The notes under the pieces were generated by a model, which was given only the letters and a program-made list of their open reading frames with translations, did not search any database and was not told where the DNA came from. Positions 1 through 39,749 of a DNA stretch of 39,749 bases are shown here, piece by piece; the stretch's first letter is position 1, and every line of letters begins with the position of its first letter. This DNA comes from Bacillota bacterium. GTDB lineage: Bacteria > Bacillota > Bacilli > Bu12. Both the position numbers and the translations under genes were made by a program. The stretch is from the NCBI GenBank assembly GCA_014896485.1, contig JADBKH010000002.1, positions 75,327 through 115,075 of the forward strand, in the 5' to 3' direction.

Positions 1-1924
1 AGGTGAAGGCGACCAGCGGCGTCATCGATGCCGTCAGCGCCTGTGTCAAGCCAGGGCCTGCACTCATACCGTAAACAACGCCCAACGTCGCCAGGGTGGT
101 CTCTTTGGCGACAAAACCGAAGAGGATAGCAACCATCAATCGCCAATCAAAGCCAAACCACTGCCCAAAGCCTGCCAAAAAGCCACCCAATGTGCCCGCA
201 AAAGAGTCTTGTGGAGAAGCCCCAATCGGAAAATACGTGAGTGCCCAGACGGCAATGGTCGCGAAGAGCAAAAACTTCCAGATGCGACTCACAAATCCGA
301 GCACCCGCTGTCCGGTAGGAAGAGCGATATCACGCCACCCGGGAAGGGTATAAGGGGAAAGCTCCAACAACAGCGGTGCGGCTTCTTGGCGCAACACGGT
401 TTTCCGATAAAGAAGCGTTGCGCCAGCGACAACGGCCAAGCTGATGCAGATCAGTCCCAGCATGACGATGCCTGCTTTGCCGCCATGGAAGAAAGCCCCG
501 GAAACGACGGCCATCACACCCAACCGGGCATTGCACGGAATAAAGGGAATCACCAGGTTGGTAACCAACCGATCGCGCTTGTTTTCCATGGTGCGCGTGG
601 CGGTCAATGCCGGCACGTTGCAACCGAACGCCGAAACGAGGGGAAAGAGACTCTTGCCGTGCAGCCCAATCGCCTGCATAAAGCGATCCGCCAACAGCGA
701 AGCGCGGGCCATATACCCGGTCGTCTCCAAAAGCGTCATAGCGGCAAAAAAGAGGGCCATATAGGGCACAAAGGATAAGACGCCGCCGATCCCGGCAAAA
801 ATGCCATCGATCACCAGACTCTGCGCCCAATGGGGGGCATCGAGCCCCTGCAGGCCCTCGGCCGTGCGTTGCCCCAGCCAGGTAAAACCGTTCGCCAAAC
901 CATCGGAGAGCGGCGCACTGGCTTCAAACGAAATCCAAAAGACAGCGAAAAAGATCATCGCCAAGCAGAGATAACCGTAAATCGGATGCAGGAAGATGGC
1001 ATCGAGCTGTTCGGTGATGCTCCTACGCTGTAGCGTTGCCCGCGTTTGTGTACATGCCTCGGCAAGATGGTGGGCGACCTCATACTTGTGATCGGCAATG
1101 GCCAGCTCGTACTCTGCCTGTTGCTCGGCCAAAGGAGCCAAGAGTACCGCCGGATCCAACGCCGTACTCTGTTGCGTGGCGAAAGCCATCCCGGAGGCAC
1201 CACAACAGGAAGCCACCGTCTGTACGATACGTGACGCGCTGGGAATGGCTTCGATGCGCTGTAGCACATCCGGATCTCCGGAAAGCAGGCGCAACGCCAT
1301 CCATTGGGCTTCGTTTTCCTCAACGACAGCAGCCAATTGGGGTTCCAACGCTTCTACAGCTTCGGCTACTTCCTGCGGGTAGGCGAGCTTGACAGGCTGA
1401 AGGAGGCATTTGCCTTCCGCAATTTCGCAAGCTGTGTTCAGCAACGCATCCAGTCCCTTCTCCTGTCTGGGCAGGACAGGCACGACTGGGTGGTGCAACC
1501 GCTGAGCCAGCTTTTCGGTGTCAATGACACTTCCGGCAGCCTGGGCCAGGTCCACCTTGGTCAACGCCACCAGGCTTGCCGGAAAGAGCTCCATCGTCTC
1601 CAACACGAGGTAGAGATTGCGCTCCAACGCCGAGGCATCAACCACGATGACCACCACATCCGTCTGTTGAGACAGCAAAAAGTTCCGGGCCACACGTTCA
1701 TCCTCAGCATATGCGGACAATCCGTACGTTCCTGGCAAATCGGTGACGGTAATCTCTCGGCCGCGCCACTGAAAGCGCCCATTGGCCACTTCGACGGTGG
1801 TCCCCGGCCAATTGGCCACTTGCTGATGCGTTTTGGTCAAGGCATTGAACAATGTCGTTTTGCCCACATTCGGATTGCCTACCAACGCCAGGCGCACATT
1901 GGTACCTCTTTTCGTACTCCCCAT
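1..1924 (-). CDS. feoB: Ferrous iron transport protein B (3' end beyond window)
   Basis: This is the GTP-gated Fe(II) transporter of the inner membrane. Translated from ATG at 1924, the frame stays open to base 2, giving about 641 residues with the C-terminus missing. An N-terminal G domain carries GNPNVGKT (residues 16-23), the DLPGTYGL switch II motif and TKVD (G4). A cytosolic linker follows, then membrane helices with the Gate motifs CNVPALTATRTM and, later, CNARLG. The order and length fit FeoB. No FeoA gene is visible upstream; the gap to the next gene is only 139 bases. A NifX-like gene precedes it on the same strand and may be cotranscribed. The identification is firm; the start codon is chosen because the G domain begins directly after it. 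Confidence 0.96.
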   Translation of the reverse strand, partial: MGSTKRGTNVRLALVGNPNVGKTTLFNALTKTHQQVANWPGTTVEVANGRFQWRGREITVTDLPGTYGLSAYAEDERVARNFLLSQQTDVVVIVVDASALERNLYLVLETMELFPASLVALTKVDLAQAAGSVIDTEKLAQRLHHPVVPVLPRQEKGLDALLNTACEIAEGKCLLQPVKLAYPQEVAEAVEALEPQLAAVVEENEAQWMALRLLSGDPDVLQRIEAIPSASRIVQTVASCCGASGMAFATQQSTALDPAVLLAPLAEQQAEYELAIADHKYEVAHHLAEACTQTRATLQRRSITEQLDAIFLHPIYGYLCLAMIFFAVFWISFEASAPLSDGLANGFTWLGQRTAEGLQGLDAPHWAQSLVIDGIFAGIGGVLSFVPYMALFFAAMTLLETTGYMARASLLADRFMQAIGLHGKSLFPLVSAFGCNVPALTATRTMENKRDRLVTNLVIPFIPCNARLGVMAVVSGAFFHGGKAGIVMLGLICISLAVVAGATLLYRKTVLRQEAAPLLLELSPYTLPGWRDIALPTGQRVLGFVSRIWKFLLFATIAVWALTYFPIGASPQDSFAGTLGGFLAGFGQWFGFDWRLMVAILFGFVAKETTLATLGVVYGMSAGPGLTQALTASMTPLVAFT

Positions 1925-2016
1925 TCTCGTCCGGCCTGTCTGCGACCTGTCTTTAGTCTACACGACGATTGCGAAAGAAGCATCGGTGAAAAGACCTAGG
2001 CGCGTTTGGGCTAACG

Positions 2017-2037
2017 TTGGTAGTAAGTATGTACTAA
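2017..2037 (-). promoter_or_regulatory. Candidate operator dyad upstream of feoB
   Basis: A 21-base imperfect dyad (TTGGTA, nine bases, TACTAA-type ends) lies about 95 bases before the feoB start, between feoB and the NifX-like gene. Its position suggests a metal-responsive repressor site. It does not match the Fur consensus I know, so the regulator is not assigned. Confidence 0.25.
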
Positions 2038-2063
2038 CTCTTCGAAAAAGGCAAGTGCTCACT

Positions 2064-2423
2064 TTACTCAGAGCAAAGATCTTCCGCATCTAAGGCGTCG
2101 ACTTCTTCAAAAGGGAAGTACTCCACCGTTCGGACAATTTGATCGAAGGTGATGCCCTCTGGCATGAGTAGAAAATGGATACCCGCTTGCTGGGCCGCCT
2201 GGTGGGATGCAGCACAAAAGGAGCCGGGAACGGTACAGAACTTTTCGATGCCTTCCTCGGCCATCTGTGCAACGGCTTGTAGACGGCCTTCCCGACCTCT
2301 GCCTGCTGCTGGATTCGGCAGGCGTTTCTGGGTGTGCGTCAATGTGTCCAGACGGACAAGCTGTACCCCTTCATCGAGCGCAACGACGCGATCTTCGTCA
2401 TCGACAACAGCTCCAATGACCAT
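2064..2423 (-). CDS. NifX/NifB-like (dinitrogenase iron-molybdenum cofactor domain) small protein
   Basis: This 119-residue protein has the layout of the stand-alone NifX/NafY-type domain: an N-terminal strand (MVIGAVVDDEDRVV), a central NPAAG turn, then alternating strands and helices with AQMAEEGIEKF and AAQQAGIHFLLMPEG. Members bind iron-molybdenum cofactor or iron-sulfur clusters in nitrogen fixers, but similar small proteins are common in non-fixing bacteria, where their role is unclear. The start is supported by an AGGAGG site seven bases upstream of ATG. It precedes feoB on the same strand, which suggests iron handling. The acidic tail (EEVDALDAEDLCSE) is extra to the domain. The family call is by pattern and moderately sure. 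Confidence 0.6.
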   Translation of the reverse strand: MVIGAVVDDEDRVVALDEGVQLVRLDTLTHTQKRLPNPAAGRGREGRLQAVAQMAEEGIEKFCTVPGSFCAASHQAAQQAGIHFLLMPEGITFDQIVRTVEYFPFEEVDALDAEDLCSE

Positions 2424-2508
2424 GGTGTCCTCCTATTCCAACGATTTGTAACCATCTTGCGCTATTCTGCGGTGCCTGTCCGTTTGATGCAACCGACTGC
2501 TCCACGTT

Positions 2509-2536
2509 TTTTCACAGCCTCCTGATCCGCTATAAT
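2509..2536 (+). promoter_or_regulatory. Candidate sigma-A promoter of clpP
   Basis: A perfect TATAAT at 2531-2536 is preceded by TTTTCA (2509-2514) with a 16-base spacer. The clpP start follows 47 bases later. No CtsR heptad repeat (GGTCAAA) is visible around it, so heat-shock control by CtsR is not supported. Confidence 0.5.
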
Positions 2537-2583
2537 CGCCTTACGAACCTGCGAACCGCAAGTGAGAGAGGACGGTGAAAGCT

Positions 2584-3189
2584 GTGGCATTGGTTCCGAT
2601 GGTCGTCGAACAGACCAGCCGAGGAGAGCGTGCCTACGACATTTTTTCGCGCCTGCTGCGCGATCGGATCATCTTTGTCGGTACCGCTATCGATGACACG
2701 GTCGCCAACTTGGTTGTAGCGCAGTTGCTCTATCTGGCTGCAGAAGATCCGGAGAAAGACATCAGCCTTTACATCAATAGCCCCGGTGGTTCGATCACTG
2801 CTGGCATGGCGATCTATGACACGATGCAATATGTCAAACCCGATGTCTCCACGATTTGCATCGGATTGGCTGCGAGCATGGGCTCCTTTTTGCTCGCCGC
2901 TGGTGCGAAGGGCAAACGCTTCGCGCTTTCCAATTCGGAAGTGCTCATTCACCAGCCGGCCATCGGGGGATTCCAAGGACAAGCCGCCGATCTCGCCATC
3001 GAGGCAAAGCACATTCTGCGCATCCGCGAACGAATGAACGAACTGTACAGCCAAATGACCGGACAGCCGGTCGAAAAAATCGCCCAGGACACCGACCGTG
3101 ACAACTGGATGTCGGCAGAGGAAGCGCAGGCATATGGGCTGATCGACCACGTGATCAGCCGTTCCGATCAAGCAGCTCGCCCCGCATAG
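2584..3189 (+). CDS. clpP: ATP-dependent Clp protease proteolytic subunit
   Basis: This is the serine peptidase that forms the tetradecameric barrel working with ClpX, ClpC or ClpE. From GTG at 2584 the protein is 201 residues and begins like Bacillus ClpP ([10 protein letters not shown] against NLIPTVIEQT). The catalytic triad is visible: Ser98 in GLAASMGSF, His123 in IHQP and Asp173 in [21 protein letters not shown] is also conserved. A GGTGA site five bases before 2584 supports this start; an in-frame GTG at 2575 would add three residues. The gene stands alone between its own promoter and a strong terminator. Confidence 0.97.
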
Positions 3190-3229
3190 GAGAAGTCGCT
3201 TTTTCTGCAATTCCATCTGCACAAAAGGA

Positions 3230-3257
3230 GGGCCACCGTCTCGTTCGGTGGCCCTTT
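3230..3257 (+). terminator. Rho-independent terminator after clpP
   Basis: GGGCCACCG (3230-3238) pairs perfectly with CGGTGGCCC (3246-3254) across a seven-base loop and is followed by TTT. It lies 40 bases after the clpP stop. Confidence 0.85.
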
Positions 3258-3291
3258 GAATACGGGATTCCGGTTTCCACTCACTTTTTTC

Positions 3292-3897
3292 TTATGAGTG
3301 CAAACTGCCGTGCTCCGGAGAGATGGCCTGGAAAGAGCCACGCTGCTCCGGCATGGGAAGCGTCGCATCCTTGACGTACGCAAACCAATACGCAGCCCCT
3401 ACAAAGACAGCACCGCCGACGACATTCCCCAGCCAGACTGGGATAAAATTACCCAGATATGCCGCCCAGGTCGCCCCCCCTTCAAAAATGGCGGCCGGAA
3501 TGACAAACATGTTGGCCACGACATGCTGGAAACCAATGGCGACAAACGCCATGATCGGAAACCAAATGCCAAGGATCTTGCCCGCAAAATCCTGGGCGCC
3601 ATAGGCAAGCCAGACAGCCAGACAGACCAACCAGTTACACCCGATCGCAGAGAAAAAGGCCGGCCAAAACGACCAGAACCAGCCCTACCGGGAAGACAGC
3701 TGCCCCCAAAAAGGTGGCAAAGCCGGCCCATTGGGTAGGAATTTGGGCAGAGACCGAATATCCAGTAAAAATCCCAGAGCGATAAAAGCGCCTGCAAGAA
3801 AGCCAAGTACCTGCATCTTGTCCAGCGGCAATTTGGCTTTGGTGACGCCGCTGTCGACCGCAAAAGCGGCAATCTCGGCAGGAAACTTAAATCCCAT
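3292..3897 (-). pseudogene. Formate/nitrite transporter (FNT) family gene, frameshifted and internally deleted
   Basis: The FNT channel moves formate, nitrite or similar anions through the membrane. Three reading frames together show FNT sequence. The start at 3897, with a GGAGGTGAAAGG site, encodes the first helix up to FIALGFLLDIRS. The next frame carries [18 protein letters not shown] and VLVVLAG. The first frame then resumes at [20 protein letters not shown] and runs to the C-terminus, including [19 protein letters not shown]. One base is missing near 3745. Between VLVVLAG and CNWLVC about 75 residues (helices 3 and 4, normally containing ELFTGN) are absent. The remaining 606 bases compare with about 830 for an intact gene. 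A promoter and ribosome site are still present, so decay may be recent. No function is expected. Confidence 0.85.
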
Positions 3898-4031
3898 CCT
3901 TTCACCTCCGTTTTCTGTCCTGCAATCATTTTTATCTCTTGCTTTCCCCCATGCAACCTTGCATCAGCCTGCCCAAAATGTTCCCTTTGTCCACTCTCGT
4001 TTCGAAATTGGCATTTATCGAAAACACCGAT

Positions 4032-4061
4032 TTTATGGCATTCTGGCTCTTTCGATGTCAA
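4032..4061 (-). promoter_or_regulatory. Candidate promoter of the FNT pseudogene
   Basis: On the minus strand a perfect TTGACA (4061-4056) and CATAAA (4037-4032) are separated by 18 bases, leaving a leader of about 130 bases before the start at 3897. The intervening 3898-4186 region holds no other gene. Confidence 0.5.
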
Positions 4062-4186
4062 TTCATAGGGATTATAGAGAGAGAAAACGGCCTTGCTCTT
4101 CCAATCTCATTTTAGGTCCCTCAATTCTCCCTTTCATTTCCACCGCCCCCACGTTTAGGATAAAAGCAGCAAAGGAGGTGAGTAGT

Positions 4187-4549
4187 ATGAAGGTAACGTG
4201 GCAGCGTATCGCGACACTCGTATTCGGTATCTTTTTCATCGTTTCTCCCTGGATTATCGGGTTCGCAGATCAGACGACGTGGCTGATCGTCAACCTCGTC
4301 TTGGGTGTCATACTCGCTGGTCTCTCTGCCTGGGCGATGTTCAGTAAGAGCACGCCGGCTTGGCTGGACTGGGTCAACGCGGTCTTGGGGCTCTACTTCC
4401 TGCTGACGCCTTTCTCCTTCCTCATTGGCTTCAGCGGACTGTGGATGTACGTCTCGATCGTGTTGGGTGCCGTCACCTTGATCCTGTCGGCTTGGCAGGC
4501 ATTGAGCAACCCGCAGAGTACCAACCATACAGCTTCCAAGAGCGCTTAA
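4187..4549 (+). CDS. SPW-repeat membrane protein
   Basis: This 120-residue protein has four predicted membrane helices arranged as two repeats. Each repeat contains the family signature: FIVSPWIIGFA in the first, and the related FLLTPFSFLIGF in the second. The SPW repeat family is a group of small integral membrane proteins of unknown function. The ATG at 4187 is preceded by AAAGGAGGTGA at a good distance, which fixes the start; a longer open frame upstream has no such signal. The C-terminal 15 residues are polar and cytosolic or external. It is followed by its own terminator and seems monocistronic. Confidence 0.85.
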   Translation: MKVTWQRIATLVFGIFFIVSPWIIGFADQTTWLIVNLVLGVILAGLSAWAMFSKSTPAWLDWVNAVLGLYFLLTPFSFLIGFSGLWMYVSIVLGAVTLILSAWQALSNPQSTNHTASKSA

Positions 4550-4575
4550 AAAGACTTTACGTCCGTTGGTGGAAA

Positions 4576-4605
4576 CGCCCGTGCAACCTGGCACGGGCGT
4601 TTCTT
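4576..4605 (+). terminator. Rho-independent terminator after the SPW gene
   Basis: CGCCCGTGC (4576-4584) pairs with GCACGGGCG (4591-4599) over a six-base loop, followed by TTTCTT. It sits 26 bases after the SPW stop. Confidence 0.85.
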
Positions 4606-4752
4606 GTACACGTACACGCGCCGGAGGAGGGAAACTGTTGTAACCGTCAAATCAATTTCTTCCCTGACACCCTCTCCCCTCAACCCTTCCAACCCCCTTG
4701 CCGCGCCTGGCTTTTCTCGACTTTTTCTCACTTCCACCCAATATCTGCCGTC

Positions 4753-4850
4753 AAATGAAGTTCTACGCTGGATCACACCTTTTCCCACCCATTTTTCTCC
4801 GTGATTTTTCCAGATTGATCGATTCTGCGTAAAATGAAGTTGTTCGCTGG
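4753..4850 (+). repeat. Direct repeat pair, AAATGAAGTT-type motif
   Basis: AAATGAAGTTCTACGCTGG at 4753-4771 and AAATGAAGTTGTTCGCTGG at 4832-4850 match at 17 of 19 positions and start 79 bases apart. A third, inverted copy lies at 5099-5111. They could be protein-binding sites or relics of a small repeat family. Confidence 0.55.
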
Positions 4851-5023
4851 CGCGAGGGTGAAAAGAAGGGCTTGAGGGCGCAGGGAGTACAGATTTTGTC
4901 GTGTATTTTTTCACATTTTTGATCGGGCATGGTTCAGGAATCGTTGATTTGTCGGGCTTTTTCGCGTCTGATTCCCTTCCGAACTTTACCCTGTCTTTTC
5001 CCCCGCCCGTCGCTTTCAGGCAC

Positions 5024-5069
5024 TAAAAACCACGGGCGAGTCCAGGCTTTTGACCCGAATTCACCCGTG
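5024..5069 (-). terminator. Probable terminator of glmS
   Basis: On the minus strand CACGGGTGA (5069-5061) pairs with TCGCCCGTG (5039-5031), one pair being G-T, and is followed by GTTTTTAG. The loop is 21 bases, longer than usual. Confidence 0.5.
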
Positions 5070-5098
5070 CTGTACGGAACAACTTATCTTACTCAGGG

Positions 5099-5113
5099 AA
5101 GAACTTCATTTTG
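5099..5113 (-). repeat. Third, inverted copy of the AAATGAAGTT motif
   Basis: On the minus strand this reads GCAAAATGAAGTTCTT and matches the core of the pair at 4753 and 4832. It lies about 35 bases beyond the glmS stop and ahead of the glmS terminator, so it would be in the 3' end of the glmS transcript. Confidence 0.45.
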
Positions 5114-5145
5114 CGAACATAATAGGCGACAGTGACTGCTGTCCC

Positions 5146-6987
5146 CTACTCTACTGTCACCGATTTGGCCAGGTTACGGGGCTTGTCGACATCATTGCCG
5201 CGCAAGGTTGCTGCCATCAGTGCCAACACCTGCAAGGGCAGTGCAGCCAAAACCGGAGTTGCCAGAGGATCGATGTCCGGCAAAACCAAGACGGCATCGG
5301 CCACCTCGCCAACCGCCTTTGACAAACCCTCGCTCGTTATTGCCAAGACAGAAGCCCCGCGTGCCTTTACTTCGCGCAGATTGGAGAGGCTCTTTTCCAC
5401 CAGGTGCGGCTGGGTGATCAAGGCTACGACCGGCGTCGCCGCTTCCACCAGCGCCAGCGTGCCGTGCTTCAATTCCCCAGCCGCATACGCCTCCGCGTGT
5501 ACATAGGAAATCTCTTTCATCTTGAGCGCGCCTTCCAGCGCTGCAGCCCAATCCAGTCCCCGTCCCAAATAGAAGGCGCTGGATGCATTGGCGATGGCGG
5601 CTGCCAACGGCTCCCACTGGGCACTCTGATCGAGCAGGGATTCCCCCAGGCGAGGCAGATCGAGCAGCGCTTGCACCAAGGCCATTGCCCGCTCCGGATT
5701 TAGCTGTCCGTTTTGGTGCCCAAGGTCGAGTGCCAGCAACGCCAACGCGATCACCTGGGTCGTATATGCTTTGGTCGAAGCGACGGCGATCTCAGGACCT
5801 GCCTGGATGTAAAAGACCCGATCGGCCTCGCGCGCCAACGTCGATCCCACCACATTGGTGACGGCGACGGTCGTGGCACCCTGTGCTTTGGCCAAGCGCA
5901 TCGCGGCCAAGGTATCGGCAGTCTCTCCAGACTGGCTGACAAAGATCGCGATGTCTCCCGGGCCGATGATCGGATCGCGGTAGCGAAACTCCGACGCCAA
6001 ATCGACGGTTGGAGCGACCCGCGCGAGTTGCTCAAAGAACCGGCCGCCGACCATCGCAGCATGATAGGCTGTTCCACAGCCGATCAGAAAAAGCTGATGA
6101 AGCCGCTGCCATTCCTGCGGCTTGGGCGCCTCTTCGTCCAAGTGCAGTTCCCACTGCCGTGGAGAAACGATGGCCAACCGTCCACGCATCGTCTCTCGCC
6201 AGGCGCGTGGCTGTTCATGAATCTCCTTCTCCATGAAGGTGGTGTAGCCACTTCGCTCTGCCGCCTCTGCCGACCAAGAGATGACGTACGGTTGGCGCGT
6301 GATGCGTTCCCCGGCTGCATTCCATAAGACGAGCTCATCCCGTTTCAAGGAAGCCGTATCCCCGTCTTCTAGCGGAACCACCCAACGGGTATAGGGCAGG
6401 AAAGCGGGGATATCGCTGGCGACAAAACGCTCCCCTTCTCCCAACCCGATCACCAGAGGAGCTTCATTACGTGCAACGACGATCTCATCCGGATGTCGGG
6501 TGTCGAGGACGGCGATGGCATAGGAGCCGCGCAGCCGCTGGCGAATTGCGCGCACCGCGTCTGACAGAGACTCGCCATCCGCCTCTTCGATCAGGTGGGC
6601 AATCACTTCGGTGTCTGTCTCAGAGCGAAAGTGATGTCCCCCTGCGATCAACTCCTGGCGCAACGCGGCTTCGTTTTCGATGATGCCGTTGTGTACCACA
6701 GCAATGTGGCCACTGCAATCGGTATGCGGATGGGCGTTCTGATCGGAAGGCTGGCCATGGGTCGCCCACCGCGTATGGCCAATGCCGCTATGACCTGCCA
6801 ATGGTGCAGCAGCCAATTTTTCGCGCAACCCTGCAATGCGCCCCATCTGCTTGGCCACTTGGATTTGGGAGCCATCCAACAATGCGACACCCACAGAGTC
6901 GTAGCCCCGATACTCCAGTCGCTCCAAGCCGTTGAGCAGTACCTCCTGCGCAGGGCGTGGCCCCACGTAGCCAATAATTCCACACAC
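5146..6987 (-). CDS. glmS: Glutamine--fructose-6-phosphate aminotransferase (isomerizing)
   Basis: The enzyme makes glucosamine-6-phosphate from fructose-6-phosphate and glutamine, the first step toward UDP-N-acetylglucosamine for peptidoglycan. The 613-residue length is normal. After processing the N-terminus is the Cys nucleophile of MCGIIGYVG. The glutaminase domain has GHTRWATHGQPSDQNAHPH and HNGIIEN. Two SIS sugar-isomerase domains follow, with FLIGCGTAYHAAM, SQSGETADT, EIAVASTKAYTTQ and the C-terminal DKPRNLAKSVTVE. The start is GTG with a GAGGAG site. It is the last gene of the sigW-glmM block, but a 276-base leader holding the glmS ribozyme separates it from glmM, so its mRNA level should fall when glucosamine-6-phosphate is high. 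Confidence 0.98.
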   Translation of the reverse strand: MCGIIGYVGPRPAQEVLLNGLERLEYRGYDSVGVALLDGSQIQVAKQMGRIAGLREKLAAAPLAGHSGIGHTRWATHGQPSDQNAHPHTDCSGHIAVVHNGIIENEAALRQELIAGGHHFRSETDTEVIAHLIEEADGESLSDAVRAIRQRLRGSYAIAVLDTRHPDEIVVARNEAPLVIGLGEGERFVASDIPAFLPYTRWVVPLEDGDTASLKRDELVLWNAAGERITRQPYVISWSAEAAERSGYTTFMEKEIHEQPRAWRETMRGRLAIVSPRQWELHLDEEAPKPQEWQRLHQLFLIGCGTAYHAAMVGGRFFEQLARVAPTVDLASEFRYRDPIIGPGDIAIFVSQSGETADTLAAMRLAKAQGATTVAVTNVVGSTLAREADRVFYIQAGPEIAVASTKAYTTQVIALALLALDLGHQNGQLNPERAMALVQALLDLPRLGESLLDQSAQWEPLAAAIANASSAFYLGRGLDWAAALEGALKMKEISYVHAEAYAAGELKHGTLALVEAATPVVALITQPHLVEKSLSNLREVKARGASVLAITSEGLSKAVGEVADAVLVLPDIDPLATPVLAALPLQVLALMAATLRGNDVDKPRNLAKSVTVE

Positions 6988-7039
6988 GTCCGTTCACTCC
7001 TCTGCGTCCCCGTTGCAGCATACGCCGCACCGTAGCGCA

Positions 7040-7205
7040 GCCGGGCGCTTCCGTGGGTTCGTGGGCCTTTGTTCGGCAGTCACCTGCCGTTTTTCAGCAG
7101 CCACGTCACAGCAGACCCACCCGCTGGGAGGCATCCGCCGAATCTTTCGATGCTCCTCCACCTCGTCAACTCAGCAGCCGCAGCCCCTGAGTCCTGGCGC
7201 TTGTT
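7040..7205 (-). ncRNA. glmS ribozyme/riboswitch
   Basis: The leader of glmS contains the conserved elements of the metabolite-activated self-cleaving glmS ribozyme in the correct order on the minus strand. AAGCGCC gives the cleavage site, between 7201 (A-1) and 7200 (G+1). GAGTTGACGAGG and then TTCGGCGGATGCCTCC form the catalytic pseudoknot core. GAACAAAGG in the 3' part is the P4/P4.1 region. Glucosamine-6-phosphate is the known cofactor for cleavage, after which the mRNA is degraded. The 3' boundary is approximate. Confidence 0.95.
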
Positions 7206-7263
7206 TCTCCACAATCCTGGCTTGTGCGGAGCCAAAGGGATGCGGCCATCCCGTTTTCTACCC

Positions 7264-8631
7264 TCAATGAGAGGGTGCACCGGTTCCCAGCACTTGTGCA
7301 ATGGAATCGGCTACCTTCCCCACTACCGTACGCAACACCTCCTCGTCGGGTCCCTCCGCCATCACCCGCAGCAACGGCTCCGTTCCAGAGGGACGAACCA
7401 ACAGCCGTCCTTGCTGACTGCGCAACTGCTCTTCGGCCCAGCGTATCGCTTCGACGATGCTTGCCTCGACTTCCCAACCCTCTTTGCGCGTAACCGGTAC
7501 ATTGACCAGCATCTGCGGGTAGTGGGGTAGATCGGCAACCAGCTCAGCCAGCGTCGCACGTGCAGAGAGCATGGACTCTGTGGTCTGTAGCGCCGTCAGC
7601 ATGCCATCGCCGGTCGTTGCATACTCCAGGAAAATGAGATGGCCGGATTGCTCGCCACCCAGCGCATAGCCCCCTGTCCGCATCGCCTGCATCACGTACT
7701 TGTCCCCCACCTGCGTCTCCACCAGCCGTATACCCTCCCGCGCACAGGCACGGCGCAGTCCGAGGTTGGACATCACCGTGATGACGATCGTATCGCCGGG
7801 CAGATGGCCTGCTTTTGCCAATCGCACCCCGTTGAGATAGAGCAGACTGTCCCCATCGACGATCTCCCCTTGCGCATCAGCGGCGATACAGCGATCGGCA
7901 TCGCCGTCAAAGGCAAAGCCAACGTCCGCTCGCGCCCTGCGCACTGCTTCCTGCAACACTTGGGGATAGGTGGAACCGCATTGGACATTGATGTTGCCAC
8001 CCGTCGGTGCCGTGTTGATCGCCGTCACTCGAGCACCCAGGCTGCGAAAGAGTTGGGGAGCCAACTCAAAAGCCGCCCCGTTGGCACAATCGAGCACCAC
8101 ATGCAGGCCACGAAAATCATGCTGCACGCTGCGTTGTAACGCATAAAGGTAGAGATCTTTCGCATTGTTCTCATCGTAGAGGCGCCCGACACCGACGCCG
8201 ATCGGGCGTGGAATGGCCGATTCGCGATCCACCCAGGCGGCGATTTCATCTTCCTGCTCGTCACTCAGCTTAAAGCCGTCGGCACCGAAGAACTTGATGC
8301 CATTGTCTGAAACCGGGTTGTGCGAAGCGGAGATGACAGCCCCTGCCGCCAGTCCCAACCGGCGCGTCACATAGGCCACCCCAGGGGTGGTGATCACACC
8401 GAAGCGCAGCACGTCAACTCCGGAGGAGCAAAGGCCGGCGATCAACGCCGCTTCCAGCATATCGCCAGAGGCACGGGTATCCTTGCCAATACCGATGGCC
8501 GGTCGTCTCTCTCCACTGGTCACCTCGGCCAACAGGTAGCCGGCCGCACGTCCCAATCGGAAGGCCAACTCAGGCGACAGGTCGGCATTGGCCACGCCGC
8601 GCACGCCGTCTGTTCCAAAAAGACGCGACAC
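7264..8631 (-). CDS. glmM: Phosphoglucosamine mutase
   Basis: The enzyme converts glucosamine-6-phosphate to glucosamine-1-phosphate, in the cytosol. The 455-residue protein shows the alpha-phosphohexomutase landmarks: MSRLFGTDGVRGVAN at the N-terminus, the phosphoserine loop ISASHNP (Ser103), the magnesium loop FDGDADR near residue 240, the sugar-binding GGEQSGH near residue 325, and the phosphate-binding RPSGTEPLLRVM near the end. Translation starts at GTG with AAGGAGG ten bases before it. In Bacillus and relatives GlmM binds and inhibits the diadenylate cyclase CdaA, whose gene is two positions upstream here, so the physical linkage fits a functional one. Confidence 0.98.
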   Translation of the reverse strand: MSRLFGTDGVRGVANADLSPELAFRLGRAAGYLLAEVTSGERRPAIGIGKDTRASGDMLEAALIAGLCSSGVDVLRFGVITTPGVAYVTRRLGLAAGAVISASHNPVSDNGIKFFGADGFKLSDEQEDEIAAWVDRESAIPRPIGVGVGRLYDENNAKDLYLYALQRSVQHDFRGLHVVLDCANGAAFELAPQLFRSLGARVTAINTAPTGGNINVQCGSTYPQVLQEAVRRARADVGFAFDGDADRCIAADAQGEIVDGDSLLYLNGVRLAKAGHLPGDTIVITVMSNLGLRRACAREGIRLVETQVGDKYVMQAMRTGGYALGGEQSGHLIFLEYATTGDGMLTALQTTESMLSARATLAELVADLPHYPQMLVNVPVTRKEGWEVEASIVEAIRWAEEQLRSQQGRLLVRPSGTEPLLRVMAEGPDEEVLRTVVGKVADSIAQVLGTGAPSH

Positions 8632-8686
8632 TCTCTCTTCGACCTCCTTGATTCACCGATGCTGCCGCCTTTTAGCAGCCCTACAG

Positions 8687-9994
8687 CTAAGGAGCAACCT
8701 CTTGTTGTTGGGGCAGCGTGGTCGGTTTTTGCTGTTGACTTTGTGCTGCAGCTTGCTGCGTTTCGGGTGCCGGCAGGTGCAGGATGACTTGAGCGGGGGA
8801 GGGGATTGCGGTCAACCCTTTCGGCACAATAGCGCGAAGCTGCAACGTATCTCCGTCTGCAGCACCGGATGCATCCGCAATGACCGTAAGTTGGCTCTCG
8901 CGTAGCGCATCGAGTTGGGTACTTGCTCCTTTTACCACAAGCTCCACTTGAGCTGGCGTGACACTTGCTCCGCTCGGTGCATGCTGCAAAGTCACCTGTA
9001 CACCTGAAAAACTACGCTGGCTCAAGCCAGCTGAGGCTGTAGGTGAGATGCGCACCTCAAGGGTCACTTGAGTAGGTTCCACCCGCGTCACACCCTCGGG
9101 AAGTGGAACGGTGACTACCTTGCTTAGGGTAGCCTTTTGGCCGCTGATGTCAACGGGTGGCAACACCAGTCGATCGATTTTCGCAAGCTGTTGTGGATCG
9201 CCGTAGAGCCGAACCTGTGCCGGCTGGCTCTGCTGTCCCGTTACCTCGTAACCGTCGGCAGGCGTGCCTTCTATCTGCACATCCAGTGGTACATCCTTGT
9301 ACTGCTGCTTGAGTTGCAGACGCACTTCTCCTTGCGCAGGTGAGAGGGTCACCCCTTCGACCACACGTCCTGCGGCATCGACCGGCTGTAGGTCGACGGT
9401 CTGGCTCGGCGTCTGTGCGGCGGCACCGAGATCGACGGTAGCCAAAGCTGCCACGACGCGCTGCACGTCGTTCGCACTCCCGGTGGCCGTTACCTGTGGT
9501 GGCGAAACCGATTGCTGCACGACTTGCATTCCATCTGCTTCCTTCCCGCGCAAGGAAAGGCGCACCGGCACCTGCCGGGAGACGGCCCGCTGGAGGGTCA
9601 CCTGGACTTGCTGAGGCTGTGGAGTAACGCGCAATTGGGGAGGAACGCTCTGATCACTGATCACATGCACCGACACCCAATGTGTACCAGGAGACAACCC
9701 ATTGAGCTGCACGTAGGCCGTAAAATTGCCGGGCTCTACCTGGCGAACCGATGCCGGTGGTCCGGAAATCACCAGATCGACCGTGTTGGGAATCTGGGTA
9801 ACGATACTGCCCGTCGTCTGTACATCGTAGGAAAGGGGAATTCCCCGCAGCGTACGCGTAGCCGTCTGGGCCGAAGTCGGAACAACCGAAACGGCTGCCC
9901 ACAAGACAATGGCCAGTACCGTTGCAGCTACAGCTGTACCGATATGCACCACAGGACGCTTCCCCGTCGCTGGAGGAATGGGACCGCTTTTCAT
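8687..9994 (-). CDS. cdaR: YbbR-domain protein, CdaA regulatory protein
   Basis: This is a single-pass membrane protein with extracytoplasmic YbbR domains that modulates CdaA. The start is ATG at 9994, overlapping the cdaA stop (ATGA), with GAGGGGGAAA before it; a longer frame exists but runs into cdaA. The 435 residues contain one membrane helix near residues 16-35 (IGTAVAATVLAIVLW), then about four YbbR repeats of roughly 80 residues with recurring GxP, V-x-V-x-L and PxQVTL patterns, and a Gln-rich, low-complexity C-terminal tail. Translational coupling to cdaA fits the CdaA-CdaR complex known in Bacillus. Confidence 0.95.
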   Translation of the reverse strand: MKSGPIPPATGKRPVVHIGTAVAATVLAIVLWAAVSVVPTSAQTATRTLRGIPLSYDVQTTGSIVTQIPNTVDLVISGPPASVRQVEPGNFTAYVQLNGLSPGTHWVSVHVISDQSVPPQLRVTPQPQQVQVTLQRAVSRQVPVRLSLRGKEADGMQVVQQSVSPPQVTATGSANDVQRVVAALATVDLGAAAQTPSQTVDLQPVDAAGRVVEGVTLSPAQGEVRLQLKQQYKDVPLDVQIEGTPADGYEVTGQQSQPAQVRLYGDPQQLAKIDRLVLPPVDISGQKATLSKVVTVPLPEGVTRVEPTQVTLEVRISPTASAGLSQRSFSGVQVTLQHAPSGASVTPAQVELVVKGASTQLDALRESQLTVIADASGAADGDTLQLRAIVPKGLTAIPSPAQVILHLPAPETQQAAAQSQQQKPTTLPQQQEVAP

Positions 9995-10905
9995 TGCTTT
10001 CCCCCTCGTTGCTTCCCTTCCCGAGATGCCTCGGACCCACTGGGATGCTCCTGCTGCGCTGATCGTCCTCCTCGGCGCAACCAGTCCCAAAGCGATGCCC
10101 ACAGACGACGCCACCATCCCCGGGAAGGCGCTTGTGGCATCAGCAGTGCCCGCAAATAGGAGACGAACGTCCCTTCGTCCAACCCCCGTGAGAGTCGCCC
10201 ACCGACGGCTACAGAAACCTGACCGGTCTCTTCAGAGACCACCACGGCTACTGCATCGGTCTCTTCGCTGACACCCAACGCCGCCCGGTGTCGAGTGCCC
10301 AGTTCCGGATCGACATCGCGGCTCCCTGTCAACGGCAAAAAACAGGCGGCTGCCATCATCCTTCCTTGGCGATCGATGATGACGGCCCCGTCGTGTAAGG
10401 GGGTATTGGGAATAAAGATGTTGATGAGCAACTCTCGACTCGGAATCGCTTCCAGCGCTATCCCGGTTTCGGTCAGTTCTTGCAGTCCGACCTCGCGTTC
10501 AAAAACGATCAATGCCCCGATGCGGCGCTTGCTCAGCGGTTGGGCAGCACCATTGACAGCCTCGATGGCGCGCTCGATGGGGGCGGTTTCGGCGAAAAGC
10601 TGGCGGACACGCTGCGGGCCACGCCCCAGCGCCTCGAGTGCCCGACGCAACTCCGGCTGGAAAATGACAGGAATGGCGAAGAGAGCGATCGTTAACGCCT
10701 TGTCCAACAGCCACCGCAGGGCACGCAGATCCAAATACCCAGCTACCGCGTAAACGGCCAAGACCAGTCCGACCCCAATCATCAACTGGACGGCACGGGT
10801 ACCGCGCACCAGGGTGATCAACCAGTAGAAGATAAGGGCCACGACGGTGATATCGAGCAAATCGAGCAACCGAAAGTGTGCAAAAGCATCCAGCAATGAA
10901 CTCAT
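9991..10905 (-). CDS. cdaA: Diadenylate cyclase CdaA (c-di-AMP synthase)
   Basis: CdaA joins two ATP to form cyclic di-AMP, which controls potassium and osmolyte transport and cell-wall balance in Firmicutes. The 304-residue protein has three N-terminal membrane helices (about residues 17-33, 41-57 and 68-82) and a cytosolic DAC domain with the catalytic DGA motif (Asp172-Gly-Ala) and the RHR motif (205-207). The C-terminal 35 residues are basic and low in complexity. It follows rsiW by 24 bases and overlaps cdaR by four. No strong ribosome site precedes the ATG, which suggests coupling or modest expression. Confidence 0.97.
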   Translation of the reverse strand: MSSLLDAFAHFRLLDLLDITVVALIFYWLITLVRGTRAVQLMIGVGLVLAVYAVAGYLDLRALRWLLDKALTIALFAIPVIFQPELRRALEALGRGPQRVRQLFAETAPIERAIEAVNGAAQPLSKRRIGALIVFEREVGLQELTETGIALEAIPSRELLINIFIPNTPLHDGAVIIDRQGRMMAAACFLPLTGSRDVDPELGTRHRAALGVSEETDAVAVVVSEETGQVSVAVGGRLSRGLDEGTFVSYLRALLMPQAPSRGWWRRLWASLWDWLRRGGRSAQQEHPSGSEASREGKQRGGKQ

Positions 10906-10929
10906 GGCAGCATACAGCGCATCATGCCA

Positions 10930-11559
10930 TCAACGCCCCAACAACCAGCTTGCCCCTTGGTCGCTCCAGCCACGCAAGCGACAAACAACACGTTGGATCG
11001 GCGTTTGGACTTTGACAATCTGGCGAACATGTGCTTGAGGGGAAAGATAAATCGGGGCCCCAATGGTGTAGATATCGCCACGTACACTCCCTTGTATGTA
11101 GACCGGCAAACCTTCCACCAGCAGATCTCCGGAGACGACCGTGTTGGCAGGAACGGCGACGGCATCCTGCTTGTGGAAGATATTCCCTTCTCCGGAAACT
11201 GATGCAAAGGATGGACCCGAAGGCAAAAATGCCGTTCCCGCCAACACAGCTACCACCCCGGCCACCGCAGCAAGCGGCCACCGCCAGCTGCGCCGTGAAG
11301 AAAGTGTGCTCCCCTCTTGGGATCCGGCTGACCAAGGGGTCGCTTGTGGCAGTCGCGACATGACTTCGTGCGTGAAAGAGGTCCCTGCACTCACCTTGGG
11401 GAGATGGGCCAGCTCTTCCACCTCTTCTTCCAATTCTCCCAAATACTGTGCGCAGGAGGTGCAACGCTGCACATGTTCGCCGATACGAAGACGCGCCAAA
11501 GGCGAGAGATCCCCATCGACGTAGGCTTGCAGAAGCGCACGCACCTGACTGCAGTTCAT
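10930..11559 (-). CDS. rsiW: Anti-sigma factor RsiW-like, with bactofilin-like outer domain
   Basis: This 209-residue membrane protein should hold the ECF sigma factor encoded just upstream inactive. The N-terminal zinc-binding anti-sigma domain has His29-Val-Gln-Arg-Cys33-Thr-Ser-Cys36 with an earlier Cys3. A Pro/Ser linker and one membrane helix (about residues 91-112) follow. The outer part (about 120-190) has short repeats such as NTVVSGDLLVEG, QGSVRGDIYTIG and APIYLSPQA, which look like the turns of a bactofilin-type beta helix. It overlaps sigW by four bases (ATGA). In Bacillus, RsiW is removed by the PrsW and RasP proteases under envelope stress; no such protease gene is in this window. 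Confidence 0.88.
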   Translation of the reverse strand: MNCSQVRALLQAYVDGDLSPLARLRIGEHVQRCTSCAQYLGELEEEVEELAHLPKVSAGTSFTHEVMSRLPQATPWSAGSQEGSTLSSRRSWRWPLAAVAGVVAVLAGTAFLPSGPSFASVSGEGNIFHKQDAVAVPANTVVSGDLLVEGLPVYIQGSVRGDIYTIGAPIYLSPQAHVRQIVKVQTPIQRVVCRLRGWSDQGASWLLGR

Positions 11560-12197
11560 CCGGATACTCCCGCCATACGCTGGCGATCCGCCGCCTCTTC
11601 GTGCTCCGACTGTTCGACTTGCTGCAATGCTTTTCGAAGCGCTTCCCGACCACGATGCAGCCTGGTCTTCACCGTAGCTACGGGAATGTCTAAGACTTCG
11701 GCAATTTCGTCTAGAGAAAGCTCTTCGACATAACGCAACACCAAAACAGTCCGATAGAGCGGGGAAAGCTTTTGCAGGGCACGTTCGATCTCATCGCTCT
11801 GCTCACCACGCAAAAGCTGTTCCTCAGGCAGCAACTCGTCAGAGACGAGTGTGGCGATCAGTGGCTCGCTGTTCTCCTCTTGATCCTGCGGCATCGTGTC
11901 CAACGAAACGGACCCTTGATGGCGCCGACGCAGCCGATCGATGCAATAGTTGGTTGCAATGCGCAACGCCCACGTAGAAAATTTGCGCTTACTATCATAA
12001 TTCCCTAAACTCGCATACAAACGCAAGAAAGTCTCTTGGCTCGCATCTTCGGCTTCCTGCGGCGAACCGAGCATCCGGTAACACAGGTTGTAAATAGCAT
12101 CTTTGTAGCGTTCGAGCAAAAGAGCAAAGGCCTGTTGGTCCCCTTTGAGGACACGCTTGACGAGTTGTGCATCACTTTCGTACTTGCTCATCGGCAT
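11556..12197 (-). CDS. sigW: ECF RNA polymerase sigma factor, SigW type
   Basis: An extracytoplasmic-function sigma factor for envelope stress. Region 2 is complete: FALLLERYKDAIYNLCYRML, then DASQETFLRLY and WALRIATNYCIDRLRRR, which bind core enzyme and the -10 element. Region 4 contains YRTVLVLRYVEELSLDEIAE and VATVKTRLHRGREAL, a helix-turn-helix for the -35 element. ATG at 12197 has GAGGAG five bases upstream; a TTG six codons earlier is less likely because it lies before that site. The protein is 213 residues. Its position ahead of rsiW, cdaA, cdaR and glmM is the same as in Bacillus, which is the basis for the symbol. Confidence 0.94.
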   Translation of the reverse strand: MPMSKYESDAQLVKRVLKGDQQAFALLLERYKDAIYNLCYRMLGSPQEAEDASQETFLRLYASLGNYDSKRKFSTWALRIATNYCIDRLRRRHQGSVSLDTMPQDQEENSEPLIATLVSDELLPEEQLLRGEQSDEIERALQKLSPLYRTVLVLRYVEELSLDEIAEVLDIPVATVKTRLHRGREALRKALQQVEQSEHEEAADRQRMAGVSG

Positions 12198-12214
12198 GCA
12201 CTCTCCTCGCTCCA

Positions 12215-12244
12215 ATTATACCACAATGTAAACGTTTTGTGGTA
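12215..12244 (-). promoter_or_regulatory. sigW promoter with overlapping perfect dyad
   Basis: On the minus strand TATAAT (12220-12215) lies 17 bases before the sigW start. A perfect inverted repeat, TACCACAA and TTGTGGTA with ten bases between (12219-12226 and 12237-12244), covers the expected -35 region and the edge of the -10 box. The -35 match itself is poor. No typical SigW autoregulatory promoter (TGAAAC and CGTA) is seen. The dyad could be a repressor or activator site; it is not followed by a T run, so a terminator is unlikely. Confidence 0.5.
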
Positions 12245-12263
12245 CAAACAGGTTACGGTTTGT

Positions 12264-13526
12264 TCATACCTCGAGCTTGTACTTCTTTAATTTATATTGC
12301 AATGCCTGTCGCTTGAGACCCAGTGCCCTGGCGGCATGAGAGACATTCCCATCAAAGCGCAAGATCGCTTCACGGATCCGCTTTTCTTCCAGCCTGGCGA
12401 TCTCTTCCGGAAGGGTGAGCACATCGGTTTCATTCGAGCTCACTGCCACTTCGCTCGCAGCAGGAACTTCAACAGCGTGTGCGATCCAGGGAGGAAGCAG
12501 ATCGGCGGTAATCTGATTTCCTTCTGTCCTGCTGGCAATGCGCAGGACAGCCTCTAATTCGCGTACATTGCCCGGCCAACGGTAAGCCAAAAGTGCGCGC
12601 AATGCCTCGGGATCGATACGCTTGTCGGAAGGCACGAAAGCATGGGACAAGGCTACGATATCTTCCTGACGCTCCCGCAGCGGGGGTAAAAAGAGAGAAG
12701 CCCCGATAAAGAGACTCCACAACCGCTCATCAAGTTTACCCCGCTCGACCAGTTGCCACGGATCACCGCAAATTGTCGCGATAACAGCGGCACGTACCGC
12801 ATGGGGAGATCTTGGCGGCCCGAATCGTCCCTCCGCCAACGCTTCGGCGAGCAATTGTTGTCCGGAAAGCGTCATCGCCTGGATACCATCCAAGATGAGG
12901 ACACATTTCGTACCCAGAAGCCCGGGAGTCTTGCCCTCCCCAAGCAGTAACGTCGCCAACAGTGCATCGGTATAAAGCGCGACTGGGACCAAATGAAAAC
13001 GTCGGCCCGTCGTACGTGCTGCTTCGGTCGCCAATCGGCTCTTGCCCACACCCGGTGGACCGAAAATCGCCACCGGCAGTTGTTGCGCCAGGGCCGTGCG
13101 AGCACGATGCGCGGCTTGCCACAGCGCGTCACTGCGCCCAGCCAGATGCGCAAACGCGGCCCCTGTCGAAGCCTGTTCGGGAGAAGTGTCCTCTTGCGCT
13201 GCGGCGGCAGCATTTTGTTCGGCCAATTCACGTGCCAGGCGGTAAAGATCCGTCTCATCGCGTATGTACATCAAGCCGCACGCATCGCCAGCTGCCGCTG
13301 CAATCAGTGCAAAGCAACGATCCTCTTCCGCCACCAGCAGCAAGCGTCGCTCCTGTCCGGCAACACCCTGCCGGAGAAACTGCCGTGCTTCCCCAACAAC
13401 GCCGTCCAAACCGGGGTACTCCTTGAAGAAGCGAAGCCAACCTTCTGACGCCTGTTCAATGCCGTGCTCAACCAAGCAAAAGGGAAGCTGCAGGCGCGTC
13501 ACCAGACTTCCTGCCCGGTTTTCCAC
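12264..13526 (-). CDS. AAA+ transcriptional regulator with Fis-type HTH, lacking the GAFTGA loop
   Basis: This regulator has the architecture of sigma-54 activators: an N-terminal PAS-like sensor (about residues 10-95), an AAA+ domain with Walker A GPPGVGKS (156-163) and Walker B-like VLILDGI (209-215), an RPPLRER-like stretch (LPPLRERQEDIV), YRWPGNVRELEAVLR, and a Fis-type helix-turn-helix at the C-terminus. The segment between Walker A and Walker B is too short: LLGEGKTPGLLG stands where FGHEKGAFTGA and the following loop should be. Without GAFTGA it probably cannot remodel sigma-54 RNA polymerase and may act on ordinary promoters, like TyrR. GTG at 13526 follows AGAGGTGAGGAT and gives 420 residues. 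It is divergent from the oxidoreductase-ligase genes and may control them. Confidence 0.85.
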   Translation of the reverse strand: MENRAGSLVTRLQLPFCLVEHGIEQASEGWLRFFKEYPGLDGVVGEARQFLRQGVAGQERRLLLVAEEDRCFALIAAAAGDACGLMYIRDETDLYRLARELAEQNAAAAAQEDTSPEQASTGAAFAHLAGRSDALWQAAHRARTALAQQLPVAIFGPPGVGKSRLATEAARTTGRRFHLVPVALYTDALLATLLLGEGKTPGLLGTKCVLILDGIQAMTLSGQQLLAEALAEGRFGPPRSPHAVRAAVIATICGDPWQLVERGKLDERLWSLFIGASLFLPPLRERQEDIVALSHAFVPSDKRIDPEALRALLAYRWPGNVRELEAVLRIASRTEGNQITADLLPPWIAHAVEVPAASEVAVSSNETDVLTLPEEIARLEEKRIREAILRFDGNVSHAARALGLKRQALQYKLKKYKLEV

Positions 13527-13610
13527 ATCCTCACCTCTTTGGTCAGCGCCCACTCCGCGCCCGGCCCGCCCATCTCATTTGAATGTAGTCTATCATACTC
13601 GTAGGCGCAC

Positions 13611-13664
13611 GTGGAATGGCCTTCCGCCCCTTCGGTTGCTTTGTCTTTCTGCTATCTCTAGCAT
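13611..13664 (+). promoter_or_regulatory. Promoter and upstream dyad of the luciferase-like gene
   Basis: TTGCTT (13636-13641) and TAGCAT (13659-13664) are 17 bases apart and end 36 bases before the start codon. Eight bases upstream of the -35 box is GTGGAATGGCCTTCCGC (13611-13627), an imperfect dyad. Identical hexamers and a related dyad occur before the acyl-CoA ligase gene at 14762-14815. No sigma-54 promoter (GG and GC ten bases apart) is visible. Confidence 0.5.
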
Positions 13665-13700
13665 AGGAAGTATGAAAATGCGATCGGAGTGAATGAAGAT

Positions 13701-14702
13701 ATGGATATGTCCTCGGATCACCCCGTCGGACTGGGCATCGGTCCAGAGATTCCGCCCCAGCTCTCGCTGTCGTGGACCCAGGCTGCAGAAGCGGCCGGAC
13801 TCGATGCCGTCTGGTTTCATGAGGCCATCTATAGCCGTGATGCAGCTCCTGTGATCGCAGCAGCCGCAGCACACACCTCGCACATCGCCCTGGGCGCAGG
13901 ATGTTTTTCCGCCATCGCACGCCATCCGGCCATGCTCGCCATGACCGCCGCGACATTGCAAGAGCTGAGCGGTGGCCGCTTTCTGTTGGGAGTAGGCACC
14001 GGTTTTCCCGCCCGCCTAGCCCAGGCCCATCTGCTTCCTAACCGTCTCTTCTCCACATTTGCCGAGAGTGTTGAGCTTGTCAAACGATTGCTGTACGGAA
14101 TCAATGAGCCCTATCATGGCAATACCTACCACCTGGAGCACCTGTTGTCGATGCCGGTGCCTACCCCTGTCCCTCCGCTTTACATCGCAGGGTGGAAGCC
14201 AAAGATGCTTGCTCTGACTGCCACAATGGCCGACGGTTATCTGGCCCGTCCCGTCGAATCGCCTAAGACGATGACGCGCCTGGTCGATCATCTGCACCAA
14301 CACCGACAGGGCGCAGAGGATCTGCACATTGCCGGCTACATTCTGTGCGCTTTTGCCGATACGCGCCCACAGGCGCGTCAGATGGCCCGAGAAGACCCGT
14401 TTGTCGTCTATCAACTGTCCGTCATGGACGATGATGTCTTGCTCGAAAACGGCTTTGATCCGCAGCTCAAGCGCATCGTAAGCCAAGCCTTGCAGCGCGG
14501 TGACCAAAAGGCCGCAGCCGCAGCCGTTCCAGATCGCTGGCTGGACACTTTCACTGCCTGTGGCACCCCCGCCCAAGTTGCCGATGCGCTGTGGCAATGG
14601 CATCAAGCCGGCCTGGAAATGCCCGTGCTACAACCGATCAGAGCCGACAACCAGCAGGCCGCAGCTGCCATCGAAGCGGCCCAGCGTTACCAGCACGCGT
14701 GA
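13701..14702 (+). CDS. Luciferase-like (LLM class) flavin- or F420-dependent oxidoreductase
   Basis: The 333-residue protein is a bacterial luciferase-like TIM barrel. Features are GLGIGPEIPP at the first strand, AEAAGLDAVWFHEAIYSRDA, IALGAGCFSAIARHPAMLAMTAATLQELSGGRF (split by the usual pattern), LLGVGTGFP, and PVPPLYIAGWKPKML near residue 160, followed by ADGYLARP. Members oxidise or reduce diverse small molecules with FMNH2 or F420; the substrate cannot be read from sequence. ATG at 13701 is preferred because GGAG (13686-13689) lies eleven bases upstream; the GTG at 13689 overlaps that site. It is divergent from the AAA+ regulator and followed, after 143 bases, by an acyl-CoA ligase with a similar promoter, suggesting a shared pathway. 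Confidence 0.85.
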   Translation: MDMSSDHPVGLGIGPEIPPQLSLSWTQAAEAAGLDAVWFHEAIYSRDAAPVIAAAAAHTSHIALGAGCFSAIARHPAMLAMTAATLQELSGGRFLLGVGTGFPARLAQAHLLPNRLFSTFAESVELVKRLLYGINEPYHGNTYHLEHLLSMPVPTPVPPLYIAGWKPKMLALTATMADGYLARPVESPKTMTRLVDHLHQHRQGAEDLHIAGYILCAFADTRPQARQMAREDPFVVYQLSVMDDDVLLENGFDPQLKRIVSQALQRGDQKAAAAAVPDRWLDTFTACGTPAQVADALWQWHQAGLEMPVLQPIRADNQQAAAAIEAAQRYQHA

Positions 14703-14761
14703 TCCTTGCCGTGCCGTTGGATCCATACATCCATCCAAAACACCTAGACGACTTCCTTTTC

Positions 14762-14815
14762 ATGTGGATGGTTCCACATAGAATGCTTGCTTTTAGAATC
14801 TTCTTGAATTAGCAT
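14762..14815 (+). promoter_or_regulatory. Promoter and perfect upstream dyad of the acyl-CoA ligase gene
   Basis: ATGTGGA and TCCACAT (14762-14768 and 14773-14779) form a perfect dyad with four bases between. TTGCTT (14787-14792), a 17-base spacer and TAGCAT (14810-14815) follow, 30 bases before the start. The arrangement copies that at 13611-13664: GTGGA, TGG in the centre, TCC(A/G)C, then the same two hexamers. Confidence 0.5.
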
Positions 14816-14845
14816 ATCATGTAAAGTAATGATGAGGTGACTTTG

Positions 14846-16420
14846 GTGCTTCCTTCATGTTCACCCAACTTTCTCCTTCAACGTGCCCTCACCCTTTTTC
14901 CCAACGCACCTGCGTTGCGCAATGATGAGCGAGAGATCCGCTTTGGTGAGCTCGGGGAGCGCGTCTTTCGTGCGGCCAATGCCCTTGCTGCCGCTGGGGT
15001 AACCGAAGGAGCCCGTGTGGCTGTGATCTCCCAGGATAACCAGCAAGCGGTCGAGCTCTTTTTGGCAACGCTGTGGCGTAGCGCTGTCTTCGTACCGTTA
15101 CACGCCGCGTTGCACCCGCGCCAATTGGCAGCGATGCTCACCGATGCACAGCCGACCCTCGTCGCTGCCGATCCCCTGCACCTGCCCTTGGCTGAGACAG
15201 CCATCGGCCTGGCCAACTTGCATCCCCACATCTGGGTCTTGGGAGAAGCGAGCGATCGTTCCTCGGCACTTGCTTATGTCTCCCTGCTCGCCGCCGCCTC
15301 TCCGGAACCGAACGAGAGCCGGGTGACGCCCCAGACTCCTGCTGCCATGTGCTATACGCCAGGAACCGCGGATCGACGCAAAGGGGTCGTCTTGACGCAC
15401 GCCAATCTGTGGAGTGCGGCGCTGCAGCTGGCGACGGCCGTCCCCGTTGCCCCTGGACAAGCAGGGGTAGTCGGTGCGCTGCCCCTCTATCGTGCGCTGG
15501 GATGGAACCAGATCGTCTACCTGTTGGCACAAGGAGCAGAAATGTTGCTCCTGCCCAACACTTCCCCCACTGCTTGGCAAGCAGTCCTCTCGCGCGCCGA
15601 TGTGGTGGCCATGACGCCGTTACAACTGCGTCGATGGCTTGCTCATGCCGACGAATGGCCAGTAAGACCGAAAGCCGGCTGTCGAGTGCTGTTGTGCGGT
15701 GGTCCTGTCCCGGAAGCCTTGTTATCTCAGGCAGAAAGTGCATTGGGGATCCAAGCCTATGTCAGCTATGGGTTGACCGAAGCGACAGGACCGGTCACCT
15801 GCGCGCTTGCCCCCTCGGGTCAATGGCATGCCGATCGGCAAGAACCCGCAGCAGTCGGCCGTCCGCTGCCGGGAATTGCAATCGAGTTGGTGGACGATAC
15901 CGATCAACCGCTGCCCCACGATGGCGTCCAGGAAGGCGAAGTGATGGTCCGTGCACCCGGTATTATGGCCGGTTTTTGGCAAGCTCCTGAGGTGACAGAA
16001 GCACGTTTGAAAGACGGTTGGCTGTTGACCGGGGATTTGGGGACCCTCGATGCGGACGGCATCCTACGGTTGACCGGCAGACGGCTGCGCCAGATCGTCT
16101 CAGGGGGAGAGACGATCGGAATTACCGAGGTACAGGACGTGCTCTACCGTCATCCGGCCGTCCGTGAAGCGGTCGTCTATGCCGTTCCGGACGAAGAGCT
16201 GGGGGAGCGTGTCGAAGCCCTCGTCACGCTCAAAACCGGTGCTTCTTTGACCGAAGCGGAACTCAAGGCTTTTTGTGCCGAGCATCTGGCCCCTTTCGAA
16301 GTGCCCGCTCAGATTCAATTTGTCTCCGAATCGCCGCGAACTGCAAGCGGTAAAGTGATCCGCCACACCGTTCGCGAAAAATACATCGAAAGGGGCAGGA
16401 AGAAAGGGGAGACAGGATGA
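14846..16420 (+). CDS. AMP-forming acyl-CoA synthetase-like protein with altered P-loop
   Basis: This 524-residue protein belongs to the adenylate-forming family that makes acyl-AMP and then acyl-CoA. The N-terminal domain has FGELGERVFRAANALAAAG and the C-terminal domain LTGRRLRQIVSGGETI, VQDVLYRHPAVREAVVYAVPD and PRTASGKVIRHTV, with the catalytic lysine. SYGLTEATG replaces the usual YGxTE motif well. The P-loop is unusual: YTPGTADRRKGVVLTHANL stands for YTSGTTGxPKGVVLTH, losing the Ser-Gly-Thr-Thr-Gly core but keeping the lysine. GTG at 14846 has AGGTGA five bases before it. The stop overlaps the next gene, an AcuA-like acetyltransferase, so the lysine in the SGK motif may be an acetylation target. 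Confidence 0.88.
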   Translation: MLPSCSPNFLLQRALTLFPNAPALRNDEREIRFGELGERVFRAANALAAAGVTEGARVAVISQDNQQAVELFLATLWRSAVFVPLHAALHPRQLAAMLTDAQPTLVAADPLHLPLAETAIGLANLHPHIWVLGEASDRSSALAYVSLLAAASPEPNESRVTPQTPAAMCYTPGTADRRKGVVLTHANLWSAALQLATAVPVAPGQAGVVGALPLYRALGWNQIVYLLAQGAEMLLLPNTSPTAWQAVLSRADVVAMTPLQLRRWLAHADEWPVRPKAGCRVLLCGGPVPEALLSQAESALGIQAYVSYGLTEATGPVTCALAPSGQWHADRQEPAAVGRPLPGIAIELVDDTDQPLPHDGVQEGEVMVRAPGIMAGFWQAPEVTEARLKDGWLLTGDLGTLDADGILRLTGRRLRQIVSGGETIGITEVQDVLYRHPAVREAVVYAVPDEELGERVEALVTLKTGASLTEAELKAFCAEHLAPFEVPAQIQFVSESPRTASGKVIRHTVREKYIERGRKKGETG

Positions 16421-17028
16421 GCGAGCGTTCGGTAAAAGCCGAAGCGTTGACCTTCGAACTGGTCAAAGATGCAGAGATCTTCCGCTCGTATCACTTTGAC
16501 GAAGGCTTGCACGCTTTCCGTCCCGCTCCCCGGCAGTATGCAGCCGTGTTGGAACTGCTTGTCGATGGTCAAACTCTGCTGTCCGTCGCACGCAAAGCAG
16601 ATCTGGTCGTGGGGTACGTCATCGCCACACCTGCCGATCCGCGCGAACGTTGGGGCAATACGCCGATCGCCCCTCTGTTGCGGGACACCTCAGTTGAAGT
16701 GAGCAAATCCTATCGGCACGGAGGGACCGCACGACGGACGTTGGGGGCGATGGTCGAAGCGGGTGCGTTGGAACCATACATCGCTTTTGCGACCTGCTTT
16801 TCGTGGCATTGGGACTTGTCGGAGACCAACGGTGATCCGTGGCGCTATCGTGAGATGCTGTACAACGTTTTTGCACCGTACGATTTTGTCTTAACGCCAA
16901 CCAATGAGCCCAATCTGACCGAATCGCCGGTTAACATGCTGCTCGTACGCTATGGGAGTGGCGTTGACGCGGAAGTGCGCGAGACTTTTCAGGCACTCTG
17001 CCGAGATACCAGCCGCGATCCCTACTAA
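16417..17028 (+). CDS. AcuA-like GNAT protein acetyltransferase
   Basis: The 203-residue protein resembles Bacillus AcuA, which acetylates acetyl-CoA synthetase on its catalytic lysine and switches it off. Shared features are YHFDEGLHAFRPAPRQY (AcuA: FHKDLTAFRPPREQ), VVGYVIATPADPRERW (AcuA: VGYVTYLYPDPLERW), a central VEVSKSYRHGGTAR segment at the acetyl-CoA motif, and CFSWHWDL followed by WRYREML (AcuA: YYWHWDL, WEYRKIM). The comparison is from memory and by eye. The gene overlaps the ligase by four bases (ATGA), an arrangement that fits a ligase and its own modifying enzyme. In Bacillus acuA lies next to acsA but divergently with a deacetylase acuC; no deacetylase is seen here. Confidence 0.78.
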   Translation: MSERSVKAEALTFELVKDAEIFRSYHFDEGLHAFRPAPRQYAAVLELLVDGQTLLSVARKADLVVGYVIATPADPRERWGNTPIAPLLRDTSVEVSKSYRHGGTARRTLGAMVEAGALEPYIAFATCFSWHWDLSETNGDPWRYREMLYNVFAPYDFVLTPTNEPNLTESPVNMLLVRYGSGVDAEVRETFQALCRDTSRDPY

Positions 17029-17133
17029 CCGGACACGTAAGGAATCTTTTTCCTTTTTATTGCTTCCAAGAAGGTGTTGGCGGTGTTATCCTGGCGTTGG
17101 ACCTTGGCCATTTAAGAAAGAGGAGGCAGGAAG

Positions 17134-18489
17134 ATGCAATGCAGATGGCAACGTGTTGCAACCGCAGTAGGCGCCTTTGCCCTTACGGCAGGCGTGTTGG
17201 CGGGCTGTGGCGGCGGAGCCAGCAACACCCCACAGCAAAGCAACGCACCGACTGGAAGCAAAACCGGCGGTGAGACCATCACCTTCTGGGCCGACGTCGA
17301 AGCACCCCTAAACCAGCAAAAGCAGATATGGCAACCGGTGCTCGACCAGTTTGAGCAACAAACTGGTATCCATGTCAACTATCAGGCGATTGGATGGGAC
17401 AGCCTGCTCAACCAGATCACCACCCAGATCACCAGCGGCGCCTCCGATGTCGATGTGGTCGGCATCGGCAATACTTGGGCGTCCAGCCTGGCCGCGACGA
17501 ATGGTCTCTTGCCGCTGACCCCGGATCGGCTGCAGCAGATCGGAGGCAAAGAGAAGTTCGTCCCTGCTGCCTTTGGGTTGACCGGGCTGCCCGGTCAAGA
17601 TCCCGTCGCAGTTCCGTACATCTCCGAAGCGATGGGACTCTTTTACAACAAGGAGATGTTTCAACAGGCAGGCATCAGCGACCCCCCCAAGACGTGGGAT
17701 GAATTTCTGGCCGATGCCAAAAAGCTGACTGATCCAGCCAAAAAACAGTACGGGGTAGTACTTGACACAGGAGATACGTCGGATATGGCCCACTTGTTCT
17801 TTGTCCTGCTCTCCCAAAAGGGCGGCAGCTTCTTCGCCGACCAAGCAGGCAAACGGCCGACCCTGACCACCTCCCAGGCCCACGAAGCCGCCAAATTCAT
17901 CGGCGATCTGTTTACGCAAAAGGTGATCTCCCCTGGTTCGGCCGAGTACAACAGCGCCGACGAGATGAACAACGCCTTCATCAACGGCGAAGGTGCCATG
18001 ATGATCTCCCAGAACAACTCGATGGCAACACTGGACAATTCTCCCATGAAGGGGAAGTACGGTGTAGCCCCGGTACCGATTTTTTCCGGAGGACAAAATG
18101 TAACCAGTCATGTGGCCGGCATCGATTTGGCCATCTTCAAGAACTCACAGCACCAGCAAGCCGCCCTGCAATTTTTAAAGTTCGTCACGGACAAAGAGGC
18201 CCAAGTGGAGCTGAACAAAGGGTTCCATCAGTTTCCAGCTAACAAAGAGGCCCTCAATGATCCTGCTTTCTCTCAAGGCAACCTTGCCGTCTTCAAACAG
18301 GTATTGCTGACCAGTGCCAAGCCGACACCCCAAGTGCCGACCTACACGCAGGTCGAAACGGACGTTGGCAGCGCCATCAAAGCGATCGCCAGTGCAGCAG
18401 CCACAGGGCAAAATTACGGGGACGCGCTGATCGACCAGCAGCTGAAGACAGCCAACGATGACATTGCAGCGCTGAGCGCGACACCGTAA
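17134..18489 (+). CDS. ABC transporter sugar-binding lipoprotein (family 1)
   Basis: This 451-residue extracellular solute-binding protein starts the carbohydrate operon. The signal peptide ends in the lipobox VLAGC (Cys25), followed by a Gly/Ser/Thr-rich linker. The mature part has the family 1 features: TFWADVEAP, FEQQTGIHVNYQAIGWDSLLNQITTQ, SDVDVVGIGNTWASSLA, VPYISEAMGLFYNKEMFQQAGI with PKTWDEFLADAKKLTDP, and INGEGAMMISQNN. These proteins capture oligosaccharides, polyols or glycerol phosphates. The exact ligand is unknown; the glycoside hydrolase downstream suggests a di- or oligosaccharide. AGAGGAGGCAGGAAG precedes the ATG. The gap before it (17029-17133) has a weak hairpin with T run at about 17039-17058. 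Confidence 0.95.
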   Translation: MQCRWQRVATAVGAFALTAGVLAGCGGGASNTPQQSNAPTGSKTGGETITFWADVEAPLNQQKQIWQPVLDQFEQQTGIHVNYQAIGWDSLLNQITTQITSGASDVDVVGIGNTWASSLAATNGLLPLTPDRLQQIGGKEKFVPAAFGLTGLPGQDPVAVPYISEAMGLFYNKEMFQQAGISDPPKTWDEFLADAKKLTDPAKKQYGVVLDTGDTSDMAHLFFVLLSQKGGSFFADQAGKRPTLTTSQAHEAAKFIGDLFTQKVISPGSAEYNSADEMNNAFINGEGAMMISQNNSMATLDNSPMKGKYGVAPVPIFSGGQNVTSHVAGIDLAIFKNSQHQQAALQFLKFVTDKEAQVELNKGFHQFPANKEALNDPAFSQGNLAVFKQVLLTSAKPTPQVPTYTQVETDVGSAIKAIASAAATGQNYGDALIDQQLKTANDDIAALSATP

Positions 18490-18530
18490 ACTTGCACTCT
18501 GCAGTGCGGTGTCGGGCTGGAAGGCGCAGC

Positions 18531-18566
18531 GGGCGGAGGCACCGAGCCTTCCGCCCCTTTTGTTTT
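18531..18566 (+). terminator. Intercistronic terminator-like hairpin after the binding-protein gene
   Basis: GGGCGGAGGC (18531-18540) pairs with GCCTTCCGCCC (18546-18556, one bulged base) and is followed by TTTTGTTTT. Partial termination here would keep binding protein more abundant than the permeases, a common arrangement in such operons. Confidence 0.7.
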
Positions 18567-18614
18567 CAGCATCCTCTCCCATGCGTGTGGAAAGCTCGGT
18601 AAAGGAGGGATTTT

Positions 18615-19511
18615 GTGCAGTCTCGGGGTTTGGCTTGGCGTTTGGTCGCACCGGCGCTCTTTTTTGAACTTCTGATCCATATCCTCCCGATGTTGACCGG
18701 CATCACCATGTCTTTCCTTTCAATCAACCAGTTCAACTTGGCCAACTGGCTGCATGCCCCTTTTGTGGGGCTGGCCAATTATCGGGTCGGGGTTTCCCCC
18801 GCATCGCCCATCGGCTCTTCTTTCCTTTCCTCGATTAGGGTCACCTTTGCCTTTACCGCCTTGGTGGTCCTCTGCTCGGTCGGCATCGGACTGGGCGCAG
18901 CCTTGCTGATGAACCGCCCTTTTCCCGGGCGCGCGGTGGTGCGCACGATCTATCTGATCCCCTACGCCATGCCTGTCTTTGTGACAGGCATTTTATGGCG
19001 GTTCATGTTCTTGCGCAATGGCGCTGTCAATACTCTGCTGGTGAACGTCTTTCATCTGGCCGACCATCCGCTGTTTTGGCTGATCGGATCCAATGCCTTC
19101 TGGTCGATCGTGATCGTCGCTTTATGGCGCTTATGGCCCTTCTGCTTTTTGATGTTCCTGGCAGGTCTGCAGGCCATCCCCACCGATCTCTACGAGGCGG
19201 TATCCATTGACGGAGGTGGAGCCTGGGCACAATTTCGGCAGATCACGCTGCCTCTAATGCGCCCAGTCCTTTCCATCACCACTCTGGTGACGACGCTTTG
19301 GACCTTCAACGATTTCACGACACCTTTTACGCTGCTGGGCAGCGGTCTCCCCGCTTCAGCAGATCTGATGGCGGTCCACATCTATGACAATGCTTTCTTG
19401 CACTGGCAGTTTGGCATCGGTTCCGCCATGTCGGTCATGATGCTGGTGATCATGTTGATCTTCACCATTCTTTACAATCGTGCGTTGCGAGTGGGAAGTG
19501 AAGTGGCATGA
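18615..19511 (+). CDS. ABC transporter sugar permease, MalF/UgpA type
   Basis: The 298-residue protein has six predicted membrane helices and the EAA loop EAVSIDGGGAWAQFRQITLP near residues 194-213, which contacts the transport ATPase. The N-terminal helix (APALFFELLIHILPMLTGI) and PFVGLANY segment are typical of MalF-like subunits. It pairs with the binding protein upstream and the second permease downstream. The start is GTG with AAAGGAGGG eight bases earlier. No ATPase gene is in the operon, so a shared ATPase such as MsmX probably serves it. Confidence 0.95.
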   Translation: MQSRGLAWRLVAPALFFELLIHILPMLTGITMSFLSINQFNLANWLHAPFVGLANYRVGVSPASPIGSSFLSSIRVTFAFTALVVLCSVGIGLGAALLMNRPFPGRAVVRTIYLIPYAMPVFVTGILWRFMFLRNGAVNTLLVNVFHLADHPLFWLIGSNAFWSIVIVALWRLWPFCFLMFLAGLQAIPTDLYEAVSIDGGGAWAQFRQITLPLMRPVLSITTLVTTLWTFNDFTTPFTLLGSGLPASADLMAVHIYDNAFLHWQFGIGSAMSVMMLVIMLIFTILYNRALRVGSEVA

Positions 19512-20344
19512 GACGTTCGCTGGCTGCACAGATCGGTTTTTGGGTGGCGCTGGTGGTCCTGGCACTCTTTGTCCTCTTTCCGCTCTACATGATGATTACT
19601 TCTTCCCTCAAACCTTTGTCGGAGGTCACCCTGGGTACCCTCTACCCGCACATCGTCGACTGGAGCCCTTGGGTGCAGATGTGGCAGACCATCCCACTGG
19701 GACGCTACTTCATCAACAGCCTGATCGTCTCCATTTGCGCCACGGCCATCTCCCTGCTCATCGCCATCTTTGCTTCTTATGCTTTTGCACGTCTGCCCTT
19801 TTTCGGCAAGAATGCCTTTGGCACTTTAATCCTTTCGACGCAGATGTTTCCCGGCGTGCTCTTCTTGCTGCCCCTCTACCTGATCTTCGTGGTCGTCCAG
19901 GGATGGACGGGCTTGCCGTTTCGCGGTACCTACCTGGGGTTGATCCTCACCTACCTGACCTTTGCCCTGCCTTTTTCCATCTGGATGTTGCGCGGGTACC
20001 TGGAAAGCGTACCCCGTGACTTGGAAGAATCCGCCCTGGTAGATGGCTGTACGCCAGTCCAATCGCTTTTCCGAGTGGTCTTGCCCGTCGCACTTCCTGG
20101 CGTGATCGCCGTCGGCATCTTTGCCTTTCTCAACTCTTGGAATGAGATCCTCTTTGCCAGTGTCTTGACCAATGCCCAGACCCGCACCCTCTCGATCGGC
20201 CTGCAGAGTTATGCGACGCAGCAGCAGGTCTTTTGGAACCAGATGATGGCCGCTTCGATCCTGGCAACGCTGCCCATTGTCATCGGCTTTCTGTTCGTGC
20301 AACGCTACATTGTCCAAGGGCTAACCGCAGGCGCTGTCAAATAG
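19508..20344 (+). CDS. ABC transporter sugar permease, MalG/UgpE type
   Basis: The second membrane subunit, 278 residues, with an N-terminal helix, FPLYMMITSSLKPLSEV, four further helices, and the EAA loop LEESALVDGCTPVQSLFRVV near residues 171-190. FAFLNSWNEILFA near residue 205 is the family's conserved segment. It overlaps the first permease by four bases (ATGA), so the two are translationally coupled. Together they form the channel for the sugar bound by the lipoprotein at 17134. Confidence 0.95.
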   Translation: MRRSLAAQIGFWVALVVLALFVLFPLYMMITSSLKPLSEVTLGTLYPHIVDWSPWVQMWQTIPLGRYFINSLIVSICATAISLLIAIFASYAFARLPFFGKNAFGTLILSTQMFPGVLFLLPLYLIFVVVQGWTGLPFRGTYLGLILTYLTFALPFSIWMLRGYLESVPRDLEESALVDGCTPVQSLFRVVLPVALPGVIAVGIFAFLNSWNEILFASVLTNAQTRTLSIGLQSYATQQQVFWNQMMAASILATLPIVIGFLFVQRYIVQGLTAGAVK

Positions 20345-20408
20345 GCTACACGCGATCCCGGGATCGTGGTAGGATGGCAGGCGAATTCTCAAGGGAAGCA
20401 GGTGCACC

Positions 20409-21443
20409 ATGAAAGCAGTGGTTTTCCAGGGGCCGGGGCAGGTTGCTGTTCAAGATCGGCCAAAGCCACAGCCCCAACCCGGCGAGGTGTTGATCCATGT
20501 GGCTGCTTGCGGCATTTGCGGAACAGACGCACACATTGTAGAAGGAAGCTACGAAGCAACGCCAGGCGTCATCCTGGGCCACGAGTTTGCCGGCACCATT
20601 GTCGCCTTGGGAGAAGGCATCGAAGATTTTGCGGTCGGAGATGCCGTGGCCGTCGACCCGAATATCACCTGTGGCACCTGCAGTTTCTGCCAACGTGGGG
20701 AAAAGCAACTCTGCCAGCACTTGAAAGCATTGGGGGTCACAAGAGACGGTGGCTTCGCCGAATGGTGTACCGTCCCACAGACACAGCTTTACCGGCTGCC
20801 CCACGAGATGCCTACCTGGCAGGGGGCACTGGCCGAACCGGTCGCCTGTTGCCTACACGGCCTGGATCGCCTGGGACTCAAACAAGGCGAAACGGTGCTG
20901 CTGTTGGGAGGCGGTGCCATCGGCATGTTGATGCTGCAGCTTTTGCAACATGCAGGCGCAACACAAATCATTGTCTCTGAGCCCAACGCAACACGCCGCG
21001 AACGTGCCCTGCGTCTGGGCGCCACCGCGGTCCTCGATCCGACCGCACCCGATTGGGAAAGCCAGGTCGCTCGCTGGTTTCCCGAAGGTCCCGATCGGAT
21101 CGTCGAGACAGCCGGAGCAGGCCCGACGCTACAGCAGGCCATTCAGGTTGCCCGGCGCGGTGCGACCATCCTCTACTTTGGCGTAGCCCGGCCAGAGCTC
21201 GAAGTGCCCATTCGCCCCTATGCGATCTACCAAAAGGAGCTTACGTTGACCGGCTCTTTCGTCAATCCCTATACCCACGGACGGGCCGTCTCCTTGCTGG
21301 CAGCCAGCAAGCTGGACTGCGATACGTTGGTCACCCATCGTTTCCCGATCAAGGCATTTGCGACAGCGCTGGCCACTCAGAAAGAGGCAGAAGCCATCAA
21401 AATACTCATCCTTCCCCATACCATTGAAGAGAACAGTCCGTAG
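20409..21443 (+). CDS. Zinc-dependent alcohol/polyol dehydrogenase (MDR family)
   Basis: The 344-residue protein is a medium-chain dehydrogenase of the sorbitol or threonine dehydrogenase branch. Catalytic zinc ligands are Cys37 in CGICGTD and His58-Glu59 in GHEF. Structural zinc ligands are Cys88, Cys91, Cys94 and Cys102. The nucleotide fold has LLGGGAIGMLMLQLLQHAGA near residues 168-187, followed by an Asp/Glu position occupied by SEPNATRRERA, usual for NAD users. In this operon it probably oxidises a sugar alcohol or a hydroxyl of the imported glycoside. A 14-base palindrome (20353-20366, CGATCCCGGGATCG) lies just upstream, of unknown meaning. Confidence 0.93.
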   Translation: MKAVVFQGPGQVAVQDRPKPQPQPGEVLIHVAACGICGTDAHIVEGSYEATPGVILGHEFAGTIVALGEGIEDFAVGDAVAVDPNITCGTCSFCQRGEKQLCQHLKALGVTRDGGFAEWCTVPQTQLYRLPHEMPTWQGALAEPVACCLHGLDRLGLKQGETVLLLGGGAIGMLMLQLLQHAGATQIIVSEPNATRRERALRLGATAVLDPTAPDWESQVARWFPEGPDRIVETAGAGPTLQQAIQVARRGATILYFGVARPELEVPIRPYAIYQKELTLTGSFVNPYTHGRAVSLLAASKLDCDTLVTHRFPIKAFATALATQKEAEAIKILILPHTIEENSP

Positions 21444-21458
21444 GAGAGGAACCCAACC

Positions 21459-23465
21459 GTGTCGCACAAACCCTTCGATCGTTTCCTACTCGGTGTCAAC
21501 TATTGGCCACGCAATCATGGCGTACAGATGTGGGAAGATTGGCATCCGGAGGAAATTAAAGCAGAGTTTCAACAACTGGCCGATCTCGGTGCCCAAATGG
21601 TTCGCATCTTTTTGCTGTGGCGCGACTTTCAACCACAAGCCGACGTGATCAACCTAGAGAGTTTGGCCAAGCTCGATCAGTTGATCGAAATTGCCAAGGG
21701 AGTCGGTCTGCAGGTCGTCCCAACGCTGTTTACAGGCCACATGTCCGGAGAAAACTGGGACGTGCCCTGGCGCGCCAACCGCAGCATCTACTCCGATCCC
21801 ACCATGTTACGAGCTGAAGCGCTGCTGGCACGCACCTTGGCACAGCGTTACCGGGGCGAATCAGGGATTGCCTTCTGGGATATTGCCAATGAACCGGATT
21901 TCTTCCAATCCCTCGATCACAACGATGCCGACTGGCTGTGGGTCAATGTGATTGTCAAGGAGTTGCGACTCAATGACCCAACCCATCCAGTGACCCTGGG
22001 CCTTCATCTGGGCTCCCTGGAATCGGATAATGGCTTTCATCCGGGGGAATATGCTGACATGATCGATTTTCCCTCGATGCATGCCTATGCCCTCTACAGC
22101 TCTTCTACGCCGGATTATGCGGACTCCCTGCGTTCGACATACCTCGTTCCCATGGCCAACCGCTTGACCGAAGGGGAGACAGGCAAGCTCACCCTCTTCG
22201 AAGAGTTCGGTGCCACGTCGCACATGATCTCCCCTCAGCGCATGGCACGCTACTACAGCACGGTGCTCTACAGCTTGTTGGGAATTGAGAGCTTGGGCGC
22301 ATTTCCTTGGTGTTACTCCGATTTCACCGTAGCAGATCGATCTCCGTACAACACCACAAGCTATGAAGCCGCTTTCGGCTTGGTCGACGCAAACGGCAAA
22401 GTCAAACCGGCCGGTGAAAGCTTCGCACGGTTCGCAAAAGCAGTAGAGGCGCTGGAATCCGTCATCCCGTGGCGTTCTTTGCAGCGGGCGCCTTCCGACG
22501 CCGCGATCATCATCCCTCAGGAGTATTACCATAATCCGGATGAGTCGATCGATGCCTTCCGCAACTTTCGTGTTTTGCTCAACAGCTTCATTTTGGCGCG
22601 GCAGGCCGGCCTTTCTGTCGATTTCATCCCAGGGGGCGAGCCACTCGGCGCCTATGAGCAGAGTGCCTTCCGCCAGCAGAGCTCCGGCAAGCGTTTCTTG
22701 ACCCGCCGGGCGTTGGGCCATTACCAGATGGCCATCCTCCCCAGCGTCCCGCGCCGCTCATCGGTGACCGTTCACCAATGGGAGACCCTTCACGAATGGG
22801 TTCGCCGAGGCGGCGCCCTCTATGCCAGTTATGATGGTTTGGCTGCCGAAGCGCTGCTCAACATCTTTGGTGTACAACCGGAAGACGCCGTTCCACCGGA
22901 CGATATTCCGGAGATTCTGTTTATCGACGAAGCCGATCCGGCAGCCAACATCTCGTTGCGTTACCCCGGCTTTTGGATGAAAAGCAAGCACTTGTGGGCC
23001 CATCCATTCCCTGGTACCAAGGTCATCGCACGGGATGAGGATGGGGTAGGCGCACTCTTCTTCCATCCCATCGAAAACGGATTGGCAGCCTTGTGTGCCT
23101 TGCCCATCGAGCGTTACTTGAGTGAGATGCCAAATGCGTACGTGCGCGATGAGAGCTGGCGCCTCTACCGCAAAGTAATGGATGCTGCCAATGTGGCTCC
23201 CCTGGCCAGCGTCGATCAGCCCGGAGTACAGGTATCGATGATGGGGGAAGAGCGTCCCGACCATGAAGAATGGGCCGTCCCGGGGGACATCATCGTGGTA
23301 GCCAACCATGTGCCCTCGCCACTGCGTTGTACTGTCACCATCAATACCGATGCGCCTCTTGAGCGGTTGGTCGATCTCGTCAGTGGAGAAACGATTCCGT
23401 ACGGGGCCCATGGTGCCTCGATCACGTTGCCGGCCGATGATGGACGGATCTTCCAATTGCACTAA
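21459..23465 (+). CDS. Clan GH-A glycoside hydrolase (GH5/GH42-like)
   Basis: The 668-residue protein begins with a TIM barrel of clan GH-A: FLLGVNYWPRNHGVQMWEDW, then LADLGAQMVRIFLLWRDFQP. The acid/base is Glu145 in WDIANEPDF, and the nucleophile is probably Glu249 in LTLFEEFGATSHM. A second domain (about 350-560) with IIIPQEYY, LPSVPRRSSV and WVRRGGALYASYDG resembles the trimer or glutamine-amidotransferase-like domain of beta-galactosidases of GH42. A C-terminal beta domain ends the protein. There is no signal peptide, so it acts on imported sugar in the cytosol. The linkage cleaved is not determined; beta-galactoside, beta-mannoside and beta-glucoside are all possible. It starts at GTG 15 bases after the dehydrogenase and ends the operon. 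Confidence 0.85.
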   Translation: MSHKPFDRFLLGVNYWPRNHGVQMWEDWHPEEIKAEFQQLADLGAQMVRIFLLWRDFQPQADVINLESLAKLDQLIEIAKGVGLQVVPTLFTGHMSGENWDVPWRANRSIYSDPTMLRAEALLARTLAQRYRGESGIAFWDIANEPDFFQSLDHNDADWLWVNVIVKELRLNDPTHPVTLGLHLGSLESDNGFHPGEYADMIDFPSMHAYALYSSSTPDYADSLRSTYLVPMANRLTEGETGKLTLFEEFGATSHMISPQRMARYYSTVLYSLLGIESLGAFPWCYSDFTVADRSPYNTTSYEAAFGLVDANGKVKPAGESFARFAKAVEALESVIPWRSLQRAPSDAAIIIPQEYYHNPDESIDAFRNFRVLLNSFILARQAGLSVDFIPGGEPLGAYEQSAFRQQSSGKRFLTRRALGHYQMAILPSVPRRSSVTVHQWETLHEWVRRGGALYASYDGLAAEALLNIFGVQPEDAVPPDDIPEILFIDEADPAANISLRYPGFWMKSKHLWAHPFPGTKVIARDEDGVGALFFHPIENGLAALCALPIERYLSEMPNAYVRDESWRLYRKVMDAANVAPLASVDQPGVQVSMMGEERPDHEEWAVPGDIIVVANHVPSPLRCTVTINTDAPLERLVDLVSGETIPYGAHGASITLPADDGRIFQLH

Positions 23466-23487
23466 GTTGTTGTATCTGCATGGGACA

Positions 23488-23532
23488 AACAGCGGCCAAC
23501 TGCTCGAAAAAACGAGCGGATTGGCCGCTGTT
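23488..23532. other. Long near-perfect stem-loop between convergent genes
   Basis: AACAGCGGCCAA (23488-23499) and TTGGCCGCTGTT (23521-23532) are a perfect 12-base inverted repeat. The 21 bases between them contain a second hairpin, GCTCG with CGAGC around AAAAAA. It sits 22 bases after the glycoside hydrolase stop and 50 bases before the convergent gene's stop. No T run follows on either strand at the outer stem, so it may stabilise 3' ends rather than act as a classic terminator. Confidence 0.65.
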
Positions 23533-23584
23533 GCGATCGTGGGCTCGAAACCCGCTATCCTGCCGTCAACGATTTCCGGTCTTT

Positions 23585-24325
23585 TCACCAAGAGATAGAA
23601 AGCGGAAAATAACCACACAAATGGGTGTCATCGCATCGCTGCTGGAGTGCAACAGTATACCGACGCCCATTGTCTGTAAAGACGACGGAAGCAGTGGAAG
23701 CTCCTTCGTGGTGCGTCTCCAATTGGGGGGAGAGCACCACCACCGGTGTCCAGTACTCCGCCATTACGACGGCATCGCCATGCGGTGAGAGCCCAACAGC
23801 TATCCGCCCGTGACTTTCTCGTAGCAGCCCATCGGCCATCGCCTGCCAGGCGGCATCGGGAGATACCTGAAGTGTCCCATGATCACCGGGTCCAAAGGTC
23901 AACTGCCAGTGTGTCTCCCATTCCCCGATGGCAAAGGTAAGGGAAGCAGCCAACACTTCCCCCTCACTGTGGACAGCGTTGATGGGAGCCTGCAGCATAC
24001 GGTCTCCTTCCCATTGCAAGGTGAGGGTATTCCCCGAAAAGGAAGGTTGTTCTGGCAATCTCAACGCCAACTGCAGCAGCAAGGCAATCCGTTCCACCTG
24101 TTGCTGAGGCGTCAACCCCGTCGCACCTGGGAAGGCCTGCTGCAGCTGTAGGATCTGCTGGGCAGGTGCCCTGGCGGCAGGAGCAGGTGCCGTTGCGCCT
24201 ACTGCCGCACCCGTACGCTCTGGGGTAGAAGTGCGATGTGACGTATTTTGCCACGCCACCACACCGACCCCCCCGCCGACAGCCAGTATGCCGGCGATTG
24301 CCGCGATCAAAACACGGTTTTCCAT
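23585..24325 (-). CDS. Membrane-anchored extracytoplasmic protein of unknown function
   Basis: I do not recognise this 246-residue protein. From ATG at 24325 it has one N-terminal membrane helix (VLIAAIAGILAVGGGVGVVAW), an Ala/Pro/Thr-rich linker (about residues 30-57), then a mostly beta-strand domain with LTLQWEGDRMLQAP, TLQVSPDAAWQAMADGLLRE, GDAVVMAEYWTPVVVL and a C-terminal VFTDNGRRYTVALQQRC. Two cysteines near the end (QRCDDTHLCG) could form a disulfide. It lies 28 bases after the uracil-DNA glycosylase gene on the same strand and may be the last gene of the 30262-23585 run. Confidence 0.75.
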   Translation of the reverse strand: MENRVLIAAIAGILAVGGGVGVVAWQNTSHRTSTPERTGAAVGATAPAPAARAPAQQILQLQQAFPGATGLTPQQQVERIALLLQLALRLPEQPSFSGNTLTLQWEGDRMLQAPINAVHSEGEVLAASLTFAIGEWETHWQLTFGPGDHGTLQVSPDAAWQAMADGLLRESHGRIAVGLSPHGDAVVMAEYWTPVVVLSPQLETHHEGASTASVVFTDNGRRYTVALQQRCDDTHLCGYFPLSISW

Positions 24326-24353
24326 CCCTGCTTCTCCCTGCTGTCCCGAACCC

Positions 24354-25094
24354 TTACAACGACGAGAGCGCTTGCCGTGCAAGCAGAAAGATCTCATCCA
24401 ACATTGGTTCGGTCAGTTTCTTGGTACTCGTGTTTTGTCGACTGGGATGATAACTACACAACAGCATGGGCAATGTAGACTGAGGATAGGCAAAAAGGGA
24501 ACGATGGGCAAAACGGGGTTTGTGTCCTCCAGCTGTGCCCAAAGCAGGGGTTTCTGTCACCGGTTGTGGCCAACCCGCACCTGCTTGTCGATAGAGGCGA
24601 AGCACGTGATCGAAGGCGAGCTGCCCCAAGCAGACGATGATCCGAACCCGCTGCAAGGCAGCGATCTCTGGACGCAAAAATTTCGTCGTACAGGTGTTCA
24701 TCTCTTGCACTGTCGGACGGTTTTGTGGCGGGGCACAGTGACAGAGCGCCGTGATGTACGCATCGACGAGCTGAAGACCATCGTCTTGTGCAAGACTGGT
24801 CGGGCGATTGGCAAAGCCCGCTTTGTACAGCGCCCGAAAGAGCCAGTCTCCAGAACTGTCACCGGTAAACATCCGCCCCGTGCGGTTGCCACCATGGGCG
24901 GCAGGAGCCAGCCCCACAATCAGCAGACGCGCGTTTGGATCTCCAAAACTGGATACAGGTCGCGACCAGTACCTTTGATTGCGGTAGGCAGGCCGGGGAT
25001 GTCGGCCCACCTCTTCGCGCCATGCAACCAAACGCGGGCAAGCGCAGCAGGAGATCATTTCTTCTTGCAGCTGCTTCAGCGATCTCTCAGGCAT
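24354..25094 (-). CDS. Family 5 uracil-DNA glycosylase (UDGb)
   Basis: The enzyme removes uracil, and in this family also hypoxanthine or other deaminated bases, from DNA. The 246-residue protein has the iron-sulfur ligands Cys16, Cys19, Cys120 and Cys135. The UDGb active-site motif is GLAPAAHGGNRTGRMFTGDS (61-80), in which Ala replaces the water-activating Asp of family 1 or Asn of other families. A C-terminal HPS motif is at His216. NRTGRMFTGD and SGDWLFRALY are typical of family 5. The start overlaps the ligase gene upstream by eight bases. Family 5 enzymes are found mainly in thermophiles and high-GC bacteria, so this hints at a warm habitat. Confidence 0.93.
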   Translation of the reverse strand: MPERSLKQLQEEMISCCACPRLVAWREEVGRHPRPAYRNQRYWSRPVSSFGDPNARLLIVGLAPAAHGGNRTGRMFTGDSSGDWLFRALYKAGFANRPTSLAQDDGLQLVDAYITALCHCAPPQNRPTVQEMNTCTTKFLRPEIAALQRVRIIVCLGQLAFDHVLRLYRQAGAGWPQPVTETPALGTAGGHKPRFAHRSLFAYPQSTLPMLLCSYHPSRQNTSTKKLTEPMLDEIFLLARQALSSL

Positions 25095-27726
25095 CGTCTT
25101 TCTCCGCCCTTTTTCTCTGATGCCATCTTACCTCACCGGTGCGGTGGCTACCAGCATGGCTTGCAAAAGCGGACAATGGTTCCTTTGATCCTTCAAGTAC
25201 CGCCACGGGCAGGTATGCGGCTTCGTAGTCGGTAATGGGTTGGCCAGCACGCAGAAAAAGCCCACTAAAGCGACCATCGACCAAAAAGGTGCTGATGGTC
25301 AAGGATCGGCCATCAGGCAAGAGCGGCAACCGTGCTTTTCTCTGATAAAGGTAGGGTTCCGCTGAAAGCATCTCCTTCCCAGGAAAAGGCACCTGATCTC
25401 CCAACAGGACACCGATCCCTTCCCGCGAAAAAAAGGGTTTGGCAACCCAAGCCGCCTGTTGCTGGGACGGTGGGGGATCCAGTTGCGCCGGCAGCAGGTA
25501 GCGCAACGCCAAGAAACGTTGGGATGCCGTAAAAACCCCCCGCTGCTGCACGAGTTGCCATAACAAGGCAAGCAGCCCCTTGGACTGCAGCACGATGTTT
25601 TGAGACGGATTGTAGAGGGGCAACCTTCCTGCAGCCACTTCCGGCAACAAAGCAGCCGTCCCCCCTTCCGCAGGCCACCACTCCAATGGCCACAGCCGCG
25701 CAAGCACGTCGATCGACTGTTCCCGGAGATAGACGCGTCCCCCTTCGAGCCGCAATTCGGAAAGATCCCCCAGCAGCACCTCCGGCATTTTGTGGGCGAC
25801 GCCTTGCTTGCGTCTCAGTGCAGCTGCAACCCACTCGCTGAAGGCAAGCTGCTGGGACCAGTCTTCGCGAAAGCGCAGCGGCGCTACAAACGCCAAAACG
25901 TGCCTTGCATCTAGATACCCCAGATGACGCTGCGCCCAATGCAACAGTGAAGCAACGATACGCCGCCGCAAAAAGCGGTTGGGATCTGCTCGACGCGGAA
26001 AGCCGACTTGGCGCAACAAACGTGCATTGAGCACCGCCGACTCGACCCACCCTGCCGGTGTGTCGGCATTGACCTCCAACAGCCGAGGCAATCCATCTTC
26101 CCCCAAGCCCCAATCAAGACGCAGCACGCCGCATAACGCCGGTTCCTCACACAATGCGGCAGGATACAATGCAGGAGACAGGCCCAGCAACCCCAAAAAC
26201 GGGTCGGGGAAACGCTGCACCCAGCGCAGGGCCCCCGCCAGCAGGCCACTCACCACTTCGGTTGCCAGGGCAAAGCGTTGCACATCAAAAGAAGAAAAGC
26301 AGACCGGCCCCCCTTCAAAGTAACGGAAAGGACCGGTAAAGCCGGCCAAATAGCCCTCCTCGAAGGCCAACCGATCGTGCAGCTGCAGCCAGGAATCCGA
26401 ATCGAGCGTTGACGGCAAGTGGCGTACCTTGGGGGTAGGCATCACCCGCAACGGGCGAAACCAACTGTTCTCTTCACGGGTGAGATCGCCGTGAAAGAGT
26501 CGGACGAGGGCGCCGCTGCTGTGCAGCCGACCCTCAGTGCGCGGCAACAGGAAAAGGCCAAGATTGGCCGTCGCACGTTGCTCGTGGGGACGCTGTGCCA
26601 AACCGTACCCGTCCTCAACGAGTGGCCTGCCCTCCTCTTGCGCAATCCAAGCATTCGGGGTAGCAAAAGCGTGCGACAAAGACGTCTGCCAGACGGTAGG
26701 AGCAACCTTACACCCCCGCACCACTCCCTCTCCATAGCGACCAAAGACCGGTTTGAGCACCCAGCTGCGCTGGGCGGTCTGCAATTGCTGATAAAAGGCT
26801 TCTCCGTCCCCAAATCCGGAGCCGTCATCACGGAGATCAGCCAGGCTGCGTGTATATGGAACCAAACGTAGGGCACGCGCTGTCTCGTCATTCAGGGAGG
26901 GCAGCTGCGCTGCTCCACCTCGCCCAGCATCTCGCCACAGCAGCGCCATCCAGCTTTTGGCTTGTGCCACCCCGTATCGTGGGTCGTTGAGAATCACCAG
27001 CTGATGACGGGCATGCGCTTGCAGCAAGGCAGCCCCTTGCGGCCATTCTTGTAAAAACTCGATGGGCCACAGGCGCCAGATCACATCGATTGGCTCTCCG
27101 AAGGCGACTGCATGGCCGTGGCGCATCCACAGATTGGCAGGCGTTGCGAGGATCCCCTCAATGCCCAAGTACGAAGTCAGGCATTGAAGCCCCAATGCAG
27201 CCGTATACAACTCTTCTGTATGACCCGGATCGACGACGGCAGCCACCCGCCAGCGTCGGTGACGTGGCGTCAACCAAGCACGCACCTGCTGTTCAAACGC
27301 GATCGCCAGCTGCCGCTGCGCATGGCGTGCCGGTTGATCCCCCAACGCCGCCTGGATCAACAACTCACGCAGTCCCACCGGCTTGTCCCAGTTGATCTCA
27401 CTGAGGAAAAAACCATCCGGGTAACTGCGGAACAGATCGGCTCGTGCATAAAAAAGGGGCCAGGGCGCATCCGAAGCCTCTTGTAAGGCTGCCACAGCTT
27501 CCCATACCGGTAAAGCGGGCTGTCCCCACGGTGGAAAACGATCGGACTTTTGCAACAGAGCCACAGCAATCCGCAGACTTTGTTGTGCCGCCGCCTCGGC
27601 GTTGGCAAGCAGCGCCTGCCAAAGCGATGCTTCCATAAGATACGGGGAGGATCCGTAGAGCCGCTCGGGTGATGCAGCGGGAGGCAAAAAATACGCGAAG
27701 CGGAAGTGGGAGGTATCCGCAAACAT
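25087..27726 (-). CDS. Tandem glutathionylspermidine-synthase-like ATP-grasp protein
   Basis: The 879-residue protein seems to contain two copies of the GSPS-like ATP-grasp amidoligase module. The N-terminal copy has FLSEINWDKPVG (107-118), IDVIWRLWPIEF (213-224), NDPRYGVAQAKSWMALLW (247-264) and WVLKPVFGRYGEGVV (322-336). The C-terminal copy has LLEVNADTPAGWVESAV (549-565), IDVLARLWPLEWW (672-684), NPSQNIVLQSKGLLALLW (706-723), WVAKPFFSREGIGVLL (760-775) and ISTFLVDGRFSGLFLR (811-826). The matched order shows a duplication. Family members join an amine to a carboxylate using ATP; substrates here are unknown. The C-terminal copy keeps the Glu-x-Asn-x-Asp and Lys positions better than the first (SEINWD). 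ATG at 27726 lies nine bases after the lipoprotein stop; a longer frame would run back inside that gene. There is no amidase domain. Confidence 0.82.
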   Translation of the reverse strand: MFADTSHFRFAYFLPPAASPERLYGSSPYLMEASLWQALLANAEAAAQQSLRIAVALLQKSDRFPPWGQPALPVWEAVAALQEASDAPWPLFYARADLFRSYPDGFFLSEINWDKPVGLRELLIQAALGDQPARHAQRQLAIAFEQQVRAWLTPRHRRWRVAAVVDPGHTEELYTAALGLQCLTSYLGIEGILATPANLWMRHGHAVAFGEPIDVIWRLWPIEFLQEWPQGAALLQAHARHQLVILNDPRYGVAQAKSWMALLWRDAGRGGAAQLPSLNDETARALRLVPYTRSLADLRDDGSGFGDGEAFYQQLQTAQRSWVLKPVFGRYGEGVVRGCKVAPTVWQTSLSHAFATPNAWIAQEEGRPLVEDGYGLAQRPHEQRATANLGLFLLPRTEGRLHSSGALVRLFHGDLTREENSWFRPLRVMPTPKVRHLPSTLDSDSWLQLHDRLAFEEGYLAGFTGPFRYFEGGPVCFSSFDVQRFALATEVVSGLLAGALRWVQRFPDPFLGLLGLSPALYPAALCEEPALCGVLRLDWGLGEDGLPRLLEVNADTPAGWVESAVLNARLLRQVGFPRRADPNRFLRRRIVASLLHWAQRHLGYLDARHVLAFVAPLRFREDWSQQLAFSEWVAAALRRKQGVAHKMPEVLLGDLSELRLEGGRVYLREQSIDVLARLWPLEWWPAEGGTAALLPEVAAGRLPLYNPSQNIVLQSKGLLALLWQLVQQRGVFTASQRFLALRYLLPAQLDPPPSQQQAAWVAKPFFSREGIGVLLGDQVPFPGKEMLSAEPYLYQRKARLPLLPDGRSLTISTFLVDGRFSGLFLRAGQPITDYEAAYLPVAVLEGSKEPLSAFASHAGSHRTGEVRWHQRKRAEKDDA

Positions 27727-27734
27727 CGCCCCGC

Positions 27735-28469
27735 TCAACCGGAACTGCTTCCCGGAAAGGTACTGTAATGCCCACCAGAAGGTGATGGCGCCCGCTCCCA
27801 TCCGCCGGTGCGGGGACCGGAGGGTGGTGGAGGGGCATAAGTGCCACCGTAATATCCTGGCCCAAACCAGGGGGAGAAAGCGCGCGAAAGGAGACTTCCC
27901 ACCAAAAGCGCCTCCCACAAGCCACTGCCGTTCTGGCTTTCCACGACGACAGGCGCTCGATTGTTCGGAATAGGTTGGCTTTCGGCAGCGCTCTTGTCGA
28001 CATTGCCCACCGTAATGGTAAAGGTCGATCCTGCCGGCACCGCTCCTGTTATAGGAATGTAGATATTGCCTCCCGCCGCATCGATCTCGGGTGTACCCAC
28101 CTTGACCCCGGAGACACCGGAGACTGTGACATCTTGTGGAGTGACGTGGGCAATCTCTGCAGGCGGCAAGGTAACGTGCAGGCGGTGGACGCCGTCGGGC
28201 ACATCGCTCGGCACAGCGACCGTCAGCACCTCCGCGTCCCCCTGAGCCTGCTGGGGATTGCTTTCAAAGGAAGCAGAAGGCCCCTGGGATCCAGGTGGCG
28301 CAGCACCAGAAGTAGACGAAGAGCCTGCCCCTTCGCCGCCACAACCGGCGAGTGCGATCGTCATCGAGACAGCCAATCCCAACGCCAGCGTCTTCTCCCC
28401 AGAAGCGACAAGGCGTGTAACTTCCGACTTCCAAGGGGAGGGGTCTTGGGCAGATGGTTTTTCGGACAT
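27735..28469 (-). CDS. Lipoprotein with Ig-like middle and Gly/Pro/Ser-rich tail
   Basis: The 244-residue protein has an unusually long n-region (about 27 residues), a hydrophobic stretch and the lipobox ALAGC (Cys43). A Gly/Ser linker leads to a beta-rich domain (about 80-160: VLTVAVPSDVPDGVHRLHV, VTVSGVSGVKVGTPEIDA, GNIYIPITGAVPAG). A short helix, GLWEALLVGSLLSRAFSP, precedes a tail rich in Gly, Pro, Ser and Tyr ending GSSSG. The plan (long n-region, lipobox, a FW/LW-containing helix, disordered Gly/Ser tail) recalls YgiB/YjfM (DUF1190) lipoproteins that sit beside GSPS-like ligases in enterobacteria, but I see no clear sequence match. ATG has AGAGGAG eight bases upstream. Its tail is a conceivable substrate of the ligase encoded next. 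Confidence 0.75.
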   Translation of the reverse strand: MSEKPSAQDPSPWKSEVTRLVASGEKTLALGLAVSMTIALAGCGGEGAGSSSTSGAAPPGSQGPSASFESNPQQAQGDAEVLTVAVPSDVPDGVHRLHVTLPPAEIAHVTPQDVTVSGVSGVKVGTPEIDAAGGNIYIPITGAVPAGSTFTITVGNVDKSAAESQPIPNNRAPVVVESQNGSGLWEALLVGSLLSRAFSPWFGPGYYGGTYAPPPPSGPRTGGWERAPSPSGGHYSTFPGSSSG

Positions 28470-28553
28470 GAGGACGCTCCTCTGTACTTCCCTTTCGCAT
28501 GGATCAGAAGTAGGCCAGACATCGATCGTCTTTGAGTAGGCTTCTTGCCGGCA

Positions 28554-29339
28554 TCAGGTACCCGGCTCGTCTGCGTATCTTCCATCCCCGACAAAGTGCT
28601 GGTGCACGCTTATCCCACTTTCCTTGACCGCAGCAAGATATGCCGACAGATCTTCCAGCGGTCGCGGGGGACCCACATAACGCACCGTCTCCACCCCAAG
28701 CGCAACCAGCCACGCCGGCTGGGGCAAATCCTCTTCACCCAGTGCGTATGTGTTGGGAAAAACCCCTCGAGCGGATACCTCTTTCTTGGCGTGGTAACGG
28801 CGCCGGTCCATCACAAAGATAGGCCACCCCATCTGCCGGGAAGGCTGCGGCAGGCAGAGCAACCGTCGGCCGGCCTCTAAAAGCGCAGCGATTTCAGCGG
28901 GACGCCCAAGCTCCCCATACGGGTGCAACCAGACGTTGTAGGTCATCACCACACCGCGCCGATGCGCGCGCAGCCAAACCAGTCCATGCAACCCCACTCT
29001 CCAAGGGAGATCGAACAGAAACAGGGTCCGTTGATCGTCGGCCATTCGTTGCACGGCCTGTCGATACCCACCCATCAAGCGTCGATCATTGGCCTCCCAG
29101 CGTGCAGCCCCTGTTTGTAGTGCATCGATCAGCGCCGCAGTGGCGCTACGGAAAGCTGGGGAGTCGGTATCGGCCGACGGCCAACGCGTGAGCGAGACCA
29201 GCGGCGTCGCACGCACAAATCCTTCAAAGGGTGCACTGCCCAGACGATAGGCCTCATAAAGGCGCTGCAACAGGGTGCGGGAGAAGTGTCCGTCGCGAAC
29301 GATTGAATCAAGCCCATGTTGCGGCGCCAATGATGCCAC
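28554..29339 (-). CDS. Unrecognised alpha/beta protein in the ATP-grasp cluster
   Basis: I do not recognise this 261-residue protein. It is soluble, Arg- and Trp-rich, and appears to have alternating strands and helices: TLFLFDLPWRVGLHGLVWLR followed by GVVMTYNVWLHPYGELG, GWPIFVMDRRRYHAKKE, PAWLVALGVETVRYVG and a C-terminal LSAYLAAVKESGISVHQHF. The first strand with Asp-Leu-Pro and the later VMDRRRY strand look like active-site or binding positions of a Rossmann-like fold. The N-terminal third is helical. GTG at 29339 gives a 32-base overlap with the DUF350 gene; a later TTG is possible. Its tight placement between DUF350 and the lipoprotein suggests it is a working part of the system. Confidence 0.75.
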   Translation of the reverse strand: MASLAPQHGLDSIVRDGHFSRTLLQRLYEAYRLGSAPFEGFVRATPLVSLTRWPSADTDSPAFRSATAALIDALQTGAARWEANDRRLMGGYRQAVQRMADDQRTLFLFDLPWRVGLHGLVWLRAHRRGVVMTYNVWLHPYGELGRPAEIAALLEAGRRLLCLPQPSRQMGWPIFVMDRRRYHAKKEVSARGVFPNTYALGEEDLPQPAWLVALGVETVRYVGPPRPLEDLSAYLAAVKESGISVHQHFVGDGRYADEPGT

Positions 29340-29712
29340 CTACCAACAGCATGAGGACGAAGATCAGCGCCCCGACGGCAAGATTGCCCTTTTGCAGCTC
29401 CTCATTGATGCGAAACCGCGGGGTGACCAGATCGAAGAGAAAATAGGTAATGACCAGCAAAACAAAGCCTATTCCACCCCATAAGATCGTCTGGGTCAGT
29501 GAATCGTTGTTCATCATGGCAAACAACAAGACGAGGCCATTGCCGATCAGCTTGCCCGAAGAAGCCAGCGCCACAGCCAGGTTCCCTTTGCGAATCTCAC
29601 CGATGTCATCGTAATGGGTCAACAGGTTGAACAAGATCGTCGTCACCGCCAAGAAAGCGAGAATGACGATCCACCACAATGCGATGGTGCCCAGTGCGTG
29701 CAGTGAAAACAA
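29308..29712 (-). CDS. DUF350 family membrane protein (YjfL-like)
   Basis: The 134-residue protein has four membrane helices in two repeats. The repeated signature GEIRKGNLAVALASSGKLIG and NEELQKGNLAVGALIFVLML, in which a polar loop with KGNLAVA precedes a helix, defines DUF350. The family is a small membrane protein often found beside GSPS-like ATP-grasp genes and DUF4178; its biochemical role is not known. Start TTG at 29712 follows GGGAG by eight bases; longer frames lack a site and overlap the DUF4178 gene. It starts 25 bases after that gene ends. Confidence 0.88.
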   Translation of the reverse strand: MFSLHALGTIALWWIVILAFLAVTTILFNLLTHYDDIGEIRKGNLAVALASSGKLIGNGLVLLFAMMNNDSLTQTILWGGIGFVLLVITYFLFDLVTPRFRINEELQKGNLAVGALIFVLMLLVGGIIGAATWA

Positions 29713-29737
29713 TGGTCCAACTCCCTTTGCGCGTGGC

Positions 29738-30262
29738 CTAGGCGGATCCGGCCAAAAAATCCAACTCTGCGTTGGTAACCGGTTCCCCGATACTAACTTC
29801 GAGCACGTTTCCCCACCGCTCAATGGAGAGATATGAAGTTTGATCGGTAGCGGTATACCCCCAATACGCGACTACCTGTGGCGCAAAGAATCCGGTGTTT
29901 TCTGCGCGCTCTGGCGGACGCTCTTCACGGACCAGCGCCTCGCCCTGTTCGGTCAAGACATACGTCCGTCCTTGGAAAAGGATCTCGCGCGGCGGCGGAT
30001 CTTCGACAGCCAGAATCTGTCGGCGATAGATCGCCAATCCTCCCTCTGCCTGCGGATCTGGCCCCACCGCAAGGTAGATCGTCTGGTCGGCATCTTTGAG
30101 TTCATAAGAAAACCAGCGCACCCCAGCCTCTTCGTAGATGTACTTGTGAGCGACAATGTAGTCTCGTCCCACATACGTGACAATATCGTTCGCACGCAAA
30201 TTTTGCACCGTACGTGGCACGTAGGCACGTTCCTTCGACTGTCGACGCTCTCCGAAAGGCAC
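29738..30262 (-). CDS. DUF4178 family protein
   Basis: The 174-residue protein has the DUF4178 pattern: an N-terminal segment TVQNLRANDIVTYVGRDYIV, then YEEAGVRWFSYELKD, DQTIYLAVGPDP, a central ILFQGRTYVLTEQGEALV and a closing SYLSIERWGNVLEVSIGEPV. Such proteins are beta-rich, soluble and of unknown function, and are recurrently encoded next to DUF350 and GSPS-like or polyamine synthase genes. GTG at 30262 has GGGAGG eight bases before it. It is the first gene of the minus-strand cluster, divergent from an acyl-CoA synthetase across 186 bases. Confidence 0.85.
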   Translation of the reverse strand: MPFGERRQSKERAYVPRTVQNLRANDIVTYVGRDYIVAHKYIYEEAGVRWFSYELKDADQTIYLAVGPDPQAEGGLAIYRRQILAVEDPPPREILFQGRTYVLTEQGEALVREERPPERAENTGFFAPQVVAYWGYTATDQTSYLSIERWGNVLEVSIGEPVTNAELDFLAGSA

Positions 30263-30388
30263 GTCGGCCGCCTCCCATCGTGACAATGGCCCCATCATAC
30301 CATTGCGGCCACGTCGGAGGCCAACCAAAGAACATCTGTTTTTCAAGCCTCGCAGGTAACACCTATGCGCTGCCCATGGGAACAGTTA

Positions 30389-30418
30389 TTGCACTGACCG
30401 GTCGGTCTTTGCTATACT
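30389..30418 (+). promoter_or_regulatory. Promoter with TetR/FadR-like operator in the spacer
   Basis: TTGCAC (30389-30394) and TATACT (30413-30418) are 18 bases apart. The spacer starts with TGACCGGTCGGTCT (30395-30408), a dyad of TGACCG and CGGTCT around GT with one mismatch. TetR-type fatty-acid regulators such as FadR of thermophiles bind sites of this general form. A repressor there would block RNA polymerase. No tetR gene is present in the window. Confidence 0.6.
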
Positions 30419-30448
30419 CACGCTGTATTAGAAGGGGAGTTAGCAACG

Positions 30449-31996
30449 GTGGCCTGGGACTATGAGGGCGAGACCATTCATAACTTGTTGCATCACAATG
30501 CACACCGCTTTCCAGAGAAGATCTTCGTGCGCTACCACGATCAGGCTTGGACATTTGCTCAATGGGATGCTTTGACCGAACAGCTTGCGGAAGGCTTTGC
30601 CGCTTTGGGGGTCAAACGCGGGGATCGCGTGCTGCTCGCGTTGCCCAACGGTCCAGAGGTCTACGCAGACATTACCGCACTCGGTAAGATCGGTGCCATC
30701 CCGATGCCCATCAACACCGCCATGAAGCCCGATGAGGTGCTCTTCATGCTCAACGACGCCGCCTGCGAATTGGCCGTTGTCGACGGCTCGATCTACGCAC
30801 AGGTCAATACATACCGCGAAGAGGCACCCATGCTCAAGCGCCTCGTCGTGCACGGCGGAAATGTGCAAGGAGAGGATCTTCCCTACGAAGCACTGTTGGA
30901 GAACGGCAAGCCTTTCGCGCGCGAGACCGACCCGCACCAACCGTTCGTCCTCCTCTACACGTCGGGAACAACGGGTTTTCCCAAAGGCGCGTTGGTGATG
31001 CATTCTGCTGTCCTGTTTAGCCTGCAGGCCCTCAAGCATGTGCTCCAACTGACCGAGCAAGACGTTTGTGTCAATGTGCTTCCCAGCTACCATCTCTTCT
31101 CCATCGCTGCAGAGTATGCGCTGATGGGCGTGATCGGCGGTACTTTCATTGTCGAAGACGGCTTTCAGCCACACACCGCCCTGCAGGACATGCAACGTTA
31201 TCGTGCGACATGGGAGTGTGGCGTACCTTCCATGTTCATCGTCTTGTGCGAATTGGCTGAAAAGAGTGGAGCTGACATCCGCTCTTTCCGGTACGGCATC
31301 ACCTCGGGTGCTCCTGTCCCCACGCCCGTCTTGAAGCGGTGGGAAGCGCTGACAGGTGGCACGCTCTGCCAGGTGTACGGCTCCACCGAGATTGCGCTTG
31401 GCACCGTGGAGCGGCCCGATCACACCCGCAAGATCGGATCCGCTGGGCAGCCCTCCCCCGGATTTGAGTTCGTCATTCTCGACGAAGACGATCGCCCGCT
31501 GCCCCCAGGTCAAGTGGGCGAGATCTGCGTCCGCCACGCTGGAGGTATCTCCCACTACTGGAACCGACCCCAAGAAGATGCGCAAGCACATCGGGACGGT
31601 TGGTTTCATACCGGGGATCTGGGCTATTTCGATGAAGAAAATTATCTCTATGTCGTCGATCGCAAGAAAGACATGATCATCTACGGCGGTGAAAACATCT
31701 ACCCAGCGGAAGTAGAGAAAGTCTTACTGGAACATCCTGCGGTTGCCGAAGTCGCCGTACTGGGCCGCCCTGATCCTGTCAAAGGAGAAGAGCCTGTTGC
31801 ATTGATCCGTCTCAATGAAGGAATGCAGGTGACCCATCGCGAACTGCGCAATTTTGCGCGCCAACACTTGTCCGATTTCAAATTGCCGCGCAGCTTTATC
31901 TACGTAGACGATTTTCCGCGCACTGGAACAGGAAAGATACGCAAATTCGTCTTGCGCGAGCAATTGGGCCAATCGACAGCATCTGCCACGAAATGA
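30449..31996 (+). CDS. Long- or medium-chain acyl-CoA synthetase (AMP-forming)
   Basis: The 515-residue enzyme activates a carboxylic acid to acyl-CoA through acyl-AMP. All core motifs are intact: the P-loop YTSGTTGFPKGALVMH near residue 170, QVYGSTEIALG near residue 310, the GWFHTGDLGYFDEENYLYVVD segment in its usual place, GENIYPAEVE, and the C-terminal PRTGTGKIRKFVLR with its catalytic lysine. Start GTG follows GGGGAG by nine bases. It is probably cotranscribed with the ketosynthase gene ten bases downstream. This is a good control for the altered ligase at 14846, which lacks the P-loop core. Confidence 0.95.
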   Translation: MAWDYEGETIHNLLHHNAHRFPEKIFVRYHDQAWTFAQWDALTEQLAEGFAALGVKRGDRVLLALPNGPEVYADITALGKIGAIPMPINTAMKPDEVLFMLNDAACELAVVDGSIYAQVNTYREEAPMLKRLVVHGGNVQGEDLPYEALLENGKPFARETDPHQPFVLLYTSGTTGFPKGALVMHSAVLFSLQALKHVLQLTEQDVCVNVLPSYHLFSIAAEYALMGVIGGTFIVEDGFQPHTALQDMQRYRATWECGVPSMFIVLCELAEKSGADIRSFRYGITSGAPVPTPVLKRWEALTGGTLCQVYGSTEIALGTVERPDHTRKIGSAGQPSPGFEFVILDEDDRPLPPGQVGEICVRHAGGISHYWNRPQEDAQAHRDGWFHTGDLGYFDEENYLYVVDRKKDMIIYGGENIYPAEVEKVLLEHPAVAEVAVLGRPDPVKGEEPVALIRLNEGMQVTHRELRNFARQHLSDFKLPRSFIYVDDFPRTGTGKIRKFVLREQLGQSTASATK

Positions 31997-32006
31997 GGAG
32001 AACTCC

Positions 32007-33248
32007 ATGCCACAACGCCTTCTGCATCGCGTCGTGATCACTGGTCTTGGCGCACTGACTCCCTACGGTGCAGGGATCGAACGCCTGTGGCAAGGGCTGT
32101 GCTACGGGGCGCCCGCCATCGGCCCCATCACACGCTTTGACGCCTCCGATCTGGCTGTCCGTATTGCTGCCGAAGTACCGGCATTTGATCCCCTCGATTT
32201 CATGGAGAAAAAACAGGCACGCCGTTCGGCACGCTTCTCCCAATACGCCTTGGCTGCTTCCCGTATGGCTCTCGACGATGCTGAGTATCGTGCCACGCCC
32301 CAGGAAGCTGCGGGTGTCTTTATGGGCACCTCCGGTGGTGGGTACGACGTAGCAGACTTTGTCCGTGAAGCCGAAAGGCGTGGCTGGCGGCATGTCGATC
32401 CACTCTTTGTGCAGAAGATCGGCGGACACATGGCCGCTGTGCGCCCTGGACTCGATCTTGGCTTACGAGGGCCTTCGACCACCACCAATGCTGCCTGTGC
32501 CACGGGTTTAGATACCATCGGACACGCCTTTAACACGCTACGCTTGGGCCAAGCAGAAGCGCTGCTCGCCGGTGGTGCCGATGCGACCCTGGTCAAGATC
32601 GCAGTGGCCGCCCTCGGGCGTATCGGAGCTTTGACGGCCAGCCACAACGACGACCCCCAACGGGCCTCACGGCCTTTTGACGCGATGCGGGACGGTTTTG
32701 TCTTAGGCGAAGGGGCAGGGGTCCTGTTCTTGGAAACCCTAGAGCATGCCCTCGCCCGCAATGCCCGAATTTATGCAGAAGTGCTCGGCTTTGGAGAATC
32801 CTTCGACGCGACCGATGAGACCGCACCAGACGTCGACGGGCAGCAACGGGCAATGCACGCGGCATTGCGGGACGCGGGCATCTCTGCAGACGAGATCGAT
32901 GCAGTCAAAGCACACGGGACTTCCACAGTACTCAACGATGCAACCGAAACTGCAGCGCTCAAAGCGGTATTCGGGGATCGTGCCTTCCGCATACCCGTCA
33001 CTGCGCCTAAGTCGAAACTGGGTCATGCCGCCGCCGCTTCGGGAGGCATCGAAGCTGTCGCCGCTGTACTGATGCTCCACCATCAGATGCTCCCACCAAC
33101 AGTCAATCTGGAACATCCCGATCCCGCTTGTGATTTGGACTATGTCGCCAATGGGCCACGCCCCGCGGTATTGCACACCCTGCTGTTGGACGCCTTCGGC
33201 ATGGGTGGACAAAACAGTTGCTTGGTCATCCGTCGCTTCGAGGAGTAA
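32007..33248 (+). CDS. Beta-ketoacyl-ACP synthase II (FabF-like)
   Basis: The 413-residue condensing enzyme extends acyl-ACP with malonyl-ACP. The catalytic triad is visible: Cys164 in NAACATGLDT, His303 in KAHGTSTVLND and His340 in KSKLGHAAAASGG. GVFMGTSGGGYD and RPFDAMRDGFVLGEGAG are conserved. Because it is paired with an acyl-CoA synthetase rather than with fabD/fabG/acpP, it may be a second FabF with a specialised role, such as elongating exogenous acyl groups or making unusual fatty acids. It has GAGGAG before ATG and ends in a terminator 69 bases downstream. Confidence 0.93.
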   Translation: MPQRLLHRVVITGLGALTPYGAGIERLWQGLCYGAPAIGPITRFDASDLAVRIAAEVPAFDPLDFMEKKQARRSARFSQYALAASRMALDDAEYRATPQEAAGVFMGTSGGGYDVADFVREAERRGWRHVDPLFVQKIGGHMAAVRPGLDLGLRGPSTTTNAACATGLDTIGHAFNTLRLGQAEALLAGGADATLVKIAVAALGRIGALTASHNDDPQRASRPFDAMRDGFVLGEGAGVLFLETLEHALARNARIYAEVLGFGESFDATDETAPDVDGQQRAMHAALRDAGISADEIDAVKAHGTSTVLNDATETAALKAVFGDRAFRIPVTAPKSKLGHAAAASGGIEAVAAVLMLHHQMLPPTVNLEHPDPACDLDYVANGPRPAVLHTLLLDAFGMGGQNSCLVIRRFEE

Positions 33249-33316
33249 GGGTCGGCCCAATACCCCTGATCCCCGTTCCTTCTCCCGAGCCAATCCGCCA
33301 CTTTGTGCAGCCAAGC

Positions 33317-33340
33317 GGCCCTGGAAAGGGCCATTTTTTG
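33317..33340 (+). terminator. Rho-independent terminator after the ketosynthase gene
   Basis: GGCCCT (33317-33322), loop GGAA, AGGGCC (33327-33332), then ATTTTTTG. It separates the fatty-acid genes from mscL. Confidence 0.85.
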
Positions 33341-33402
33341 TTGGGAATCGACTTATGGTACCTTTGGATGCGGAATGGTCTGAAAGTGTGAGGAGGTCAG
33401 GA

Positions 33403-33858
33403 TTGGGGAATTTTTGGAAAGAGTTCCGCGAGTTTCTCTCACGAGGCAACGTCATCGATTTGGCCGTCGGGATCATCATCGGCGGTGCCTTCAATCAAAT
33501 CGTGAAATCACTGGTCGATGACATCCTCATGCCATCGCTGGGAATTCTCTTCAGTGAGCTGGATTTTTCAAATCTGTATATCAATCTTTCCAACAAAAAG
33601 TACCCTTCTTTGTCAGCAGCGCAACAGGCCGGCGCGCCAACCATCAACTATGGCTTATTTATCAGCAATGTGCTCAACTTCCTCATTGTAGGATTTGTCA
33701 TCTTCCTGCTGGTGCGCACGATCAACCGCTTACATCGTCCCAAGGAAAAAGCACCCGCCGAACCCATCACCAAAACCTGCCCGTATTGCCTTTCGGAAAT
33801 TCCACGCGCTGCGACCAAATGCGCACATTGCACCGCCGATCTATCCGATGCTGGGTAA
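33403..33858 (+). CDS. mscL: Large-conductance mechanosensitive channel with zinc ribbon
   Basis: MscL opens under membrane tension to release solutes during osmotic downshock. The 151-residue protein has the N-terminal helix FWKEFREFLSRGNVIDLAVG, first membrane helix LAVGIIIGGAFNQIVKSLVDDILMP (a family hallmark split over residues 17-41), a periplasmic loop with NYGLFISNVLNFLIVGFVIF as the second helix, and the C-terminal LLVRTINRL segment. The end carries an added zinc ribbon, CPYC and CAHC 14 residues apart, present in some MscL homologs. TTG at 33403 has AGGAGG six bases upstream, which sets the start; the longer frame has no such signal. Confidence 0.95.
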   Translation: MGNFWKEFREFLSRGNVIDLAVGIIIGGAFNQIVKSLVDDILMPSLGILFSELDFSNLYINLSNKKYPSLSAAQQAGAPTINYGLFISNVLNFLIVGFVIFLLVRTINRLHRPKEKAPAEPITKTCPYCLSEIPRAATKCAHCTADLSDAG

Positions 33859-33902
33859 CGAAGCTTTACGCCCATCTGCCGCAACGAAATGGCTGTTCCT
33901 TT

Positions 33903-35312
33903 TTACGCCAACTTTTTGTCCGGTATAAATATACCGCTGAGTCCAGACTGGTGCCAGAGCGCCAGCACAGGTGCTGCGTCCTGGCGCCCACGCGCAGTGC
34001 CTTCCGCAATCACGCGGGCACCAGCAGCCAGGTGGCGCCATGAAAGCTGCGGCAGATGCGAGCGCAGCGTCTCCAACAAAAGCCCCCACACCATTTTCAG
34101 GTTGTGCAGCGCTTCAAAGGCACCCGCGGTGGTCAATGCGACCTCCATCAATATCCGTGCTACAGCGACGGGATCAGCGCCACCGAGCAGTGCCGCACCA
34201 GTGAGTCGCATTGCCTCCATTCCTTCAGGATCGTTTTGCACAACGGCCCGTAACTCTTCTGGCGCGATCTTTGCAGGTGCAACCGGCGGCAGCAAGCGCC
34301 AACCTTCCCGGTGCTCCTTTTGCCGGCGAATGCGTTGCCCGCTGAGGCTGGCACTCCAAGCCAATCCCCGCATTTCTCCGGTCACATTCCCATCTTGCAG
34401 TAGATCGAGGATGCAGTGCAATCCGGTGACCGCGTGTGCGTCAAACCGGGAACGGCACAGCAGCTCACTGCCAGTCAGTGCCACCATCTCATACAGCGTG
34501 CGTCCACTGATGCCCTGTTCGATCAACGAGACCAAAAGGTTCGGTTCAGCCCCGTAGGGAGCCTCCACCAGCAGCTGCATCCCCGCCTCCACTTGCACAA
34601 GGTCGAGGCTGCCCTGGTGCGCGTCGACCTCCTCTAAATGGGCTGCCGCTTCGGGAAGAAACCGTTTCGGCCGATTGGCCAAATACTGCACTGCTGCACG
34701 GAAGAAAGGTTCTGCATAGGCCCAGCCGTCGGCATCATCGAGCAGTTGCGCCGACCGATGCACGCTCAACAACCGATGCTCGTTTTCGGGATATTGCCTC
34801 AACGCGGCCAGCGTGAGGATCCGCCGCACCGCAGGTCCAAGACGCCGTACGAGTCCGACCAGGCGGTGTTCGGCCAGCAGCACCTGTTCACCGGATTCCA
34901 CACTCTCCAGAAAAGCGCGTTCCGAGTCCTCGACCGTCTGCTCTTCTACCGGTTGCATGGCCATAAGCAAATAGGGACCGTAGTTGGGGTCCTGCAACAG
35001 GTCGATCACATAGCAGGTCATGTGTAATAGGGCGAGATCCTGATAGGCGGGTGTCATGATGGAAGGAGCTCGCAGTGCGGGCGAAGCATTGATCATGCCG
35101 TGGCCGACCAAAGGCCCATGGTGGTCGACATAGCGTGTTGTGGCCAATGCCAACTGCAAGTAGAGCGAGGCATTATCCTGGCCAACCGCGCGCCCAGCCA
35201 GAATCCATCGGGCCGCATCCGAAGGCTGTAGTTGCTCAATCTGACGCAGCGCAATATCGAGGGATGGACCCCAGTCATACTCCTGATGTATCTCGACGCA
35301 CCTCCCTAACAA
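33903..35312 (-). CDS. Unrecognised helical protein of about 470 residues
   Basis: I do not recognise this protein. It is predicted mostly helical and soluble, Leu/Ala-rich with repeated helix pairs, and has two His-rich stretches: YVDHHGPLVGHGMINA near residue 85 and HAVTGLHCILDLL near residue 300. FLPEAAAHLEEVDAHQGS and WRHLAAGARVIAEG are other recognisable segments. The repeat-like helical layout and the His residues in similar settings suggest an internally duplicated metal- or cofactor-binding fold, which is inference only. The frame opens at TTG 35312, overlapping the stop of the ABC permease gene; a GGGAGG follows that stop, but no good start codon lies right after it. The C-terminus holds a 16-base hairpin sequence at 33921-33936. 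Confidence 0.7.
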   Translation of the reverse strand: MLGRCVEIHQEYDWGPSLDIALRQIEQLQPSDAARWILAGRAVGQDNASLYLQLALATTRYVDHHGPLVGHGMINASPALRAPSIMTPAYQDLALLHMTCYVIDLLQDPNYGPYLLMAMQPVEEQTVEDSERAFLESVESGEQVLLAEHRLVGLVRRLGPAVRRILTLAALRQYPENEHRLLSVHRSAQLLDDADGWAYAEPFFRAAVQYLANRPKRFLPEAAAHLEEVDAHQGSLDLVQVEAGMQLLVEAPYGAEPNLLVSLIEQGISGRTLYEMVALTGSELLCRSRFDAHAVTGLHCILDLLQDGNVTGEMRGLAWSASLSGQRIRRQKEHREGWRLLPPVAPAKIAPEELRAVVQNDPEGMEAMRLTGAALLGGADPVAVARILMEVALTTAGAFEALHNLKMVWGLLLETLRSHLPQLSWRHLAAGARVIAEGTARGRQDAAPVLALWHQSGLSGIFIPDKKLA

Positions 35313-36073
35313 AGCGAAACCCAGCTGACAGCGGATAGCGTAACATATCCCAAGCTAAAAAAGGGGGCCACCACATAGACCAGCCAGGGCGCACCGAGGA
35401 CAAGGACCAGGTTGGTCGTCCACACCGAGCACAGCAGAGCGAGCTGTCCCCAAAATATTGCGGAGAGATAGACCATCAGCGAGACCAAAAGGAGATACAG
35501 GTAAGGATGGGCGAAGAAAAACCCATGTAGAAAGGTCGGATACGGCAGAACGGTATCCGGCGCGGCTTGCGGCACGGTAAACGTCGGCACGTGTGCCGAG
35601 GTAAAGTGCCACGGAAGCATCTGCGGAGAAAGCCACACCAGGGAGCCAACAAAGGTCACCAGCAGGGCCGCACCGACTACGCAAAAGACTGAAAGAGCAC
35701 AAGCGATGATCTTTCCTGCGATGAGCTGAGAGGCGGTTACCCGGCTACGCTCGTACCGCAAGAAACCGCTGCGCCGATCCCACGCGAGGGAATCGCCACC
35801 AACAAGCGAAGCCACCAGAGGCAACACGCCCAACCACAAAGCGACTGGACTAGAGCCTACGGCCATCAAGTAGCCGACTATGCCGCTGTGCTGAGGGGTA
35901 AACATGGGGTGAACGCCATACTGGATCAGTCCAATCGACAGGAAGTCAATCGATAAGAGTAGGACGACTCCCGTCTGTCGCCGTTGTACCATACGCCACA
36001 GTTCCGCGCGAAGGACGTTTTCCAGAGAACCCCACCCCCCACGGCTTCTGTAGATCAGACGAAGCAGTGCCAA
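35306..36073 (-). CDS. ABC-2 type membrane protein, possibly 5'-truncated
   Basis: The 255-residue product has six predicted membrane helices and the ABC-2 permease hallmark LVASLVGGDSLAWDRRSGFL followed by RYERSRVTASQLIAGKI, near residues 87-123. VLRAELWRMVQRRQT near the start is the usual cytosolic N-terminal segment of this family. No proper start codon or ribosome site precedes it: the frame opens at TTG 36073, and the first ATG (35992) is inside the conserved N-terminal segment. The partner ATPase gene is not in the window. It may be the surviving part of a damaged transporter operon. Confidence 0.72.
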   Translation of the reverse strand: MALLRLIYRSRGGWGSLENVLRAELWRMVQRRQTGVVLLLSIDFLSIGLIQYGVHPMFTPQHSGIVGYLMAVGSSPVALWLGVLPLVASLVGGDSLAWDRRSGFLRYERSRVTASQLIAGKIIACALSVFCVVGAALLVTFVGSLVWLSPQMLPWHFTSAHVPTFTVPQAAPDTVLPYPTFLHGFFFAHPYLYLLLVSLMVYLSAIFWGQLALLCSVWTTNLVLVLGAPWLVYVVAPFFSLGYVTLSAVSWVSLC

Positions 36074-36399
36074 TTTTGGTTGCCCTCAGAGAAAACCTTC
36101 CATTTGGCATAGGCATCTTGTGGAACACCAGTATTGCATTTAAGCCATTATCTGCAGAACATGCGATAGCTCCTTGTGACATAGGTTCTCGTGGCAAAGC
36201 AGCATTTTCAGCCAACTGATCGATGGTTGTTCGGTCGGTGATCCGATGTGTGTGGTGCACTTGGTTTCCGTAACTGTCAAGTGCACCAACAACAGTCATC
36301 TCCACCAACGTTGCTCCGGTAGGGACGTTGGGGGCATAGATCATCTGCTGTGATCACGTAAAGCAAGCCCAGCGCTGCGATGATTCTTCGCTTGTCCAA
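36061..36399 (-). pseudogene. Remnant of a small secreted protein gene
   Basis: A TTG at 36399 opens a short frame encoding a signal-peptide-like LDKRRIIAALGLLYVITA. The frame then closes, but the neighbouring frame, from ATG 36344, continues with VEMTVVGALDSYGNQV, HRITDRTTIDQLAENAAL and QGAIACSADNGLNAILVF, a run that looks like real protein. A change of one or two bases near 36346 would join them. After about residue 90 the frame runs into the permease gene's N-terminal coding region, so the 3' end seems lost, perhaps with a deletion that also removed the permease start. This is an inference from composition only. Confidence 0.4.
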
Positions 36400-36628
36400 C
36401 AAAAAGTGCCTTCCCTTCTAGAAGAAATTCGATCCTTTGCTTTGGAAAATGCTTTGGAAAAACGCGATACGTCATCAAAAAAGTACAGAGTATTTTTAAG
36501 AAAGAAAGAGATTAGATGAGATTACCTCACGAAATTCACTTCTTATGAATGTATAAAATAAATAATGATATTCGGATTTGAGTGCCCTATTGAGTATAAT
36601 CATTACAATCTAATTAAGGAGGATGCCG
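36400..36628. other. AT-rich intergenic region before the MFS gene
   Basis: This stretch is clearly lower in GC than the rest of the window. It holds a tandem GCTTTGGAAAA repeat (about 36439-36466) and TATAAT at 36595-36600, a likely -10 box for the MFS gene, with only a weak -35 match. No gene is seen. Confidence 0.45.
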
Positions 36629-38034
36629 ATGAGCGCGATAAACGACCGAAGTCGAGCAGCTGAACTGATCGCTCGCCTGGATCGCTTACCCGTTTGGCCT
36701 CATAGCAACTGGGTACTGGCGGTATTGGCGATAGGCTGGTTCTTTGCCTATTTCGATATCGGCAATATCGCCTTTGCGCTGCCCGTGGCCATCAAGCATT
36801 TCAACATCAGTCCAACTGTGGGAGCCTCTGTAATCAGTGCTGGTTTGGTTGGCTACATTATTGGAGAAGTTGGCGTCAGTCTGTTAAGTGAGTGGCGCGG
36901 ACGACGTCCTGCACTTCTCGTGGCCACATTACTGTACGCGGCTGGTTCATTGGCGACTGCACTTTCTACAAATGCGGCGTTGTTCATCGCTTTCCGGTTC
37001 ATCAGCGGAGCTGGCATTGGTGCATTTATAGGCGTAGCCAGTGCTTATGTCAGTGAAATCTTACCGAGTCAGATTCGGGGCAAATTTGCGGCTTGGACCA
37101 CCATGCCCGCACTTGTCGGCAATGGTGTCGTTCCCTTCTTGGCCCTTGCAATCCTCGCCATCGGATAATGTCCGATTTTGCTCATACCATTCTGGGGGTC
37201 ATCCTGATCCTTGCTGGGTGGAAGAGCATCCCTGAATCGCTGCGATGGTCGCTTTCCCATGGGGATTTCCAAGCCGCCGAACAATTTATACAGCACTGCG
37301 AATCACGTGTACAGCAAAGATTAGGGGGCGCATTACCAGAAATAGCGGTAACGACGGAGCGCATCGTCATGGAAGAAGAGAAGCAACATTTTACATGGGG
37401 AACCCTATTTCGCCCACCCCTATTTTGGTTTACCATTTTGCTATTTTTCATTTGGTTTTTTAATTACTTCAGCGTCTATGGATGGAATGGCGTCGGAGTC
37501 ACTTTGTTGGTAGAACAGGGTTATACATTGGTACACAGTATTCAAATGAGTATCGCTGGTACCATCGGTGGCATTGTGGGTGCCTTGATCGCACCCCAAG
37601 TGACCGATCGCTTTCCACGAAAATGGCCTCCTTTCATCGTTACGCTCTTGTTGGCTGCAGAACTGTTTCTCCTGGGATTTGGCCCAAACAACCTATTGAT
37701 TACGCTGGAGTTCGGCCTCCTAGCATTCCAAGTCGGCATCTTCGCACCTATCGTCTATCTCCTGACTGCCGAACACTTTCCAACAGAAGGGCGCAACCTT
37801 GGTGTAGCTGTAACCGATGGCATCGGCCACATTGGTGGCGCTATTGGCCCTGTGGCAGTGACAGCCATCTATGGAGACCTGGGATTTAGCGCTGTCTTCT
37901 TGGCAATTGGTGTCTCCTTTATTCTTTGCGCCGTTTTGCTTTTATTTACAAAACGCACAAATCGGCAAAATCTTGAGGAGATTGTGTTGGAAGAAGTGGA
38001 AGGTCCTTCGGTCAGTCTTCAAGAAAATGATTAA
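36629..38034 (+). pseudogene. MFS (sugar/acid porter-type) transporter gene, frameshifted
   Basis: Two frames together encode a 12-helix major facilitator. The first, from ATG 36629 with AAGGAGG six bases upstream, carries six helices, including FAYFDIGNIAFALP, RGRRPALLVATLLYAAGS and SEILPSQIRGKFAAW, and stops at 37168. The second resumes at about 37190 with VILILAGWKSIPESLRWSLS and runs through the remaining helices to 38034. Between 37150 and 37195 the sequence fits a continuous protein only if three small indels are allowed, two of them in T4 and G5 runs. The gene is either a young pseudogene or carries homopolymer sequencing errors. With the next two genes it forms a catabolic cluster, so the substrate is probably an organic acid or carnitine-like compound. 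Confidence 0.8.
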
Positions 38035-38063
38035 CGGTTTCAAGGAATGACGGAGGTGAAGAG

Positions 38064-39211
38064 ATGCGCGCTCTCGAAGGCATTCGGGTCCTGGATTTGG
38101 GCCAGATTTATAATGGTCCTTATTGCGCCATGTTGCTCGGTTATCTGGGCGCAGAAGTCATTAAAGTGGAGCCTCCAAGTGGAGAATCGACAAGGAGCCG
38201 GGTAAAGGGCAAAGAGGCTTATCCGTTTATGATGCTTAACGGAAACAAAAAGGATATTTGCATAAATCTAAAGTCTGACATAGGAAAAAAGATCTTCCTC
38301 GATCTGGTTCGAAAAGCAGATGTCGTCGTCGAAAACTACGCGGTAGGCGTCATGGACCGACTCGGTTTGAGTTATGAAGTCCTTTCACAAGCCAACCCAC
38401 GTATCATTGTCGCTTCTGGTAAAGGCTTCGGCAGCTGGGGCCCAAACAAAGACTTTCTGGCCATGGATTTAACTGTTCAAGCAATGACCGCAGTGATGTC
38501 AGTAACGGGCTTCGAAGATCAACCTCCTGTCAAAGCCGGTTTTTTCCGATTTTGGGGTGATCCACTTAATGGCGGTGTTCGCCGCCCTATATCAGCGTGA
38601 GCGCACGGGCCGCGGTGACTTTGAAAGATCACAAGACGCCGTTTTTCCCACTTGGCCCAACTGGAGGGTACTTGAAACCAACGGTCACTTGAGCGTGGGG
38701 CAATCGGATGGTGGTTAGCCATTGCTCCTTACAACGTATCAGGTCGAAGATGGATGGGTCGCCATTTTCTGTGGATACCCTATTGGCATTCCTTGATGGA
38801 ACTTGATGGAGTAGCCCATTGGCCATTGATCCGCTATCTCACCGTGGTAGATCGGGCGAACCGTATGGATGAAATAGATGAATTGGTGAGGAGTGGACGC
38901 GCAAGCAAGGGAAGCAAGAAATCGTTAAAAAACTCACGGCGGCTCATGTACCCTGCGCCCCTGTCGTTCAATTGAGGGAGCTGGTTCATGACGAGCATAT
39001 TGCTGCACGGCACATGTTACCGGAAGTTCAACACCCTACCATGGGCTCAGTGCGAATTTTTGGAAATCCGATACACTTAGCGCATTCGGACGAACCCGAA
39101 TTTGGCCCCTCTCCCTTATTGGGGGCTGATACCGATAAAGTCCTTTCCAGCTTACTTGAAATGAATGAACAGCAATTAACATCGCTTCGCACCCAAGGTG
39201 TGATCGCATAA
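38064..39211 (+). pseudogene. CaiB/BaiF family CoA-transferase gene, multiply frameshifted
   Basis: Family III CoA-transferases move CoA between acids via an Asp thioester. The first frame gives MRALEGIRVLDLGQIYNGPY, then VVENYAVGVMDRLGLSYE, and ends wrongly after about 160 residues. Other frames continue the homology in order: DFGVIHLMAVFAALYQRERT (from about 38545), DAVFPTWPNW, LAIAPYNV, QVEDGWVAIFC, YWHSLMEL with VDRANRMDEIDELV, WTRKQGKQEIVKKLTAAHVP and the C-terminal HPTMGSVRIFGNPIHL with GPSPLLGAD. At least five frameshifts are needed, one at a T6 run near 38540. The total of 1148 bases is about full length, so little sequence is lost. A good ribosome site (GGAGGTGA) precedes the ATG. 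Decay must be recent, or the sequence is poor here. Confidence 0.88.
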
Positions 39212-39268
39212 CACTTGTTGAGAATTGTCTATGTAAACAATGCAAATGTCGAAGGGAGATGCAGAGTC

Positions 39269-39749
39269 ATGGATGAAATGAGGCAGAATTTTGGGTATGA
39301 ATTGCCTCCTGAGTTAAAGATGCTGAAGCAGGAAGTACATGACTTCATTCGTGAAGAGGTCATTCCCGTGGAACGGGAGCTGGATTTTGAAGCCGTTTCT
39401 CTCCCACCTGACAAGCTTGCGCCATTGCAGAAAAAGGCTCGGGACGCTGGCTTATGGTGTCTCGGTGCTCCAGAGGAGTTTGGTGGAGCCAATCTACCTA
39501 TCTTTGCTCAAACGATCATTGCAGAAGAGGCCTCCCAACACCGCAACGGAGCCTACAACCCTGGCCTCGGTGCTTTTGGTACAGAACCCCCTTACATCCT
39601 CTACGATGGCACGAAGGAGCAAATCGACCGGTACGTGATCCCAACCATCGAAGGTAAAAGAAGTGGTTTTGTCGCCATCACCGAGCCTAGCGGCGGTTCA
39701 GATCCTGCCAGGGCCATTCAGACGCGGGCCCGTAAGGTCGGTGATCATT
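39269..39749 (+). CDS. Acyl-CoA dehydrogenase, N-terminal part (cut by window end)
   Basis: From ATG 39269, with GAAGGGAG upstream, the frame is open to the window end (160 residues). It shows the N-terminal helical domain of FAD-dependent acyl-CoA dehydrogenases: LKMLKQEVHDFIREEVIPVE, LQKKARDAGLWCLGAPEEFG and the start of the beta domain with the FAD/substrate-binding VAITEPSGGSDPA. The last motif is the usual AxTEPxAGSD with SerGly for AlaGly. Unlike the MFS and CoA-transferase genes before it, this one has no frame breaks in the visible part. The set transporter, CoA-transferase, dehydrogenase suggests uptake, activation and oxidation of an acid. Confidence 0.93.
   Translation, partial: MDEMRQNFGYELPPELKMLKQEVHDFIREEVIPVERELDFEAVSLPPDKLAPLQKKARDAGLWCLGAPEEFGGANLPIFAQTIIAEEASQHRNGAYNPGLGAFGTEPPYILYDGTKEQIDRYVIPTIEGKRSGFVAITEPSGGSDPARAIQTRARKVGDH

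Follow-up and report, generated by a model that had tools for sequence, protein, structure and literature searches.

A fused two-module GSPS-like ligase and its constant partner protein: a variant of the YgiC/YjfC-type system in Bacillota

For ligases of the YgiC/YjfC type an in vitro activity is known, but our search of the literature found no accepted cellular substrate, and a locus in which two GSPS-like ATP-grasp modules are joined in one chain raises the question of what such an enzyme would act on. The window (the whole stretch of 39,749 nucleotides that was analysed, from contig JADBKH010000002.1 of a Bacillota bacterium) carries this locus on the minus strand as an operon (30346-25087) in the order DUF4178, DUF350, X, lipoprotein, fused ligase. 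The first gene codes for a DUF4178 protein (29738..30346; PF13785, E 1.1e-21) and is followed by those for a YjfL-like DUF350 membrane protein (29308..29712; PF03994, E 1.9e-32), an alpha/beta protein referred to here as X (28554..29339), a lipoprotein of 244 aa (27735..28469) and the 879-aa ligase (25087..27726). The recomputed positions of the open reading frames agree with the list used in the sequence-only reading, which had proposed a variant GSPS-like amidoligase system; the families, the catalytic sets and the neighbours all bear this out, with yjfLMC/ygiBC as related systems.

Spacing within the operon ranges from overlap up to 84 nt. The ligase was taken to start at the ATG at 27726, as a longer GTG frame from 27918 would run into the lipoprotein gene. 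The DUF350 frame opens at 29823, but its homologs in related loci are 130-135 aa long, and the likely start is the TTG at 29712, giving about 134 aa. The start of X, which overlaps the DUF350 gene, is ambiguous between GTG 29339 and TTG 29330, and that of the DUF4178 gene lies somewhere in 30262-30346. Downstream lies a uracil-DNA glycosylase superfamily gene (24354..25094, minus strand; PF03167, E 6.2e-28) whose first 8 nt coincide with the end of the ligase gene; it does not recur beside other fusions, and is probably co-transcribed with the operon while standing outside the system. Promoter and terminator scans gave no signal clearly exceeding that of shuffled sequences.

The ligase matches PF03738 twice (E 1.1e-41). 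Module 2 (residues about 450-845; 25192..26379), which is GSPS/YgiC-like and carries the motif LLEVNADTP, scores 110.6 bits alone in a single-sequence search (cut-off 29.3) and gives a full-length profile alignment with GSPS (E 1.2e-69). Module 1 (residues 1 to about 431; 26434..27726), placed in a divergent clade by profile alignment and tree, is weak against the same family when taken alone (29.1 bits), and reaches 38.1 bits together with its neighbour. As a profile, the N-halves match the YgiC/YjfC/Gss set over 371 columns (probability 99.9, E 1e-33), and the catalytic positions of the two line up. The R-x-D, E-x-N, two Lys, Arg set is present in both halves, and the residues concerned (R95, D97, E110, N112, K257, K325 and R330 in module 1; R536, D538, E551, N553, K716, K763 and R768 in module 2) are kept in 20-21 of the 21 homologs. 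That each half is a full-length GSPS-fold module, with predicted Mg-ATP-binding and carboxylate-activating residues, is well supported by these comparisons, and the earlier view of both halves as ATP-grasp enzymes holds. A structure prediction of the fused ligase from 3 sequences was too poor for use (pLDDT 38.9).

On the substrate side the two modules differ, since the module 1 motif, S-E-x-N-[YW]-D-K-P (SEINWDKP in the window), has NWDKP or NYDKP where the module 2 type has NADTP. Together with the poor PF03738 score of the window's module 1, and with the fact that single-module systems manage without it, this could mean that module 1 is a non-catalytic scaffold or regulatory domain and that ligation of an amine, to the lipoprotein tail or some other peptide, is the work of module 2 only. 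The Mg-ATP site (R, D, E, N, K, K, R) is however intact in 21/21 N-halves, a conservation equal to that seen in the C-halves and one that speaks against a purely structural module 1, a scaffold being expected to lose some of these residues; we regard such a role as quite improbable. There is also a likeness to the circularly permuted ATP-grasp families PF14403/PF04174, in that PF14403 (CP_ATPgrasp_2) matches the N-half of the homolog P0006 above the cut-off of 32 (39.1 bits). The window N-half falls below it (22.1 bits) and has a full-length GSPS alignment, and its operon is without the alpha-E or transglutaminase-type partners. E. coli Gss (glutathionylspermidine synthetase/amidase) shares the ATP-grasp synthetase domain with identical catalytic residues, but its second domain is an amidase rather than a ligase, and its substrate is glutathione.

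A single-protein search of genome contigs for close relatives gave no match, and fusion homologs were recovered with a profile built from three N-halves. Scanning 84,980 genomes yielded 20 further fused enzymes, all from Bacillota, and all 21 loci have two modules per chain (one, L090, truncated by a contig end). The neighbourhood search that the sequence-only reading had proposed for tandem GSPS genes found X and a small exported protein directly upstream of the fusion in 20/20 related loci, as in the window, and the presence of X directly upstream of the fused enzyme in 20 further loci indicates that the arrangement is not a chance observation. Among 299 genomes of the phylum, X and the fusion are confined to the identical 3 genomes. 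Plasmids contain single GSPS genes, but neither X nor a clear two-module gene was found on them; the 88% candidate place on a plasmid resolved into two pieces at 26% across a 1.1-kb stretch. X is the obligate partner of the fused ligase. No Pfam or NCBIfam family matches it over threshold, and its structure model, although of high confidence (pLDDT 93.7), has no match in PDB or BFVD at E<=0.001 (best TM about 0.3). An assignment to the ATP-grasp R2K domain was rejected, just 2/21 members having matched at E 0.009.

The DUF350 and DUF4178 genes singled out in the earlier reading are both present in the window and neighbours of the fusion do co-occur in its homologs, but these two are not part of a conserved core. 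DUF350 is full-length in 8 of the 20 related loci, half-length in 3 and was not found in 9 (one on a short contig), and a DUF4178 model made from the window's one sequence found no member in any of the 20. As DUF4178 is seen in the window only and DUF350 is absent from about half of the loci, the conserved core consists of X, the lipoprotein and the fusion, with DUF350 frequent yet dispensable and DUF4178 peculiar to the window. The proposal that the locus represents a distinct subtype is upheld by the conserved X and the fusion.

Where the fusion comes from was addressed with a tree of the separate halves, in which L025, with a branch of 4.18 and probably a wrong ORF, was disregarded. The window N-half and 13 other fusion N-halves form their own clade (support 100/99), while the C-half falls among ordinary GSPS-like ligases, and forcing N- and C-halves into one clade is disfavoured (AU test, p 0.03). 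The tree, and weakly the AU test, rule out a recent internal tandem duplication, and the duplication within a single chain proposed earlier is not borne out; phylogenetically, the fused ligase is a joining of two deeply diverged ligase families and not a doubling of one module. In the free tree the window C-half lies outside the other fusion C-halves, but a topology uniting them all is not rejected (p 0.14), so that the fusion may have arisen once. The window genome is the sole carrier of the fusion among 300 genomes of the same class, which would fit a functionally unremarkable tandem, produced either by recent gene duplication or as a fusion artefact confined to one MAG. The artefact is already refuted by the occurrence of the fusion in 21 loci, including the closed genomes of Clostridium carboxidivorans P7 and Clostridium sp. 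OS1-26, and with the ancient N-half clade and the co-conservation of X this explanation as a whole is hardly credible.

The system is a variant of the YgiC/YjfC type. In E. coli, YgiC and YjfC carry the annotation of peptide-spermidine ligases, an activity reported by Pederick et al. 2023 as cited in PMC12568646. Their genes directly follow those of DUF1190 lipoproteins, and yjfC is additionally clustered with the DUF350 gene yjfL. In the window as in yjfIJKLMC/ygiBC, a GSPS-like ligase comes right after the gene of a lipoprotein-like product whose tail is Gly-rich; the catalytic residues are shared too and, with yjfIJKLMC, so is a DUF350 gene within the cluster. The window differs in having two modules per chain rather than one (386-387 aa in YjfC/YgiC), and E. 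coli has PspA (YjfJ), DUF2170 and DUF2491 partners and no X; YjfM and YgiB match DUF1190, but the window lipoprotein does not. Single GSPS - DUF350 operons of Bacilli (18 loci) likewise encode a GSPS ligase, DUF350 and, immediately before the ligase, a small lipoprotein whose tail is rich in Gly, but have a ligase of 400-540 aa and an unrelated protein of roughly 150 aa replacing X. PSP-associated operons with DUF350, a lipoprotein, DUF4178 and a 7TM spermidine-synthase-like protein have also been described (PMC11237479). These share DUF350, DUF4178, the lipoprotein and a polyamine theme with the window, but are without the fused ligase, while the window operon is without PspA and CesT/Tir-like partners. 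We found no description of a conserved two-module ligase gene set in the literature that our search covered.

The exported protein offers a candidate acceptor. The window lipoprotein has a lipobox (LAGC, C43), an inserted beta-rich region, a GYYGG stretch and the tail GGHYSTFPGSSSG. Its position and tail type are alike wherever the gene is intact (19/20 loci), and the tails share the right-anchored pattern GYSxx[KH]GGSxx[SG], with a last residue of Ser or Gly in 20/20 and Tyr at -11 in 13/20. No within-tail shuffle (0/20,000) matched the observed conservation, a test that overstates independence, as the tails are of low complexity and from related organisms. It is plausible that this constant Gly/Ser-ended tail is the target of the fused ligase. 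The cassette could then be an envelope-linked system for C-terminal tagging, of the YgiC/YjfC (peptide-spermidine ligase) type and acting in two steps on the lipoprotein tail, a reading that we hold tentatively, at somewhat less than even confidence. Both modules would be active carboxylate-amine ligases working in turn: module 1 would extend a C-terminal carboxylate, probably by adding an amino acid to a peptide, and module 2, like YgiC/YjfC, would then couple spermidine or another amine to the end so formed. The proposed amino acid comes from the nearest single-domain kin of the N-half, which adjoin gamma-glutamylcysteine ligase (GCS2) genes in 12/12 loci, so that module 1's own substrate is a guess from distant relatives. 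The most likely acceptor would be the Ser/Gly C-terminus of the lipoprotein; as the ligase carries no export signal and the tail ends up outside, the modification would have to occur in the cytoplasm, before export. X would probably aid the reaction, either presenting the substrate or supplying the amine, and in loci that have it DUF350 would work in the membrane.

GspS and trypanothione synthetase, of the same superfamily, act on glutathione and spermidine, and with the pairing of module 1 kin and GCS2 they suggest another product, a small-molecule conjugate formed by two ligations on one polyamine or small peptide and used or sensed by the lipoprotein and DUF350. None of 11 fusion-bearing genomes was found to contain GCS2, which speaks against gamma-glutamylcysteine from that enzyme as the substrate and makes the glutathione route unlikely in so far as its precursor depends on GCS2 rather than on GCS1/GshF-type enzymes or uptake. 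Nor would a small-molecule product explain why the exported protein encoded next to the ligase has a fixed Ser/Gly tail, and we consider this alternative rather unlikely. A strong spermidine synthase was found in 8/11 of these genomes, and as 2-3 of the 11 are without one, the amine may differ from spermidine. In its most detailed form, the tagging reading would have one bifunctional ligase, assisted by X, attach an amino acid to the Ser/Gly end of a dedicated lipoprotein and follow it with a polyamine or some different amine; this version is unlikely to be right in every part.

With X, the locus provides a new protein family, confidently folded by model and with one known context. A ligase that is doubled, and accompanied by one small protein whose C-terminus is strictly conserved, lends itself to a direct and cheap test. 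If the tagging reading is true, it would represent a new C-terminal protein modification in bacterial envelope biology, and would account for the widespread clusters of DUF350, lipoprotein and GSPS genes.

Five genes run head to tail on the minus strand from 30346 to 25087, in the order DUF4178, DUF350, X (an alpha/beta protein, 28554-29339), a lipoprotein (27735-28469) and an 879-aa ligase (25087-27726), spaced successively by 25 nt, an overlap, 84 nt and 8 nt. The ORFs of the window agree with the gene coordinates proposed in the sequence-only reading. The DUF350 gene probably starts with the TTG at 29712, since AAAGGGAG precedes it and the 134-aa product equals the homologs in length. A minus-strand gene of the uracil-DNA glycosylase superfamily (24354-25094) comes next, its start overlapping the ligase stop codon by 8 nt; it is followed by a gene (23585-24397) for a membrane-anchored protein, 247-270 aa in length and lacking a Pfam match.

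The two sets of GSPS-like ATP-grasp motifs first noticed in the ligase correspond to two halves with the GSPS fold, according to both Pfam and profile alignment. PF03738 matches the C-half (module 2) at 110.6 bits and the N-half (module 1) weakly, at 29.1 bits (38.1 with its neighbour), while profiles of the halves align with a set including E. coli YgiC, YjfC and Gss at E 1.1e-33 for the N-half (371 columns, probability 99.9) and E 1.2e-69 for the C-half. Residues R95, D97, E110, N112, K257, K325 and R330 of module 1, and R536, D538, E551, N553, K716, K763 and R768 of module 2 (window numbering), are kept in 21 fusions. They are those of the Mg-ATP/carboxylate site, with roles as in the known GspS structure, and since they are kept in both halves, both modules are likely catalytic. 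The single-chain duplication assumed at first does not fit the maximum-likelihood tree of 61 domains, where all 14 sampled N-halves (including that of the window) form a single clade (support 100/99) beside a single-domain protein family, and the C-halves lie beside ordinary GSPS ligases. Forcing all N- and C-halves into one clade is disfavoured (AU p 0.03); a single clade of all C-halves is allowed (AU p 0.14). The N-halves carry the motif [ST]-E-[FI]-N-[YW]-D-K-P, the counterpart of which in the C-halves is E-x-N-x-[DE]-T-P. The tree and, more weakly, the first of these tests argue that the ligase is a fusion of two families.

A GSPS ligase is present in 123 of 300 genomes of the same class, the fused form in the window genome only. 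Amongst 299 genomes of the phylum, 3 contain the fusion, and exactly the same 3 contain X. The N-half profile, run against 84,980 species genomes, detected 20 fusion loci (two being the genome search matches G442 and G387), all from Bacillota, with carriers including Pseudobacteroides cellulosolvens, Clostridium magnum, C. carboxidivorans, C. drakei, C. acidisoli, C. akagii and [Clostridium] fimetarium. In each of the 20, X lies upstream of the ligase, and a small lipoprotein-like ORF sits between the two. In C. magnum DSM 2767 this ORF (L093:7606-8001) looks frameshifted after the lipobox, with the tail out of frame relative to locus L092, through either a sequencing error or a real break. 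DUF350 is complete in 8 loci and was not found in 9; the other 3, of Clostridium type, have a 69-aa half, one of the two repeats, after the ligase (L096:8890-9099, L097:7432-7641, L101:10450-10659). DUF4178, searched with a model built from one sequence, was not found in the 20 loci and is seen in the window only. Of the gene set initially proposed, X, the lipoprotein and the fusion thus stand as the conserved core, judging from gene neighbourhoods, and DUF350 and DUF4178 do not belong to it. Two small membrane-anchored families recur downstream of the ligase, and a family of 61-151 aa recurs ahead of X in Clostridium (L087, L092-L102; e.g. L094:6739-6924, L102:6565-6999). The latter has one repeat copy (61-74 aa) or two (127-151 aa) with the core GY-x-[HQY]-I-[IL], and no Pfam family.

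X is 208-261 aa long and has no match in Pfam or NCBIfam. Its AlphaFold model (21 sequences) is a confident alpha/beta fold (pLDDT 93.7, pTM 0.91) without a match at E <= 0.001 among PDB and viral structures (TM-scores ~0.3). R-Y, N-N-Q-Y, D-x-P and K-E-D are among the residues conserved in the family, and no hydrolase triad is visible.

The small exported proteins (20, from 19 loci and the window) end in Ser (14) or Gly (6). Position -5 is Gly in 15 of them, position -4 is Ser in 14 and position -11 is Tyr in 13. When the 60 C-terminal residues of 17 less redundant proteins were shuffled, each protein within itself, such a Tyr column was reached in 0 of 20,000 trials; the sequences being related, this is not an independent-sample probability. 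A lipobox-like Cys is recognisable in 17 of the 20; the signal peptide of the L083 protein looks ordinary, and in neither L084 nor L100 is such a Cys clear. The window lipoprotein has roughly double the length of its counterparts, owing to a beta-rich looking insert between lipobox and tail. Similar Gly-rich tail ends occur in small lipoproteins preceding single-module Bacilli ligases, and in E. coli YjfM and YgiB the last two residues are Gly-Gly. Because this constant free C-terminus adjoins a carboxylate-amine ligase, our main inference is that the tail is a candidate ligase substrate.

The system is akin to the YgiC/YjfC clusters, whose E. coli ligases are named peptide-spermidine ligases in RefSeq, an activity reported by Pederick et al. 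2023 (cited through PMC12568646). It differs from the yjfLMC cluster in having X, and in lacking a single-module ligase and a DUF1190 lipoprotein. Related operons with DUF350, lipoprotein, DUF4178 and polyamine genes are described in PMC11237479, the consulted passages of which mention neither the fused ligase nor X. In the literature covered by full-text search, which does not include the most relevant older papers, the fusion is nowhere described.

The nearest single-domain kin of module 1 (~440 aa, motif FCELNADGSSGMNE) lie directly after a GCS2 (glutamate-cysteine ligase family 2) gene in all 12 Bacillota neighbourhoods (L106-L117; e.g. L106:2881-5492, L116:4123-6744), GCS2 being checked by Pfam in 4 and by similarity in the others. 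A glyoxalase-sized gene is near the pair in 4 of the 12 (one checked: L109, PF00903). Glutathione synthetases attach an amino acid to the carboxylate of a peptide, and these kin look like a candidate non-canonical family of them. Since GCS2 was not found in 11 fusion-bearing genomes, the fused module 1 probably uses another peptide. A strong spermidine synthase is present in 8 of these 11, and its product would supply module 2. By analogy, the window system would work like the YgiC/YjfC peptide-spermidine ligase clusters. That an amino acid is added first and the amine second is our guess from the single-domain kin.
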